From: Gimesia sp. | GTDB taxonomy: Bacteria; Planctomycetota; Planctomycetia; Planctomycetales; Planctomycetaceae | Assembly: GCF_040219335.1 (NCBI RefSeq) | Contig: NZ_JAVJSQ010000022.1 | Coordinates: forward strand, 62,001 to 126,000 | Length of the DNA: 64,000 nucleotides | Direction: 5' to 3' | In this document: one piece after another, positions 1-64,000 of the stretch | Numbering within the stretch: the first letter of the stretch is position 1 | Layout: the number at the start of each line of letters is the position of its first letter | The notes under the pieces: model-generated | Database searches by the model: none | The model's input: only the letters and a program-made list of their open reading frames with translations | Told to the model about the DNA's origin: nothing | Program-made: the position numbers and the translations under genes

Positions 1-232
1 TCGGAGTTGCTGGAAACTGCGACAGCAGCTGGGTATCAATCTGATAGTCTTTGAGTTCGAAATACTTCATGCCCAACTCATCGGCGAAAACTTTGAGCAG
101 ATCTTCTTCAGAGGCGAGCCCCATCTCCATCACCACGCGGTCCAGACGATGACCGTTGGCCGATTGCTGGGCTAACAGCAACTGGCGTTCGTCAAGGATG
201 CCACGTCGTTGGAGAATATCACTGATTTCCAT
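1..232 (-). CDS. GspE/PilB-type ATPase, N-terminal part (cut by window edge)
   Basis: Only the first 77 codons are inside the window. The translation begins MEISDILQRRGILDERQLLL and continues with a helix-rich segment ending in KVFADELGMKYFEL. This is the pattern of the GspE/PilB N-terminal (MshEN-like) domain that precedes the ATPase core of type II secretion and type IV pilus motors; the ATPase motifs themselves lie outside the window. The ATG at 232-230 follows the stop of the upstream secretin-like gene by about 50 bases, so the two are probably co-transcribed. No strong ribosome site is visible before this ATG. Family assignment from the N-terminal domain alone is fairly good; whether it serves secretion or pili cannot be told here. 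Confidence 0.7.
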   Translation of the reverse strand, partial: MEISDILQRRGILDERQLLLAQQSANGHRLDRVVMEMGLASEEDLLKVFADELGMKYFELKDYQIDTQLLSQFPATP

Positions 233-284
233 GGATTCGACTCGATGGGATAACGAACTTTTCAGGAGATGATTTCAGGTATGT

Positions 285-3200
285 TTATCGTCCACGGCTT
301 CGACCGAAACGGCTGCTGCCACCACGGGAGCCACCATCGCTGCCGGGAAATCGGAAACCACGTGAGGACCGACCACCAAACTGTGAACCGGAAGAACCAC
401 GGCCCGAGTCACCACCACCCGGCGATGCGCCACCCATGCGTTCCCGCATCCGTTGTTCGAAGAAGCGTCGAATTTCTTCGCCACGATCGCTTGATCCGGA
501 GGAGTTATCCGACGGGTTTGAGCTGGAGGGAGTTGGTTCGGTTGTTTTCTTACGCGAATCGCTGCCGGTGGTACTGACACTGACATTGGGAAGCAAGGAG
601 GTTAAGGCATTCTGAATCAGTGCCGAGTTGCCGTTATTCAAGGTGACAACCCGGACTGACTTGCGTGACATTTGCGCAGAGTAATCAAGCTCGCGTACTA
701 GAGATTCAATCTCCTGGAAAAGAGAGTCGTTCGCTGACACCAGTAACTGGTTGGCGTTGGCATCCACACTGACGGCCAGCTTGGCTTCGGGGGGCTGTGC
801 ATTCTGTGAATTCTGAGATCCCCGTCCGCCCATCATCGCTGTAAAGGGATTGCCGCCCCGAGAGTTATTCTGCTGGCGGGGAGCTTCCATATAGTCTTTG
901 TAAAGCTCTTTGACGATATTCGCGACTTCCGTTGCAGACGCGTATTCCACCGGGATAATGCCTGGTGAACGATCCCGTAGTGAGTCGGGGAGTTCAGAAG
1001 CATCCAGCACTTTGAGCATCTGTTCGACCGAACGCACCTTATCAGGAGGTCCTGTGACATACAGAGCATTGGAACGTGCCTCGGGGATAATGCGGAGCGT
1101 CTGCGGCCCCATCCCCAGTGTGGACAGTCCGGTAGCATCCATCAGCCCGCCTCCAATCGAAGAGATCCCGCTGAACATTCCGGAATCGCTGGCAGTATCG
1201 GAAACGGAACTGCTGGGAAAGAGGCTTTCCAGCATCTTAGCTGTGGCTGTCGCATCGGCAGAACGGAGATAAAATACCGTCCATTGATTTTTAGGAGGAA
1301 TCGCCTGGGTCAAGGCGTCGATCATTTTCTCCAGTCGATCAAGGGCTTCCTGGTCGTTGGATGTGATAATCAAATTATCCCCGTTGGTGGAAACCGCGAT
1401 CGGATTTTTCTTTGTAGAATCGACGGCGGCTTCAGTTGCTTTGTTCTCTGATTCCGTAGCAGGTTTTTCTGATTCTGACTTCGCCCCTGACTCTGATTCT
1501 TTCTGTTGCTCGCTGGCTGTGAACAGAAAGCGAGACTGATCGGAATCGGCTTTCCGGCGTTCCTGCTTGATCGGTCGATCCAGCGGAGTGCTGATATTCC
1601 GTGATGGATTGCGAAAACCCCGGTTCCGGGTGGGGTTCTCATCTTCTCCCAACACACGTTCCCGAATCTGACTTTCCTGTGATGGAACAACGATGCGGAT
1701 CGGATTTTCATCCCCGGACGAGGCTGACCAGAGCTTATCGATCAGTTGCATGATTTCACGCGAATCCCGACCTCCCAGAGGGATCGTGCGAATGGGACCA
1801 CGATCTGAGTCATCCTGGGCTCTGCCAGTACCATCCTCCCCCAGTTGCGCCAGCAGGGCTTTGACCTGAATCACCTGATCCGGAGTTCCCCGAATCAACA
1901 GACGCCGTCCCAGAAGATCGGCTTCGATCGTGGGAGCGTCGTTTCCATCCCGCAGAAACAGGGAGCGCAAGGTTGTGGTTGCGGAAAGGGGATCCAGCTT
2001 GTTCAGGTTGATGACTGAGACAGACTGGCTGCCCCCTTCGCCATCCAGTTGCCGGATTAATTCATCAATCTCCTGGTGCTCCTTGGGGGTCGCCACGATA
2101 TGAATCTTATTATTCCGACCATCTTCATTAACGACGACTCCCGGCATCATCGCATCCAGGGTCTTGGTCACTTCCCGCGGATCCGAAGAATTGACAGAGT
2201 AAACCCGCAAGTAAGGCTTGTTTCCACCGGGGGCCAGCATGTTGCCTTCGTCGACATCAATCGATTTGATAATTTCTTCCGCCAGTTTAAGCTGGGCTGG
2301 TGTCGCAGTTACCAGCAGCCGATTAGTACGCGGGTCCGCTGTCACCTGTGTTGTCGTATCTTTCGTCGGCGTCTGAGGAGGTGGAGAACTGTCTCGACTG
2401 CTGCGACGTCGATAATCGTAGTAGCGTGAAGAAGAAGAGGACGAGCTGGCACTGACATTCTGGGTAGCCGAGGGCAGCCCGAACTGGCTACGCACAATTT
2501 TCTCAGCCTCATTGGAATCGATAAACTTCAATTCAAACGCGCGGAATGCGAGATCGGTAGGACCGGCATTCGCAATGGCGCCTTCCAGCAGTTTTTTCAC
2601 ACGCTGCAGGTTGCTGCCGATATCGGTAACGATAATCGAATTGGCGGTTTTCAGTGCAACGGACTTACCCTGCGGGCCCAGAATGGCCTGGACTTCTTTG
2701 GCGACCTGATCAATGTCGACTCCCTCCAGCTGGAAGCTCACACTCATCAGTTCATTTTTGCCTCGCTGGGGTAGCTCACTGGCATCGACGATGGGTACCA
2801 GGTTTGGTGGAATGCCGTTATCGATGTTCAAAACTACCAGGAACTGATTCCGCCGAACAATGACATACCCTTTCTGCAGCAGATATCCGTTAATGATATC
2901 CAGCGCTTCGGTGGGACTGTAAGAACCCTGATCGTAGTAGTTGAAGGTCCCCGGGGGCACATCGTTGAGATCGAGCGTATAGCCTGCGGACTCAGCAAAC
3001 AACTTCAGGACATCGCCCCAGGGTGCGAAACGGAAGTTGAACGACATCTTGCCAACTTCACCCGGCTTTTTCGCAGGGACGGTTTTCTCATCCGCTTCGT
3101 TTTCATTCATTGCCACTGGTTTAGCACCGAAAGAGATGCTGCGGTCTTCAGGCTTGAGCCCTTCCGGTTCAATGGGGATCTGCGGTCTTGGTCGCGGAGC

Positions 3201-4055
3201 AGCTCCGGGAGTACTGCTGACAGAGGGCGTCGCTCCCGGGGTCGCTGTGCTTTCTGAAGTGACCAGTGCGGGACCGAGCATCTGCTTCCACTGAGACTTT
3301 TGATCTGGTGTCAGGACCGCCTCAATTTTCTGGTCGAATTCCTGCTGCACTTTTTCCCGTTCTTCCGAAGTAGCACGTCGCCCCAGATCCCGACGGGCAT
3401 ACGAGCGCTGCTCTTCAAGCTCTTTGATCTTCGCCAACTGCTCAGCGGTCATTTTGAGTTGTTTGGCGGTTTCGTCATCAGTCAGCTGACGATAGCCGTT
3501 TTCCTGCAGCTGCAGCTGCTTCAGGCGTGCTGCCTGCTTTTCATTCAGGAGACCCCAGAGTTTGGCTTCGCCTTCCGTACGCTGTTTTTCAAAGGAAGCA
3601 CTCATTTCTTCGCGGACCTTGGTCCGCTCTTCATCAGTCTGGGCATCCCGCATGCGGTTCATGAAGGGCTCCATCGACTCGCGACTGGGACGCATTGACT
3701 GGGCTGCTTCCTGGAGCTGTTTGATCTGATCTTCGGTGAGCTGAAGTTCCTTCTGAATCTCTTCACGCGTCACCATGAAGCCAATCGCCCCACGAAAGCC
3801 GCTGAAACCACCTCCACCAAATCCACCGCGAAAACCGCCACGGTCGCCTCCGAAGCCACCTCTGCCACCAAAACGACTTCGGTCGCCGCCGAAGCCTCCG
3901 CGGTCCCGTCGACCTCCAAAACCACCTCGGTCTTCAGAGTCACTGGAAGGTTCCTGGGCAAGAAGCACTAAGTGTACAGAGTCTGAACACACGAAGGTGA
4001 CAGAGAGTACGCTGAGCAGGAAGAACTGATATTTCATTTTACGAGTCATATTCAA
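285..4055 (-). CDS. Exported secretin-like protein with stacked N-domains and no pore domain
   Basis: 1256 residues. A signal peptide (about 1-33) is followed by an Arg/Gly/Phe-rich stretch (41-92) and a helical region with LTxxQ-like motifs (94-250). Residues 337-410 look like a secretin N0 domain. Then come about eight repeats of the secretin N1/N2 ring-building type, each with a short strand ending like NxLxVTAxPxxL plus a helix: about 436-495, 503-600, 615-672, 677-740, 755-915, 924-1018, 1031-1125 and 1133-1170. Ser/Gly-rich linkers interrupt several repeats, and the tail (1208-1256) is Gly/Ser/Arg-rich. The conserved C-terminal secretin pore domain, with its VPxLGDIPxLG motif, is not seen. 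The downstream gene is a GspE-like ATPase, so a role in a type II or pilus-like machine is inferred. ATG codons at residues 1, 3 and 7 are alternative starts. Confidence 0.8.
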   Translation of the reverse strand: MNMTRKMKYQFFLLSVLSVTFVCSDSVHLVLLAQEPSSDSEDRGGFGGRRDRGGFGGDRSRFGGRGGFGGDRGGFRGGFGGGGFSGFRGAIGFMVTREEIQKELQLTEDQIKQLQEAAQSMRPSRESMEPFMNRMRDAQTDEERTKVREEMSASFEKQRTEGEAKLWGLLNEKQAARLKQLQLQENGYRQLTDDETAKQLKMTAEQLAKIKELEEQRSYARRDLGRRATSEEREKVQQEFDQKIEAVLTPDQKSQWKQMLGPALVTSESTATPGATPSVSSTPGAAPRPRPQIPIEPEGLKPEDRSISFGAKPVAMNENEADEKTVPAKKPGEVGKMSFNFRFAPWGDVLKLFAESAGYTLDLNDVPPGTFNYYDQGSYSPTEALDIINGYLLQKGYVIVRRNQFLVVLNIDNGIPPNLVPIVDASELPQRGKNELMSVSFQLEGVDIDQVAKEVQAILGPQGKSVALKTANSIIVTDIGSNLQRVKKLLEGAIANAGPTDLAFRAFELKFIDSNEAEKIVRSQFGLPSATQNVSASSSSSSSRYYDYRRRSSRDSSPPPQTPTKDTTTQVTADPRTNRLLVTATPAQLKLAEEIIKSIDVDEGNMLAPGGNKPYLRVYSVNSSDPREVTKTLDAMMPGVVVNEDGRNNKIHIVATPKEHQEIDELIRQLDGEGGSQSVSVINLNKLDPLSATTTLRSLFLRDGNDAPTIEADLLGRRLLIRGTPDQVIQVKALLAQLGEDGTGRAQDDSDRGPIRTIPLGGRDSREIMQLIDKLWSASSGDENPIRIVVPSQESQIRERVLGEDENPTRNRGFRNPSRNISTPLDRPIKQERRKADSDQSRFLFTASEQQKESESGAKSESEKPATESENKATEAAVDSTKKNPIAVSTNGDNLIITSNDQEALDRLEKMIDALTQAIPPKNQWTVFYLRSADATATAKMLESLFPSSSVSDTASDSGMFSGISSIGGGLMDATGLSTLGMGPQTLRIIPEARSNALYVTGPPDKVRSVEQMLKVLDASELPDSLRDRSPGIIPVEYASATEVANIVKELYKDYMEAPRQQNNSRGGNPFTAMMGGRGSQNSQNAQPPEAKLAVSVDANANQLLVSANDSLFQEIESLVRELDYSAQMSRKSVRVVTLNNGNSALIQNALTSLLPNVSVSTTGSDSRKKTTEPTPSSSNPSDNSSGSSDRGEEIRRFFEQRMRERMGGASPGGGDSGRGSSGSQFGGRSSRGFRFPGSDGGSRGGSSRFGRSRGR
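3780..3935 (-). repeat. In-frame Gly/Arg/Phe-rich coding repeat
   Basis: Degenerate repeats inside the secretin-like gene encode GGFGG, GGDRGG and RGGF units (residues 41-92). They stay in frame and have no constant-length spacers, so they are low-complexity coding sequence, not a CRISPR array. Confidence 0.75.
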
Positions 4056-4365
4056 TCACGATTCTGCGATAAAACGGCAAAGAAGTGCAAATAAGATATT
4101 CTTTTGATCATTATGCTAGAACTGCAGAAAATCAATTACGAGATAAAAAATTCGAATCAGTTAGTATCACCTTATACTTCAAGGAGTTATGAACCGTTTC
4201 AAAGATCTACCGATTCTCTCAGAATGAAGCGATCTTTTCTCAGAGGTCTGGTGTTTCTATGTTAGAGTCTGAAACGGGGTTATTACAGCTTATTTCAAAA
4301 GATGCGCAAAATCCCTGTCTCTGTTTATTAAACACGGTTTTTGACTCGAAAGACCGCTCTATTTC
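4056..4365. promoter_or_regulatory. Divergent intergenic region, secretin-like / EF-hand genes
   Basis: This 310-base gap separates two divergent genes and must hold both promoters. It is AT-richer than the flanking genes. I could not fix a convincing -35/-10 pair or operator. A short reading frame preceded by AAGGAG (ATG near 4189) ends after about a dozen codons and is not called. Confidence 0.4.
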
Positions 4366-5487
4366 ATGTGGAGCCAGAAAATGTTCCGGTTTGTCCGATA
4401 TTTCGTTCCAGTTGTACTGCTGGTAACGTTCAGTGCTGATCTGTCATATGCGCAGCCTGGAGGTGACAGTCGTTCACGAGGGTTCATGTCCTTTCTGGAT
4501 CGCAACCGGAATGGTGTCATCGAACCCGATGAATTCGATCGGATGCCGGGACGCTTTAAAGAGATGCTCGAATCAGCGGGCGTTGATACATCCCGCAGCA
4601 TGACAGCTCAGGAATATGAACGTGTCATGCCACGTGTGATGGAACAGATGCGGAGCCGTCGTGGCTCTTTCGGCGGTGGTGACAGTGATGACCGACGTCG
4701 CTCCAGTTTTTCCCGCGGTTCTGGAGGTCCCAGCTTTGGTGGTTCTGGTTTCGGTGGCCCGCCCAGCTCCTTTTCCCGTTCCCGGGGTGATGACGACGAT
4801 GACCGCGATGATAACTCGCGAGGCGGCTTTGATCGGGACTCCATGCGAGGACGCTACGGATCATTCCAATCAGATCGAGGTCGTGACGAGGGCGATTCAC
4901 GCAGCCGCTCCAGCAGTTCACAAAAGGAACCCAGCAAACCGGTACGGACTACCGTGGATCTGAATTCGGATTTTGTACCCCATGATACCGACCAGGACGG
5001 GCAGATCGGACTTTATGAATGGCGGAAAAACAACCCCGGCAAGTTGTCAGAGTTCTTCTCCATGGACCTCAACGGTGACGGGTTTCTGACTCCGAAGGAA
5101 ATTCAGCTCTCCAAAGCGGGTACCCCTCAGAGAAGTGCTGCTTCATTCATGTTCGCCTTGAACTCGGGACAATCAGGAACTTCCCAGCCAGCTCCACAGG
5201 AGTCCTCTGCGAGCACGACTCCAGCTTCAGCACCCAAATCAGCAGAACAGTCTGCCCAGCCGACAGCAGAAACAAAACCTGTGGCCCCCAGTTCCGACCC
5301 CATGGTCAGCCAGGCAAACTACTTCTTTAAACTGCTGGATCGCGACAAAGACAATTCCATCTCTCCAGAAGAATGGAAGAAGAGCCGATCCATGCGACGC
5401 ATGTTCGAAGAAGCCAGCATCGACCTGACTGTGACCATGTCGCAGGAACAGTTTGTCAAGCATTATATCGCAATCAAAAAAGATTGA
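4366..5487 (+). CDS. Exported EF-hand calcium-binding protein
   Basis: 373 residues with a signal peptide (about 1-29, ending SYAQ). Four EF-hand loops are readable: DRNRNGVIEPDE (45-56), DTDQDGQIGLYE (207-218), DLNGDGFLTPKE (234-245) and DRDKDNSISPEE (325-336). Between the first and second lies a Ser/Arg/Gly/Asp-rich linker (about 96-190), and an Ala/Ser/Pro-rich linker precedes the last. It is probably periplasmic or surface-located and binds calcium; no catalytic domain is seen. ATG codons at residues 1 and 6 (4366 and 4381) are both possible starts. It is divergent from the secretin-like gene, which carries a similar RG-rich low-complexity segment, so a shared location is possible but unproven. 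Confidence 0.8.
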   Translation: MWSQKMFRFVRYFVPVVLLVTFSADLSYAQPGGDSRSRGFMSFLDRNRNGVIEPDEFDRMPGRFKEMLESAGVDTSRSMTAQEYERVMPRVMEQMRSRRGSFGGGDSDDRRRSSFSRGSGGPSFGGSGFGGPPSSFSRSRGDDDDDRDDNSRGGFDRDSMRGRYGSFQSDRGRDEGDSRSRSSSSQKEPSKPVRTTVDLNSDFVPHDTDQDGQIGLYEWRKNNPGKLSEFFSMDLNGDGFLTPKEIQLSKAGTPQRSAASFMFALNSGQSGTSQPAPQESSASTTPASAPKSAEQSAQPTAETKPVAPSSDPMVSQANYFFKLLDRDKDNSISPEEWKKSRSMRRMFEEASIDLTVTMSQEQFVKHYIAIKKD

Positions 5488-5523
5488 TCTGGCCGACAAC
5501 GCTCAGATACCACTTTGATACAG

Positions 5524-7401
5524 TCATGGTTTCGGCTGGGGTTGAGCGTCTCGCTTTTGTTCGCGTTCCCTGTTGCGTCGCGAACGACGTTCCTGATTCC
5601 GGTCAAACTGTTTCCCGATGGAAACTCCCAGCAACTTCAGATAGCCCTCGTCAAACTGGAAACGGGAGCGGACTCCGGTATCAGTCGGTTGAGTTGTGAT
5701 GAGCACCAGATCATTTTCTGAAGTGAAGATTCCGTCCAGGATTTTCATGATTTCACTTTCATTGATCTCGGCTTCTGAGAATAACTGCAGCCAGGGCTTG
5801 ATATGGAATTCAAACTGAAACGGAGCCGTCCGCTGGACCTTGCGTTCTTCGGGGGTCGCAGTGTGGATCCGCTCGATCGCTTCATTCAGAGCGGCAACCG
5901 CGATCTCGGTTCCCATCGCAAACCAGATGACTTCAGAATCAGCGCCCACATAAAGTGAGGGGACACCGCCGAGGAATCGTCGCTGTCGATCATCGGCATT
6001 TTTAACATCAGGTTGTAACTGATGCAGGCCAATCCCCTGAACGGTTTCTGCGTTTGTATAAATGCGGGCCTTGTTGTCAGGATTTTTGTCCACACGATTG
6101 ATCATGTCGAGTAAAGCAGCCGGTAGGTTTGACGACGGAGCGACTTTAATGCCACCGATCAGGGCAAATTTTTTCGACGGGGTTGAGACCAGTTGCACGA
6201 AAGCATCAAGATGGCCTTTGTTTACCTGGGATTTGACTGGGGCGAAGAATTGCTGAACGGAATTCGTCTGCTGAAGCCGCTCATCGGCGGTAAGCAATTT
6301 TTCGCTCAACTGAGTTTCAAAATAATTCAAATAATTGAGATAGGTTTTGCGATCACGCCGAGGCATGATCATGGAAACAGACGCCGCCAGCGGTAACGTT
6401 TCACGGGCTGTCACGACGCTGAAGTAACTAGCCTGGCCTGGCAGATTTTTCATGCTGCGTGCCAGGTCACTGTTCGGACGGGCCTTGATTAACAGATCGA
6501 CGAAGCCCTGCTTCTGCTCTTTATCGATATGGGCTCCCAGTGTCAGTTGCTGCGCTTCATTGAGAAAATATTCAATGTTCTCCAGGTTCTGCTTGCCCGA
6601 CATTCTCCGGAGTTCGTAAGCCGCATTGGATTCACCGTCCCGCTGCTGCAACTGTGTTTCGATTGCCGTGCGGAAAAATCCCAGAAACGTGGTTCGCATC
6701 AGTTCTGGAATTGAACTCATATCAAGTTGTGCTGCGGCGTCGAATTGAGTCGTCAGCTGCTGATATTGTTGGGCAGGATCTTTGAACTGATGTGTTTCAA
6801 AGACTTCCAGATCGAGCGCCGCATCTCCCCGCTGATGAAACTGATGGGCATATTTATCTTCGATACGAAAGTAAAAGGCGCTGTTGCCCGCTTCGACTAC
6901 ATACAAACCTTCCTCGCGGGGTAGACGCTCTTCTGCATTCATGAAACCGGGCAGAATACTCTGAAAAGTTTCGATGAAGGAACTGATTTTCGAGACGGGA
7001 TAATAAGGGATGAATACCGGCTGAGGCAGCAGGCCTGTTTTCAAGTACAATTCGAAACCCAGATTCCGATTCTGATCAAGCCCCTCCAGGTCGTTTACAT
7101 TTGCCAGTGAGGCCGATGCAATCTCAGCAATTTCAGGTCGCTCTGCCAGTTCAAAAATGAAGTCGATATCCTGCAGGATCCGCTCCACGCTGGCAACATT
7201 CACCACGACGACAGGTTTGGGCAAGAGAGCTTCGACGGACTGACTTTTTTTATCCGCCTCCTCATCCTTTTTTTTCTGGTCCGACTCCTGTGCCTGTAAT
7301 GAGCCGCAACAGAACAGGGCCATCAGCAGGGTCAGGCTAAACACGAAGCGGCAGCCGAATTGTCGTTGAGTAAAGCTCGGAGCAGAATATGGAAAAATCA
7401 T
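5524..7401 (-). CDS. Exported protein of unknown function
   Basis: 625 residues from the ATG at 7401. That start follows AAAGGGAT by six bases and is preferred over an in-frame GTG at 7431. A hydrophobic signal segment ends at a small-residue site (SLQAQ), followed by a Lys/Glu/Asp-rich linker. The remainder is a long mixed alpha/beta sequence without a motif I recognise; there are no CxxCH motifs and no further membrane segments. The tail is rich in Arg, Gln and Lys. It converges with the EF-hand gene, with 36 bases between the stops. I place it only as a planctomycete-type secreted protein. Confidence 0.65.
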   Translation of the reverse strand: MIFPYSAPSFTQRQFGCRFVFSLTLLMALFCCGSLQAQESDQKKKDEEADKKSQSVEALLPKPVVVVNVASVERILQDIDFIFELAERPEIAEIASASLANVNDLEGLDQNRNLGFELYLKTGLLPQPVFIPYYPVSKISSFIETFQSILPGFMNAEERLPREEGLYVVEAGNSAFYFRIEDKYAHQFHQRGDAALDLEVFETHQFKDPAQQYQQLTTQFDAAAQLDMSSIPELMRTTFLGFFRTAIETQLQQRDGESNAAYELRRMSGKQNLENIEYFLNEAQQLTLGAHIDKEQKQGFVDLLIKARPNSDLARSMKNLPGQASYFSVVTARETLPLAASVSMIMPRRDRKTYLNYLNYFETQLSEKLLTADERLQQTNSVQQFFAPVKSQVNKGHLDAFVQLVSTPSKKFALIGGIKVAPSSNLPAALLDMINRVDKNPDNKARIYTNAETVQGIGLHQLQPDVKNADDRQRRFLGGVPSLYVGADSEVIWFAMGTEIAVAALNEAIERIHTATPEERKVQRTAPFQFEFHIKPWLQLFSEAEINESEIMKILDGIFTSENDLVLITTQPTDTGVRSRFQFDEGYLKLLGVSIGKQFDRNQERRSRRNREREQKRDAQPQPKP

Positions 7402-7578
7402 ACGATCCCTTTTCACAGACGTGAGTTTCACCAGAATATTTCAGAAGCCCGGCCCATCGCCCACAAGATCTGATTGCATTTCGAGACCGGCACAGCTACT
7501 GATTTTATGCAATATTCTGTGCCAGAGAAGCCGGGACGAGACAGGCCTGCTGTCACGCTATCATCCTGTATACCCCTG

Positions 7579-7605
7579 AAAAAATCAAATAGATTCAGGG
7601 AATCT
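7579..7605 (-). terminator. Candidate intrinsic terminator
   Basis: On the minus strand a perfect six-base stem (AGATTC / GAATCT, three-base loop, 7591-7605) is followed by a T-rich tract ending in six T (7579-7584). It lies about 59 bases after the stop of the membrane/spermidine-synthase-like gene. The stem is short, so the call is moderate. Confidence 0.45.
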
Positions 7606-7663
7606 GGAATTTTAGATCAGCGTGAGTCGCAAGGACGTCTGAGTTGTGAGACACACCGATGTG

Positions 7664-10600
7664 TTACAGAGACGGCACTTGGGGCAGGTTGAGATTATCC
7701 AGGAGCTTCTTACGTTCCTGTCGGTTATTCCTGTCCTGCTTATAATGGTGTGGCAGTACGCGCTGATGATAAGTCTCCAGAGGGCGAACCAGGGTCCGAT
7801 CCAGAACTTTCTTGCGCAAAGACCACTCCTGTTCAGAAATCCCCGCATTTTCCCGGATCTCTTCCATGGTCTCAAACGCCAGGTCAATCGCGGACATGCT
7901 GAGTTCGATATCATGCAACGCCTGCTTCGACGTCACTGGCGGAGCCTGGGAACGATTGTCCCAACGGGTCTTCAAATGCTGTAACAGGCCATTCAGGTGA
8001 TCCCACTGCTGCCCGGTCTCCTGGAAGAGTTCCGATTTCTCTGCAGCGAGTTCAATCGCCCGGACCACCGAGTTGATCGAACGGTCAGAGCCTGCGCCGT
8101 AATTGATTGCGTGCAGACGATGAGCAAATTCCAGCTCCGGTGGAGCATCATCAGATTTTCTATATAGTTCAGCGACTTCATCGTGCATGAAGTAACTTAT
8201 CATCGGGTCATAGATCGAAGTAAAGCGGGAAACGCGCGTAATCAATTCTACCGAGGGAGAAGGTTTCGCCATCGCATCGGATAGCGCCTTGAAGTAGAGC
8301 ATCCGGCGTTTATCTTCGTTGTGGATAAAATCATTCTCATTCAGCCCTTCAGCAGCGACCTGTCTGATCAGTGATCGAGGGTTGTCAGTGATCTGTTCTT
8401 TGGCCGGCTTGCGATATTTCCAGTACTGATCCGGATATTGCACCATCAGTTTGTTCTGGGCTGTGACTTCGGAGAGTCTACGGAGCACGATCGGGTCGTC
8501 CTGCTCATTATGCATCCAGTTAATCAGTCGTTCGGTCCGCTGATCACGGCTCACCATCTGCTGAACTTCTTCCCGCTTCAATCCCCAGCGCATCATTTCG
8601 TAAGGCAGAGTAAATGCAAATTGACCTGTCGCTGAACTGTTTACCGAGGTCGGCTGATCTGCCACCATCTGCTGGAGAGACTCATTGGAGTAGGCGGCCA
8701 GGTTCAACAGAACTGACCAGTCCCAACCAACCTGTGCCAGCGTGCGACGAACTTGGGGTGCCTGCAGGCGATCCATCAGACCGGGGCGAATAAAACCTTC
8801 TTCGGAGTTGGTCGCCAGGAACAGAGTTTCTCCGTTCGCAATCTCAATAGCCATCACCTGTTTGAATTCCGACAGAAATGTGCGGGCAATCACCCGCAGA
8901 GGTTGTGCGCCAAAGTCAATATGCTGGAAACGCTGGCAGAACATACCCCCTGCTTTCAAATGCCGGGAGACATTTCGATAAAAATCAGCCGTATACTCTG
9001 ACTGAGATTGAGCGACTACCGACTGCACGGGATTGCTGATAATCAGGTCATAAGTAGCAGTCGTTTTTGCACGCGACGCCATGGCCAGAGCGACAGGGGA
9101 CTGCACCAGAGTGACGCGGTCAGAATCCAGTGCCGAGATCGAATTACGAGTAGCAATTTCATCCCGATATAACTGAATCAGTCCCGGATCATGTTCCAGA
9201 CAGGTGATATGCTGCACGGGAAAATCCAGGCTGGAGTTAAGACTCACTCCCGATCCCAGTCCCAGGAACAACACATCGGCGGGGCGGTCATGCAACGTTA
9301 CCGGTATCACAAAGGGCATCAGTTCCCCTGTTGTATGGGGGCACAGCCCTGCATCGGTAGTGGTGACTCCTACAGGCAGCCCGCTGCGGCGAATTTGCAG
9401 CTGGTTTTCATGATAGGACCAGACAGTATATGTTCCGTGGGGTCCTTCTACTTCTGACAGACAGCGACCTTCGTCCATGTAGGGGAGCAGATCCGGTTTT
9501 AAGCCGTAACGGAGTCCCGTGAATGTATTCGTAGAAAACAGAAGTTTCGTAGAACGATGCGGATCATAATTATTGTACCCGGAGTTAAGGACAACCAGCA
9601 GGACCAGAGCACAACTGACACCAGCTGTCTGCCAGCGTGAGCGGGGGAAGCGGAACTGGACACCCCAGATCAGAAGTGACAAGCAGGACAAAGCCCCCGT
9701 AGTCACCAGAGACAGTGTTTTGAGATCCACGCGTGCGGTACCAAGCAACCAGGACCCACAGAGCAATCCTGCCAGCAAACAGAAAGGTTGCCAGACCGGC
9801 AGACGATAGACGGAAGTGTTGTCAGTGCTGTCTGACTGACGTGTAATCGACAGCTTCATCCAACCACCCCAGCAGAAGCCCAAAGGTGCCAGGAAGAGCG
9901 TCAACAGCCCGCCGCGTATCACCGCCAGCAGAAATGCAAATTCGATGTAAGCGTTGGCATACAGCATCCAGTTCACCAGGAATGGGAACAGTGCCAGCGC
10001 CGCTGCTCCGATCAATGCAGCGCCCAGGGTTAAGCGCGATGCGAGTTGTGAACCTCGCGCTGCACTACGCGCTTCGATCCAGAACCAGGCTGCACTGACG
10101 CCTGCGAGCAACGCCGCCCAGGCAGTCACTTTCAAATAGAGTGAGTCCGGATACAACTGGAAGACGACACGCTCAATAATGACAGTCAGAAAACCGGTCG
10201 CCAGGCTGACCAGGAAGCCGCTGGCAACCAGCAGTCGGGAATGTTTCCACTGCATACTTCCATTTTTGGAATCGGTTTTGGCGTTCAACGAACTGTCAGT
10301 GGTCATAGACTTCAGCCAGCTGATCATACCGGGCAAGTATCGAGTGGCCAGCTTGCGCAACCAGGGACTGATTACAATCAGCAGAGCGGTGCCTGCTGCG
10401 ATCCCTAATGTGAGATTCCAGCCCAACGCGGGAACCAGGCAATAGACTGCCGACAGCAATGCGAGTGTCACTCCGGTGAGAAAACGTGCAACAGGGGAGA
10501 CCAGGGGGGCACTACCTGCGGACTGCTGTTCCAGTGAAGTTCTGACTGAGAACCAGCAGATGCGGGCTGTCCAGAAAACAACAGGCAGCAGGAGAACCAT

Positions 10601-11017
10601 GGCAGAAAGTGTCATCAGTCCCGTTAAAAAGACCGGGTTAGAAATCTGATCCAGTGAGATCAGATGTAGGATCTGGTTGAACTGCCAGAGCAGTATTGGA
10701 AAACAAAGTGTCCAGATTGAAAACAGAGCCAATGTGATGCCGGTCCGAAATCGCTTCTGCTTCCAGAGCGTCGTTTCAGATTCGCGATTGACATTTTCTG
10801 ATACGGTTGAAGGTAATCCCAGCCAGATTCCCATGACCGTCGCCAGACCGATGCCTGTAACGACAGACAGATGCTCTCCAACCAGGGTCTGAAAACGCTG
10901 AATACAGGCGAGCAGAAAGAGACCGCAAATCCACCCGGACAGGAAAGCGAACCCTGATCGCGTCTGAGCAAGAGTGAGAGTGAATTTGACTAGATTTTGA
11001 GCAAACGAACGTATCAT
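7664..11017 (-). CDS. Polytopic membrane protein with spermidine-synthase-like domain
   Basis: 1117 residues. About 1-480 carries roughly twelve hydrophobic membrane segments. Residues 510-740 form a Rossmann-type domain of the spermidine-synthase family, with the SAM/dcSAM-binding glycine loop VLFLGLGSG (582-590) and an acidic strand end (LEHD, 607-610). The C-terminal 370 residues are soluble, helical and charged. Where aminopropyltransferases carry the catalytic D-S-x-D-P motif, this protein has IISNPVQ (about 659-665), so the usual catalytic aspartate appears absent. Known relatives are membrane-fused spermidine-synthase homologues of unproven activity. The ATG at 11017 has AAGGA upstream. 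No polyamine gene is adjacent; aguBA lies 19 kb away. Confidence 0.75.
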   Translation of the reverse strand: MIRSFAQNLVKFTLTLAQTRSGFAFLSGWICGLFLLACIQRFQTLVGEHLSVVTGIGLATVMGIWLGLPSTVSENVNRESETTLWKQKRFRTGITLALFSIWTLCFPILLWQFNQILHLISLDQISNPVFLTGLMTLSAMVLLLPVVFWTARICWFSVRTSLEQQSAGSAPLVSPVARFLTGVTLALLSAVYCLVPALGWNLTLGIAAGTALLIVISPWLRKLATRYLPGMISWLKSMTTDSSLNAKTDSKNGSMQWKHSRLLVASGFLVSLATGFLTVIIERVVFQLYPDSLYLKVTAWAALLAGVSAAWFWIEARSAARGSQLASRLTLGAALIGAAALALFPFLVNWMLYANAYIEFAFLLAVIRGGLLTLFLAPLGFCWGGWMKLSITRQSDSTDNTSVYRLPVWQPFCLLAGLLCGSWLLGTARVDLKTLSLVTTGALSCLSLLIWGVQFRFPRSRWQTAGVSCALVLLVVLNSGYNNYDPHRSTKLLFSTNTFTGLRYGLKPDLLPYMDEGRCLSEVEGPHGTYTVWSYHENQLQIRRSGLPVGVTTTDAGLCPHTTGELMPFVIPVTLHDRPADVLFLGLGSGVSLNSSLDFPVQHITCLEHDPGLIQLYRDEIATRNSISALDSDRVTLVQSPVALAMASRAKTTATYDLIISNPVQSVVAQSQSEYTADFYRNVSRHLKAGGMFCQRFQHIDFGAQPLRVIARTFLSEFKQVMAIEIANGETLFLATNSEEGFIRPGLMDRLQAPQVRRTLAQVGWDWSVLLNLAAYSNESLQQMVADQPTSVNSSATGQFAFTLPYEMMRWGLKREEVQQMVSRDQRTERLINWMHNEQDDPIVLRRLSEVTAQNKLMVQYPDQYWKYRKPAKEQITDNPRSLIRQVAAEGLNENDFIHNEDKRRMLYFKALSDAMAKPSPSVELITRVSRFTSIYDPMISYFMHDEVAELYRKSDDAPPELEFAHRLHAINYGAGSDRSINSVVRAIELAAEKSELFQETGQQWDHLNGLLQHLKTRWDNRSQAPPVTSKQALHDIELSMSAIDLAFETMEEIRENAGISEQEWSLRKKVLDRTLVRPLETYHQRVLPHHYKQDRNNRQERKKLLDNLNLPQVPSL

Positions 11018-11312
11018 GGCTTCCTTGCCTGTCGTTATTGATCAATCGGAATTGCATCACGGCTTAAAGTTTCATACTCTAAGTCATTCTTTAAGAGTCC
11101 CTTAGCAGCAATTTCTGCCGATAGAATCGCAGGGACCGAAGACTGTGTTTTATCGAAAATGCGTAAATATATGCAATACCAGTCGTTGTAACCCCATTAC
11201 CACTTGCCTGGCAACAACACACTTGTATACTGCACTAGCCAAAAATACGTCATCGAGTAAAAATAGGTAGACTCCAAAATCTCCCATTCCACTTTGAATA
11301 GAAATCATCGGT

Positions 11313-12926
11313 GTGAAACGGAAAACCCAACGCCCAATGGCCTCTCCCCCAGTCACCAGACTGAGCAGCCAACCAGATGGTCCATGGTTGCCATCCCAAT
11401 TCACGCATTCTCTGCTTTTCTTCTGCCTGACCTGGGTCGCGGGTTTCTCTGCGTCGAATGCTGCCGAGACCAGTTATCTGGTTACAGCGAAAACCGCATC
11501 CAGTTCGATTCAGACAGATGAGCTGAAATCTCATATCGAGTTCCTGGCCAGTGACGCACTCGAAGGACGCGAAGCAGGTACCCAGGGTGGCCAGGCGGCT
11601 GGAACCTATATCCGCAATTTTTTACAGAAGCACGGTGTCCAACCAGGTATGGGTGAAGAAGGCTACTTTCAGGAGTTCGATGGGGGATTTCGAAATATTC
11701 TGGGAATCATTCCCGGTAACGACCCCAAATTAAAAAATGAATACATTGTTATCGGGGCTCACTACGATCATGTGGGGTACGGCAAGCCCTCGAACAGTCG
11801 GGGTGGGGTTGGTCAGATTCATAATGGAGCTGATGACAACGCCAGCGGAACTGCAGCTCTGCTGGAAATCATTGAAGCCATCTCCGAGCATAAAGAGCTC
11901 CCCCGGCGTTCTTTCCTCTTTGCCTTCTGGGATGCAGAAGAAATGGGGCTGTTAGGCTCCCGACACTGGATGAATTACCCGAGTGTTCCACTCGAACAGA
12001 TCCAAATTTATTTCAACCTGGACATGGTCGGGCGTCTCAAAAAACAACCGCTGACTCTATTTGGATCCCGTTCTTCCATCGGCTTGAGATCCTGCACAGT
12101 CAAATGCAATCATCGCGACACGGATCTGAAAATCAAATTCGACAGTGCAATCCGTCCCGACAGCGATCACTGGCCTTTCTACAAGAAGGGGATTCCCTTC
12201 CTGATGCTGCATACCGGAAAGCATGACGACTATCATCGTCCCGAAGACGATGCGTTTAAAATCGATTACGAAGGCACCCAGAAATGTGCCCAGTTGTTGA
12301 CCCAACTGGTATTTGAATTTGCTATGCAGGATAAAAAGCCTGAATACCGTTCAGCAGATCAGGATATTCTGGCTGGGATCGACCAGGAAACTAGAATCAC
12401 GACACAGGAGCCGCCCCGGTTGGGAGTGGCCTGGAATGCAGACAAGTACGAGAAAGGGCACCTGATGATTACCCAGGTTCTGGCCAGTTCAGCAGCGGAT
12501 GCCGCCGGCCTGAAGGTGGGAGATGAGATCATTAAAATTGACGGACGATCGCCTGTAGAAGCACCGGGCTTCGATGCACTGGTGAGAAGCTCCCCTGAAA
12601 AGATCAGGCTGCAGATCAAGCGAAAAAACGAAGAGGAACTACTGGAAATCCCCGTAGAACTTTCAGGCAATCAACTCAAACTGGGAATTCAATGGCAGAC
12701 TGATGAAACCGAACCCGAAGTCATGGTGATCTCGAACATTATCAAATCATCACCTGCAGATCTTGCCGGTTTGAAAATCAATGACCGGATCTATGAGATC
12801 AGCGGACGGTCGTTTGAGAGCAGTGATGAATTTCGCGAACTGGTAAAAGATCTGCCTCTGCCTCTAAAACTGCAGGTCGAACGCGAGGGACGACTGCGGA
12901 GCTTTGAAGTTCAATCAATGAGATGA
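11313..12926 (+). CDS. Exported M28-family zinc aminopeptidase with two PDZ domains
   Basis: Up to 537 residues from a GTG at 11313; an ATG at 11337 is an equally plausible start and neither has a strong ribosome site. A hydrophobic signal region (about 31-51) precedes the peptidase. M28 zinc ligands and catalytic residues are recognisable: AHYDH (149-153), GADDNASG (172-179), DAEEMGLLGS (207-216), LDMVG (236-240) and the late histidine in DDYH (305-308). Two PDZ-like domains follow (about 368-445 and 455-530, both with the AGLKxGD/AGLKxND loop). It probably trims peptides in the periplasm, with the PDZ domains guiding substrate. The last 16 bases overlap the end of the convergent next gene. 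Confidence 0.85.
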   Translation: MKRKTQRPMASPPVTRLSSQPDGPWLPSQFTHSLLFFCLTWVAGFSASNAAETSYLVTAKTASSSIQTDELKSHIEFLASDALEGREAGTQGGQAAGTYIRNFLQKHGVQPGMGEEGYFQEFDGGFRNILGIIPGNDPKLKNEYIVIGAHYDHVGYGKPSNSRGGVGQIHNGADDNASGTAALLEIIEAISEHKELPRRSFLFAFWDAEEMGLLGSRHWMNYPSVPLEQIQIYFNLDMVGRLKKQPLTLFGSRSSIGLRSCTVKCNHRDTDLKIKFDSAIRPDSDHWPFYKKGIPFLMLHTGKHDDYHRPEDDAFKIDYEGTQKCAQLLTQLVFEFAMQDKKPEYRSADQDILAGIDQETRITTQEPPRLGVAWNADKYEKGHLMITQVLASSAADAAGLKVGDEIIKIDGRSPVEAPGFDALVRSSPEKIRLQIKRKNEEELLEIPVELSGNQLKLGIQWQTDETEPEVMVISNIIKSSPADLAGLKINDRIYEISGRSFESSDEFRELVKDLPLPLKLQVEREGRLRSFEVQSMR

Positions 12927-13420
12927 GATTTCCATTCGACCTGGTGTGCATCAAGACCGGATTGTGTCAGTTCCTCTTTGAGAGTCTTTTCCGGCACCAC
13001 GCGTGCAGAGCCGGTACGATAGACGCGAACTTTGACACCATCCTCGTCCCCAGTAGCCCGCCCTGCCAGCGTGAGAATGGTTTGAATATCAGCGGGCTGA
13101 TATTTTTCGCGGGGTTGTGAGTCGGCTTTGACCTTGTAACTGCGATCGTCGATCAAAATATCGAGGACCTGTAAGGGGAGCTCTGCCAGGGTTTTCTGTT
13201 CTCGTGGTTCCGGTTGGATTAAAACCGGGATCATATCTGAGTCAGTAGACGCCATTACGGAGGGTGAACTCTCTTCCGCCTGTGGTTCAGCCTTCTCTTC
13301 TCCCTCACCTGGACCGGAATTAATGCCGGGCGTTAATCCGATGAACTGACCCAGAATGATCCCCAGAATTAAAACGCCTCCCCCGGCATACATCATTCGC
13401 TTTGGTTGCTTGCGCATCAT
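12911..13420 (-). CDS. Small membrane-anchored protein of unknown function
   Basis: 169 residues. A single N-terminal membrane segment (about 9-32) is followed by an acidic Glu/Ala/Ser linker and a C-terminal domain of about 85 residues with no motif I recognise. Two adjacent ATG codons (13420 and 13417) follow AGGAC; either can start. Topology suggests a cytoplasmic N-terminus and a periplasmic C-terminal domain. It overlaps the end of the M28 peptidase gene tail to tail by 16 bases. Function unknown. Confidence 0.65.
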   Translation of the reverse strand: MMRKQPKRMMYAGGGVLILGIILGQFIGLTPGINSGPGEGEEKAEPQAEESSPSVMASTDSDMIPVLIQPEPREQKTLAELPLQVLDILIDDRSYKVKADSQPREKYQPADIQTILTLAGRATGDEDGVKVRVYRTGSARVVPEKTLKEELTQSGLDAHQVEWKSHLID

Positions 13421-13508
13421 TCGGTCCTGTCAGTGGGTGAGAGAAAATCGCATTGTATCGAACCACACCTCTGATACGAAATTCAGCTGTAAGATGAGCA
13501 CAGAGACA

Positions 13509-14948
13509 TCAGGGTTGAGATTTCAGTTTTTGCATCAGGTCCAGGATCACTGCCACAATTTTATCTGAAGCATCCAACTGGACCCGGTTGGTTCCCATCC
13601 AGGTTTCATACCCTCCCAGTTTATGCTGCTCGGGTGTAGGCAGATAACCGTTGTAACCATTCGCCAGTTCAATCGTGAAAGCATCTTCAAAAGGTGCTTT
13701 TTCTTTCAGTTCCAGACCGATTTCACAAAAGGTTTCAAAGGGGATCGCGGCAACAGTCAGATCACCAATTTTCAATGCCTGCAGTATTACGGTAATTTCA
13801 TCAGGACCTTCCAGGAGCCGCTGGACTCGCCCTGCATAATTACGCTCGTAACGATGATGCTGTTCCGCGTTCTCTGGTTGGGCCATCACCTTTTTGAAAT
13901 AAGCCTGCATTTCGGCATCGGGTTTCCGGACTTTTAACGTCAGTTCTGCATTGGCTGCACCCAGAGGAACCCAGGTCTGATACTTTACCTGCTGACAGGC
14001 TTCGGCTACTCGTCTGGCTACCAAGTCTGCTACCTGGTTCATCTTTTCATAAGCGGCCATCCGTTTGCCGGGCTTCTGGAAATTGATGTTATTGATGTCA
14101 CCACTGGTGCCGTTCGACAGCATTCCCACAAACGGAGGGTCTTCCGGCTTTGCTCCGAGCAGGGGGCCAATTTTTTCTGAAAAGATACCGAAGTAATCTG
14201 CAGAGATTTCTCCTTTCTTGACGCCCCCCACATAATGCAGAGAGTAATTAGCCAGGAGTGCCAGCGGTCGACCATCCAGCGACTGCACACTGATGAACGA
14301 GATTTCCGGATCAATGGGCCCTGCGGGTTTTACCAGAGCGGCATTGCCCCGGGGTGGATTCATTCGCACTTTGTCGACCCCACCAAATGGATTCTTACAG
14401 AAATCAGGATTTGTGGTATACCAGCGACGGTTAAAGACTTCAGAAGGTTCATCTACGCCGCCCCAGCCGATGCGTGCCGGTTCCCGATTTTCCATTGCGC
14501 AGCGAACACAATCAGCAATTCTTCGTGCCAGGAAGTCGTGATACTTGGAACTACTGGCGCGGGTAGCGGAATGCGTGTGGGTGGCCGCCATCAGAATATT
14601 TTCGGGTGGCAAATCGGTTTCTGCTTTGATGTAATCCCGGGCCGCCTGAAATACATCAACAGTGATCCCCAGATTATCACAAATCACGAAGGCAATTTTG
14701 GTTTCACCGTTATCCAGTACCAGACACCGGGCGTGCAGTTCATCGTGTACGTTTTCAGCTGGAAACGGTTTGAATCCACCGACGATATATTCTCCCAGAG
14801 GCGGCGTAATATTGCTGGTCGCAGCCCCTGCCTTCAGAACCTTATCAGCCGCAAACGTTGTGGTTGTGCTGAAAACGAACAGGAAGAAACAGAAACTGGC
14901 CCCCCAGATTCCTGCCCCTGACATAAGTCGGCTGTATTTAAACGTCAT
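13509..14948 (-). CDS. Exported neutral/alkaline ceramidase-like hydrolase
   Basis: 479 residues from the ATG at 14948, preceded by GAGGAG at good spacing; this is clearly better than an upstream in-frame start at 15047. A signal peptide (ending TTFAA) leads into the N-terminal fold of the neutral ceramidase family (PF04734): AGAATSNITPPLG near the start, a CDNLGI segment and the zinc-type THTHS motif. The family splits amide-linked lipids, but planctomycetes carry many paralogues with unknown substrates, so ceramide is not claimed. A distant paralogue lies at 57273-58520. It is followed on the same strand by the 169-residue membrane protein after about 90 bases. Confidence 0.75.
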   Translation of the reverse strand: MTFKYSRLMSGAGIWGASFCFFLFVFSTTTTFAADKVLKAGAATSNITPPLGEYIVGGFKPFPAENVHDELHARCLVLDNGETKIAFVICDNLGITVDVFQAARDYIKAETDLPPENILMAATHTHSATRASSSKYHDFLARRIADCVRCAMENREPARIGWGGVDEPSEVFNRRWYTTNPDFCKNPFGGVDKVRMNPPRGNAALVKPAGPIDPEISFISVQSLDGRPLALLANYSLHYVGGVKKGEISADYFGIFSEKIGPLLGAKPEDPPFVGMLSNGTSGDINNINFQKPGKRMAAYEKMNQVADLVARRVAEACQQVKYQTWVPLGAANAELTLKVRKPDAEMQAYFKKVMAQPENAEQHHRYERNYAGRVQRLLEGPDEITVILQALKIGDLTVAAIPFETFCEIGLELKEKAPFEDAFTIELANGYNGYLPTPEQHKLGGYETWMGTNRVQLDASDKIVAVILDLMQKLKSQP

Positions 14949-15109
14949 CTGGTCTGCTCCTCTGGATGATGGTCTGCATTTTTGTGTACGTAAGTTGCTT
15001 CCACAATTATAAGAATGAGGAACTACCAATACAACAATCTGCATCAATGGATGAAACCAGCGGGCATCATCAGTGCAGCTTTACTTTAAACCGAACCGGC
15101 AACCGGAAC

Positions 15110-16063
15110 TCAACCTTCTGAAACGGCCTGCGGATTCAAATCGGGAATGTCTTCAAAGGGGTGCCCGTTCTGCCAACCGGATTTCCCAGTCGCACGCAAA
15201 TGTTCCAGCCGACGAATGCTGATCTCACAGAAAATGGGATCCAGGTCAGCGGTCAGACAGCGGCGGCCCAGTTTCTCACAGGCAATGAGTGTTGTACCGG
15301 AATGAGCAAACAGATCGAGTACAAAGTCATCCGATTGAGAACTGGCCTGCAGAATTCGTTCGACCGATTTGATCGGCTTCTGGGCATAACATCCGGAAAC
15401 ATTTTCTTCCATGCGATAGAAGACCTGCTGGATGTCGACCCAGACATTCCCGGGCCTGATGTTTTCGGAACGGCCCCGTTCGAGGTTCTCCGTCTTTTTT
15501 CCGTTGATGTTTTTATAGTACCCGCGCAGGATCTTCGGAATATCCGTGTATTGCACTTCAAAAAATGGATTACCACGCGTGTAGTATAAGAGTTCCTGAC
15601 GTACGGCCATCCAGTTTTTCTGTGTGCCATACCCACGCTGGTTCCTCATGGTGACAAGGGACCGTGAGTCGAACAACCCGGTCTGCTGCATCATTATCAT
15701 GAACTGGGGTAAAGGTTGAAAATGCTGATTCTGATCCGCGCCCAGCCAGACATAAAAGGAAGCATCCGAACTCAGAAAGCGGGCAGACATGCGTACCCAG
15801 TCGGCACACCACTCAATAAACTTATCGATATTACGCAGATCGAAGGCGACCAGGTTATAGGGCGGGTCCTGAATCGCCAGAACAGGACGATCCTCGCCGA
15901 TCAGTCTGCTGATCTGTTCTGAATTGGTAGCATCTGCGCAGGCCACTCGATGTCGACCGGTGGGATCATCCCAGACTTCTCCCGGTTTTAATCGGCAGAA
16001 TGGTAACAGTTGTTCTCTCAAAACCAAATCTTCGTCCAGGCGCGGCAGAGGATTGTTTTTCAT
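15110..16063 (-). CDS. Orphan beta-class DNA methyltransferase (N4-cytosine or N6-adenine)
   Basis: 317 residues. The catalytic motif IV DPPYN (66-70) comes before the SAM-binding motif I, here FAHSGTT (252-258, a variant of FxGSGTT). That order marks the beta class of amino-methyltransferases. The region between them (about 100-230) would be the target-recognition domain. DPPYN favours N6-adenine or N4-cytosine methylation; the choice cannot be made by eye. No restriction endonuclease, Vsr or specificity gene is nearby, so it looks solitary and may be regulatory. The short N-terminal region resembles the ParB-adjacent linker seen in some phage-like enzymes, but no ParB domain is present. A 12-base palindrome lies 102 bases upstream of its start. 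Confidence 0.85.
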   Translation of the reverse strand: MKNNPLPRLDEDLVLREQLLPFCRLKPGEVWDDPTGRHRVACADATNSEQISRLIGEDRPVLAIQDPPYNLVAFDLRNIDKFIEWCADWVRMSARFLSSDASFYVWLGADQNQHFQPLPQFMIMMQQTGLFDSRSLVTMRNQRGYGTQKNWMAVRQELLYYTRGNPFFEVQYTDIPKILRGYYKNINGKKTENLERGRSENIRPGNVWVDIQQVFYRMEENVSGCYAQKPIKSVERILQASSQSDDFVLDLFAHSGTTLIACEKLGRRCLTADLDPIFCEISIRRLEHLRATGKSGWQNGHPFEDIPDLNPQAVSEG

Positions 16064-16381
16064 CTGACTCTTTCTTTCGCCGGGTTTCGTATCAGAAAGC
16101 GAAAGGTCATTGTTGCAGCTTAATGTCCGCTTTGACGTCCGTTCGCAGTTCGCAACTCATCACAGTCTTTTATCTGATGTACCAGATAAAAGACCCGGGA
16201 CAAGAATATACGAAATTGTATTTTCGGGAAAGAGTTGAATCCCCCTGCTGTGGTAGATCCTGGAACTGTCACTAAATACTATTATCTGTCCCAGGAACGA
16301 GGAGCGAACAACTCAGTCTTGCAGTCAAAATTCATTCGAAACATACTTAGCAATCTTCAATAAAACAAACCAGCTGACAGA
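16064..16381. other. Intergenic region, methyltransferase / SRPBCC genes
   Basis: This 318-base divergent gap contains the inverted repeat at 16165-16194 and an AT-rich stretch before the SRPBCC gene (about 16315-16375). No gene or further motif was found. Confidence 0.4.
16165..16194. promoter_or_regulatory. Perfect 12-base inverted repeat, possible operator
   Basis: GTCTTTTATCTG and CAGATAAAAGAC flank a six-base centre. The symmetry is exact over 24 bases. No T-run follows on either strand and the flanking genes are divergent, so a terminator is unlikely. A binding site for a dimeric regulator controlling the DNA methyltransferase, the SRPBCC gene, or both is the simplest reading. Confidence 0.5.
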
Positions 16382-16846
16382 ATGTCTCCACAAATGAAAC
16401 TAGAGCTGTCCGAAAAGACGAAACTGAATGCATCTCCGCAGGTCATTCATGAATGGCTCAGCGATCTTGAGAACTGGCCCAAGATCAACGATAAGATTAA
16501 ATCGGTCACAGTAGAGGGGAATCGTTGTTTCGGCGAGATGGAGTTCAAAGGCAAAACACTGGAATTTGCCGGTATGGTTCCGGAAGATGATGATCCGTTA
16601 AAGGTCACCTGTAATATCGTCATTCAAACAGAGCCAGAAAAGCGAGATCCTGAGCATATGACCGTGGTTTATGAAATCATTCCCGGCGGACGCGCCACCC
16701 AAATTGTCGAACGCATTATTTTCGAGAGAGAAATCCCCTTCTGGGGCTGGCTGCTGGTCAAGTTGATTATGAAAATCGGCAAGCCAACCGGTCTGACGAA
16801 CCTGCAACGGATCAAAGAGCAGATAACTACGGAAGGCGAATTGTAA
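16382..16846 (+). CDS. SRPBCC-fold (START/polyketide-cyclase-like) protein
   Basis: 154 residues. The start LSEKTKLNASPQVIHEWLSDLENWPKI is the usual opening strand and helix of the SRPBCC superfamily, and the long terminal helix (about 125-150) closes the fold. Such proteins bind hydrophobic ligands; few have known enzymatic activity. The WGWLLVKLIMKIGKP segment before the last helix is hydrophobic. ATG codons at residues 1 and 5 are possible starts. It ends 12 bases before the convergent small secreted protein. Confidence 0.65.
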   Translation: MSPQMKLELSEKTKLNASPQVIHEWLSDLENWPKINDKIKSVTVEGNRCFGEMEFKGKTLEFAGMVPEDDDPLKVTCNIVIQTEPEKRDPEHMTVVYEIIPGGRATQIVERIIFEREIPFWGWLLVKLIMKIGKPTGLTNLQRIKEQITTEGEL

Positions 16847-16858
16847 GTAGATGATTTA

Positions 16859-17233
16859 CTATTTCTCTTTGAGAACGAATTCACCGTAGTAGCCGATATT
16901 CGACTTATACTTTCCGCTAAGTGTTGCTCCTTTCATCAAGCCAATCCACTGGTACTGATGCCCGCGAATCGTCGCCTTACCTGACAGCTTGTATTCACTG
17001 CCTGTGGATTTAGACTGAAAGGTCGCCGCGTATTTGAAGGGATCCCCTTTAAAGAGCCCGGTAAAGGTGGCTTTCCAGTTTCCCTTGTCGTCAGACGTAG
17101 CGACGCATTTCAAGGGGCCCGTGGTATTGTACTTACGGTTATTCCATTTCCCTTCCCAGGTCCGTGTCTCCCCAGCCCGGACCTGGGAAAGGCAGAACAT
17201 CCCCAGCACTGCAATCAGCATGAATCGTGACAT
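16859..17233 (-). CDS. Small secreted beta-rich protein of unknown function
   Basis: 124 residues. A signal peptide (about 1-20, ending VRAGE) is followed by a compact region rich in Lys, Gly, Thr and aromatic residues with alternating strand patterns (TWEGKWNNRKY, GNWKATFTG, YQWIGLMKGATL). The mature part is about 100 residues, positively charged, and ends in LKEK. The pattern suggests a small beta-sandwich or barrel. No catalytic motif or cysteine pair is visible. A ribosome site (GGAG/AGGCGA) precedes the ATG at 17233. Confidence 0.6.
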   Translation of the reverse strand: MSRFMLIAVLGMFCLSQVRAGETRTWEGKWNNRKYNTTGPLKCVATSDDKGNWKATFTGLFKGDPFKYAATFQSKSTGSEYKLSGKATIRGHQYQWIGLMKGATLSGKYKSNIGYYGEFVLKEK

Positions 17234-17439
17234 CGTCGCCTGCTCCTGCCTGAATCGAATTTTGAGAGAGAAGAATGATTTCTCTGACTGAAACTCGTCA
17301 AAGCGCTGACAGCAGCGACAATTTTGGTCCCTTTTTTCTGGAACTTGCTGTGAACCTCTCAGGCATTATAGACCCCGCCTACACTAAGCTATTGGCAGAA
17401 TACAGGTTACGAACCAGACAGATTTGTGTTTTCCGGGAA

Positions 17440-18771
17440 TCAGGCACTCTTCCGCAAAGAGAAAGGTTTAGAATTCGTTTTCGGCGAAGCAGCAGTGTCA
17501 GACTGCGTCGAATTACCAGTCGCCAGATTTCGGCGGAGCTTTCGTTTGCAGTGCTGATCGTAGAGGATGCGGGAATAGCGTCCGTAATGCAGATCGAGTA
17601 CGCCGGTAGTACTGACGAAGGCTAGAATCGAACCGATGGTGACCTTGGGATAAACGCAGGCGAACCGCTTTTCATAGCGTGGTCGAAAACGGCTCTTAAA
17701 ATGTCGCAGTCCGCTAAAATCAAAAATGCTGGTCAGATAATTTTCTGCAAATCGCAGGCCGTGCCTTACCAATGCACTGTCCCCAGGCAGGCGGTGACAG
17801 TCACGCCCCAGATCCAGACAGAGCCCGGCTTGCGCAACGCCTTCCTGTTTCAGTTGCTGTAATACGAAATGAATCAGGAAGGCCATGGTACCTTTGATCG
17901 AATCCAGGCGATGCCGATAGAGTTCTGTCGCCCAGCCGGTCCCATTCAAAATGGGATTACAGATCACAAAGCCTTCGATCCGTCCCTGGTAGCGGGCAAC
18001 GAACAGGCGCCGTCGCCCGAGTGCATGATTATCAATTCGTCCCTCAAAGAAACGCATCGCTTTTTTTTGAGGTTTACGCGTCAACGATTCGTCAGCTACT
18101 TCAATGACCTCTGAGATGATATCGGACCAGTGCAGCGGATGCAGTTGATCTGGACGAACCTCGCAGGCAGTCATCCCCTGCCTGAGGCAATAATTGGTCT
18201 GTCGGCGAACCCATTCATAATCTTTTCCCTGCCAGGTGCAGGTATCCAGATCGATCATTGGGTCTTCGCCCCACTTGGTCACCTGAAACTGCATTTCCTG
18301 GAACAGGGGAAGATCTGCTTCTCCGATGTTGTGAAAAGCAATTGATAGTCGGTTCTGTTTCGCATAATCCAGAAATTCGCGTACCAGTTGAGGCTTATGA
18401 GGTTCGGGAGCAATCAGGCCTCCGCCGATGATGACATGCCGGTACCAGCGTTTGTAGGAGATCAATCCCCGTTTCCCCTGAGACCAGAACTGATCACGAT
18501 CCGGTTCGGAAGCCAGATAGGAATCAAAATATCTGCCATGCTCAAAAATAAAATCGCGCAGTTCTGTTTCTGTGTGCTCCTCGGGTAGACCCAGCGGTTC
18601 TTGATCGAACGCCTGATGCGATGGATCGATCCGCCACCGTGTACTGGCTCTTTCAACACGGTCTGCGTTCTGAATGTTCAGCTGGTCGACGTGCTGGTTC
18701 TGGCGTGCCTGCCCCTGATCGCACTGATGCAGTTGCAGGCCCTGTCTGGAATGAGAATCAGCTGACGACAT
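17440..18771 (-). CDS. DUF2156 / phosphatidylglycerol-lysyltransferase-like transferase
   Basis: 443 residues, no membrane segments. After about 60 polar residues, the body matches the double-GNAT fold of the soluble C-terminal part of MprF-type lysyltransferases (DUF2156): DFIFEHGRYFDSYLA, VSFHNIGE-like and a second GNAT half with RYQGRIEGFVICNP and TELYRHRLDSIKGTMAFLIHF. In MprF this domain moves an aminoacyl group from tRNA to a lipid; free-standing members are often uncharacterised acyl- or aminoacyl-transferases. It is the last gene of the minus-strand run ligase - carrier protein - acyltransferase - DUF2156 (84 bases after the acyltransferase). Context suggests transfer of an acyl or aminoacyl group in a biosynthetic pathway (inference). 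Confidence 0.7.
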   Translation of the reverse strand: MSSADSHSRQGLQLHQCDQGQARQNQHVDQLNIQNADRVERASTRWRIDPSHQAFDQEPLGLPEEHTETELRDFIFEHGRYFDSYLASEPDRDQFWSQGKRGLISYKRWYRHVIIGGGLIAPEPHKPQLVREFLDYAKQNRLSIAFHNIGEADLPLFQEMQFQVTKWGEDPMIDLDTCTWQGKDYEWVRRQTNYCLRQGMTACEVRPDQLHPLHWSDIISEVIEVADESLTRKPQKKAMRFFEGRIDNHALGRRRLFVARYQGRIEGFVICNPILNGTGWATELYRHRLDSIKGTMAFLIHFVLQQLKQEGVAQAGLCLDLGRDCHRLPGDSALVRHGLRFAENYLTSIFDFSGLRHFKSRFRPRYEKRFACVYPKVTIGSILAFVSTTGVLDLHYGRYSRILYDQHCKRKLRRNLATGNSTQSDTAASPKTNSKPFSLRKSA

Positions 18772-18855
18772 TTTTGTGCTCCGAAAATTAACGGACCGTG
18801 GTACAGAACATCCCCGTAAGGGAAGCAGGATTTCTAAATGAATTACAACTTCAGT

Positions 18856-19764
18856 TCAGGCAGCCCGTTTCTGTAATTCTGTATCCTCAGACTGCTGAAC
18901 CAGACTCTGCGGGTGCATCAGAAAGCCGCGCAGCGTATTGATGAACGCTGCAGACTGATTTCCGTTGACCATTCGATGGTCCAGCCGCACAAACAGGGAA
19001 GCCTGTTTACGCACGACGACTTTGTCATCCACAACGACAGCTCGCTTTTCAGTCGCTCCCATAGTGACGGCGATGCAGTAAGCATTCAGCGGGAGCGACG
19101 CGGGTTTATGGGCAATCAACGGCGGTGCACCTGAGAACCCCAGATAATTGACGAATGCCCCGGCATGATTCAGTCCCTGCTGCCAGGGCCAGATGGTGGG
19201 AGCCCGAAGCCAGTTGCCAGCCGTGAATCCTACCTTCGAGGTGTGCAGAATCCAGGAAAGTTGGAGCCAGCGTCCCAGGTTGATCAATGCGTTTTTAAAC
19301 GTCGATCCCTCTTTGGCACGTTTTCTATCACGGGCCACCTGCATCGATTTTTCTCGGGCAGATTCCCAGAAGAAACCCGCGATCTCGTCGAGTGAATAAT
19401 CTTCAGCTTTCCGCATGAAGACACAATCGACTTCGCCAGTGCTGGTCTGCAGCATCGGCATGACGATATTCACGCCCTCGTACTGGTAGACTTTTTTCCC
19501 AATCACTCGGCGGTTGACTTCTGGATGCTGTCGCAGGCTTTCAGCCACGGCACGTACCAGAACATGCGCGGGAGTGAGCATAGTGCAGTTGCGGCTGCGC
19601 TGCTCCTCCAGAAAGGACTCCAGCTCTTCGGTATCGACCGTGGTTCCCCAGACGAGCATCGGATCGCAGCGGAGTGATGTACTCGCGAGATAGGTGGTAT
19701 TGATCCAGCCAATCTCGGAGAGTGGCACCGGTTTACTCTTTGTCGCCCAATACATATCAGACAT
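18856..19764 (-). CDS. Stand-alone E2-type acyltransferase (2-oxoacid dehydrogenase catalytic-domain family)
   Basis: 302 residues. The sequence belongs to the CoA-dependent acyltransferase / 2-oxoacid dehydrogenase E2 catalytic family and has no lipoyl or subunit-binding domain. The catalytic motif near the end reads DHRMVNG (262-268): the active-site histidine (H263) is kept, but the usual aspartate of HRxxDG is Asn (N267). An insert of about 40 residues (155-200), rich in Trp, distinguishes it from E2 proteins. In this context the donor is more likely the neighbouring carrier protein or CoA than a lipoyl arm (inference). ATG codons at residue 1 (19764) and residue 4 (19755) compete; the AGG spacing favours residue 4. 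Spacing to the carrier-protein gene is 47 bases. Confidence 0.75.
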   Translation of the reverse strand: MSDMYWATKSKPVPLSEIGWINTTYLASTSLRCDPMLVWGTTVDTEELESFLEEQRSRNCTMLTPAHVLVRAVAESLRQHPEVNRRVIGKKVYQYEGVNIVMPMLQTSTGEVDCVFMRKAEDYSLDEIAGFFWESAREKSMQVARDRKRAKEGSTFKNALINLGRWLQLSWILHTSKVGFTAGNWLRAPTIWPWQQGLNHAGAFVNYLGFSGAPPLIAHKPASLPLNAYCIAVTMGATEKRAVVVDDKVVVRKQASLFVRLDHRMVNGNQSAAFINTLRGFLMHPQSLVQQSEDTELQKRAA

Positions 19765-19811
19765 CCTGTCTATTGAATTAGTAAAGCTCTGACATCCTGT
19801 TCAGAGCAGTT

Positions 19812-20066
19812 TCAGGCAGCCTTCTTCTGCTCTGCCTGTCGCTCGGCAATCAGTTGAGAAATCGTGGCGGGATTTTTAAATAAATCTGGTCTGATATCCT
19901 GAAAATCGAGTCGTACTTCAAAATCAGATTCGACGAAGACCAGCAGGTCCATCATCGTCAGGGAATCCAGCAGACCGGAATCAATCAGTTCGGTGCTGTC
20001 AGATATTGTCTGTCCGGTGACGGAGTTGAGAAATTCAACCAGTTGTTCCTGGATCGATGCACTCAT
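19812..20066 (-). CDS. Acyl/peptidyl carrier protein
   Basis: 84 residues, with AAAGGA before the ATG. The phosphopantetheine site is GLLDSLT (31-37), with Ser35 as the predicted attachment residue. This DSL motif and the helix pattern (LVFVESDFEVRLDFQDI) are typical carrier-protein features. LLDS followed by a hydrophobic helix recalls DltC-like and stand-alone peptidyl carriers more than FabD-linked ACP. It sits 31 bases after an AMP-ligase gene and 47 before an acyltransferase gene, so the ligase probably loads it. No phosphopantetheinyl transferase is in the window, so one encoded elsewhere is presumably used. Confidence 0.9.
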   Translation of the reverse strand: MSASIQEQLVEFLNSVTGQTISDSTELIDSGLLDSLTMMDLLVFVESDFEVRLDFQDIRPDLFKNPATISQLIAERQAEQKKAA

Positions 20067-20097
20067 TTATCGTGTCCTTTGCAGTTGCAGACGAAAG

Positions 20098-21711
20098 TTA
20101 AGATTCCAGATCGCCGACTGCTGCCAGTTCTGACAGCTTGACCCGATCAACTTTCATGGCGGGATTTAATGGTATTTTCTGTAAGATCCGGATCCGGTCC
20201 GGCACAAGTTGGCGTGGCAGCTGGCTGCGACAGACGCTCAGCATTTCTGCTTCCGTGAGTCCCGTACCTTCTGGAGTGGTTTCGATGTACAATGCCAGCC
20301 GCGTACCTGTATTCTTTGCTTCAAAGGGGACCGCCACCGCCTGCGACAGGGGAAAAGTTCGCAGCGCGAATTGCTCCAGATCAGCTGGGTGCACGCGATA
20401 ACCGCAAATTTTGACTAGTGAATTTCGTCGACCTTTGATGACGATTCTGCCTGACTGATCGAAGGTGGCCAGATCTCCCGTATAGAGCCAGCCGTTGTGG
20501 ATCCGTTTGCGGGTCTCTTCTGCATCTCTCCAGTAGCCCTGCATGATGTTGGGGCCACGAGCCCGCAGCTCGCCGACCGTACCTGCAGTCACACGTTGTC
20601 CACTTTCGTCCACGATCTGCAGCGTTACTCCGGGTATTGCCTGACCGATGGAGCCGTCGCTTACACCGGCGAGTTGCTCCGGTGGTACATAGGCCAAGCG
20701 AGCCGTAGCTTCCGTCTGTCCATACATGACAAAGAACCGGGCCGGATGGATGACGTCGCTGATTTCGACGGCTTGTGCATGAGGCAGGGCACCTCCGGCA
20801 ACAGACATATAACGCAGATGTGGAAACTGCGTCTGCTTAAACGAAGTTCGTTCCAGTAGAATCCGATACAGGTCGGGGACCGCTGAGAGACTGGTACATT
20901 CATGGCGGATCATTGCTTCCAGAATGCTTTCAGGAAAAATGGTATTCCCGTCCAGAATCAGGTGCGTCCCCTTTAGAAGGTGAGACTGCAGTACCGAGTT
21001 TCCAAACGCATGATGGAAAGGCAGGACGCAGATAGGCCGTTCGTCTGCCTGCAACTGCAGGTATTCCTGGATCGATTGCGCGTTAGAGATCAGGTTCCCA
21101 TGACTCAGCATGACCCCCTTGGGCATTCCACTGGAACCGGATGTAAAAAAAATCGCAGCCAGGCTCTTCTCAGAGCGTGCAACCGGATTGAGTGTATTTA
21201 CTGGAACTGTTCCAGTCGCAGATTCCTCTGAAACCATGCCCTTTACAGTAAATTCTTCCAGATCCGGATGACGCCTTAAAACCGGGGTGGTTGTAATCGT
21301 ACAGATCGCCTGCGTTGAATCCAGAATATTCTTTAGCGCGCCGCTCTCCGTATTCGCTGGAACAGGCACAACGACACCGCCAGCGAACAAGACTGCGTAG
21401 AAAGCAGCGATATACTCCACGGAATTGGGAACCAGCAGTACAACACGGCTTCCAGATTCAAAACCGGTGATCCCAGACAGCTGTTCGGAAATTTGCCTGA
21501 CCAGTAAAATCAGCTCACCATAACTCAAGGTCCGCTCAGATGTGGAAACCGCGGGTTGCTCACTATGCAGAGCTGCAATTTCCAGTAGTCGATCGACCAG
21601 CCCTGCTCCTCTGCTTTGAGAGGTCACCTCCTCCAAAAGGGTTATGGGAGAGGCTGCTAGCGGATGCTGGACCAGCCTGAGGCTGGAGAGAAAGTCGATG
21701 GGGAAGTGCAT
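20098..21711 (-). CDS. AMP-forming acyl/aminoacyl ligase
   Basis: 537 residues from the ATG at 21711 (an in-frame TTG at 21726 is less likely). It is a class I adenylate-forming enzyme: P-loop FTSGSSGMPKG, core YGQTEATA, YTGDLA, the hinge-type GRRNSLVKICGYRV and the terminal lysine region NPAMKVDR. These activate a carboxylic acid with ATP and pass it to a thiol, here most likely the pantetheine arm of the next-gene carrier protein. No NRPS condensation or carrier domain is fused to it. Substrate cannot be read by eye. It is the first gene of the operon, with its promoter in the 21712-22070 gap. Confidence 0.9.
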   Translation of the reverse strand: MHFPIDFLSSLRLVQHPLAASPITLLEEVTSQSRGAGLVDRLLEIAALHSEQPAVSTSERTLSYGELILLVRQISEQLSGITGFESGSRVVLLVPNSVEYIAAFYAVLFAGGVVVPVPANTESGALKNILDSTQAICTITTTPVLRRHPDLEEFTVKGMVSEESATGTVPVNTLNPVARSEKSLAAIFFTSGSSGMPKGVMLSHGNLISNAQSIQEYLQLQADERPICVLPFHHAFGNSVLQSHLLKGTHLILDGNTIFPESILEAMIRHECTSLSAVPDLYRILLERTSFKQTQFPHLRYMSVAGGALPHAQAVEISDVIHPARFFVMYGQTEATARLAYVPPEQLAGVSDGSIGQAIPGVTLQIVDESGQRVTAGTVGELRARGPNIMQGYWRDAEETRKRIHNGWLYTGDLATFDQSGRIVIKGRRNSLVKICGYRVHPADLEQFALRTFPLSQAVAVPFEAKNTGTRLALYIETTPEGTGLTEAEMLSVCRSQLPRQLVPDRIRILQKIPLNPAMKVDRVKLSELAAVGDLES

Positions 21712-22070
21712 ACGAAACGGTCTCAAAGTGTAAATTGCTCTCTTCAGAGAAAATCCCTCGGACGATCGTAAATCGGAGGGTAATATCCCTCATCCTTATC
21801 GGCGTTCCATGATCGTTTGCACCGCTGAATCGGTATACATACCCCCGTTTTTATCAGGACGACCAGACCAAACAACCTATTTCACCCATCCGCCCAAACA
21901 GAACGAATATCACAGGGGATTTAAAGGGATTTACACCCAATCTATTCAGAACTATCATCCGCCCGTTCAGTAAGTAGCCGATATCACTGATTGAGGCCCC
22001 TTTCACCAGCAACAATCTCCGGTTGACCTTTATATGCCATTCAACCTTTCTCTAATTCCGAGTAAGTCCC
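21712..22070. promoter_or_regulatory. Divergent promoter region of the carrier-protein cluster
   Basis: This 359-base gap lies between the divergent ligase and dioxygenase genes and must contain promoters for both arms. A TTGACC (22023-22028) sits before the dioxygenase, but no -10 box stands at usual spacing. No clear palindrome or small ORF was found. Confidence 0.45.
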
Positions 22071-23036
22071 GTGCAAGTGAAGACTTCGAATCTGGAAAAG
22101 CCACAAACCCTGCCTCTGCTCATTGAACCGGCCGAACAGGGGTCTGCCTCCCTGAGTGACCTGATTGAATTCATCTCACGGGAACGGAACTGGCTGGACC
22201 AGACTCTGCTGGAGCAGGGAGGCGTGTTGCTGCGTGGATTCACCATTCAGGAAATTGATGAATTTGAGGACGTGGCCCAGGCGCTGATTCCAGAGTTAAA
22301 GCCGTACGTCGAGGGACAGTCTCCCCGCACCAAAGTGACCGGAAACGTATATACTTCCACCGAATTTCCTGCCCAGTTTCGCATCACGCTGCACAACGAG
22401 CTTTCCTACACCAAATCGCCTCCCCCGCGGATCGTATTCCACTGTCATCTTGCTGCGGAAACCGGGGGAGAAACCCCGATCGTCGACTGCCGAAAACTCT
22501 ACCGGGAGATGCCAGCCGAGATTCTGGCGAAGTTCGAAGAACGGGGAGTCCGCTATGTCAAGAACATGCACGGGCAGGAGCGGGGGATCGGCAAGTCTTG
22601 GATGGATTATTTCGAAACCAGTGATCGGGATCAGGTCGAAGCATACCTCAAAGACAACGACATCGAATTTGAATGGACGGCCGATGGAAACCTGCGTACC
22701 TGGTCCATTCGCCCCGGCACGCTGGCCCATCCAGTTACAGGAGAAATGCTCTGGTTTAACCAGGCCGATCTCTGGCATATCACCAATGTGAATGAACGAA
22801 ACCGCGCCCAACTGCTGCAGCGGTTTGGAGAAGAAAACCTGCCGACCCACGCGTATTACGGGGATGGTTCCCCCATTACCGATGAGGATCTCGCAGTAGT
22901 TCGAAAGACCCTGTGGGAGACGGCCGTTATCTTCCCGTGGCAGCAGGGAGATGTGCTGGCCCTGGATAATTTCAGTGTCGCCCATGGCCGGATGCCTTAT
23001 GCAGGACCACGGAAGATTCTCGTTGCAATGGGATAA
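22071..23036 (+). CDS. TauD/SyrP-type Fe(II)/2-oxoglutarate dioxygenase
   Basis: 321 residues, starting at a GTG with no strong ribosome site; an ATG at 22034 is out of frame. The iron-binding triad is H108-x-E110 (in LHNELSYT) and H305 (in FSVAHGRM), with R314 as the 2-oxoglutarate anchor. HxE instead of HxD is typical of the clavaminate synthase/SyrP branch, which hydroxylates free or carrier-bound amino acids. Length is normal for the family. It heads a plus-strand pair with the methyltransferase 40 bases downstream and faces the ligase/carrier operon. Beta-hydroxylation of a carrier-bound amino acid is the best guess (inference). Confidence 0.85.
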   Translation: MQVKTSNLEKPQTLPLLIEPAEQGSASLSDLIEFISRERNWLDQTLLEQGGVLLRGFTIQEIDEFEDVAQALIPELKPYVEGQSPRTKVTGNVYTSTEFPAQFRITLHNELSYTKSPPPRIVFHCHLAAETGGETPIVDCRKLYREMPAEILAKFEERGVRYVKNMHGQERGIGKSWMDYFETSDRDQVEAYLKDNDIEFEWTADGNLRTWSIRPGTLAHPVTGEMLWFNQADLWHITNVNERNRAQLLQRFGEENLPTHAYYGDGSPITDEDLAVVRKTLWETAVIFPWQQGDVLALDNFSVAHGRMPYAGPRKILVAMG

Positions 23037-23076
23037 ATACAGAGTTTTAAATGTCTAACCACTAAGGCAGGACGGT

Positions 23077-23991
23077 ATGGCACATACAACGGCAACACCT
23101 GAGTCAGACACCGATTCTGCTGCGATCTGGCTTCCCCAGGATCTTCAGCAGCCGCTGGAAACAATGACCCGAGGACAGCGAATCGGGAACTGGCTGATCA
23201 ATCCTTACAAAAATTATCTGATCCCCGCCGGTTGGCTCAAAAGATTGCTACAGTCGAGTCAGAGCGAGTTGCTCGCGGAGACCTTCCGCCGCCCTGGTGG
23301 CTGGAGGGCTATGGAAATCCTGTACCGGAAAGATGCACCAGTCGACCTTTTGGATCGACAGGCGATCTTGGATAACCCCATTTCCAGAGCTTCGCGAAAT
23401 CGATTGCAGACGGTAACCCAAATCCTGATCGATCTGATTCAGGCTTGTCAGTCGGACGGTCCCGTCATTCTCATGGGCGTCGGTGCTGGCCCGGGTCGAC
23501 ATGTGCAGACCGCGATTTCCCGATTGCAGTTAACCGCGGATGAAGTCCACGCCCACCTGATCGACCTGGATGATGATGCCTTCGAATACGGACAACAACT
23601 GGCAGAACAACTCGAAATTGCAGACTGTATCAGCTTCCTGCAGGGAGATGCGCGTGAGATTCAGACGGTATTACAGGATGTCAAACCGAATATCGTCAAA
23701 CTGATCGGTCTCATCGAATACTTGAATGACCAGCAGTTACACGAACTGTTGACCTCACTGCATACAATCATGGTCCCGGGAGGAAATCTGGTCACGCATG
23801 GGATTCTCGATCCCTGGCATGGTGCTCCCTCTCTCAAACGGATCTTCAATCTACAGCACATCAGACGCTCAGGCGATGATGTACGAAGGATGTTGGAAAC
23901 AGTCGGATTTCGCGTCATCGACCAGGTAACCGAACCGATGGGAATCTATCCGATTGTGACCGCAGTGAAACCGGCGTCAGAGTCAGATTGA
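23077..23991 (+). CDS. Class I SAM-dependent methyltransferase
   Basis: 304 residues; AGGAC precedes the ATG at 23077. The SAM-binding loop is GVGAGPGRH (134-142), followed by HLIDLDDDAF at the second strand and GDAREI at the third. The 100-residue N-terminal region is helical and may bind the substrate; RRPGGWRAMEILY (71-83) is the most distinctive part. No zinc or radical-SAM motif is seen. It lies 40 bases after the dioxygenase gene and is convergent with the FAD protein gene (30 bases between stops). O- or N-methylation of the cluster product is inferred. Confidence 0.75.
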   Translation: MAHTTATPESDTDSAAIWLPQDLQQPLETMTRGQRIGNWLINPYKNYLIPAGWLKRLLQSSQSELLAETFRRPGGWRAMEILYRKDAPVDLLDRQAILDNPISRASRNRLQTVTQILIDLIQACQSDGPVILMGVGAGPGRHVQTAISRLQLTADEVHAHLIDLDDDAFEYGQQLAEQLEIADCISFLQGDAREIQTVLQDVKPNIVKLIGLIEYLNDQQLHELLTSLHTIMVPGGNLVTHGILDPWHGAPSLKRIFNLQHIRRSGDDVRRMLETVGFRVIDQVTEPMGIYPIVTAVKPASESD

Positions 23992-24021
23992 AGACTGTGA
24001 TGCAGGGCTGACGCCAACGTC

Positions 24022-25467
24022 TCAAATGTAATATTCGATGACGTGTTCCTCTTCGACTGACATCCTGTAATCGTGTCCCGGCGTGACCAGAGCGACATCA
24101 TCCAACAGCAACTGCGCGACACGCATCGCCTGACCACGCAGTTCGGGAACTGCTGTGGTCTCCCAGAGAGTCCCCTTCATCAACGGTCCAACAGCGAACA
24201 GGAACTCAGAGGGATTTCCTTCCGCATCAATCACCGCGAAATCAGCACCGACATCGATGCCCATATCCAGTTCGTCGGGCCGGATGAGTCCCCGTTTGAG
24301 CAGATTCTGGAACAGTGGCACACTGGTGCCAGAGAATCCACAATTGGGTCCGGTGCAATTAATGACCAGTCCCCCCTCAAGCGTCTGGGTTAACCCAGCT
24401 TTATTCTGAACATCCACCACGACCTGATCATTCTGAGACGTGATTCCTGTGATTCTGCCCCGTACTACTTTGAGGCGTCCTTCGGTAATCGCTTCCGTCA
24501 CCCGTTGATGAATCGGCTGCGCAATCCGATGTCTGATCACATTCCAGCGGGCAGCGTAACGTTTGAGAAATTCCTGTTTTTCTTCGAGGTCAAACTGCTG
24601 CCAGATCCGCTGCGTGTGGGGCCGCAGTCGATCAACGACGATGCCTGGGTTCTCACCTATCCGTTGCAGCTGCCGACAATGTTTTTCCAGTAACTGGACC
24701 AGGTTTTCGAGGCCCAGGCTCTCCGGCTCTTCTGGCAGGAAGTCGGGATATTCAATGCCGCGGAAATGAGCCTGCGGAATCATGCCGTTATGCGACACTG
24801 CGATCATATTCCCTTCCCAGCCCAGTTCGCTGAGCGTGAGAAAGACGTCGATCATCGACAATCCGGTGCCGAGCACAATGATGTCCTGATCGGGATCCGG
24901 AATCTTTTCCATCCAGTTTCCCCATGGATCTGCTGAATAGGCGGGATGCGCAAAATCTTCCCCAGCCAGTGAAGAGGGAGGCTGATTCCCTGTCGCCAGC
25001 AGCACGCGATCAGCTTCTAAAGTAGAACCATCGCGGAGCGTGATCTCAGCACTCCCGTCATAATTATATTCTATGTCGACGGCTTCATTTTCGATGACGC
25101 GGATCTCCGCCGGATGATGTGAATCAATCGGCTGCATGTAATTCGCGAGGATACTTCGCAGATAATCGCCATAGATCCGACGGGGAACATAAGTCTCACG
25201 CAGTTGCGGATCGGGCAGGTCGCTGTAATCGACGCGAGTGCGTAACCAGTCCAGAAAGTGATTGGCATGGTCGGGGACGGCAGACATGTTGCGAGCGGCG
25301 ACATTCAACAGATGTTCTTCCCGTTTCGTGCCATAAGCGACGCCACGTCCCAGTGGATAGCGGTCGTTGATCAGTTGAATGCAGAGCGGGCCGTCACTCA
25401 ATCGTGCCAGATTCACCGCTGCCATGGTCCCGCTGAATCCGCCTCCAATAATCGCCACTGTCTTCAT
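24022..25467 (-). CDS. FAD/NAD(P)-binding oxidoreductase (NAD_binding_9 family)
   Basis: 481 residues from the ATG at 25467; AAAGGAC lies about ten bases upstream, better than a frame-open start at 25533. The Rossmann loop VAIIGGGFSG (4-13) is at the very N-terminus, followed by GRGVAYGT and NVAARNMSA, characteristic of the FAD-NAD(P)-binding family that resembles ornithine/lysine N-hydroxylases. A second dinucleotide motif IIVLGTGLSMID lies in the middle. It probably oxidises an amine or carbon centre with NAD(P)H and flavin; the exact reaction is not known. Convergent with the methyltransferase gene, it is probably the last member of the cluster. Confidence 0.8.
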   Translation of the reverse strand: MKTVAIIGGGFSGTMAAVNLARLSDGPLCIQLINDRYPLGRGVAYGTKREEHLLNVAARNMSAVPDHANHFLDWLRTRVDYSDLPDPQLRETYVPRRIYGDYLRSILANYMQPIDSHHPAEIRVIENEAVDIEYNYDGSAEITLRDGSTLEADRVLLATGNQPPSSLAGEDFAHPAYSADPWGNWMEKIPDPDQDIIVLGTGLSMIDVFLTLSELGWEGNMIAVSHNGMIPQAHFRGIEYPDFLPEEPESLGLENLVQLLEKHCRQLQRIGENPGIVVDRLRPHTQRIWQQFDLEEKQEFLKRYAARWNVIRHRIAQPIHQRVTEAITEGRLKVVRGRITGITSQNDQVVVDVQNKAGLTQTLEGGLVINCTGPNCGFSGTSVPLFQNLLKRGLIRPDELDMGIDVGADFAVIDAEGNPSEFLFAVGPLMKGTLWETTAVPELRGQAMRVAQLLLDDVALVTPGHDYRMSVEEEHVIEYYI

Positions 25468-25644
25468 GAGAGTCCGGTCCTTTCGCACACCGCGTCGACC
25501 GGAGTAAAAGGGTTCCGGCTGTGAGTGTGTCACTCAGAATGTTTGCTGATGGAATGACTGCGATCTGACTCAGGGAGTCTTCTGAATTGTACCCAGATCG
25601 TATTACCAGCAACAGACAACGGCCCATAAACGGCCCGGTCTCAA

Positions 25645-26064
25645 TCAGCAGTCCTGCTGAACAATAGGAGTTTTGTTTCCCTGATCATCGATGGCCACGT
25701 AGGTAAAGGCGGCTTCGGTGACTTTAAAACGGGGGCAGTCGGACGCTTCGTGTCGCAGTACTGGCTGAACCCAGACCTCCAGCGAGAGGGTGATCGAAGT
25801 TGTCCCGATCCGATCAATCTGGCCATAACAGCAGACAACGTCTCCCACCTTGACCGGGCGAATGAATTTCATCGACTCTACCGCAATCGTGACGGTGCGG
25901 GTACCTGCTACCTCTTTTGAGAGAATCCCACCAGCAATATCCATCTGCGACATGATCCAGCCGCCGAAGATGTCTCCGTTGGCGTTCGTATCCGCAGGCA
26001 TGGCCAGCGTGCGCAGAATCAGTTTTCCTTCCGGGAGGTCACAGAGCTCTTCCATTGGTGTCAT
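25645..26064 (-). CDS. Acyl-CoA thioesterase (YciA/hotdog-fold)
   Basis: 139 residues. The hotdog signature TNANGDIFGGWIMSQMDIAGG (about 23-43) carries the conserved Asn and Asp of the YciA/acyl-CoA hydrolase branch. A second strand-helix pattern (VESMKFIRPVKVGDVVCCYG) completes the fold. Length is typical of a single hotdog. It lies 65 bases after the 2-oxoacid decarboxylase gene and follows the malic enzyme and decarboxylase on the same strand, so it may share their transcript. It would release CoA from short or medium acyl-CoA. Confidence 0.8.
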   Translation of the reverse strand: MTPMEELCDLPEGKLILRTLAMPADTNANGDIFGGWIMSQMDIAGGILSKEVAGTRTVTIAVESMKFIRPVKVGDVVCCYGQIDRIGTTSITLSLEVWVQPVLRHEASDCPRFKVTEAAFTYVAIDDQGNKTPIVQQDC

Positions 26065-26129
26065 TCCTGTTTCTCTATTGTCGGCGACGGACTCGTCAAT
26101 CTGACACCTCGAAAGTGTCTCAGATCAGC

Positions 26130-27824
26130 TCAGTTGACTCGCGGGGGTCGACCATTGTTTTTGGCAACATGACTGCCCCAGACGAGCAGATTTTTACTGC
26201 AGTCATCGCGGTCGATCATAACTTCAATAAAAGCAGGACCATTATGCGACTTGGCCGTTTTGATCGCCTCATCCAGTTCGCCTTCAGTCGCCGCTTTACC
26301 ACTCCAGCCATTTCCGTCCGCAGCATTGAAAACATGAACCAGATCAGCGTAGTTCCAGTTCTTAATATTATTATACGGTCCGTCGTGAATTTCGACTTCG
26401 ATGGTGTAGCCGCCATTGTTGATCAGGAAGATGATCGGATTCAGGTTGTACCGGATGATGGTTGATATTTCCTGTGCGGTCAGCTGGAACGAACCATCGC
26501 CGATCAATGCGATGGGCCGTCGTTCCGGCGCCCCGATACAGTATCCCAGCAGCGCTCCCACAGACCAGCCGATGGAACCGTATTGCATCTGGATTTCAAA
26601 TCGGGATCCGGTCGGCAGATTGAGCTGCATACCGTTGAACCAGGAATCTCCCGTTTCTGCAATGACAGCGGAATCTGCGGTCAGCATCTGTTGGACACGC
26701 GAAACCAGCTGTCGGGTCGAGAGAGGCGTCTCGGGGGCACCAGCAGATAGTGCAGGCGGATCTTCCTGAATTCGTTTATAAGCGACCATGGAAGCATCGT
26801 TGGCTTTGATGCGGGGAGCCAGTTGCTCGAGGAACTCGGACAGTTTCACATTGCTGAAAGTCTGATTCGGGCAGACTACGCTGTTGGGGCGAGCCTGAAT
26901 CACCTTACTCGGGTCTACCAGTGCGGCGTGTCCCGTTGTCGTGTAATCGGTGAAAGTCGGGCCGGCGAACAGGCAGAGATCTGAAGAATCGACGATTTCG
27001 CCACAGCCAGGCGATCCGACAGGCCCCCAGTAAATGCCCATATAATTCGGATGCTGTTCGTCAAAAAAGCCCTTGGCATTGGGCATACTGGCAATCGCGT
27101 AGCCTGAGGCATCAGCCAGCTTGTGAAAATTTTCCTCGGCTCCAAAGGAACGGAGCTTGACCCCCGAGACCAGAACGGGCTTGGCTGCGTTGTTGAGCAG
27201 ATTCGCCACATGATCGACGGCTGCCTGGAGCGAGACGGGGTCGCTGGCAGTTGGACCACCAAAGGAGCGAACATTTGGTTTGGAGGTGATTGCATCCGCA
27301 ATGTTGCAGGCGATTTCAATGTAGACCGGCTTACGAAACCGCAGGGCGGTCTGAATCGCATGGTCGATTTTCGTTGGAGCTTCATGGGGATCGCGGATCG
27401 TGACCGCTTCCGCTGTCACTTTGGAAAAGATATCTCGCTGGTAATCGTAGTCCAGTTTCCCCAGTGTGTGATGCAACATTTCGAATTCGGCTTCAGAATT
27501 CGTATTCGGGCCGCCGGAAACAGCGATGACAGGCAGGTCTTCCGCATACGCTCCGGCAACAGCATTGAGCAGGCTCAGACCACCGACACTGTAAGTTACG
27601 AACACGGCACTGGCTCCACCGGTGGCCCGGGCATAACCATCTGCAGCATAGCCGGCATTCAATTCATTACAGCAGGAGATCATCTCCAGATTCTTATTCT
27701 CCAGGATCCGGTCCAGCAGAACCAGGTTGTAGTCTCCCGGGACGGCGAAGTAATGCTTCAAGCCGATTTCTTCGAGACGGTCAGCCAGATAAGAACCGAC
27801 GGTGGTGGTACAATGGTCAGTCAT
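26130..27824 (-). CDS. Thiamine-diphosphate 2-oxoacid decarboxylase (pyruvate/indolepyruvate decarboxylase family)
   Basis: 564 residues, full length for the family. E54 in the N-terminal domain is the cofactor-activating glutamate. The adjacent pair H118-H119 (EMLHHTL) is the signature of pyruvate decarboxylase-type enzymes. The thiamine-diphosphate motif runs from GDGSFQ (about 437) to [14 protein letters not shown]. Pyruvate to acetaldehyde plus CO2 is the most likely reaction, but indolepyruvate or phenylpyruvate is possible. It lies 46 bases after malic enzyme, which would supply pyruvate. An alcohol or aldehyde dehydrogenase is not in the window. Confidence 0.85.
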
Positions 27825-27870
27825 GAGTGTTCCTTACAGACAAAAAATGCTGGCGAGACGATCAGTCGAA

Positions 27871-29550
27871 TTAGAGAGACTTGTATTCGGGTTTCCACAT
27901 GGTTTCTTCGATCCGCTGATCGATTTCCTCAGCGGTCATGGAATCTGCGACTTCAGCATCAATGGCTGCCTGCGCGACAGCCCGGGCAATCGATCGACCC
28001 ACGTCGCGGATAATCGTCAGAGAAGGGAGTAGCGAAGCCGTCGGATCCTTGAGGGCCGGAGAGGCCTCTTTTAAGGCAAACGCTGCCGCCATGAACATGG
28101 AATCGGTAACCCGTCGCGCCCGGGAAGCCCGAATCCCCAGACCCATCGCAGGGAAGATGTAACTGTTATTACACTGGGCAATGATATGTGTCACGCCATT
28201 ATATTCCACTGGATCGAAAGGGCTGCCGGTGGCAATAACGGCTTTGCCGTCCGTCCATTTTAACAGGTCTGCGGGTGTCGCTTCGGCCCGTGAGGTTGGA
28301 TTCGAAAGCGGGAAGATGACGGGATGTTCTGCGTGGCTGGCCATTTCCCGGATAATCTCTTCGGTAAATGCGCCCGTCTGTCCCGTGGCGCCAACCAGGA
28401 CGCCTGGTTTTGCATTGCGGACGACATCCGCGAAAGAGATCGCACCACTCACATCGCAGTCCCAGCCCTGGAGGTTCTCTGGTGACTGCGCGAGTAGCTG
28501 GTGCAATTCATCCAGATCGTTTCGGCCGGAATGCAGGAGTCCATCTCGGTCGATCACATAAAACCGGGCCTTTGCTTCATCCTCACTCAAGCCGGACTGA
28601 AGCATGGCCTGTTTCAACTGCAGGCAGATGCCCACTCCTGCAGAACCGGCCCCCAGCATGACGATGTTCTGGTCGGTGAGTTTTCCGCCGGCTGCTTCAA
28701 TGGCAGCGAGAATGGTGCCTGTTGTGACCGCGGCGGTTCCCTGGATGTCATCGTTAAAGGTACACAGGTCATCCCGATATTTATCCAGAATTCGCTCCGC
28801 ATCGACTGAAGCGAAATCTTCCCACTGCAGGAGTACGTCCGGAAACCGTTTCTTGACGGCCTGGACGAACTGATCGATAAAGGCATCGTATTCCGCCCCT
28901 TTGATGCGGTGTTCCCGCCAGCCGACGTAGCGGGGATCATCGAGGCGTTCTTCGTTGTTCGTCCCCAGATCGAGGAGAATCGGGAGTGTCTTGGCCGGAT
29001 CAATCCCGCCACAGAGGGTATAAAGCGAGAGTTTACCGATGGGAATTCCCATCCCGCCGGCCCCCTGGTCGCCCAGTCCCAGGATGCGTTCCCCGTCGGT
29101 CACCACGATGACTTCGATATCCCGTTCGATATTTTCCAGGATCTCGTCCATTTGATCACGTTCGGGATAAGAAATGAAAATTCCGCGGGGACGACGATAA
29201 ATGTGGCTGAACCGTTCACACGCCAAGCCCACCACCGGCGTATAAACAATGGGCATCATCTCGGTGATGTGCTCCAGCAGCAGCCGGTAGTACAGAGTCT
29301 CGTTCTCGTCCTGCAGTTGTCTTAAGAAAATATGTTTATCGATATCGTTCTGAAAATCGCAAAAGGCTTCATAGGAGCGTTCAACCTGTTCCTCAAGCGT
29401 GTCGATATGGGGTGGCAGGAGGCCCACCAGACCGAACTGGCTGCGTTCTTGGTCGCTGAAGGCGGTCCCCTTATTCAGGAGGGGATCCTCAATCAGCAGA
29501 TGTCCCCGTTTCTGTATCGAAAATTCTTCGGTTGACCGTCCTGAATTCAT
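27871..29550 (-). CDS. Malic enzyme (malate to pyruvate, NAD(P)-dependent)
   Basis: 559 residues from the ATG at 29550, which opens MNSGRSTEEFSIQKRGHLL. The open frame extends about 99 codons further upstream, but that stretch does not resemble the family, and 559 residues is the usual length of the large malic enzymes. Recognisable motifs are MMPIVYTPVVGLAC, GERILGLGDQGAGGMGIP, QWEDFASVDA and the substrate/metal loop FNDDIQGTAAV. NAD versus NADP use cannot be judged safely. Oxidative decarboxylation of malate gives pyruvate for the next gene, the decarboxylase. It is divergent from aguB. Confidence 0.9.
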   Translation of the reverse strand: MNSGRSTEEFSIQKRGHLLIEDPLLNKGTAFSDQERSQFGLVGLLPPHIDTLEEQVERSYEAFCDFQNDIDKHIFLRQLQDENETLYYRLLLEHITEMMPIVYTPVVGLACERFSHIYRRPRGIFISYPERDQMDEILENIERDIEVIVVTDGERILGLGDQGAGGMGIPIGKLSLYTLCGGIDPAKTLPILLDLGTNNEERLDDPRYVGWREHRIKGAEYDAFIDQFVQAVKKRFPDVLLQWEDFASVDAERILDKYRDDLCTFNDDIQGTAAVTTGTILAAIEAAGGKLTDQNIVMLGAGSAGVGICLQLKQAMLQSGLSEDEAKARFYVIDRDGLLHSGRNDLDELHQLLAQSPENLQGWDCDVSGAISFADVVRNAKPGVLVGATGQTGAFTEEIIREMASHAEHPVIFPLSNPTSRAEATPADLLKWTDGKAVIATGSPFDPVEYNGVTHIIAQCNNSYIFPAMGLGIRASRARRVTDSMFMAAAFALKEASPALKDPTASLLPSLTIIRDVGRSIARAVAQAAIDAEVADSMTAEEIDQRIEETMWKPEYKSL

Positions 29551-29867
29551 AGTAAGAATTGCCCTAAAAAAAGAAGGATCGCGAGTGGATGAGGAGAAAC
29601 GGGCGTGCCGCCTCTGGCATTCGCCGGCGACAGGCATAGAATACTGGAAACAGAGCCAATCTGTCGATGTTACTCTCAGGAAACTGCCCCGATTCCTGAA
29701 ACCTTCGCGCAGAGTAATCATCCCCCTGCAAATTGCCGGCAAACGTTTTAAGTTTAGCATCCACTCCTTGCAACTCGGAAACAGATATCGTAAATATCCA
29801 CATGGCCCGGTTCCGATTGACCGGATTCTAAGTTTTCTGCTTTTCATTTCCTGGATAAGTTTGTCTT
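29551..29867. promoter_or_regulatory. Divergent promoter region, malic enzyme / aguB
   Basis: A 317-base gap between the malic enzyme start and aguB. A TTGACC is present at 29817-29822, but no -10 box stands at normal spacing. No tRNA, hairpin with T-run or small ORF was recognised. Confidence 0.35.
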
Positions 29868-30764
29868 ATGGTCCGTCGCTTCCAACTTGCACTGGTGCAG
29901 GTCTCACTGAATGGCACTCCGGATGAAAACCTGACGAAATGTCTGGACTGGGTCCGTACTGCCGCTGAAGAAGGGGGACAGGTCATCTGTCTGCCGGAAC
30001 TCTACAGCTCATTCTATTTCTGTCAGAAGGAAACCACGGAGTACTTCAAGTTCGCCGAACCCCTGTATGGTCCCTCCTTCACGGCCTTCAGCAACCTGGC
30101 CAAAGAACTGGGCGTCGTTATTGTAGTACCTTTCTTTGAGAAACGGACCGAAGGGCTGTATCACAACAGCGCCTACGTCATCGACGCCGATGGCAGTGAA
30201 GCTGGTCTGTATCGCAAGATGCACATTCCCGACGATCCCTGCTTCTACGAAAAATTCTATTTCACGCCCGGCGACCTCGGTTTCAAAGCGATCCCCACCC
30301 GTTTCGGGAAAATCGGAACACTCATCTGCTGGGACCAGTGGTTCCCCGAAGGAGCCCGGATCACGGCACTCTCCGGGGCGAATGTGCTGATCTATCCAAC
30401 CGCCATCGGCTGGCATCCCCACGAAAAAGAAGAATACGGGCCCAAGCAGCATGATTCCTGGATGACAATTCAGCGAAGTCATGCGATCGCCAACGGGACG
30501 TTCGTGGCTGCAGTCAACCGCGTTGGCTTCGAACAGCCGGAGCCGGAACAGGCGGGCCTTGAATTCTGGGGCTCCTCATTCATTTGTGGGCCGCAGGGAG
30601 AAATTATCGTCCAGGCATCAGAGGACCAGGAAGAAATTCTGATTGCAGAGGTCGATCTGGATCAGACCGCTGAGGTTCGCCAGAACTGGCCTTTCCTGCG
30701 TGACCGCCGGATTGACGCATATGGCAATATTCTGAAACTCTATCATGACGATCCCACGCCATGA
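29868..30764 (+). CDS. aguB: N-carbamoylputrescine amidase
   Basis: 298 residues, the usual length. It is a nitrilase-superfamily enzyme with the Glu-Lys-Cys set: LPELYSS (catalytic Glu), YRKMHIPDD (Lys) and ICWDQWFPEGAR (Cys). The latter two, with the CFYEKFYFTPG segment, are typical of N-carbamoylputrescine amidase. It hydrolyses N-carbamoylputrescine to putrescine, CO2 and ammonia in the cytoplasm. Its stop overlaps the next gene's ATG by four bases, and that gene, agmatine deiminase, makes the substrate. The ATG has only a weak ribosome site. Confidence 0.9.
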   Translation: MVRRFQLALVQVSLNGTPDENLTKCLDWVRTAAEEGGQVICLPELYSSFYFCQKETTEYFKFAEPLYGPSFTAFSNLAKELGVVIVVPFFEKRTEGLYHNSAYVIDADGSEAGLYRKMHIPDDPCFYEKFYFTPGDLGFKAIPTRFGKIGTLICWDQWFPEGARITALSGANVLIYPTAIGWHPHEKEEYGPKQHDSWMTIQRSHAIANGTFVAAVNRVGFEQPEPEQAGLEFWGSSFICGPQGEIIVQASEDQEEILIAEVDLDQTAEVRQNWPFLRDRRIDAYGNILKLYHDDPTP

Positions 30765-31813
30765 GCGAGATCACCCGCAGACTGCCCGCTGAATGGGAAC
30801 CACACCAGGCCACGCTGCTCTGCTTTCCGCATAATGGCAATGACTGGCCGGGGAAGTACGAAGTCATCCAATGGGCATTCATCGAAATCATCCGCAAGGT
30901 GGTCGAGTATGAGCGCGTGCTGCTGGTTGTGAAAAATGAGGCACTGCAGCAGAAAGTCGCTGCCATGCTGCAGCAGGCGCACGCGAATACGAAGCAGGTC
31001 AAATACATTCTGCAGAATACGAACCGCAGCTGGATGCGAGATTCGGGACCGATCGTCGTGCAGCGGAGTGACGGCAAACGCGAGGCACTCCAGTTTCGCT
31101 TTAACGGCTGGGCCAAGTATCCCAATCATCGCCTGGACTGGCAAATCCCCTCTGCAGTCGCGCAGTCATTAAAGCTCCCCCTGACGGAGGTCACCTATGA
31201 GGGACGTCCCGTGGTTCTGGAAGGGGGAGCGATCGAAGTCAACGGACGGGGCACCCTGATCACAACCGAGGAATGTCTGCTCGACCAGAAAACCCAGGTG
31301 CGTAATCCCAGCTTCTCAAAAGAAGACTACGCCGCTGTCTTTGCAGAATATCTGGGCGTTTCGAATGTCATCTGGCTCGGGGACGGCATCGAAGGAGATG
31401 ACACGCACGGCCACGTGGATGACATCTGCCGGTTTGTGAATCCGACGACCGTTGTTGCCTGCGTGGAGCCGAACAAAAAAGATGTCAATCATCGTCGTCT
31501 GGCACAGAATCGGGAGCGTCTGAAAAGTGCACGCCTCGAAGACGGCAGCAAGCTCAAAGTGGTAGAAATGCCCATGCCGGGTCGTCTCGACTTTGAGGAT
31601 TTACGACTCCCCGCCAGCTACGTGAATTTTCTGGTCACCAACGGTTGTGTGCTGATGCCAACGTTTAACGATCCAAACGACGTGCAGGCCCTGGGAATTC
31701 TGAGCGAGCTTTATCCGGATCGCCAGGTGATTGGCATTCATGCAGTCGATCTGGTCTGGGGGCTGGGAACGCTGCATTGTCTGAGTCATGAGATTGCCGT
31801 AGCAGCAAAATAA
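30761..31813 (+). CDS. aguA: Agmatine deiminase
   Basis: 350 residues. The guanidine-modifying fold is clear from RSWMRDSGP, FRFNGWAKYP, EGGAIEVNG, DDTHGHVDD (catalytic His region) and the late nucleophile in GTLHCLSHE. It converts agmatine to N-carbamoylputrescine and ammonia, feeding the upstream aguB. The ATGA overlap with aguB implies translational coupling. No agmatinase or arginine decarboxylase is adjacent; agmatine must come from elsewhere. Confidence 0.93.
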   Translation: MSEITRRLPAEWEPHQATLLCFPHNGNDWPGKYEVIQWAFIEIIRKVVEYERVLLVVKNEALQQKVAAMLQQAHANTKQVKYILQNTNRSWMRDSGPIVVQRSDGKREALQFRFNGWAKYPNHRLDWQIPSAVAQSLKLPLTEVTYEGRPVVLEGGAIEVNGRGTLITTEECLLDQKTQVRNPSFSKEDYAAVFAEYLGVSNVIWLGDGIEGDDTHGHVDDICRFVNPTTVVACVEPNKKDVNHRRLAQNRERLKSARLEDGSKLKVVEMPMPGRLDFEDLRLPASYVNFLVTNGCVLMPTFNDPNDVQALGILSELYPDRQVIGIHAVDLVWGLGTLHCLSHEIAVAAK

Positions 31814-31818
31814 TCTCA

Positions 31819-31842
31819 AATCCTGCCTGACCTCGCAGGATT
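31819..31842 (+). terminator. Stem-loop after aguA
   Basis: AATCCTGC and GCAGGATT form a perfect eight-base stem with an eight-base loop, five bases after the aguA stop. No T-run follows, so it may be a transcript-stabilising hairpin rather than a classical terminator. Confidence 0.35.
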
Positions 31843-31962
31843 CGATTGAGTCTGCTGTTCGACACAGGTATCATATTTAATATTGTTTATTTATCCGCCG
31901 GTCGCCGTTTCTGCAGCGACTACTGATACCTGCCCGAACTCCTGCTGCCGAGGTCTTCTACC

Positions 31963-34068
31963 ATGAAATGCCTGCTGTCACTGTTCGCTTGTGTTTTCAC
32001 TCTCAATAGCACGCTGCTCGTCTATTCTGCGGAAGACCTCACGGTCCTGCCACCAATGACGGGCGAAGCCGCCGAGTCCGGTCTGGTGTACCAGGCTCTG
32101 CAAAAACGGGCGCATGCAGCATTCGCGAAACGGAAAGAGGTCTATGAAAACATCAAAACCCCGGAGGACTGTGAAGCCTACCAGAAGCGGATGAAAGATT
32201 TCTTCCAAACACAGATTGGCGGATTTCCGGAACGAACGCCGCTGAATCCCCGCGTGATCGGAAAACTGAAGGGGGACGGATTTCGAGTCGAGAATGTGAT
32301 TTACGAAAGCTGGCCCGGGCATCATGTGACCGCCAACCTGTATCTGCCCACCACGCCGCCCCCTTATCCGGGAGTGCTGGTCCCCTGCGGACACAGTCAT
32401 AACGGAAAAGCATCAGACGGATACCAGCGGGCCTGCATGCTGCTGGCCAAAAACGGGATGGCAGCACTCTGCTACGATCCGATCGGGCAGGGGGAACGGT
32501 ACCAGGTATTGTCAGAGCAACCCAATGAATTCTTCAAAGGAGGCAGTCGCTATCGTCCGCCTCATCCACAGGTACAGTATTACTGCACGGCAGAGCATAC
32601 GCTGATGACGGTCAGCTCGATTCCCCTGGGCAGCAACTCGGCCCGCTATCGCATCTGGGACGGCATGCGAAGCATTGACTACCTGGTCAGTCGTCCGGAG
32701 ATCGATGCCAGCCGAATCGGCTGTACGGGAAATTCAGGCGGAGGCACACTGACCAGTTACATCATGGCGCTGGACGAACGGGTGCAGGCGGCAGCGCCGG
32801 TCTGCTACTCGACCATGTATCGTTACCTGATCGACTTCAATGGTCCCCAGGATGGCGAGCAGAATATCTTCGGACAGCTGGCTTATGGCATGGACATCGC
32901 CGATTACACATTGATGCGGGCTCCCAAACCGACGCTGATCTGTGCCGGCACACATGACTCGACGTTCAAAATTGATGGTACGTGGGAACTGTTCCGCGAA
33001 GCCAAACGGTTCTATACACGCATGGGTTATGCGGAGCGGGTGGATATCATCGAAGCCGACGCCCCGCATGGATTCACTATCAAGCTGCGGGAAGGTTCTG
33101 CACGCTGGATGAACCGCTGGCTGCTGCACAAGGAAAACGCGATCTTCGAAGGGGATCTGCCCGTCTTTACCGATGAGGAACTGCAATGTTCTCAGTCGGG
33201 GCAGATACTGCTCGATGCAGGCGAACGTTCGCTGTTTGAAATCAACGATGGTCTGAATCAGCAGCTCGCAAAAGAACGGGCGGAACTCTGGAGCAGCGGC
33301 GACCTCGGCACGCTGCGCGATCAGGTGCGTGAAGTGAGCGGAATCAAGCGACTGGAGACACTGCCCCGCCCAACATCCCAAACAGTCGGCTCTATTGAGC
33401 GACCGGGTTACAAGATCACAAAGCTGATCCTGAAACCAGATCACGGTATCCCACTGCCCGCGCTGCTGTTTGAACCGGAAGCCCCCACCGGCAAACGGAC
33501 CCTCTATCTGCATGGTGAGGGCAAGCAGGTGAATGCTGCAGCAGGAGGACCGATTGAACAGCGAGTCAAACAGGGCGAGACCGTTCTGGCGATAGATATT
33601 CGTGCGATCGGAGAGACTTCACGCAAGAACAATCGTAAGATCGGCTGGTCGCATGGTCTGCTGGGCCCCAACTATCATGAATGGGCGGTGGCCTACCTGC
33701 TGGGTGAATCGATGGTCAAACTGCGGGCAGAAGACATTCTGGTCGCCGCCCGGTTCCTGTCAGAATATGGTTCGAGTGACAAACCAGAACAGGTTGAACT
33801 GGTCGCGATCGGAGAAACGGGGATTCCCGCGCTGCACGCCGCGGCTCTGGAACCGCAACTCTTTTCAGAAGTCGATCTGAACCGGATGATTTCCTCCTGG
33901 GGGGAAGTTGTGAAAACACCGGAAACCCAGAATCAGCTGATCAATACCGTGCATGGATCACTTAAGGTCTACGACCTGCCAAACCTGATCACCCTGGTAG
34001 GGAAAGAGCGGGTCAAGGTCTCCCAGCCGGCGGATGTCAAAGCGGGTCTGGCCACGCGAGAGCCTTGA
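31963..34068 (+). CDS. Exported acetyl-xylan-esterase-like alpha/beta hydrolase
   Basis: 701 residues with a signal peptide (about 1-23, ending LLVYSAE). The nucleophile elbow is GCTGNSGGGT, with a late DAPHGF histidine around residue 370, as in the acetyl xylan esterase / dienelactone hydrolase group. The C-terminal half (about 470-700) looks like a second, partly degenerate hydrolase lobe (LYLHGEGK, IGETGIPALHAAA) in which no clean nucleophile motif is seen. It probably removes ester groups from polymers in the periplasm; the substrate is unknown. An imperfect hairpin follows the gene. Confidence 0.75.
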   Translation: MKCLLSLFACVFTLNSTLLVYSAEDLTVLPPMTGEAAESGLVYQALQKRAHAAFAKRKEVYENIKTPEDCEAYQKRMKDFFQTQIGGFPERTPLNPRVIGKLKGDGFRVENVIYESWPGHHVTANLYLPTTPPPYPGVLVPCGHSHNGKASDGYQRACMLLAKNGMAALCYDPIGQGERYQVLSEQPNEFFKGGSRYRPPHPQVQYYCTAEHTLMTVSSIPLGSNSARYRIWDGMRSIDYLVSRPEIDASRIGCTGNSGGGTLTSYIMALDERVQAAAPVCYSTMYRYLIDFNGPQDGEQNIFGQLAYGMDIADYTLMRAPKPTLICAGTHDSTFKIDGTWELFREAKRFYTRMGYAERVDIIEADAPHGFTIKLREGSARWMNRWLLHKENAIFEGDLPVFTDEELQCSQSGQILLDAGERSLFEINDGLNQQLAKERAELWSSGDLGTLRDQVREVSGIKRLETLPRPTSQTVGSIERPGYKITKLILKPDHGIPLPALLFEPEAPTGKRTLYLHGEGKQVNAAAGGPIEQRVKQGETVLAIDIRAIGETSRKNNRKIGWSHGLLGPNYHEWAVAYLLGESMVKLRAEDILVAARFLSEYGSSDKPEQVELVAIGETGIPALHAAALEPQLFSEVDLNRMISSWGEVVKTPETQNQLINTVHGSLKVYDLPNLITLVGKERVKVSQPADVKAGLATREP

Positions 34069-34074
34069 GCTGAA

Positions 34075-34136
34075 CAGGCATTTCTTAACAAGTTTAAACA
34101 GCGTGTTCTTCTTTGAACCACGCTGGACAAAGCCTG
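34075..34136 (+). terminator. Compound stem-loop after the esterase-like gene
   Basis: An inner stem CAGCGTG-TTC / GAA-C-CACGCTG (34099-34125, one bulged C, six-base loop) is nested in an outer CAGGC / GCCTG pair (34075-34079 and 34132-34136). No T-run follows. Termination or mRNA protection is possible. Confidence 0.35.
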
Positions 34137-34229
34137 CTGCGCCCTTAATAATGACGGTTCTGGACTTCATTTACGACATTTCATCTCCGCCGGTTCGAAC
34201 GGCGGTTTGTGCTCGACAGGAGACAATTA

Positions 34230-36551
<2,322 letters not shown>

Positions 36552-36613
36552 GACACTTTTTCACGTCAATACATCTGACATACTCCCACCCGCCGGTTTA
36601 TGGAGACAGTACT

Positions 36614-37942
36614 ATGCTGAGGAACGTTTGCGTCTGTGTACTTTGTGTGTTGACTTTTGGTTCACTACTCCAGGCCCAGACGCGCGAAGAAAAGGTGCGT
36701 CGGGATCGGGAGAAAGTGGAAGCCTCGGGCTACTGGATCTATAACGATCTGGAACGGGGGTTCCAGCAGGCACGTGAGACAAAACGCCCCATGCTGGTTG
36801 TCCTGCGGTGCATTCCCTGTGAAGAGTGTGTCAAACTGGATGAGGAGCTGATGGAAAAAGATCCTCAGCTGAAGCCCCTGATGGATCAGTTTGTGCGGGT
36901 GCGGCAGATCTCGACCAATGGTCTGGATCTCTCCCTGTTTCAATACGATTATGACCAGTCATTTGCGGTGTTTCTGCTGAATGCGGATCGTACGATCTAT
37001 GGACGATTTGGCACACGGTCGCATCATACACTCTGGTCCGAAGATGTGTCGATCGAGGGACTGGCCAAGGCGATGCAGGGGGCACTGGAACTGCATGCGA
37101 AATATGACTCAGTGAAAGATTCTCTGGCCGCCAAGCAGGGGCCTCGCCCCGACGTTCCTTCGCCAGAAAAGTATCCGCTGCTGGAAGGACGATACCGGTC
37201 GCAGATCAACGAGAAAAAAGAAGTAGTCAAAAGCTGCATCCACTGTCATCAGGTTGGTGATGCACAGCGAGACTCTTATCTACGACAGGGAAAACCTCTG
37301 CCGGAACGAATCCTGTTTCAGTATCCGCATCCTAAAATCCTGGGTCTGATTCTGGATCCGACTGAAAAAGCGACGGTGAAAGAAGTCAAACCGGCGTCGA
37401 TTGCTGCGAAATCAGGATTTCAGCCCGGCGATGAGATCCTGATGTTGGCAGGTCAACCCTTGCTCTCGATCGCAGACATTCAGTGGATCCTGCATCGCGC
37501 AGAGAGCCAGGATGAGTTGACGGCAGAGATCAAACGTGACGGTAACATACAACAGCTGACGCTTGCCTTACCCAGCGGCTGGAAACGAGCCGATGATTTG
37601 TCGTGGCGCGTGAGCAGTTGGCCGATGCGGCGGATGGTACTGGGAGGGGCGATCCTGGAAGAGACAACTCCGGAAGAACGAACGGCAGCCGGTCTGCCTG
37701 CAAATGCATCGATGGCACTGCGAATTCGGGGTCTGGGCAAATATGGTCTGCATGCCACCGCCCGGCGACGGGGCTTTCAGGAGGGAGATATTATCACAGG
37801 CTTTGACGGACAAACCAACCTGGCCCGCGAGACCGATCTGTTAGCTTACGGAGTTAACTCCCATCAACCGGGAGAGACGGTAAACGTCACTGTCTTCCGG
37901 GGCGGGAAACAGCTTAAGCTGAGTCTGCCCCGTCAGAAATGA
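36614..37942 (+). CDS. Exported thioredoxin-fold / CxxCH / double-PDZ fusion
   Basis: 442 residues with a signal peptide (about 1-22). The first domain looks like a thioredoxin fold with an atypical CxxCxxC (C66, C69, C72) and a VFLLNADRTIYG strand. A single CIHCH motif (208-212) could bind one c-type heme. Two PDZ domains follow (about 245-320 and 380-440). No protease triad is present. This combination would put redox-active cysteines, a heme site and peptide-binding modules in one periplasmic protein. Function unknown; a scaffold or redox sensor is a guess. It is convergent with the metallophosphoesterase gene (nine bases between stops). Confidence 0.75.
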   Translation: MLRNVCVCVLCVLTFGSLLQAQTREEKVRRDREKVEASGYWIYNDLERGFQQARETKRPMLVVLRCIPCEECVKLDEELMEKDPQLKPLMDQFVRVRQISTNGLDLSLFQYDYDQSFAVFLLNADRTIYGRFGTRSHHTLWSEDVSIEGLAKAMQGALELHAKYDSVKDSLAAKQGPRPDVPSPEKYPLLEGRYRSQINEKKEVVKSCIHCHQVGDAQRDSYLRQGKPLPERILFQYPHPKILGLILDPTEKATVKEVKPASIAAKSGFQPGDEILMLAGQPLLSIADIQWILHRAESQDELTAEIKRDGNIQQLTLALPSGWKRADDLSWRVSSWPMRRMVLGGAILEETTPEERTAAGLPANASMALRIRGLGKYGLHATARRRGFQEGDIITGFDGQTNLARETDLLAYGVNSHQPGETVNVTVFRGGKQLKLSLPRQK

Positions 37943-37951
37943 GCGGTTCGC

Positions 37952-38851
37952 TTAACGCCAGGTGAGTGTCTGGCTCTGGTGATTCCAGGGATGTTGATCG
38001 TCGGTTGTACGGGTGGTGAGTGTGATGCCCGTGGGGCTCAGTTTCGCGATCGTCCAGCCGGTCGTGGAAGCTTTGGGATTCCCGACATAGGAGGTCGCTG
38101 GAGTATTGATGATGTGAATCCCTTTATGCTCGGCATTACTACGATGGTGAATGTGTCCATGGATGTAAGCTTTCACCTGTTTACGCGGTGCCAGGATTTC
38201 CCAGAGTTCGACCGAATCCGTTAAGCCACCCGGGAAATGATTGGGATCGCCTCCCAGTCGGGGATTGTGGTGCGTCATGATGATGGCCGGCTTATCGGCG
38301 TGGGCATCAAGGGCTTTCGCCAGCCAGGAACGCTGTTCTGCTCCCAGCGTTCCCTGGGTAACCATGGTTTTATGCAGCGAATCAAGCAGAAAGAAGTTCG
38401 CGTGCAGTGTCTGCACCACGGAAATATGCTTCGATTTAACCGGCGGTGTTTCTGGTTGTTCTTCCTGCATGACGCTGTAGAACACATCGCGTTCGTCATG
38501 GTTCCCCAGGGTCAGGTGCATGTCGATTTTTGCCTCCTGCACGGGGCGAATCAGTTTCGCCAGATGACGGTAATCACCGGGCTGACCATCCCGCAGTGCC
38601 AGGTCTCCGTTGATGAGAACGCAGGCTGGCTTCTGTTCCAGGCTTACCAGTTCACTGACTACTTTGCGGAGATGACTGGACACGGGAGAATTCTCCGGGT
38701 GCTTCTCACCGATATGGGTGTCGTTGAGCAGGTAGATAATATCTGACTGTTGTGAATCTTTGGCAAAGGCACCAGCAGAATACGTGAGGAAACCAGCTCC
38801 GAGAGTAAGCAGGAACTGGCGACGGTTCTGGGCGGGCAGATGCACGGGCAT
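37952..38851 (-). CDS. Exported calcineurin-like metallophosphoesterase
   Basis: 299 residues. QNRRQFLLTLGAGF is a Tat signal. The dinuclear metal motifs are complete: LLNDTHIG, INGDLALRDG, LGNHDE, IIMTHHNP and YIHGHIHH. Phosphomonoester or diester hydrolysis is expected, with the substrate unknown. It follows the DUF502 gene on the same strand after 98 bases. Confidence 0.85.
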   Translation of the reverse strand: MPVHLPAQNRRQFLLTLGAGFLTYSAGAFAKDSQQSDIIYLLNDTHIGEKHPENSPVSSHLRKVVSELVSLEQKPACVLINGDLALRDGQPGDYRHLAKLIRPVQEAKIDMHLTLGNHDERDVFYSVMQEEQPETPPVKSKHISVVQTLHANFFLLDSLHKTMVTQGTLGAEQRSWLAKALDAHADKPAIIMTHHNPRLGGDPNHFPGGLTDSVELWEILAPRKQVKAYIHGHIHHRSNAEHKGIHIINTPATSYVGNPKASTTGWTIAKLSPTGITLTTRTTDDQHPWNHQSQTLTWR

Positions 38852-38949
38852 GGGAAATACTCCCTGATGGATTAAGTTTAGAGGCAGGAATAAACTGGTA
38901 GAGCTATTATCCTACTCGACCCCCGAACCAGACGAAACCGAAACCTGAA

Positions 38950-39588
38950 TTAATTTTCCGTGAGTGGTTGGGGAGGCTGTTCCAGAAAATGCAGCGACTC
39001 GCGCCCCATCCGTTCACAGATCCCCAGTGCTTCGGAGAAGGGAATGTCGAGTCGTTCGACTCTGTTTGGTGACATGAAAATCACATTCCCCGTCCAGGGA
39101 TCGGGGGAACCGGGCAGGAAGATGGAAACGAGTGAACCTTCCGTACGTTCGGCTTCGAAAGCCAGCCGGGTGACATCGTCAAAGCGGACCAGAACCGGAA
39201 TCAACTCCGGTTTATTATGCTCGCCGCCAATACTGCCTTTGAGCTGCTCACGATAGATGGCATATCGGGGGAAGAGAATGATCAGATTCTTTTCCATGAA
39301 CCTGGACAGTTTTTGTCCGATGGACCAGCGGGCAATCACCCCTGCTAAGAAACACATCAGCACGACGATCGCAATCGACAATGCAAACAAGAGTGCGACG
39401 TCGGCAGGTTTTTCTGTGTCGATGTAACTGGAATTGGACAGCACCTTGGCGATCGCCAGTACTATGGGAGCAATCTCCCCCACCAGAATTCCGATGACGA
39501 TCAGGGGCAACAGAAAGATCAGCCCCCCGATGGCGGTGGTTTTCAGAAAGCCAAAACTCTTTTTAACGTGTGTGACATGCTGTTCCAT
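38950..39588 (-). CDS. DUF502-family membrane protein
   Basis: 212 residues. Two long hydrophobic segments (about 16-48 and 60-88) surround a short loop, followed by a charged and GxIGG-containing region and a polar C-terminal domain, as in DUF502. Known members are inner-membrane proteins of undefined function. It lies 73 bases after the sulfatase gene and before the metallophosphoesterase. Confidence 0.8.
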   Translation of the reverse strand: MEQHVTHVKKSFGFLKTTAIGGLIFLLPLIVIGILVGEIAPIVLAIAKVLSNSSYIDTEKPADVALLFALSIAIVVLMCFLAGVIARWSIGQKLSRFMEKNLIILFPRYAIYREQLKGSIGGEHNKPELIPVLVRFDDVTRLAFEAERTEGSLVSIFLPGSPDPWTGNVIFMSPNRVERLDIPFSEALGICERMGRESLHFLEQPPQPLTEN

Positions 39589-39661
39589 AAAAGGATCTCG
39601 TCTCTGTAGATTCAGCGGTGTTAATCTGACTGGGGAAAGTTTAATACTTAGGAGGCGATGA

Positions 39662-41044
39662 TTACTCGCGGGGTTGTGCCTGGGGTGAGAGTTCTTTGGC
39701 TAGTTCATCCCGACGCTGCTGGAGTGCCTGATATTTTTCCGGCTCTGTTTTAATCAGGTTCTGTTTTTCATAGGGATCTGTTTTCAGGTTGAACAGAAAT
39801 TCTGCTCCCTGGGCGTCCTCGAGGTATTTCCAGTCCCCTTGCCGGACAGCGGTCCAGCGGCCTCGATCCAGTTCCTGATGGGGCCCCAACTGCCAGTAGA
39901 ATTCCCTGGAGCTAACCGGCTTCCTCTCAGTCAGCAGTGTCGAAATATCACGACCGTCCAGAGTCAGGCTGCTGGTATCTACATCAGCGAGGCGGCAGAT
40001 GGTGGGGAACAGGTCGAGCGCCCAGGTGACTTCGCTGGTTTCAGTTCCGGCTTTAATCTTGCCGGGCCAGCGCATGATAAAGGGCACACGAATACCCCCT
40101 TCAAACAGAGTTGCTTTGCCCCCTCGAAACGGCTGATTACTGCCGCCGTAAACGTAGTCGCCGCCGTGATCGGTCATGAAAATCACCACTGTATTTTCAT
40201 CCAAACCGTTATTCTTCAGGGTCGACATGACACGGCCGATACCATCATCAAGGGCGACCGTCATGGCGGCAAATTCGCGGCGGACTTTGTCTTTGATGAA
40301 GGAGACCCGTTTCAGGTCAGTACCGCGCGGCTGCATGATGTTTACCGGTTCCTGAGCTTTGGGAGACCAGCCTTTGCCAAAGTGGGGCGCGTTATACGCC
40401 AGGAACAGAAAGAATGGTTTCTCCGCCGTCCGCTGGTCTTTCAGGAAATGTTCTGCTTCTTCGGTAATCAGATCGGTGGCGTACCCGTTCTCTGTCACAT
40501 GTTGACGATTGTGATACCAGTCCGGAATGTTTCCATAGGTCATTGTGAAGTAATCGATACAACCTCCGGTATGGCCGCGAAATAGATCAAAACCGTGAGA
40601 GACCGGCAGGAAGGATTCAGTGCCGTGCCCCAGATGCCATTTACCGAGCAGGGCAGTCTGGTATCCGTTTTGTTGCAAGACTTCCGCGATAGTCGTCTCA
40701 CCCGGCTGGATGCCCCGATTCTGATCGACGTCACTCATGAACATCAAAGCGCCGAGCAGCTGGTCGCGTGAGCGACTCGGATTGCGTCCTGTGAGCAGCC
40801 CAAACCGGGAGGGGGTACAAATTGCGGAGGCAGAATAGTATTGCCGAAACAGCAGCCCCTCTTTTGCCAGGAGATCGATGTTCGGCGTGGGAATCTCGCT
40901 GCCATAACAGCCGACATCATGGATGCCCTGATCATCGGTAAAGATAATCAGGAAGTTCGGCCGCTCGCCTGCATGCAGAGGTGTCACAAGCGTGATTAGA
41001 AACAGGAGGTAAATGAGGTACCAGCGCAAGTGTTGTCTTTGCAT
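39662..41044 (-). CDS. Exported formylglycine-dependent sulfatase
   Basis: 460 residues with a signal peptide (about 1-25). The metal-binding Asp pair is D37-D38 (IIFTDDQG). The formylglycine site is C76 in CTPSR, followed by GLLTGR, the classic sulfatase signature. DHGGDY lies further downstream. Activation needs a formylglycine-generating enzyme encoded elsewhere. Sulfated polysaccharide is the likely substrate class (inference from phylum habit). It is third in the PSD1 - DUF1501 - sulfatase run, 94 bases after DUF1501. Confidence 0.93.
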   Translation of the reverse strand: MQRQHLRWYLIYLLFLITLVTPLHAGERPNFLIIFTDDQGIHDVGCYGSEIPTPNIDLLAKEGLLFRQYYSASAICTPSRFGLLTGRNPSRSRDQLLGALMFMSDVDQNRGIQPGETTIAEVLQQNGYQTALLGKWHLGHGTESFLPVSHGFDLFRGHTGGCIDYFTMTYGNIPDWYHNRQHVTENGYATDLITEEAEHFLKDQRTAEKPFFLFLAYNAPHFGKGWSPKAQEPVNIMQPRGTDLKRVSFIKDKVRREFAAMTVALDDGIGRVMSTLKNNGLDENTVVIFMTDHGGDYVYGGSNQPFRGGKATLFEGGIRVPFIMRWPGKIKAGTETSEVTWALDLFPTICRLADVDTSSLTLDGRDISTLLTERKPVSSREFYWQLGPHQELDRGRWTAVRQGDWKYLEDAQGAEFLFNLKTDPYEKQNLIKTEPEKYQALQQRRDELAKELSPQAQPRE

Positions 41045-41138
41045 CGTATTCTTACCAGAGTGAGTTTATTCGGGCAGCGAAACAGGGAATAAGATCATCC
41101 CTCTGTGACTAACTCACCATTGTATAGAAAAGCCGGGC

Positions 41139-42497
41139 TCAGGCAATAATGTCCTTGACGACCTTACCCCCTTCGGTACCAGTGAGACGAAATTCCCGTT
41201 CCCCCTGTTTGAAGGTAAGCTTGTCATGCTGCAGGCCCATCTGGTGCAGAATAGTGGCGTGCAGATCGCGGAAGTGAACTTTCCCTTCGATGGCCCGGGC
41301 TCCGGTCGGATCAGTCTTACCGTAGGCCAGTCCCCGTTTGATACCACCGCCGGCCATCCAGAATGTGAAGCCGCGGGCGTTGTGTCCGGTTCCATCTTTC
41401 TTGTTTTCCGGCACGAGGCCGGGGCGACCAAATTCGCCTCCCCAGACAACGAGTGTCTCTTCCAGCAGACCACGCTGTTCGAGATCCTCCAGTAAGGCGG
41501 CAATCGGTGCATCCGTTGATTCACAGTTGGCGGTCAGATCGGCCCTGTGGTTACTGTGCTGATCCCAACTGCCGTGATTGACTTCGATGAAACGGACGCC
41601 AGCTTCCGCGAAACGCCGCGCCAGTAGACATTGACGACCGAAGTCAGAATCTCCACAGGCTCCCACCACTTTGCCCTGACCGACACGATAACGCTCGAGA
41701 GTCGACTTGGTTTCATTACTCAGATCGAGCAGTTCGGGAGCAGCGACCTGCATCCGGAAACCCAGTTCCATGGACTGAATGACGGCTTCCAGGCGGGAAT
41801 CGTCTGGACGACGCGTGGCGTGCTCGCGATTCATGGCCTGCACGAAATCGAGCTGACGACGTTTCACGCGGGCCGGCAGGTGATCGCTGGCGATGTTATT
41901 GATTGTCGCTTTCGACATATCGGATGTATTCAAGCCAATTGGGGTTCCCTCATAGACGGGGGGGAGGAAGGCACTGGAATAAACCGATGGTTTGCGAGGA
42001 AAGAGACTGATGAACCCGGGCACATTCTGATTCTCTGTTCCCAGCCCATACACGATCCACGAGCCCAGGCTGGGGCGGGGTCGCAAGCGATCGCCGGTGT
42101 GCAGTTGCAGGAATGACTGGGCGTGATTTGTGATGTCCGCATACATGCCGTTGAGGACACAGAGCTTATCTGCGTGTTTGGCGGTTTCGGGGAGGAGCTC
42201 GGAAATCCAGAGACCGCTTTCACCATGTTGTTTAAAATCGAACACCGATCCGGCGTGCTTCTTTTTGCCGGTCTGCGGTTTATAATCGAATGTATCGAGC
42301 TGAGCCGGTCCGCCACTCATGCAGAGAAAGATGACCCGTTTCGCGCGAGCTGGTAGCTGAGGAGGCCGGGCGTTAAGACTGGGCGCCGTCGCAGAACTTG
42401 CTGCAAACGAATTCTGCCCACAGAGTGCCGACATGGCCAGGTAGCCAAAGCCGCAGGAGGCGGATCGTAACATTTCGCGGCGCGAGATTCCGAGCAT
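41139..42497 (-). CDS. DUF1501 exported protein (sulfatase-like fold)
   Basis: 452 residues. [15 protein letters not shown] is a Tat signal. The body carries the DUF1501 hallmarks [27 protein letters not shown] and the late VWGGEFGR. The family has an alkaline-phosphatase/sulfatase-like core but lacks the sulfatase CxPSR. It is almost always encoded with PSCyt1/DUF1549/DUF1553 proteins, as here, 55 bases downstream. The exact reaction is not known. A paralogue is at 61942-63393. Confidence 0.9.
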
Positions 42498-42552
42498 GGC
42501 AGGATTCCTTGTGTCGTCTTCTTTTCTCTTTTTGGATTTATCTTCTCAGTAT

Positions 42553-44931
42553 TTAATCAACGTAGCGGAATTCATTTGTATTGAGCAGTCCCTGGCAGAG
42601 TGTGGCCCAGACTGCGACCCTCCGGAGTTCCTCTTGTGAGATTTCCGATACGAGTGCCTGGTCTACGTCATGGATCAATGCCAGAGCCCGCTCGAGTTCT
42701 GCTGAGTTTGGAGTCCGGTTCAAAGCACGACGATAAGCCAGATGAATGCGCCCGCTCTCATCGAGTTCAGGATCGGAGAGCACTTCTTTGGAAAACCAGT
42801 CTGCCTGCTCGACCAGGAACGGACTGTTGAGCAGGAACAGGCTCTGTGTCGGCAGGGTCGTTTCATTGCGTTTGCCTACCGGTTTGGTGGAATCAGGAAG
42901 ATCGAATGCAGAGAGTTCGGGGGGATCAGAATGACGGAGCATGCAGAGATAAATGCTACGATGATTGTGAGACAGATGCAGATTACTGACCTTGTTGACC
43001 AGTTCATCGACGTTGGCAATCGCTGAGCCCCGTGCAGGTTCTCGATTGAGCTGACCACTGGCTGCCAGAATGCTGTCGCGGAGTGATTCCGCATCCAGAC
43101 GTCGACGGTTGTGTCGGCAGAGGAGGCGATTCTCTGGATCGGCTTCGAGAATTTCTGCATCGCAGAAACTGCTGAGCTGATAGGTATGACTGAGGACGAT
43201 CGCACGAATCAGCTGTTTGACCGACCAGCCTTCCGTGCGAAAGCGGGTTGCCAGATGATCGAGTAGTTCCGGGTGTGTGGGGCGTTCTCCATAGACGCCG
43301 AAGTCGTCGGGAGTGCGTACCAGTGCCTGACCAAACAGATTCAGCCAGATGCGGTTAATCATTACGCGTGCCGTCTGGGGATGATCGGCGGAGGTGAGCC
43401 ACTGGGCCAGTTCCAGACGACCACTGGATTTGTCAGTAATTTCAGGTGCCTGATCTACCTTGCAGGCCGAGAGAAAACCTCGGGGTACCTGGGGGCCCAG
43501 TTTCTTGGATTCCCCTTTGATATTGATCTTACAGTCAACAATTTTTTTCTTTTCACGGACGCCCATCGCCAGTGCGGTACCAGCCGGATAAACGTTTTTG
43601 GGCTTTTTCTTACGGGATTGAGCCCGTTTGTTGACAACCGGCTTCACGCCACTGTCGGGCGGTGCGACATAGTGGGTTTTGGCTTTCAGGATGTGCAGCG
43701 GTGTTTCAGGAGCCGTCAAAGGTTGATTGGCAGCATAACCCCACATGGTTTCGGTGCTGAGAAAGATACCGGCCAGGGCATAATAGTCGCTGGCAGGAAT
43801 GGGATCGTGTTTGTGATCGTGGCAGCGGGCACATGCGACGCTGAGGCCCATGACGCCGGTGCTGATGACATTGATCTGATCATCGACCACATCCATATCA
43901 AAGTTGACGTTCATTGCCTTGGCAGGTTTAGCACCGATGGCCAGGAAGCCTGTTGCGATCAGCAGACGATCCCGTTCTTTGGGAGTCTCGGCTGAAAGCA
44001 GGTCGCCGGCGATCTGTTCGGTGAGAAACCGATCGTAGGGGACATCGTCATTGAAAGCCTGGATGACATAATCCCGATACCGCCAGGCATGGGGAAAGGT
44101 TGGATTACGTCCCAATCCATCGTTGCCGTTGGATTCACCATAGCGGGCCACATCGAGCCAGTACCGTCCCCAGCGTTCACCGAAATGAGGTGAAGCCAGC
44201 AGTTCATCAACCAGTCGCGTTACCGCCTGTTGTCGATGTTGTTCATAATCGTTCAGAAATGATTCTACCTGCTCTGCCGTGGGGGGGAGGCCGGTCAGAT
44301 CAAAATACAGGCGGCGGACCAGATGTACGGGTGAAGCATCGTGCGTGGGTTGCAGTTTAGCCTGTTCAATGCGGGAGAGGACAAACCGATCTATTGGATC
44401 AAAGCACCAGTCTTGTTGTTTCACCGACGGTGGTGAAGGGTTCTTCACCGGCTGGAATGACCAGAGTTCCGGGTTCGCAGCCGCGTTTTCTGCAGTGGGC
44501 TTCCGGGCGACCACCGGTTGTTCGACGCGCGGATCGGGGACACCCATTTCTACCCACTTAATGAAATCCTGGATCACGGCTTCTGACAGCGGCTCATCCG
44601 GGGGCATCTCCAGACCATCATAACGGAGTGCCTGAATCAGCAGACTCTCATTGGGGCGTCCTTCGACAAACGCCGGGCCAGATTCTCCTCCGACGCGCAT
44701 TCCATCGCGGGTATCCATCCGCAGCTTTCCCCCCAGTTCTTCCGACTTTGAGGAATGGCAGGAATAACATTTTTTGACCAGAACGGGCCGAATTTTATTT
44801 TCGAAGAAGGCACGTTCCTGCGGATGCATGTTTTTGGAGGGCTTGTTCGCACTCCAGGCAGGGATCGCGGGATAGAAAGCGATCGCAATGATCCAATAGA
44901 CGGCAGTGAGCGGGGTGAGCAACTTACGCAT
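42553..44931 (-). CDS. Planctomycete cytochrome PSCyt1/DUF1549/DUF1553 protein (PSD1 family)
   Basis: 792 residues, exported. A CYSCHS heme motif opens the PSCyt1 domain (PF07635), with GKLRMDTRDG and MPPDEPL after it. DUF1549 follows (LVRRLYFDLTGLPPTAEQV) and includes a second CARCHDHKHDPI. DUF1553 closes (ELAQWLTSADHP, MINRIWLNLFG). Two possible c-type hemes suggest electron transfer with the DUF1501 partner. It heads a minus-strand run of PSD1 - DUF1501 - sulfatase and may run on into DUF502. It is shorter than its paralogue at 58556, which has an extra middle region. Confidence 0.93.
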   Translation of the reverse strand: MRKLLTPLTAVYWIIAIAFYPAIPAWSANKPSKNMHPQERAFFENKIRPVLVKKCYSCHSSKSEELGGKLRMDTRDGMRVGGESGPAFVEGRPNESLLIQALRYDGLEMPPDEPLSEAVIQDFIKWVEMGVPDPRVEQPVVARKPTAENAAANPELWSFQPVKNPSPPSVKQQDWCFDPIDRFVLSRIEQAKLQPTHDASPVHLVRRLYFDLTGLPPTAEQVESFLNDYEQHRQQAVTRLVDELLASPHFGERWGRYWLDVARYGESNGNDGLGRNPTFPHAWRYRDYVIQAFNDDVPYDRFLTEQIAGDLLSAETPKERDRLLIATGFLAIGAKPAKAMNVNFDMDVVDDQINVISTGVMGLSVACARCHDHKHDPIPASDYYALAGIFLSTETMWGYAANQPLTAPETPLHILKAKTHYVAPPDSGVKPVVNKRAQSRKKKPKNVYPAGTALAMGVREKKKIVDCKINIKGESKKLGPQVPRGFLSACKVDQAPEITDKSSGRLELAQWLTSADHPQTARVMINRIWLNLFGQALVRTPDDFGVYGERPTHPELLDHLATRFRTEGWSVKQLIRAIVLSHTYQLSSFCDAEILEADPENRLLCRHNRRRLDAESLRDSILAASGQLNREPARGSAIANVDELVNKVSNLHLSHNHRSIYLCMLRHSDPPELSAFDLPDSTKPVGKRNETTLPTQSLFLLNSPFLVEQADWFSKEVLSDPELDESGRIHLAYRRALNRTPNSAELERALALIHDVDQALVSEISQEELRRVAVWATLCQGLLNTNEFRYVD

Positions 44932-45016
44932 GGCCGACGAATTCTAATCAGGTGGGAAAAGTCATACGCGACCAGGCGCGTACAGGCAAGATTAGTGAAC
45001 AAGCTTAAATCATACT

Positions 45017-45040
45017 TTGTTGATGTGTTTAAGTCAACAA
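45017..45040. promoter_or_regulatory. Inverted repeat in divergent PSD1 / FAD-oxidoreductase gap
   Basis: TTGTTGA and TCAACAA are separated by ten bases, in an AT-rich part of the gap. The symmetry and position between divergent genes fit an operator, but the arms are only seven bases. Confidence 0.35.
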
Positions 45041-45197
45041 CCTTAAATATATCTTCGTCCTGTTTGAGGACGATGCCCAGCATTTTTAAAAGTGGAACAC
45101 TGATCGCTACAGTCTATCTGATTGATGTGACCGGTGGTTTTGCTACGATGAGCGGCAGAACGGCCCCGAAATTGTGATTCAACAGAGAGTGAACCTT

Positions 45198-46715
45198 GTG
45201 CAGAATAAATTTGATGTTGTGATCGTCGGAGGTGGTGGCAGTGGACTGGCTGCTGCTGCGCGGGCTTTAGAATTCGGTGCCCGGGTACTTGTGCTGGAGA
45301 AGCAGTCGCAGCTGGGTGGCACCACGGGGATGGCCATCGGATCGTTTACTGGTAATGATACCAGCCTGCAACGAGCCGCAGGGATCGAAGACAATCCCGA
45401 TGATCATGAAACCGACGCTGGTCTGTTCGCGTCACCTGAGATTGAAGCACAGAACCATTCTGAGATGCGGCGATTCTTTCTGGGACAAACCGCAGAGACC
45501 CTCGAGTGGCTGCGCGATCTGGGGCTGCACTTTCATGGACCGAACCCTGAGCCTCCCAACCGTGTGCCCCGAATGCATAATATTGTGCCGAATGCGAAAG
45601 CCTACATCGCCGCTTTCCAGACACAGATTCTCAAGCGACAGGGAATGATTGTCTGCGATGCACCAGTGGTCGAACTGCTTCGAGAAGCGGGGCGAGTGAC
45701 GGGAGTCGTCGCTGAGATTCAAGGCGAACGACAGACGATCCGAGCGCAACGGGGCGTCGTACTGGCAGCGGGCGATTATGCGAATGCCCCGGAGATCATC
45801 GGACGATTCAAGGGAGATCGTTTTCGCTCGATCGAAGGGGTGAATCCCAAAGCATGTGGCGATGGTCATCTGCTGGCAGAACAGACGGGTGCGCAACTGT
45901 TGAACATGGAGATCACCTATGGCCCGGAACTCCGTTTTGTGCCGCCCCCGGGTGATCCGTTTGAACAACTGCTGCCTACCAGCGGATTTCTGGCGCAACT
46001 GATGGGGCGGTTGGTCCCTTATCTGCCTCAATTTTTGATTAACTGGCGCATCAAGCGACTGCTGTTGACGTGGCAGCATCCGGAAAATGCACTGTTTGAC
46101 GATGGTGCGATCCTCGTGAATACAGTTGGGCAGCGTTTCTGCAACGAGCGAGTCTCTCCGGAGAGGGAGATTGCGATTTCGGAACAGGAGAATAAAGCGG
46201 CTTATATTCTGTTGGATGAACGCATCGCTGCCCGTTACAGCGAGTGGCCGCATTTTATTTCGACTGCGCCCAAGATCGCCTATGCGTACGTGGAAGATTA
46301 TCTGAAACTACGTCCCGATGTGAGTGCCGCTGCAGGTTCACTGGAAGCACTCGCGAATCAACGCCAGCTTGATCCATCTCACTTACAGGACACCGTCGCC
46401 CAATTCAATGCGTATGCCTCAGGCCAGCAGGCAGATCCGTTTGGGAGGACTGGTGATACTGAACCGCTGGCCGGAAATCGCTGGGTTTTGCTGGGACCGG
46501 CGAAGGCCTACTTCACCACAACGGAAGGGGGCGTAGCGATCAACCACGGACTGCAGGCACTGGACGAGCATGGTGATCCGATTCCCGGCTTATACGCGAT
46601 TGGCTGTAACGGCATGGGCGGACAGGTGCTGTGGGGACACGGACTGCACATCGCATGGGCACTTACCAGTGGTCGCCTGGTGGGAGAAATCCTGGGGAAA
46701 TCAAACAACCAGTGA
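45198..46715 (+). CDS. FAD-dependent oxidoreductase (fumarate reductase/ketosteroid dehydrogenase-like)
   Basis: 505 residues from a GTG at 45198, with AGAGAG upstream; an in-frame GTG at 45174 would add eight residues but has no ribosome site. The FAD loop DVVIVGGGGSGLAAAARA is at the N-terminus. The C-terminal GGVAINHGLQ and GLYAIGCNGMGGQVLWGHG are typical of the FAD_binding_2 group. Members reduce or desaturate fumarate, urocanate or ketosteroids. No heme domain is fused to it, so the electron partner is unknown. Convergent with the SUFU-domain gene. Confidence 0.85.
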   Translation: MQNKFDVVIVGGGGSGLAAAARALEFGARVLVLEKQSQLGGTTGMAIGSFTGNDTSLQRAAGIEDNPDDHETDAGLFASPEIEAQNHSEMRRFFLGQTAETLEWLRDLGLHFHGPNPEPPNRVPRMHNIVPNAKAYIAAFQTQILKRQGMIVCDAPVVELLREAGRVTGVVAEIQGERQTIRAQRGVVLAAGDYANAPEIIGRFKGDRFRSIEGVNPKACGDGHLLAEQTGAQLLNMEITYGPELRFVPPPGDPFEQLLPTSGFLAQLMGRLVPYLPQFLINWRIKRLLLTWQHPENALFDDGAILVNTVGQRFCNERVSPEREIAISEQENKAAYILLDERIAARYSEWPHFISTAPKIAYAYVEDYLKLRPDVSAAAGSLEALANQRQLDPSHLQDTVAQFNAYASGQQADPFGRTGDTEPLAGNRWVLLGPAKAYFTTTEGGVAINHGLQALDEHGDPIPGLYAIGCNGMGGQVLWGHGLHIAWALTSGRLVGEILGKSNNQ

Positions 46716-46746
46716 CCGCCCTCCATTTATCCCTGCTGCCGTGCTC

Positions 46747-47301
46747 TTATGCGGTCGCAGGTTTTCGTTTCACGTCGTATAGATCAAAACCGTCCAGGTG
46801 CCAGAACTTTTCCAGGCCGATTTCATCGTAGAGATCAATTTCTGATTCAAACAGTGGATAGAGCCCCTGTAGATGAATTGTTCGATCGGGCAGTTCGAAT
46901 GTCGCTTCTTCCTGACTCAGAAACGATGGAGCGAATACCAAGTACGCACTCATCTCACTTTCTTCGGAGATCGGATCGTCGATCTGAAAAATGTCACCAT
47001 AAGAAAATCGTTTTTCGTTGAAGAACGCGGAGGCAAAGAACCCGGCGGCGAAGCCCCAGCTCTGGTCCTTCGTATCCAGAGAAACAATCAATTCTGGTTT
47101 GGATCCTTCTTCCCAGTCCGGATGAGAGGCCTGTGAGAGACCGCAGGTAACCGCAGTCAGGGTTCCCTCTTCAGGCAGGTTCTCAAAGTAGATCACTTTG
47201 ATCTCGGGCTGGTCGTCATTGGCTTGAACTTCAACAATTCCATCAATCTCTCCAAAGCGTTCTTCTAATGCCTTGAGCCAGTTCGTTTCGAATGTGTCCA
47301 C
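46747..47301 (-). CDS. Suppressor-of-fused (SUFU) domain protein
   Basis: 184 residues, acidic, no signal peptide. The central part (LTAVTCGLS, PELIVSL, YGDIFQIDDPIS and DLYDEIGLEKFW) matches the bacterial SUFU domain. In bacteria this domain is often found as an immunity partner of polymorphic toxins, but many are orphans. No toxin gene is next to it here. It follows the isochorismatase-fold gene after 47 bases and is convergent with the FAD oxidoreductase. Confidence 0.75.
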   Translation of the reverse strand: MDTFETNWLKALEERFGEIDGIVEVQANDDQPEIKVIYFENLPEEGTLTAVTCGLSQASHPDWEEGSKPELIVSLDTKDQSWGFAAGFFASAFFNEKRFSYGDIFQIDDPISEESEMSAYLVFAPSFLSQEEATFELPDRTIHLQGLYPLFESEIDLYDEIGLEKFWHLDGFDLYDVKRKPATA

Positions 47302-47348
47302 TTATTAATTTATCCTTGAGAGCGAGTAGTGATGGTGTTGTAGTTAGT

Positions 47349-48290
47349 TCAACTGGCCGGGTTATCTGATCCTGGAATGACCTGAGTCAGATCTTTACCG
47401 AGGATCGAGGGGCACCAGTAGCGTTCAATATGTTCGATGATCATTTCGGTCCCCCTGGTATGGCTGACGTAAGGTTTGTCGCGGGGATCGTAAAGGGCAT
47501 CGGTCAGGTCACGACAGAGGACCACGTTTTTGTTGAGGTAACGCATCTGTCGGATCCCGAATGGTCGTCCCAGCACGCACATATTCGTATGCACGCCCAT
47601 CAGCACGATATTTTTCCGCTGTTCCTGTTCCAGGAAGTTATAGATTTCCTGTCCATTAGCACTGATGACATCATAGCCGATGATTTTGATCGCCGGATGT
47701 TCGTGTCGATCGTGATTGGGTTGATAGGTCGGGAAAGGATCATCACAGCCCCGGATGGGACCATCGGTGCGTTTGACGGTATCGTCTACGGGGAGCGGTC
47801 CTTCTTTTTCCGGATTCAGATAACACCAGCCCTGGATTTTGACGGGAGGTTGGGCCGGTTTGGCTTCTTTGATTCGTTTGCGGTAAGGCGTGTCTTCATA
47901 GAGCTGGATTCCCCCGCTGGGTGCATGAATGATGGCGACACCCCGATCGCGGGCTTTCGAGATGACGTCATTCATCCGGGGGGCCATCCGGCCGACCCGA
48001 TGTGCAGCCAGCTTGCAGGGATGATCGGCCCACATGTCGCAGATAATGATGGCGGTTTCGGAAGCCTTCCATTCAGCAGTTTCCATCTGAGCAGGCGCGG
48101 AGTCCTCTTTTCCCCGTTTTCTCAATTCGACGGAGAATACTCCCGGTACTGGCGGAATCTGGCGGGTTGCCTCAGTCGTCTCTTCCGCCAGCAAACCAGC
48201 CAGGGAAGGAGTCAGCGCACCGGCCAGGCTGCCCTGCAGAATTGATTGCAGGAACTGACGTCGCGAGCGGGGATCGGGATGTAACATCAT
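47349..48290 (-). CDS. Tat-exported isochorismatase/nicotinamidase-fold cysteine hydrolase
   Basis: 313 residues from the ATG at 48290; a GAGG eight bases upstream supports it over a frame-open start at 48350. RSRRQFLQSILQG is a Tat signal. The hydrolase core has IIICDMWADHP (Asp) and GVHTNMCVLGRPFG (Cys nucleophile). Nicotinamidase-type proteins with a Tat signal are common in planctomycetes but their substrates are not known; an amide is expected. AATTC-type palindromes lie upstream. Confidence 0.8.
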   Translation of the reverse strand: MMLHPDPRSRRQFLQSILQGSLAGALTPSLAGLLAEETTEATRQIPPVPGVFSVELRKRGKEDSAPAQMETAEWKASETAIIICDMWADHPCKLAAHRVGRMAPRMNDVISKARDRGVAIIHAPSGGIQLYEDTPYRKRIKEAKPAQPPVKIQGWCYLNPEKEGPLPVDDTVKRTDGPIRGCDDPFPTYQPNHDRHEHPAIKIIGYDVISANGQEIYNFLEQEQRKNIVLMGVHTNMCVLGRPFGIRQMRYLNKNVVLCRDLTDALYDPRDKPYVSHTRGTEMIIEHIERYWCPSILGKDLTQVIPGSDNPAS

Positions 48291-48349
48291 GCCTCTTACC
48301 TCTATTCGGGGAAGTGAATACCGCTCACATTGTGCTGGGGCTGTCTGCA

Positions 48350-48379
48350 CAATTCAATCGGAATTGATTTATTAATTCC
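48350..48379. promoter_or_regulatory. Overlapping AATTC inverted repeats in divergent gap
   Basis: CAATTC, GGAATTG and AATTCC half-sites form two overlapping imperfect palindromes between the divergent isochorismatase-fold and SGNH-like genes. They could be operator sites. The bases are simple and AT-rich, so chance is possible. Confidence 0.3.
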
Positions 48380-48496
48380 AGATGAGCATTCCTTCGTTTT
48401 AAAGACAGGCTTTCCTTTGCTCTGTCTGCCATTCATAATAGAACAAGCTAACAGAAATCGCTCCTCTCCAGTGACGAAATTTCAGGATTTGGAAAT

Positions 48497-49759
48497 ATGC
48501 GCAATCAAATCGGATGGATGCTGCTGCTCAGCAGCCTCCTGCTGTCTATCCCTGCAATCAATGCGGCAGAGCAAGATCAGAGTCCCTCAAAACGGCTGAT
48601 ATTGCAGGAAGGGGATCGCATTGTCTTTATTGGTAATACGTTCGCCGACCAACTGCGGTTATATAACTACCTGGAAACGCTGCTGACGGCACAAGCGCCG
48701 GTCAGCAAACTCAGCTTTCGCAACCTGGCCTGGTCAGGCGACACGCTGACGTTACAGCCTCGTCCGTTGAATTTTGGTTCACTGGATGACCATCTCACAG
48801 CAGAGAAAGCGGATGTGATTATCGCCTGTTTTGGCATGAATGAATCGTTCGCCGGTCGGAGCGAGGTGAAAGCGTATCGCGAACACTGGGAACAGTTCCT
48901 CAAGCATCTGAAGTCAAAGAAGTATAATGGTTCAACTGCGCCGCGTGTGGTGATCCTCTCCTCCATCGCCCATGAAAATATGGGACCACCACTGCCTGAT
49001 CCTGCAGACCATAATCAGAGTCTGGCTGCATATACAAAAACGATGCTGTCCGTAGCGGAACAGCACCAGTTGCCTTTCGTCGACCTGTATCATGCGACTT
49101 CCAGACTGATGGAAGCAAACCCTTCGCAGAAGCTGACCCATAACGGCATCCATCTCAACCAGTACGGCTATTGGGCGGTGAGTCAGCTGATCGCAGACAG
49201 CTTGCTGGCGAAGGAGGTCACGAGTCCTCAGTTGGTGATCGATTTGAAATCCCAGAACATCGAAACGACCAATGCAGAGGTCACACAGCAGAAGCTCAAG
49301 ACGGACCAGATTGAATTCATCGTGAAACCGCTGCTCCTGCCGATCCCTGTACCGCCGGAAGGAGCGATCGCGGACAGCGATCTGCTGGCCCGGCAACCTC
49401 GCCTGAGCGTTAAACAATTACCCGAGGGCAATTATCGACTGGTGGTCGGCGGAACTGTGATTGTGACAGGCACTGCAAGCGACTGGGACCGGGGCATTGT
49501 GTTGCTGAACCTGCCGTCTCAGGTGCAGGTGGCCGATCTTCGTTCTACCATCAACCGTAAGAATGAGCTCTTCTTTTATGTCTACCGTGCACACAACGCC
49601 GAGTATATTTTCGGTCGCCGCACGAAGCCGTTCGGTGCCGTCTCATTTCCACCTGAGATGGAAACATTCGACGAACTGATCCAGTCTCGAGAGAAAAAGA
49701 TTCAGGAACAGGCTCGACCCATCGAAGCAGCAAAATGGGAACTGATTCGAGTCGACTGA
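48497..49759 (+). CDS. Exported SGNH-like protein with altered catalytic residues
   Basis: 420 residues with a signal peptide (about 1-23, ending AINAAE). The fold follows SGNH hydrolases: block I at residues 43-50, GMNES (113-117) as block III, and HNGIHLNQYGY (215-225) as block V. Block I reads FIGNTFAD, so the catalytic Ser of GDSL is replaced by Asn47-Thr48, and the block V Asp is Asn216 while His219 is kept. The usual Ser-Asp-His triad is therefore incomplete. The C-terminal 190 residues add a beta-rich region. It sits 69 bases upstream of the 1415-residue heme protein, on the same strand; similar pairings are common in planctomycetes (from memory), suggesting joint function. Confidence 0.75.
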   Translation: MRNQIGWMLLLSSLLLSIPAINAAEQDQSPSKRLILQEGDRIVFIGNTFADQLRLYNYLETLLTAQAPVSKLSFRNLAWSGDTLTLQPRPLNFGSLDDHLTAEKADVIIACFGMNESFAGRSEVKAYREHWEQFLKHLKSKKYNGSTAPRVVILSSIAHENMGPPLPDPADHNQSLAAYTKTMLSVAEQHQLPFVDLYHATSRLMEANPSQKLTHNGIHLNQYGYWAVSQLIADSLLAKEVTSPQLVIDLKSQNIETTNAEVTQQKLKTDQIEFIVKPLLLPIPVPPEGAIADSDLLARQPRLSVKQLPEGNYRLVVGGTVIVTGTASDWDRGIVLLNLPSQVQVADLRSTINRKNELFFYVYRAHNAEYIFGRRTKPFGAVSFPPEMETFDELIQSREKKIQEQARPIEAAKWELIRVD

Positions 49760-49828
49760 TTACAAATCGACCTGACAAGACTTCCCCATCATTACTGAAA
49801 CTTTTCAATTCGATATATAGAGTGACTC

Positions 49829-52800
49829 ATGCGAAACTCAACTTATTCAGCCCGCTTCTGCCTGGGACTGATTCTGACTTCGATCTGCTTTGTGATGACA
49901 CAATCCGTTTTCGCTGCTGATCAGAAACCGGCGCAACCACATGTGGTGTTTGTGGTGGGGACAACCCATTATGCACCACAGAAAACGCTGCCCGCATTCG
50001 CGAAGCGGCTGGAGCAGTATGGTTTCAAGACGACCGTGGTGCTGCCTGACGGTGATCCCGAACGTAACCAGAAAGGACTTCCGGGGCTGGAAGTCCTGGA
50101 AGAGGCGGATCTGGCTGTATTTTTCATGCGGTTCCTGCAACTACCGCCGCGGCAGTTTGCACACATTCAGAACTACATCAAATCCGGAAAACCGGTGATC
50201 GGTCTGCGGACCAGCACGCATGCCTTCGATTACGAAAAAGGGCATCCCCTGGAAGAGTGGAACCGGGGATTCGGCAAACGCGTTTTAGGTTCCGAATATT
50301 TTTTTCACCTCACAGGTGAAACAGTTGTGGAGCATGTGCTGGAATATCGCGATCATAACATTCTGAACGGGGTCGCAGCGAAATTTCTGGCCCCCGGTGT
50401 CCTCTATCAGGCAGATATCCCTGCGGATGCCACACCGCTCTTGACCGGTACAGGAAACTCCAAACGTAAAGGGATCTTCAAAAACCAGTTTGGCACTTAT
50501 GAACTGACGGGCGAGATGAGCTGGCCCGTTGCCTGGACGTGGAAGAATGAATGGGACAGTCGTGTCTTTACCACCACGCTGGGACATGAAGATTCATTTC
50601 GGCTGGACGCTTTTAATCGCCTGCTGATCAACGCTGTGCACTGGTGCCTGGAATTGCCTGTAGGCACAACTCCGGAAAAACTGGCGGTTGCGAATTCCGC
50701 TCCTAATCTGAAACGACCGTTCGAACTGACGCAGGATCACTCTCCCGAAACGGAACGTAAGACATTCCAATTGCTGCCTGGCTATGAAGTGAACCTGTTC
50801 GCCGCCGAACCGATGCTGGTCAATCCGATTCACATGACCTGGGATCCCCAGGGGCGACTGTGGGTGATCTGTTCTACCTCGTACCCACAGGTTTCTCCGG
50901 GAGAAAAACCGAACGATCAGATTGTGATTCTGGAAGACACCGACAATGATGGACAGGCAGATAAATCAACGGTGTTTGCCGACGGGCTCTATGTGCCGAC
51001 GGGACTGGAACTGGGTGACGGGGGCGTTTACGTTGCCAACGCACCAGATCTCCTGTTCCTGAAAGACACGAATGGAGATGGGAAAGCCGATCATCGGGAA
51101 GTGGTTCTGACCGGATTTGCCACGGAAGACAATCACCATTCAATCAGTGCCTGGCGATGGGGACCAGGAGGCTGGCTCTACTTCCAGGAAGGGACCTTCA
51201 TGCATACTCAGGTAGAGACACCGTATGGTACAGTCCGCCTGGAAAATGGAGGCGTGTTTCAATTCCAGCCACGCACTCTGAAGCTGAATGTCTTTGCGGA
51301 TTATCGTGCTTCGAATCCCTGGGGGCACATGTTCGATGACTGGGGACAGTCGTTCGTGATCGACAACCCGCGCATCTATTTCAGTGCACCACTGACCGCG
51401 AACAGTCGCGCCAAGCTGGGTTACGAGGCCAGCGGCGAAGGAACAAAGCAGTGTGGCGGCGAATTCGTCGCCAGCCGCCATTTTCCCCCGGAAGTCCAGG
51501 GAGAGATCTGGACCAACCAGTATAAAACACACTCAATCGCGCGTTATGAAGTCACCGATGATGGAGCCGGTTATTCGGTCAAAGGGCTGGAGCCTTTACT
51601 ACAGTCGAGCAGTTCTTACTTCCGCCCCGTCGATCTGAAGATGGGACCGGATGGAGCCGCTTATGTGCTGGACTGGTACAATCCACTGATTGGTCACATG
51701 CAACACAGCTTTCGGGATGAACGGCGCGACACGACACATGGTCGTGTCTGGAGGGTGACCTATAAGGGACGTCCGCTGGTTGAGCGTCCTCAACTAACCG
51801 ACGTCCCCCTGAAAGATGTAGTGAACCACCTGAGAGATCCGGAGAGCTTCACGCGTCAACAGGTCAGGCGAGTACTCTATGATGCGGACCAGCAACAGGC
51901 GAAAAAAGCCCTGGATGACTGGCTGCTGACTCTGGCTCCCCAGGAACCGAACTACGATCATCATCGCCTGGAAGCGCTCTGGTGCTATCAGACCATTGGA
52001 GTCGTGAATGAAAAACTGTTGCGAGAGGTACTGGAAGCCCAGGATCCACGTGCCCGGGCCGCTGCACTGCGTGTGCTGCGTTACTGGCATGCCCAGGTAA
52101 CAAATCCGCTTGAGCTACTGGAAACTGCAATTCATGACGCGCATCCGCGTGTCCGCCTGGAAGCGATTCTGACCGCAGGCTATATTCCCGATCCCCGTTC
52201 GGTCACGATCGCGGTCAAAGCCATCGACGCCCCCATGGATCGCTACCTGGAACACGCGCTGAAGTTAACGATCGACGGGTTACAGGAACACTGGGTCAAA
52301 GCGCAGCAGGCTGGTAAGGTTCAGTTCGATAAGCCAGCACATAAAAATTATGCCCTGGCGAATCTGCTGTCGAATGAATCCATCGACGTGATTATTGATC
52401 TGCTCAATGCAGGCAGCATTGATGCTGATCTGTTGAAAGGCCCCGCCCAGGTTGTTGCAGAAAAAGCCAATGCGAATCAACTGGAACCACTGGTGCTGAG
52501 TCTGGTGGAAGTCACACGCGAATACAAAACACAGGGTGGGAAAGGCATCTCTCCCGAGGCACTCAGTATCTTGCTGGATGCGATGGATCGGGCTGCGCGG
52601 GAACGGGGAGTCGTCCCCGAAGGTAACATCGGTTCCATGCTCAGCCGCTCTGCGGTGGTGCCTGGTGTGCCTGTGCAAAAATCAGTAGCCCGGCTGATTG
52701 GTTCCTGGAAACTGACGCGTGAAGGCAGACGACTGCAGCGAAATCTGAATGCTGCAGACACTGACCAAGAAATCAAACAGCTGTCAGCAGAATCGCTGGG

Positions 52801-54076
52801 AATGCTGGGCGATGCGGGTTCGATCAAGTATCTGAAGGGGCTCGCGAACTCTCAGAAACCTGTCAACCAGCGTCTGCTGGGCATCTATGGTCTGGCAGCG
52901 CATGACCTCAAAGAGGCAGCCAGTCTGACGCCAGGCATTCTCAATCAGGATCCCAAGGACTCTGATCCCGCCTGGTTCCTGACCGCATTCACGAAACGAA
53001 AAGGAGGCCCTGAGGTTCTGGCAGAGCAGCTGAAATCGGCAAAGCTGAATGCTCAAATGGCGGCCCGTATTCGTCAACATCTGATTGAAACCGGTGAAAC
53101 GAATAAGGCTTTGATCGATGCCTTTGGCGGGGGAGTGATGCAGGATTCTCTGGAAGCGCAACTACTCAAAGAGAATGTACTCGATCTGGCCAGTGAAGCC
53201 CGAGAGCAGGGGGACGCCGCCCGGGGTGAGTTGATATTCCGCAGGGCCGAGTTGGCCTGCATGAAGTGCCACAGCATTTCCAATGCAGGACCTGTACTGG
53301 GTCCGGACCTGGCAGCCATCGGTTCGAGTTCGCCGCCCGATTATATTGTCGATTCATTCTTGCGTCCTTCCAAAGTAATTAAGGAATTCTACGAGAGCAT
53401 TATGGTCGTGACCGATGAAGGTCGCGTGATTAACGGAATCCTGGTGGTGCAGGACGATTCCAAGGTGGTACTCAAAGACGCAGCCCAGCAGGGGAAACAG
53501 GTCACGATCCCCGCTGATCAGATTGAATTTACGAAGAAGCTGCCTTCACTGATGCCCCAGGGGCTCGCGAGTAAGTTGAAAAGCCGCCAGGAATTTCTGG
53601 ACCTGGTCAAATTTGTTACCGAGCTCGGACGTCCCGGTCCGTACGCAACGAGTGCAGCACAGGTGGTGCGTCGCTGGCGTCTGCAGAGTGCAGATGCGGC
53701 TATGACAGCAGAAAATTCTTCCCAGATCAAAACTCTGGCAGATTCAGGAGTTGCTGCTTACAGCATGGTGAATGGCACGCTGCCTGTGGCTGATCTGAAT
53801 CTGCAAAAGCCTGTCACACGTGCCATGGCGCTGGTCGATGTTACACAAGCCGGGAATGTGCAGTTAAAACTGAATTCCGCGAAAGGGATCAAGCTGTGGC
53901 TGAATGAGACGTCGGTGCCCGTATCTGAAATGACAACACTGGCTCTCCCTTCCGGACGGAGTCAGATCACGTTCGAGATCGACCGCGATGCGCGGGGGGA
54001 CACTGGTCTACGGGCAGAGTTCCTTAAAGCGGAACAACAGCCCCAGGGCCGCTTTAAAGTGGTCGGCGGTCCCTGA
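49829..54076 (+). CDS. ThuA / PVC-type heme-binding / HEAT-repeat protein
   Basis: 1415 residues, signal peptide (about 1-29). Domain order: ThuA-like domain (about 35-275, FVVGTTHYAPQKTL and GLRTSTHAF), a beta-propeller dehydrogenase-like region of the PVC-type (about 310-680, FAAEPMLVNPIHM, DTNGDGKADHREVV and WYNPLIGHMQHS), HEAT-like helical repeats (about 680-1050), and a C-terminal heme-binding domain (CMKCHS at about 1144-1149, followed by LGPDLAAIG and a Pirellula-type core). The family is a hallmark of Planctomycetes and Verrucomicrobia. Sugar-linked oxidation with periplasmic electron output is inferred; no substrate is known. The tail from about 1290 is beta-rich. Confidence 0.9.
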   Translation: MRNSTYSARFCLGLILTSICFVMTQSVFAADQKPAQPHVVFVVGTTHYAPQKTLPAFAKRLEQYGFKTTVVLPDGDPERNQKGLPGLEVLEEADLAVFFMRFLQLPPRQFAHIQNYIKSGKPVIGLRTSTHAFDYEKGHPLEEWNRGFGKRVLGSEYFFHLTGETVVEHVLEYRDHNILNGVAAKFLAPGVLYQADIPADATPLLTGTGNSKRKGIFKNQFGTYELTGEMSWPVAWTWKNEWDSRVFTTTLGHEDSFRLDAFNRLLINAVHWCLELPVGTTPEKLAVANSAPNLKRPFELTQDHSPETERKTFQLLPGYEVNLFAAEPMLVNPIHMTWDPQGRLWVICSTSYPQVSPGEKPNDQIVILEDTDNDGQADKSTVFADGLYVPTGLELGDGGVYVANAPDLLFLKDTNGDGKADHREVVLTGFATEDNHHSISAWRWGPGGWLYFQEGTFMHTQVETPYGTVRLENGGVFQFQPRTLKLNVFADYRASNPWGHMFDDWGQSFVIDNPRIYFSAPLTANSRAKLGYEASGEGTKQCGGEFVASRHFPPEVQGEIWTNQYKTHSIARYEVTDDGAGYSVKGLEPLLQSSSSYFRPVDLKMGPDGAAYVLDWYNPLIGHMQHSFRDERRDTTHGRVWRVTYKGRPLVERPQLTDVPLKDVVNHLRDPESFTRQQVRRVLYDADQQQAKKALDDWLLTLAPQEPNYDHHRLEALWCYQTIGVVNEKLLREVLEAQDPRARAAALRVLRYWHAQVTNPLELLETAIHDAHPRVRLEAILTAGYIPDPRSVTIAVKAIDAPMDRYLEHALKLTIDGLQEHWVKAQQAGKVQFDKPAHKNYALANLLSNESIDVIIDLLNAGSIDADLLKGPAQVVAEKANANQLEPLVLSLVEVTREYKTQGGKGISPEALSILLDAMDRAARERGVVPEGNIGSMLSRSAVVPGVPVQKSVARLIGSWKLTREGRRLQRNLNAADTDQEIKQLSAESLGMLGDAGSIKYLKGLANSQKPVNQRLLGIYGLAAHDLKEAASLTPGILNQDPKDSDPAWFLTAFTKRKGGPEVLAEQLKSAKLNAQMAARIRQHLIETGETNKALIDAFGGGVMQDSLEAQLLKENVLDLASEAREQGDAARGELIFRRAELACMKCHSISNAGPVLGPDLAAIGSSSPPDYIVDSFLRPSKVIKEFYESIMVVTDEGRVINGILVVQDDSKVVLKDAAQQGKQVTIPADQIEFTKKLPSLMPQGLASKLKSRQEFLDLVKFVTELGRPGPYATSAAQVVRRWRLQSADAAMTAENSSQIKTLADSGVAAYSMVNGTLPVADLNLQKPVTRAMALVDVTQAGNVQLKLNSAKGIKLWLNETSVPVSEMTTLALPSGRSQITFEIDRDARGDTGLRAEFLKAEQQPQGRFKVVGGP

Positions 54077-54103
54077 GGCTCGACTGTTAGATTAGATACA
54101 GGA

Positions 54104-54961
54104 TCAGTCCTGTTGAGCTGTCGTGCGTTTGATCCAGGCACCACAGAGATCGGGCCAGTTGGAGACCGGGTTGTCTGAAGGTCGCAGACCGTAGCCATGC
54201 CCCCCTTTGGCAAAGAGATGCAGTTCGGCGCCGACTTTGGCGTCTTTCAGGTCACGGGTGTAATTGAATGCGCTATCGACCAGCCGTCGGTCATCGAGAG
54301 TCTGGACGATAAACGCAGGGGGAGTCTGGTCGGTCACTTTGATCTCGGGAGCCGACCTACGTTTGTCATCTTCCTGATAGATGTAAGCCGGGTAAATCAG
54401 AACGGTAAAATCGGGACGACAGCTGAGTTTATCGGCTGCATCAATGGGTTCATAATTCCGCTTCTCATAGTTGGTCGAGAGGTTTGCTGCGAGGTGTCCG
54501 CCGGCAGAGAAGCCGAGTACACCAATCTGCTGCGGGTTAATGCCCCACTCCTGTGCTTTACTGCGCACGAGTCCTAACGCACGCTGGGCGTCTTTCAGGG
54601 CCTGTTCACGCTGATTACCGGGGACCGTGTATTTAACGACCACTGCATGAATGCCGATAGAATTCAGCCATTCCGCGATTTCGGTTCCTTCCAGATCGTA
54701 AGCCAGGATATTGTAGCCACCTCCCGGAAAAATGACGACGGCGGGAGCGTCAGGTTTGGCATTTTTAGATTTGTAAAATTCAATTGCCGGCCGGTTCACT
54801 TTGGTAATACGAATGATATTACTGTATTTGACTTCGTCGTCACTTTGATCCAGTAGAGGACGATCAGGCCAGACTGCGATTTGTGCATCTGGTTTGGGAG
54901 TTTCAATGGGCGCTGCTGCCAACGAACAGAGCAGAAAGGCGGACAGTAGAAAATATTTCAT
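54104..54961 (-). CDS. Exported alpha/beta hydrolase (esterase/acetyl-xylan-esterase-like)
   Basis: 285 residues with a signal peptide (about 1-17). The oxyanion region VVIFPGGGYN and the nucleophile elbow GFSAGGHLAANL (GxSAGG) are characteristic of the BD-FAE/HSL-like esterases. KGGHGYGLRP holds the catalytic His. It is convergent with the large heme protein, with 27 bases between the stops. An ester on a plant or algal polymer is a reasonable but unproven substrate. Confidence 0.85.
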   Translation of the reverse strand: MKYFLLSAFLLCSLAAAPIETPKPDAQIAVWPDRPLLDQSDDEVKYSNIIRITKVNRPAIEFYKSKNAKPDAPAVVIFPGGGYNILAYDLEGTEIAEWLNSIGIHAVVVKYTVPGNQREQALKDAQRALGLVRSKAQEWGINPQQIGVLGFSAGGHLAANLSTNYEKRNYEPIDAADKLSCRPDFTVLIYPAYIYQEDDKRRSAPEIKVTDQTPPAFIVQTLDDRRLVDSAFNYTRDLKDAKVGAELHLFAKGGHGYGLRPSDNPVSNWPDLCGAWIKRTTAQQD

Positions 54962-55109
54962 GGTTGAGATCTCCTGCAGGAATCAACATCGGTTGGAATC
55001 AGGTATGGACTCGGAATTGACTATCATAACGGTCCTCCATTATCGGGTGTAGCAGGGCAGATTCATTTTTCTTGCGAAATGCATGTAAGTGTTGATTTGT
55101 AAAGAAATT

Positions 55110-55131
55110 TCAAATACAACTTGCAATTTGA
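55110..55131. promoter_or_regulatory. Inverted repeat upstream of nrfH
   Basis: TCAAAT and ATTTGA flank a ten-base centre. A GATAAT (55132-55137) follows directly. A binding site for a regulator of nrfHA is possible, but the repeat is short and AT-rich. It does not match an FNR box. Confidence 0.3.
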
Positions 55132-55201
55132 GATAATCCCGCGACACTGAGCATCAGCTGACGCCATTTTTTTACTGTTCATTTCACGACTCCGCTCCGT
55201 C

Positions 55202-55702
55202 ATGAAAAAGCTATCCCGCCCCCGTCTGACCACGGTATTATTGATTGTGATTGCCATCCTGATCGGTGGGCTCGTGGGCGTCGGTACATTCACATTCGGC
55301 TACGCACAAGGTGCCTCTTATCTCAAAGCCGATTCCCAGTCCTGTGCGAACTGTCATGTAATGCAGGGGCACTTTGATGCCTGGCTGAAATCCTCGCATG
55401 GGAAATTCGCGGGCTGCAACGATTGTCATGCACCGCACGACGGTGTTGCCTCGAAGTATTACTGCAAGGCACGGAACGGATTTTTCCATTCACTGGCGTT
55501 CACAACCGGTGACTTCGAAGAGAATCTGAGAATTACCGATTACAACCGACGTGTCACTGAGCAGGCCTGTCGGAACTGCCACCAGGATCTTGTGCACCAG
55601 ATCGACATCAACGCGATTGGTGAATTGCAAACTGACAAAACCGAGCGACTGGAATCCAATGCGTGTATTCGCTGTCATTCCAGTGTGGGGCACGATACCT
55701 GA
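55202..55702 (+). CDS. nrfH: Tetraheme quinol dehydrogenase NrfH (nitrite reductase small subunit)
   Basis: 166 residues. One N-terminal membrane segment (about 9-34) anchors the protein. Four CxxCH motifs are present: CANCH (48-52, followed by VM as in NrfH heme 1), CNDCH (72-76), CRNCH (123-127) and CIRCH (155-159). NrfH takes electrons from menaquinol and feeds NrfA. It lies 41 bases upstream of nrfA. Length is normal for the family. Confidence 0.93.
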   Translation: MKKLSRPRLTTVLLIVIAILIGGLVGVGTFTFGYAQGASYLKADSQSCANCHVMQGHFDAWLKSSHGKFAGCNDCHAPHDGVASKYYCKARNGFFHSLAFTTGDFEENLRITDYNRRVTEQACRNCHQDLVHQIDINAIGELQTDKTERLESNACIRCHSSVGHDT

Positions 55703-55743
55703 GTCAAATCTGATTTGATATCCCGATTACGTGGAACCGTATT

Positions 55744-57123
55744 ATGAATAAGTCTACCAGACAAATCTCCCTGTCTACCCTGTTACTGGTGGCTGTTATC
55801 TCTGCAGCCCTCTGTTTTGGGGTGGTGGCTTTGCTGACGAATATTTTCGAACGCAAGCAGGAAGCCCGTACGACAGTGATGCGGGTTGTTGAGATCGATG
55901 ACAACACGTCTGATCCCGCAGTCTGGGGGAAAAACTTTCCGCTGCAATACGATGACTATCTGAAAACAGCCGACATGGTGCAGACAACTTACGGAGGGAG
56001 TGAGGCGATTCCCCAGGCACCGACCGATGCCGATCCGCGTGACTTTGTTTCACGCAGTAAACTGGAACGCATTCCTCAACTGAAACAGATGTGGGCCGGG
56101 TATGCCTTTTCGAAAGATTATCGCGAAAAACGCGGCCATGCCTTTATGTTGACCGATCAGCTCTATACCGAACGCCAGAAAGTCGGCCAGCCCGGGACCT
56201 GCATCCACTGTCACGCTTCCACGTACGTCCCGATGAAGGAACTCGGAGATGGGGACATCATGGCGGGTTTTGAGAAACTCAACACCATGCCCTACATGCA
56301 GGCCAAAGACCATGTAAAGCATCCCGTGGCCTGTATTGACTGTCACGAACCGGAGACGATGGCACTGCGAATCACCCGACCTGCTTTCATGGAAGGCATC
56401 GCCGCCTATAAGGCCTCGCAGGGAATTGAAGACTATGACGTCAACCGTGACGCCACGCGGCAGGAAATGCGTTCTTATATCTGTGGACAATGTCACGTGG
56501 AATACTATTTCAAAGGGGATAATAAACGGCTGACCTATCCCTGGGCGAAAGGCCTGACGGTCGATGCCGCTTACGAATATTACGAAGAAGAAAACTTCAA
56601 AGACTGGACGCACGCGGAAACAGAAGCGCCGATGCTGAAAGCTCAGCATCCGGAATTCGAGCTCTGGTCGCAGGGCATTCATTCGCGGGCCGGTGTCAGT
56701 TGTGCGGATTGTCATATGGCGTATAAACGAGTGGGGGCGATGAAGATCAGCGATCACCATATCCGCAGTCCGTTGTTGAATGTGAATGCTTCCTGTGGCA
56801 CCTGCCATAAAGCAGACGACAAAGAGCTGATTGCCCGCACGGAAATGATTCAGGCCCGTCATCAGAAACTGGTGGAGGTTGCCCTGGAAAGTGTGATCGA
56901 TCTGGTGAATGACATTAACGCTGCGAAGAAGAAAGGGATCTCTGCTGAGAAGCTTAAGGAAGCCCAGCAGTGGCAACGCAAAGCCACGTTCTATGTTGAC
57001 TATGTCGAAGCCGAAAATTCATCCGGTTTCCATGCAGGTCAGGAGGCGGCCCGGATTCTGGGCGAGTCGATCAACTACTCCCGCAAAGGACAGAACGTGC
57101 TACATCAGGCCGCGCAGGACTGA
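55744..57123 (+). CDS. nrfA: Ammonia-forming cytochrome c nitrite reductase NrfA (CxxCH heme 1)
   Basis: 459 residues. Five heme motifs: CIHCH (153-157), CIDCH (197-201), CGQCHVEYYF (247-256), CADCH (320-324) and CGTCH (351-355). The active-site set is present: E253-Y254, K299-A-Q301-H302 (the calcium Lys/Gln and catalytic His) and an Arg-Gly-His near 130. In most NrfA proteins heme 1 is CxxCK; here it is CxxCH, so the catalytic heme would have a His ligand. CxxCH NrfA variants have been described in other bacteria, for example Campylobacter. The enzyme reduces nitrite to ammonium with six electrons in the periplasm. Confidence 0.92.
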   Translation: MNKSTRQISLSTLLLVAVISAALCFGVVALLTNIFERKQEARTTVMRVVEIDDNTSDPAVWGKNFPLQYDDYLKTADMVQTTYGGSEAIPQAPTDADPRDFVSRSKLERIPQLKQMWAGYAFSKDYREKRGHAFMLTDQLYTERQKVGQPGTCIHCHASTYVPMKELGDGDIMAGFEKLNTMPYMQAKDHVKHPVACIDCHEPETMALRITRPAFMEGIAAYKASQGIEDYDVNRDATRQEMRSYICGQCHVEYYFKGDNKRLTYPWAKGLTVDAAYEYYEEENFKDWTHAETEAPMLKAQHPEFELWSQGIHSRAGVSCADCHMAYKRVGAMKISDHHIRSPLLNVNASCGTCHKADDKELIARTEMIQARHQKLVEVALESVIDLVNDINAAKKKGISAEKLKEAQQWQRKATFYVDYVEAENSSGFHAGQEAARILGESINYSRKGQNVLHQAAQD

Positions 57124-57272
57124 ATCACATTTCTAAATCTTATTTCTCAAAATCACACAACGCATGTTGATTGGCTGATATGTACCGGGTACCATCGAAT
57201 GTATCTATCACTCCGCGATCAGCCCCGGCTCAGATCGCACCAGCCCTCACCTGATACCAGGAAACGATCAGC

Positions 57273-58520
57273 ATGTATCGACTCTCGCTCTGCTTCGTGC
57301 TTGTTTTCATGCTTTCTCCACTGGCTGCCGCTGGTGAATCCGCAACTCAGAAGACTCTGGAATGGAAGGCGGGGGCCGCTTCCGCGAAGATCACGCCTGA
57401 CAAACCTTTAAAAATGGCAGGTTATGCGGGACGGAAAGAACCGGCAGAAGGCACCGAACAGGACCTGTATGCGAAAGCCCTCGCGGTAGAGGACCAGCAG
57501 GGAAATCGGGTAGTGTTTCTGACACTCGACCTGATCGGTGTAATCGATCGCCTGAGGAGTGACGTTACCAGCCAGGTGCAGGAAAAATATAAACTCGATC
57601 CTGCTGCGCTACTCATGAATGCTTCACACACGCATTGCGGCCCAGCCTATGGTCGCGATGACGCAGAGGAATATTACAACCAGTTGTCTGTGACTCTGGT
57701 GAAAACCATTGGACAGGCGCTTGAAAATCTGCAACCGGCACAACTCAGCTGGTCTGCGGCTCGCTGTTCGGTTGCCATGAACCGCCGCACGCCAACCGCG
57801 ACCGGATATCGTAATCATCCCAATCCCGATGGCCGCGTGGACCATCAGGTCCCCGTTCTGCGGGTCGATGATGCCGAGGGGAATCTGAAAGCAGTGATGT
57901 TCGGTTACGCCTGTCACAATACGACGATGGGCTTCCGTAAATGGCTGGGAGACTATGCCGGTTTCGCACAGGAATATTTTGAGAAAGACCACCCCGGCGT
58001 TACAGCCCTGTTCATGATGGGTTGCGGCGGTGACCAGAATCCTTATCCTCGCAGTGAGCTGCACTATGCTCAGAAACATGGACGCTCACTGGCAACCGCG
58101 GTCGAAGCGGCGTTGGAGGTCAACCAGCGGAGCCTGCTGCATCAGCACAAGCTGCATGGTCCGCTGAAAGCAGCATACGGCACCGTCGAACTGGAGTACC
58201 TGCCCGAGAAGAAGCGAGAGCCCTGGGATTACCCGGTGCAGGTGATACAGTTTGGGAAGGATCTGACGCTGGTGGCATTGGGTACGGAGGTCGTCGTCGA
58301 TTATGCCCTGCGTATCAAACAGGAACTGTACGAGGAAGAGGGCCCCGCGGTCTGGATCGCCGGTTATTCGAACGTCTATTCCGGTTACATTCCCAGCAAA
58401 CGAGTACTGCTGGAGGGGGGCTACGAAGCGAGTCGCCCCTATAAACCCGATGTGGAGGAACGCATCATCGGAAAGGTACTCGAACTTAACGAAAGTCTGG
58501 CGACCCAGGAATCAAAGTAA
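57273..58520 (+). CDS. Exported neutral/alkaline ceramidase-like protein
   Basis: 415 residues with a signal peptide (about 1-20, ending LAAAGE). The opening AGAASAKITPD and the zinc-type ASHTHCGP motif match the N-terminal ceramidase family, as in the gene at 13509-14948, but the two are only distantly alike. The C-terminal immunoglobulin-like domain of true ceramidases is not obvious, so the length is short for an authentic ceramidase. It is the first of a likely operon with the PSD1 and DUF1501 genes (35 bases to the next start). Confidence 0.75.
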   Translation: MYRLSLCFVLVFMLSPLAAAGESATQKTLEWKAGAASAKITPDKPLKMAGYAGRKEPAEGTEQDLYAKALAVEDQQGNRVVFLTLDLIGVIDRLRSDVTSQVQEKYKLDPAALLMNASHTHCGPAYGRDDAEEYYNQLSVTLVKTIGQALENLQPAQLSWSAARCSVAMNRRTPTATGYRNHPNPDGRVDHQVPVLRVDDAEGNLKAVMFGYACHNTTMGFRKWLGDYAGFAQEYFEKDHPGVTALFMMGCGGDQNPYPRSELHYAQKHGRSLATAVEAALEVNQRSLLHQHKLHGPLKAAYGTVELEYLPEKKREPWDYPVQVIQFGKDLTLVALGTEVVVDYALRIKQELYEEEGPAVWIAGYSNVYSGYIPSKRVLLEGGYEASRPYKPDVEERIIGKVLELNESLATQESK

Positions 58521-58555
58521 ACCGACATCGGTCAATTCCTTCGGGAGAGAACTGC

Positions 58556-61500
58556 ATGTACCCAGCCTGCAGAACAAATTCTCAGAGAGTCGCGACGCTC
58601 AGTCTGATACTGTTGTCGCTGACCTTCACCAGTGTCTCGCAGGCCGAGAAGTCGACTCCCGGTCTGGAATTGTTCGAGAATATAATCCGACCGGCGCTGA
58701 TCGAACATTGTTACGAATGTCATTCTGCAGCAACCTCGGACATCAAAGGGGGACTGCGAGTTGATAGTCGTGAGGCGATTCGCAATGGGGGCGAATCGGG
58801 CGCTGCGGTGGTTCCGCATCAGACCAGGCAGAGTCTGTTACTTGATGCCCTCCGACACGATTCTTTTGAGATGCCGCCGGGTAAGAAGCTGCCTGATGAG
58901 GTCATTGCCGACTTTGTGAAGTGGGTGGAACTGGGAGCACCAGACTCCCGCGATCAACCACCGAGCGTCGATGAAGCCGCCTCGCTCTCCTGGAAAGCGA
59001 TCTTCGAAAAACGACGTCACTGGTGGAGTCTGCAACCACTGCAGAAGGTCACACCTCCCATCGCAGCGAACAACGACTGGTCAGAACGGCCCGTAGACCG
59101 TTTCCTGTTAGGGAAGTTGCAGCAGTCACATTTACAACCCGCTAAAACTGCGAGTCCGCGAACTCTCATCAGGCGACTTTCGTTCGTCTTGACGGGACTG
59201 CCTCCCACACCTGAGGAAGTCGAAGCGTTCGTCTCAGCAGCAAAACAGGATCGTCAGGCTGCCTACGAGGGAATGGTAGACCGGCTGCTGGCATCGCCGC
59301 ATTTTGGGGAGCGATTTGCCCGGCACTGGATGGACGTCGTGCGATACACGGACACTTACGGTTACGAATGGGATAACCCCGCCAAAGGTTCCTGGGAGTA
59401 CCGCGATTATCTGATTCGCGCATTCAACCAGGATGTAGGCTTTGATCAACTGGTGCGTGAGCAGATCGCAGGCGACCTGTTATCGGAACCACGGATTAAC
59501 CGACAGAGCGGGTTTCAAGAAAGCCTGATCGGCCCAATGTTCTACCATATGGGCGAACATCGTCACGGCGACAGCATTAATTTTAACGGCATTCACCAGG
59601 AGATGGTCAACAATAAGATTGATGCCTTCTCGAAAGCGTTTCTGGCGAGTACTGTTGCCTGTGCCCGCTGTCATGATCATAAGCTGGATGCCATTTCCCA
59701 ACGAGACTATTACGCGATGGCAGCGGTCTTCATGACTCCCCGCTGGACATCACGCGTGATTGATGCCCCGGGTAAACAGGATGCACTGATCGGACAGTTA
59801 CAAACACTGAGAAATGAAATCCACCAGGAATTAAAACAGGTCTGGAGTCAGCAGGCCGAGCAGTTCACTTCGGAATTGGCAGCAGCCCTCGACAATTCTG
59901 CTGACGCTCGTTCCCGTATCTGGCGCGAAGCACTCGGGCTGACTACAGAAAAAGAGCAGAAGTCCGTCAAATTAAAAGCAGGGGACATCGCCTGGCCGGC
60001 TGCTCAACTGTTAAAGTTATCCTCGCCGGCTGAAATCAAAACAAACTGGGAGCAACTGCAGGTGTCCTGGCGCTCTGCCAGCGAAACACATCGCCAACAG
60101 AACAAAGAACGCTTTAAACTACTGACGGACTTCTCGAAACCTGGTTTTACTGAAGGTTGGCAGGTCGAAGGAGACGGTATTCGTTTTGGATATGTCACGG
60201 AAGGGACGCCTTTAGTATCTCTTAATGGTGATCAACTGGTCCAGAAACTGTTGCCCCGTGGATATCACACGCATGCCCTCTCTTCTAAATTACCGGGCGC
60301 GATCCGACCACCGTCTGAGCGAAAGCTGCCGGGAAAGATGGTCAGCCTGAATGTGGCTGGGGGTGAGTGGAGCGGTTTTCTCCGCACACCGGACAATGCG
60401 TTTCAAACTGAGAATGTGATCTTTTTTGATCGAAGCGAGCCAGCCTGGCAGACCTTTGCTGATCGTCCGCTGGTCAACGGCATCCAGCGGATGATGTTTG
60501 AAATCGCAACCAGCGATCTGAACCCCGATTTTCCACCCCGGACAGGAAAAACCCGGGCCGGCGGCAAACTACTGCCTGCGGAGGATTTTGGTTTTGATAA
60601 ACGGAGCTGGTTCAGTGTGACGGAAATTGTCAGCCATGATCAACCGGGAAAGCCCGCGGACGAGTTGGTTCACTTCGCTACATTGTATGATCAGACTCTT
60701 CCAGATAATCAGATTGAGGCCAGCCAGCGCATCGCAGTCTGGCTGACCGGAAGCGTGAAGCGCTGGTGTCAGGATCAACCAAATGATGGTGATGTCACGC
60801 TGATCAACTGGCTGCTGAAAAACCGACTGCTGGATAATCAGGATGACGGGGGTTCGCGTCTTAAGCAACTGGTCACCGAGTACCGTCAGATTGAGTCACA
60901 AATCCAGTTTGCTCACACTGCGAACAGTATGGATGAACGCGGTTTGACTGAGATTTCCTATCCACTCAATATCCGGGGGGATGTCGATGATCTTGGTAAA
61001 CTGATTCCACCTGACTTTCTGGAAGTCTTTGCCGGACGACATCAGGTTCCTCAAAGCTCGGGCAGTGGTCGACTGGAACTGGCAGAGTACCTGGTCAGCA
61101 CGGAACATCCTCTGACCGCGCGAGTCTATGTGAACCGGGTCTGGCAGTGGGTCTTTGGGGAAGGACTCGTCCGAACCCCCAATGACTTCGGGCACCTGGG
61201 TGAGCAACCCACGCATCCGGATCTGCTGGACTACCTGGCGCAGGAATTTATGGCAGATGGCTGGTCAACCAGACGACTGGTACGCAGACTGGTGCTGACG
61301 CGAGCGTTTCAACAATCGGGGACCGTGTCTGAGCAGTCGAAAGACATCGATGCAGACAACCATTTATGGCACCACTATCCGACTCGCAGACTGGAAGCCG
61401 AGGCGATTCGCGATTCACTACTGACGGTGTCCGGTAGTCTGGACCGCCGGTTATACGGTCGTCCAATCGAAGTGCCCCGATCAAAACCCGATCCTGCGAA

Positions 61501-61936
61501 ACGACTGTTCGATGGTCCCCTGGATGGTGCAGGGCGGCGCTCGATTTATCTGCGGATGTCGATCATGGATCCTCCCCGGTTTCTGGTTGGTTTTAATCTG
61601 CCGGATTTAAAACTCCCCACCGGCAAACGGGATGTCACCAATGTGCCCAATCAGGCCTTGATTCTGATGAACGATCCGTTTGTCATCAGCCAGGCAGAGG
61701 AATGGTCAAAGCGTCTGATTACAGATTCAAGTGAAACAGTGGAACAACGGTTACAGCAGATGTTTCTGACTGCCTATGGACGCCATCCCGAAGCGAGTGA
61801 AGTCAAACGCTGGACAGCGTTGATTGAAGAACTGGGAGGGACGCATGAGCAGAGCGGGTTGCTGCAGAATCCAGAAGTCTGGCGGCATGTGGCTCACGCC
61901 ATGTTTAATACCAAAGAATTCATTTATTACCGGTAA
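58556..61936 (+). CDS. Planctomycete cytochrome PSCyt1/DUF1549/DUF1553 protein (long form)
   Basis: 1126 residues, signal peptide (about 1-30). CYECHS opens PSCyt1 (GGLRVDSREAI follows), then MPPGKKLP. DUF1549 is clear from LIRRLSFVLTGLPPTPEEV and ACARCHDHKLDAI. A middle region of about 350 residues, not present in the 792-residue paralogue, contains a beta-rich segment (about 520-680). DUF1553 follows (LAEYLVSTEHP, YVNRVWQWVFG). Its stop is five bases before the DUF1501 start, so the pair is tightly coupled. Confidence 0.93.
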   Translation: MYPACRTNSQRVATLSLILLSLTFTSVSQAEKSTPGLELFENIIRPALIEHCYECHSAATSDIKGGLRVDSREAIRNGGESGAAVVPHQTRQSLLLDALRHDSFEMPPGKKLPDEVIADFVKWVELGAPDSRDQPPSVDEAASLSWKAIFEKRRHWWSLQPLQKVTPPIAANNDWSERPVDRFLLGKLQQSHLQPAKTASPRTLIRRLSFVLTGLPPTPEEVEAFVSAAKQDRQAAYEGMVDRLLASPHFGERFARHWMDVVRYTDTYGYEWDNPAKGSWEYRDYLIRAFNQDVGFDQLVREQIAGDLLSEPRINRQSGFQESLIGPMFYHMGEHRHGDSINFNGIHQEMVNNKIDAFSKAFLASTVACARCHDHKLDAISQRDYYAMAAVFMTPRWTSRVIDAPGKQDALIGQLQTLRNEIHQELKQVWSQQAEQFTSELAAALDNSADARSRIWREALGLTTEKEQKSVKLKAGDIAWPAAQLLKLSSPAEIKTNWEQLQVSWRSASETHRQQNKERFKLLTDFSKPGFTEGWQVEGDGIRFGYVTEGTPLVSLNGDQLVQKLLPRGYHTHALSSKLPGAIRPPSERKLPGKMVSLNVAGGEWSGFLRTPDNAFQTENVIFFDRSEPAWQTFADRPLVNGIQRMMFEIATSDLNPDFPPRTGKTRAGGKLLPAEDFGFDKRSWFSVTEIVSHDQPGKPADELVHFATLYDQTLPDNQIEASQRIAVWLTGSVKRWCQDQPNDGDVTLINWLLKNRLLDNQDDGGSRLKQLVTEYRQIESQIQFAHTANSMDERGLTEISYPLNIRGDVDDLGKLIPPDFLEVFAGRHQVPQSSGSGRLELAEYLVSTEHPLTARVYVNRVWQWVFGEGLVRTPNDFGHLGEQPTHPDLLDYLAQEFMADGWSTRRLVRRLVLTRAFQQSGTVSEQSKDIDADNHLWHHYPTRRLEAEAIRDSLLTVSGSLDRRLYGRPIEVPRSKPDPAKRLFDGPLDGAGRRSIYLRMSIMDPPRFLVGFNLPDLKLPTGKRDVTNVPNQALILMNDPFVISQAEEWSKRLITDSSETVEQRLQQMFLTAYGRHPEASEVKRWTALIEELGGTHEQSGLLQNPEVWRHVAHAMFNTKEFIYYR

Positions 61937-61941
61937 CTGAT

Positions 61942-63393
61942 ATGCAGAGCTCATCATTCCGTTACAGTCGCTGCCCGGGAGCATTGTCCGCCAATTCCCG
62001 CCGTGGCTTCCTCAAGCAGACGAGTGCCGGTTTTGGCTGGTTGGCACTGGCAGGTCTGCTGGGTGAGCAGAGTCGATCACAGGCAGCACCGCAATCAACG
62101 CCGTCCCACCATACGCCGCGTGTTAAAAATGTCATCTTCTGCTTCATGGATGGCGGACCCAGTCACGTTGATACGTTCGATCCCAAGCCGGCATTGAAAA
62201 CGTATGAAGGGAAAGCAATCGGGGCTGGGGCCGTTTCCAAGCGATCTCAATCGAGTGCCGGTCGGGTCTGGCTGGGAAGTCCCTGGAAATTCCGACAGCG
62301 GGGTGAGAGCGGTCTCTGGGTCAGCGATCTGTTTCCGCAGCTGGCTCAAGTAGCCGACGAACTGTGTGTCGTACGTTCCATGGTGGGAGAACTGCCTCTG
62401 CATGGTCAACAGAATCTGTTATTGCACACGGGGCGAATCATCGGACAGGCACCGAGTATGGGGGCCTGGGTTTCTTATGGACTTGGTACCGAGAACCGCA
62501 ACCTTCCCGCCTACGTCGTGTTGAATAACGACTGGGTGCCGAATGGAGGCCTGGAAAACTTTGGCAGTTCGTTTCTCCCCGCTACACATCAGGCAACGCA
62601 GTTACGCGCGAAAGGCGTACCCGTGGACAACATCCGGCCGGGTGATTCACTCTCGCTGCAACAACGCAAACTGGAACTGCTGGCTGCACAGGACCAGATC
62701 TTTGCGGACAAAGTCTCGGCGGCTTCACCTATTGAAAGTGCGATCGCCAACTACGAAACTGCATTTCGTATGCAGACCCTGATCCCCGAAGTCTCCGACA
62801 TCAGTCAGGAACCTGCTTACATCCAGCGCGAGTATGGCGTCGATTCCACTGACGAACATCAGCACTACTATGCAACCCAGGCACTGCGGGCACGGCGGCT
62901 TGTCGAAGCGGGAGTCCGATTTGTGGAGATCACGTGTCCCAGTTTCGACAGCAATAACAGTCCCTGGGATCAGCATGGGCAGCTCAAGAAAAACCATGAG
63001 AAGAATGCGCGAATTACGGAACAGTCCGTGGCGGCGCTCATTGTCGATCTGAAACGACGTGGGCTACTCGATGAAACTCTGGTTGTCTGGGCAGGCGAAA
63101 TGGGACGGACTCCCCATACGCCGAAAGTCACGCCGACTTGTGGTCGTGATCATCATGTCAACGGTTACAGTCTGTTTCTGGCAGGGGGTGGCTTTAAACC
63201 GGGAATTACATTTGGAGAAACTGACGAATTTGGCAATGCGGTCGTCGAGCACCCACTGTCGATTCACGACATCCATGCGACGATTCTACATCAACTGGGA
63301 CTGGATCATGAAGCACTGACGTTTCGACATGGGGGCCGTGACCACCGTTTGACCGATGTGCACGGACATGTAATCCAGGAGATTTTGAGTTAA
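61942..63393 (+). CDS. DUF1501 exported protein (sulfatase-like fold)
   Basis: 483 residues. NSRRGFLKQTSAGFGWL is a Tat signal. DUF1501 hallmarks are FCFMDGGPSHVDTFDPKP, VEITCPSFD, NSPWDQHGQ and VWAGEMGR. It is paired with the upstream PSD1 protein. It differs from the paralogue at 41139 by an extra N-terminal KSQSS-type segment and several loops, so the two operons are unlikely to be recent duplicates. Confidence 0.9.
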   Translation: MQSSSFRYSRCPGALSANSRRGFLKQTSAGFGWLALAGLLGEQSRSQAAPQSTPSHHTPRVKNVIFCFMDGGPSHVDTFDPKPALKTYEGKAIGAGAVSKRSQSSAGRVWLGSPWKFRQRGESGLWVSDLFPQLAQVADELCVVRSMVGELPLHGQQNLLLHTGRIIGQAPSMGAWVSYGLGTENRNLPAYVVLNNDWVPNGGLENFGSSFLPATHQATQLRAKGVPVDNIRPGDSLSLQQRKLELLAAQDQIFADKVSAASPIESAIANYETAFRMQTLIPEVSDISQEPAYIQREYGVDSTDEHQHYYATQALRARRLVEAGVRFVEITCPSFDSNNSPWDQHGQLKKNHEKNARITEQSVAALIVDLKRRGLLDETLVVWAGEMGRTPHTPKVTPTCGRDHHVNGYSLFLAGGGFKPGITFGETDEFGNAVVEHPLSIHDIHATILHQLGLDHEALTFRHGGRDHRLTDVHGHVIQEILS

Positions 63394-63424
63394 AGTAGTG
63401 ATCCATGAAGTTCCAGTTAAATGT

Positions 63425-63442
63425 CAGATTCGAATCTGTTTT
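63425..63442 (+). terminator. Weak palindrome with T-run after DUF1501
   Basis: CAGATTCGAATCTG is a 14-base perfect palindrome that can fold as a five-base stem with a four-base loop and is followed by TTTT. It is 31 bases after the stop. The stem is short, so it may be only a weak terminator. Confidence 0.35.
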
Positions 63443-63618
63443 CACTGACTCTTGAGTTGCCGGGCCCCTCTCAGAGACTTTAAAATCAGAGTATCCATCC
63501 CGGAAGGCGGTCCACGGTAAATCCTCCGTCGCATCTGCCGTTCCCATACCGCGTGATCAACGCAGACACATTCAAATAATTCCCACCCGCCAATTCCACT
63601 GAAACAGGTATATTACGT

Positions 63619-64000
63619 ATGTTCGATTACAAACGGCTTAATGAAGCAGTTAAAGCAGAGAACGGTATCAGCCGTCGTCTCTTTCTTTCCTATGGTGCAG
63701 CGCTGTCGACTCTCCCTTTACTGGGTCGGGCCAGTTGGGCGAATCCCTCTCCCGTTTTCCAGAAAGATCCTTTCACCCTGGGTGTCGCTTCCGGCGATCC
63801 GGACTCGACCAGTGTGATTTTATGGACCCGCCTCGCTCCCGAACCACTGCAGCCCCACGGCGGGTTAGGTCCCCAGCCGATCGAAGTCAAATGGGAACTG
63901 GCGGAAGACGAAGGCTTTCAGAAGCTGATAGCATCAGGTACAGCCCAGGCAACTCCACAGCTCGGGCATTCCGTGCACGTGGAAGCGAAAGGCCTGAAAC
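63619..64000 (+). CDS. PhoD-like alkaline phosphatase, N-terminal part (cut by window edge)
   Basis: The first 127 codons are in the window. GISRRLFLSYGAALSTLPL is a Tat signal. FTLGVASGDPDSTSVILWTR and LAPEPL are the N-terminal hallmarks of PhoD alkaline phosphatases (the purple-acid-type beta domain). The metallophosphatase core lies outside the window. This is the classical PhoD form, unlike the divergent protein at 34230. Confidence 0.85.
   Translation, partial: MFDYKRLNEAVKAENGISRRLFLSYGAALSTLPLLGRASWANPSPVFQKDPFTLGVASGDPDSTSVILWTRLAPEPLQPHGGLGPQPIEVKWELAEDEGFQKLIASGTAQATPQLGHSVHVEAKGLK

Follow-up and report, generated by a model that had tools for sequence, protein, structure and literature searches.

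Does the compact group of genes around an AMP-forming acid ligase in Gimesia sp. constitute a single biosynthetic unit, and which chemistry could its products carry out together? The genes lie in the window, that is, the whole 64,000-nucleotide stretch of DNA that was analysed. The earlier note had joined seven of them into one carrier-protein module; all seven open reading frames (7/7) were recovered where it had placed them in a check of the ORF list, and Pfam matches bear out every domain that it named. The features of the locus, including one gene beyond the seven, are as follows.

16859..17233, minus strand: small protein, backbone gene at one border
17440..18771, minus strand: DUF2156/LPG_synthase_C aminoacyl-transferase-like protein, optional (PF09924, E 9.8e-42)
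18856..19764, minus strand: lipoyl-free E2-type (CAT-fold) acyltransferase, core (2-oxoacid_dh PF00198, E 4.9e-17)
19812..20066, minus strand: stand-alone carrier protein (ACP), core (PP-binding PF00550, E 5.8e-5)
20098..21726, minus strand: AMP-forming acid ligase, core (AMP-binding PF00501, E 5.1e-72)
21727..22070, no strand: 344-base region between divergent transcription units, with putative promoters for both
22071..23036, plus strand: TauD/TfdA-type Fe(II)/2-oxoglutarate dioxygenase (TauD), tailoring (PF02668, E 1.4e-41)
23077..23991, plus strand: class I SAM methyltransferase (MT), tailoring (Methyltransf_20 PF12147, E 4.9e-13)
24022..25467, minus strand: FAD/NAD(P)-binding protein, NAD_binding_9 (PF13454, E 2.4e-39), a chromosomal backbone gene at the other border, outside the cassette

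The divergent arrangement described previously, a four-gene operon opposite a dioxygenase–methyltransferase pair, is upheld by gaps of 31-84 bases between the four minus-strand genes and by the 344 bases across which the TauD–MT pair faces them. A scan for consensus promoters and terminators gave results at or below chance, and the start of the ligase is listed as TTG by the ORF tool, so that the true start may lie inside. Domain searches found no condensation or ketosynthase domain among the seven proteins, in agreement with the claim that no NRPS or PKS module is present; nor did paper searches limited to open-licence PMC list a described pathway with this gene set, and the earlier note knew of none either.

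The proposal of one seven-gene unit stands for its ligase–ACP–E2 core, which is found together in 25 of the 27 loci compared, and falls for the FAD gene, on account of which we reject the seven-gene module. At the empty sites of G008 and G011, the FAD gene is kept between a YciA-type thioesterase gene and the counterpart of the 16859..17233 gene, and none of the six other genes was found in the 20 kb around it; in G002 and G003, it is likewise kept at the site, accompanied by the ligase alone of the other six. Because these last two genomes retain the ligase there without ACP or E2, this enzyme may have another partner. In L109 and L110, which have no cassette, the 16859..17233 gene lies directly beside the FAD gene. 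Presence of the FAD gene near the core is confined to nine of the 27 loci, all of them in Gimesia. The simple picture of the borders is weakened by G007, which has no FAD match and whose contig (L121) breaks off within a piece of MT that adjoins the thioesterase gene, in the place expected for FAD; G007, G006 and G014 gave no E2 match. The cassette is a small bounded gene set that comes with natural knock-outs, since some sister species have an empty site and others the core alone.

The 27 loci comprise the window, 16 further loci and 10 of the 20 loci from a pattern scan, the other 10, whose contigs equal in length those of loci already included, being taken as duplicates; the scan relied on two peptide patterns, may miss relatives and is the sole coverage of other phyla. 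At a tblastn E of 1e-3, matches were obtained to E2 in 27 loci, the ligase in 25, ACP in 24, TauD in 17 (one of them a 24-residue fragment in L039), MT in 12, DUF2156 in 10 (two of these partial) and FAD in 9. The 25th ACP belongs to the G040 locus, whose carrier shows weak conservation: tblastn did not detect it in L046, but blastp did, at 37.5%, in the duplicate L079. The recurrence of the core in 25 loci and of TauD near it in 16, at three relative positions, argues that the linkage exceeds chance. Neighbourhood comparison, which the earlier note had named as a test that could refute it, speaks for the core, in part for TauD and MT, weakly for DUF2156 and against the seventh gene.

Among 149 genomes, 77 had an E2 match at E <= 0.001 and 17, including the genome under study, at E < 1e-30; the weaker matches are mostly short and located at the C-terminal motif of E2. 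The latter threshold defines what we call strong E2, present in 14 of 89 genomes after a match in G024 (29%) was dropped. A search of the phylum, sampled by 392 genomes, returned E2 in 18 at E <= 1e-12, namely seven Gimesia and 11 weaker matches in other families. No ligase or ACP was found in any of the eight contexts viewed out of these 11 (blastp E 1e-3, predicted ORFs), a rough check in which the ORF picker missed the E2-like gene in L102 and L103 and one contig (L101) was of 4 kb. A wider spread of the core in the phylum is thus not supported (0/8), and the weaker matches outside Gimesia would represent another E2-like subfamily.

In G004 and G010, the core is present and TauD, MT and DUF2156 are absent, and the core-bearing loci of remote relatives, L044, L045, L046 and L076, have no TauD, so that the tailoring genes may form a separate pathway. 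In the 72 genomes outside the genus, co-occurrence with E2 was not significant for any optional gene (p 0.11, 0.056 and 0.09). Taken further, such core-only genomes and remote relatives, the MT and DUF2156 relatives on other contigs in G050, and the DUF2156 relatives in nine of the 89 genomes without strong E2 would mean that the three-gene core alone is the unit and that TauD–MT and DUF2156 are independent neighbours held by synteny in related genomes. We consider this very improbable, since TauD and MT turn up beside the core in a number of lineages that bear different names, with gene order and strand varying, and TauD (E <= 1e-40) occurs in nine of the 89 genomes, eight of them with strong E2, the ninth (G041) having just 44% identity. 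An obligatory DUF2156 step is not supported: the gene is found in 10 of the 27 loci, and its relatives occur also in genomes without strong E2. In four of the six such genomes whose context was viewed (G017, G019, G043 and G044), the relative adjoins GH3, GNAT or FemAB-like genes.

Residues were counted in 24 of the 27 loci (L040/L066, L047/L061 and L077 were left out, and duplicate copies served for some of L039-L046). K203 and K525 are conserved among the ligase sequences. In amino-acid adenylation domains, the Asp of the 'FD' motif (A4) binds the alpha-amino group. Aligned to LgrA, the ligase has Gly opposite this Asp, and 'HAFGNS' or 'HAYGNS' replaces the NRPS 'FD' motif in 23 of 24 ligase sequences, the 24th being without that part. 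Judged by this motif, the substrate is probably a carboxylic acid without an alpha-amino group, beta-amino acids remaining among the candidates. The exosortase A-associated ligase model TIGR03098 scored below its cut-off (293 of 592 bits). In the carrier protein, Ser35 is present in all 24 loci aligned.

The 302-residue E2-type protein matched PF00198 alone in the domain search, with no match to a lipoyl domain. Alignment and a predicted model show the E2 catalytic-domain fold and a DHR motif with N or D as the next residue; the protein has the CAT-like fold, and it shares its His and Asn with dihydrolipoamide acyltransferases. As a rule, E2 enzymes work with CoA and lipoyl, which counts against the use of ACP proposed below. 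Unlike the E2 of 2-oxoacid dehydrogenases, the cassette protein lacks the lipoyl domain and has two long helices in its predicted model (residues 125-185), and no E1 or E3 gene is present in the window cassette. In the stretch aligned to residues 122-200, Lys and Arg outnumber Asp and Glu in 24 of 24 sequences, a count made with no control set and including the incomplete L041; no part of it resembles a transmembrane segment (highest mean over 19 residues 1.07). An E1–lipoyl–ketosynthase protein encoded in L067 was considered as a general partner and rejected, as it occurs in three of 89 genomes (E <= 1e-100) and in none of the 14 with strong E2.

On balance, we lean towards a discrete cassette of the planctomycete family that includes Gimesia and Schlesneria, in which a ligase–ACP–E2 relay is combined with tailoring genes. 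The ligase would adenylate a carboxylic acid and load it on the phosphopantetheine at Ser35 of ACP, and the E2-type enzyme would take the acyl group from ACP, rather than from a lipoyl arm, and transfer it to an acceptor that bears a hydroxyl or an amine. In many relatives TauD, and in some the PF12147 MT, would then hydroxylate and methylate the acyl chain or the product, in an order that we propose tentatively. The Gimesia version has DUF2156 in addition, which may draw on aminoacyl-tRNA to add an aminoacyl group. The product would be an acylated small molecule or an amino-lipid-like compound. A bolder form of this scheme, which we regard as unlikely, makes the cassette a new system of carrier-protein acylation. 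Its E2 core enzyme would have left the dehydrogenase complexes and come to serve an ACP that a ligase for fatty or aryl acids loads; the acyl product would be hydroxylated and methylated, with aminoacylation in Gimesia, and an acyl-AMP ligase might in this way drive a route to aminolipids or N-acyl amino acids.

TauD is a TauD/TfdA-fold protein whose residues H108, E110 and H305 are present in 16 of 16 sequences aligned and whose best solved match is At3g21360; this fold and these residues are what it shows of the SyrP-type hydroxylase named in the earlier note. MT has no solved-structure sequence relative at E <= 0.1, and PHROGs gave no match for either. The DUF2156 protein scored 74.8 bits to the lysyl-PG synthase 4v36. 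It resembles the MprF/VlmA-type GNAT-fold aminoacyl-tRNA transferases by PF09924 and by its matches to solved lysyl-PG synthases (VlmA is described as MprF-like in a passage of PMC2922099), but it consists of the synthase part alone, without flippase (111.6 of 600 bits to bifunctional MprF), and no aminoacyl-tRNA synthetase is found among the cassette genes.

A possible, somewhat doubtful alternative is an amino-lipid route. Ligase and ACP would provide a fatty acid in activated form, E2 would transfer it to a lyso-lipid or an amino acid, TauD and MT would hydroxylate and methylate either the chain or the head group, and DUF2156 would contribute an aminoacyl group, the whole standing in functionally for OlsH/OlsI or OlsB/OlsA. 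A search of 17 Gimesia genomes, of which two are less than 80% complete, gave no match to PF13444 (OlsB-type) in any, and no OlsH match rose above its cut-off in the 55 genomes searched of family f1; OlsH exceeds the cut-off in 20 of 89 genomes, none in f1, and the best GH3-type OlsH match in the genome under study (E 6e-11) is not over it. DUF2156 relatives adjoin GH3 and GNAT genes in G043 and G044, and a condensation- or WS/DGAT-like gene, below curated cut-offs, lies near the cassette in L071 and L073. The best NCBIfam match of ACP is the ornithine-lipid ACP NF052616, but at 35.8 of 130 bits it is far below the cut-off. In the planctomycete OlsH/OlsI pathway, according to PMC12493201, one operon provides for ATP-dependent acylation and also encodes another acyltransferase and a methyltransferase. 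The cassette would share these activities, but has an E2-type transferase and no GH3 enzyme, its ACP is weakly like that of NCBIfam OlsHI, and its MT is not detectably like the L130 methyltransferase, taken as OlsG for its place beside OlsH (E 1.8 by blastp; MT profile score 3.1 bits). Absence of the cassette from G008 and G011, members of the same genus, further argues against an indispensable membrane-lipid route. A section of a 2024 review (PMC11631085) states that a role of fatty acyl-AMP or -CoA ligases in aminolipid synthesis is not yet established, which leaves room for this reading; if E2 does take its acyl group from ACP, the cassette might bear on the question of whether aminolipid synthesis can draw on acyl-AMP ligases. 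The stieleriacine route was rejected, its candidate genes, as named in a passage of PMC12479983, being an N-acyl amino acid synthase, a methyltransferase, a ThiF-family gene and a nitroreductase.

A further reading, improbable in our view, makes E2 an O-acyltransferase that depends on acetyl- or acyl-CoA and activates a hydroxyl for elimination, as Agg4/AbmA4 do with Agg5/AbmA5, the ligase and ACP building the carrier-bound substrate and not the donor. This would suit the E2 fold and the resemblance to tetronate and spirotetronate systems (Agg4, QmnD3, AbmA4, AbyA4), likened here by description, in which a stand-alone E2-type protein is encoded beside an ACP gene; passages of PMC5819245 list the 280-residue AbmA4 of the neoabyssomicin cluster next to an ACP gene, with knock-outs supporting a role in hydroxyl acetylation. 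Tetronate systems, however, have a PKS, a glyceryl-S-ACP synthase, a ketosynthase and an elimination enzyme, whereas the cassette has an AMP ligase, TauD, MT and DUF2156 and no PKS. Among its six proteins, neither a glyceryl-ACP synthase of the FkbH type nor a ketosynthase nor an alpha/beta-hydrolase was found, and the first two were also missing from the ten window proteins scanned around it. The Dlt system (DltA and DltC) likewise combines an adenylating ligase with a stand-alone carrier, and ACP matches the DltC model, below cut-off (32.9 of 68 bits), but the motif of the ligase is not that of amino-acid enzymes, the transferase is E2-type, and the ten window proteins scanned gave no match to MBOAT (DltB) or DltD.

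Planctomycete metabolite pathways are often not clustered, which limits prediction programs (part of PMC12479983). If the favoured relay operates with ACP as the acyl donor of E2, the cassette would show an enzyme of core metabolism put to new use in chemistry other than that of the tetronates.

In the 7.93-Mb genome containing the window, four minus-strand genes, with gaps of 31-84 bases between consecutive members, form a row facing the TauD and methyltransferase (MT) genes, and two backbone genes border the resulting six-gene cassette. The names used here for the six genes are backed by Pfam and NCBIfam scans.

Genes of the cassette and its borders (positions in the window)
16859-17233, small protein; backbone gene, one border
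17440-18771, minus strand, DUF2156 protein
18856-19764, minus strand, E2-type acyltransferase (E2)
19812-20066, minus strand, ACP
20098-21726, minus strand, AMP ligase
22071-23036, opposite to the DUF2156-E2-ACP-ligase genes, TauD
23077-23991, opposite to the DUF2156-E2-ACP-ligase genes, MT
24022-25467, FAD/NAD(P) protein; backbone gene, other border

The comparison covered 27 loci, namely that of the window, 16 in other genomes and 10 non-duplicates retrieved by a pattern scan from a collection spanning 84,980 species genomes. Of these, 25 hold all three of ligase, ACP and E2, which upholds, for this core, the proposal that the genes travel together. One exception, L040/L066 (two copies of one locus), lies on a contig that begins 66 bases ahead of the E2 gene; in the other, L077, E2 stands alone, with neither ligase nor ACP. 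Two genes separate ACP and E2 at L045/L080. In genome G005 (L041:9795-10643), a shortened E2 (residues 1-169) is fused in frame to DUF2156 residues 309-443 within a 298-aa frame; the deletion may be natural or an artefact of assembly, and the G005 cassette is probably impaired.

Of the 27 loci, 16 have TauD (and L039 a fragment of it), 12 have MT and 10 have DUF2156, which is partial at two of them. TauD is divergent from the ligase in Gimesia, L064 and L067, and likewise, with one intervening gene, in L068, L069, L074 and L075; in L071, L072 and L073, it follows E2 in the same orientation while MT is divergent, and in L064, MT sits behind E2 on the opposite strand. Genomes G004 and G010 have no genome-wide match to TauD, MT or DUF2156 at the thresholds used, although the core is present, and G050 carries relatives of MT and DUF2156 on other contigs. 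Co-occurrence with strong E2 matches in 89 genomes gave Fisher p values of 3.6e-7 (TauD), 3.6e-7 (MT) and 1.2e-5 (DUF2156), and 0.11, 0.056 and 0.09, respectively, in the 72 genomes outside Gimesia. It is related Gimesia genomes that drive the 89-genome signal; better evidence of linkage therefore comes from the rearranged loci found in several lineages.

The FAD/NAD(P)-binding protein gene (FAD gene), previously counted as the seventh member, has to be removed from the module. Of 13 genomes of the genus (own included), 12 have it, whether or not they carry the cassette, and it is near the core in 9 of the 27 loci, all nine from Gimesia; therefore, it is not a cassette member. We fetched the site as 20-kb stretches in four same-genus genomes without an E2 match, where ACP, E2, TauD, MT and DUF2156 gave no match (tblastn, E 0.1). 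In G008 and G011, the site is empty, the 16859-type gene directly following the FAD gene; in G002 and G003, of the cassette genes, the ligase alone is retained, full-length and at 58-59% identity (L107:11823-13421 and L108:7566-9164). The sole genome of the 13 without an FAD match is G007, also without an E2 match, in which a contig ends in a piece of MT (L121:9123-9898) that adjoins a thioesterase gene at the expected FAD position.

We found no description of this gene set in the open-licence PMC literature, and the cassette misses at least one defining feature of each of the Dlt, OlsHI, exosortase-A ligase, tetronate and NRPS/PKS systems. Its parts are of known kinds; combined, they make up a new variant. 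As the best reading of conserved residues and gene order, an acid would be loaded on ACP with ATP, and, judging by its fold and the tetronate precedent, E2 would best be read as transferring the acyl group from ACP to an acceptor. Hydroxylation and methylation would serve as tailoring, and aminoacyl transfer may be an optional step. In that tetronate precedent, knock-out and mass data in PMC5819245 indicate that AbmA4, a stand-alone E2-type protein, is required for hydroxyl acetylation.

There are hints, and only hints, of a lipid-like product, coming from genes near the cassette, from the neighbours of DUF2156 relatives and from the lack of OlsB-type and above-cut-off OlsH matches in the Gimesia genomes searched. 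L071:12175-16396 and L073:1926-6321 encode 901/902-aa esterase-type proteins and condensation- or WS/DGAT-like proteins, the latter scoring under curated cut-offs, on different sides of the cassette. In two genera (L115:7367-11516 and L122:7387-11292), a DUF2156 relative adjoins genes for one GH3-type protein, far under the OlsH cut-off, and one GNAT protein, possibly an aminolipid-type trio. MT has no detectable likeness to the methyltransferase of an OlsH locus. Apart from these hints, L067:12495-15998, immediately behind DUF2156, codes for a 1167-aa protein that unites E1 alpha/beta-type domains, a biotin/lipoyl domain and a FabH-like ketosynthase III; 3 of 89 genomes have relatives of it.

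Strong E2 matches (E < 1e-30) number 17 among 149 relatives (own genome included), all in one family, and all 20 pattern-scan loci carry planctomycete titles. A phylum sample of 392 genomes yielded E2 matches in 7 Gimesia genomes and, weaker, in 11 from other families, the best outside Gimesia being G154 (E 2.1e-32); a rough check of eight contexts read among these 11 found no ligase or ACP match. In G233, a 4-kb contig (L101) encodes a short E2-like protein (2675-3592), whose neighbours look glycosyltransferase-like by eye only.
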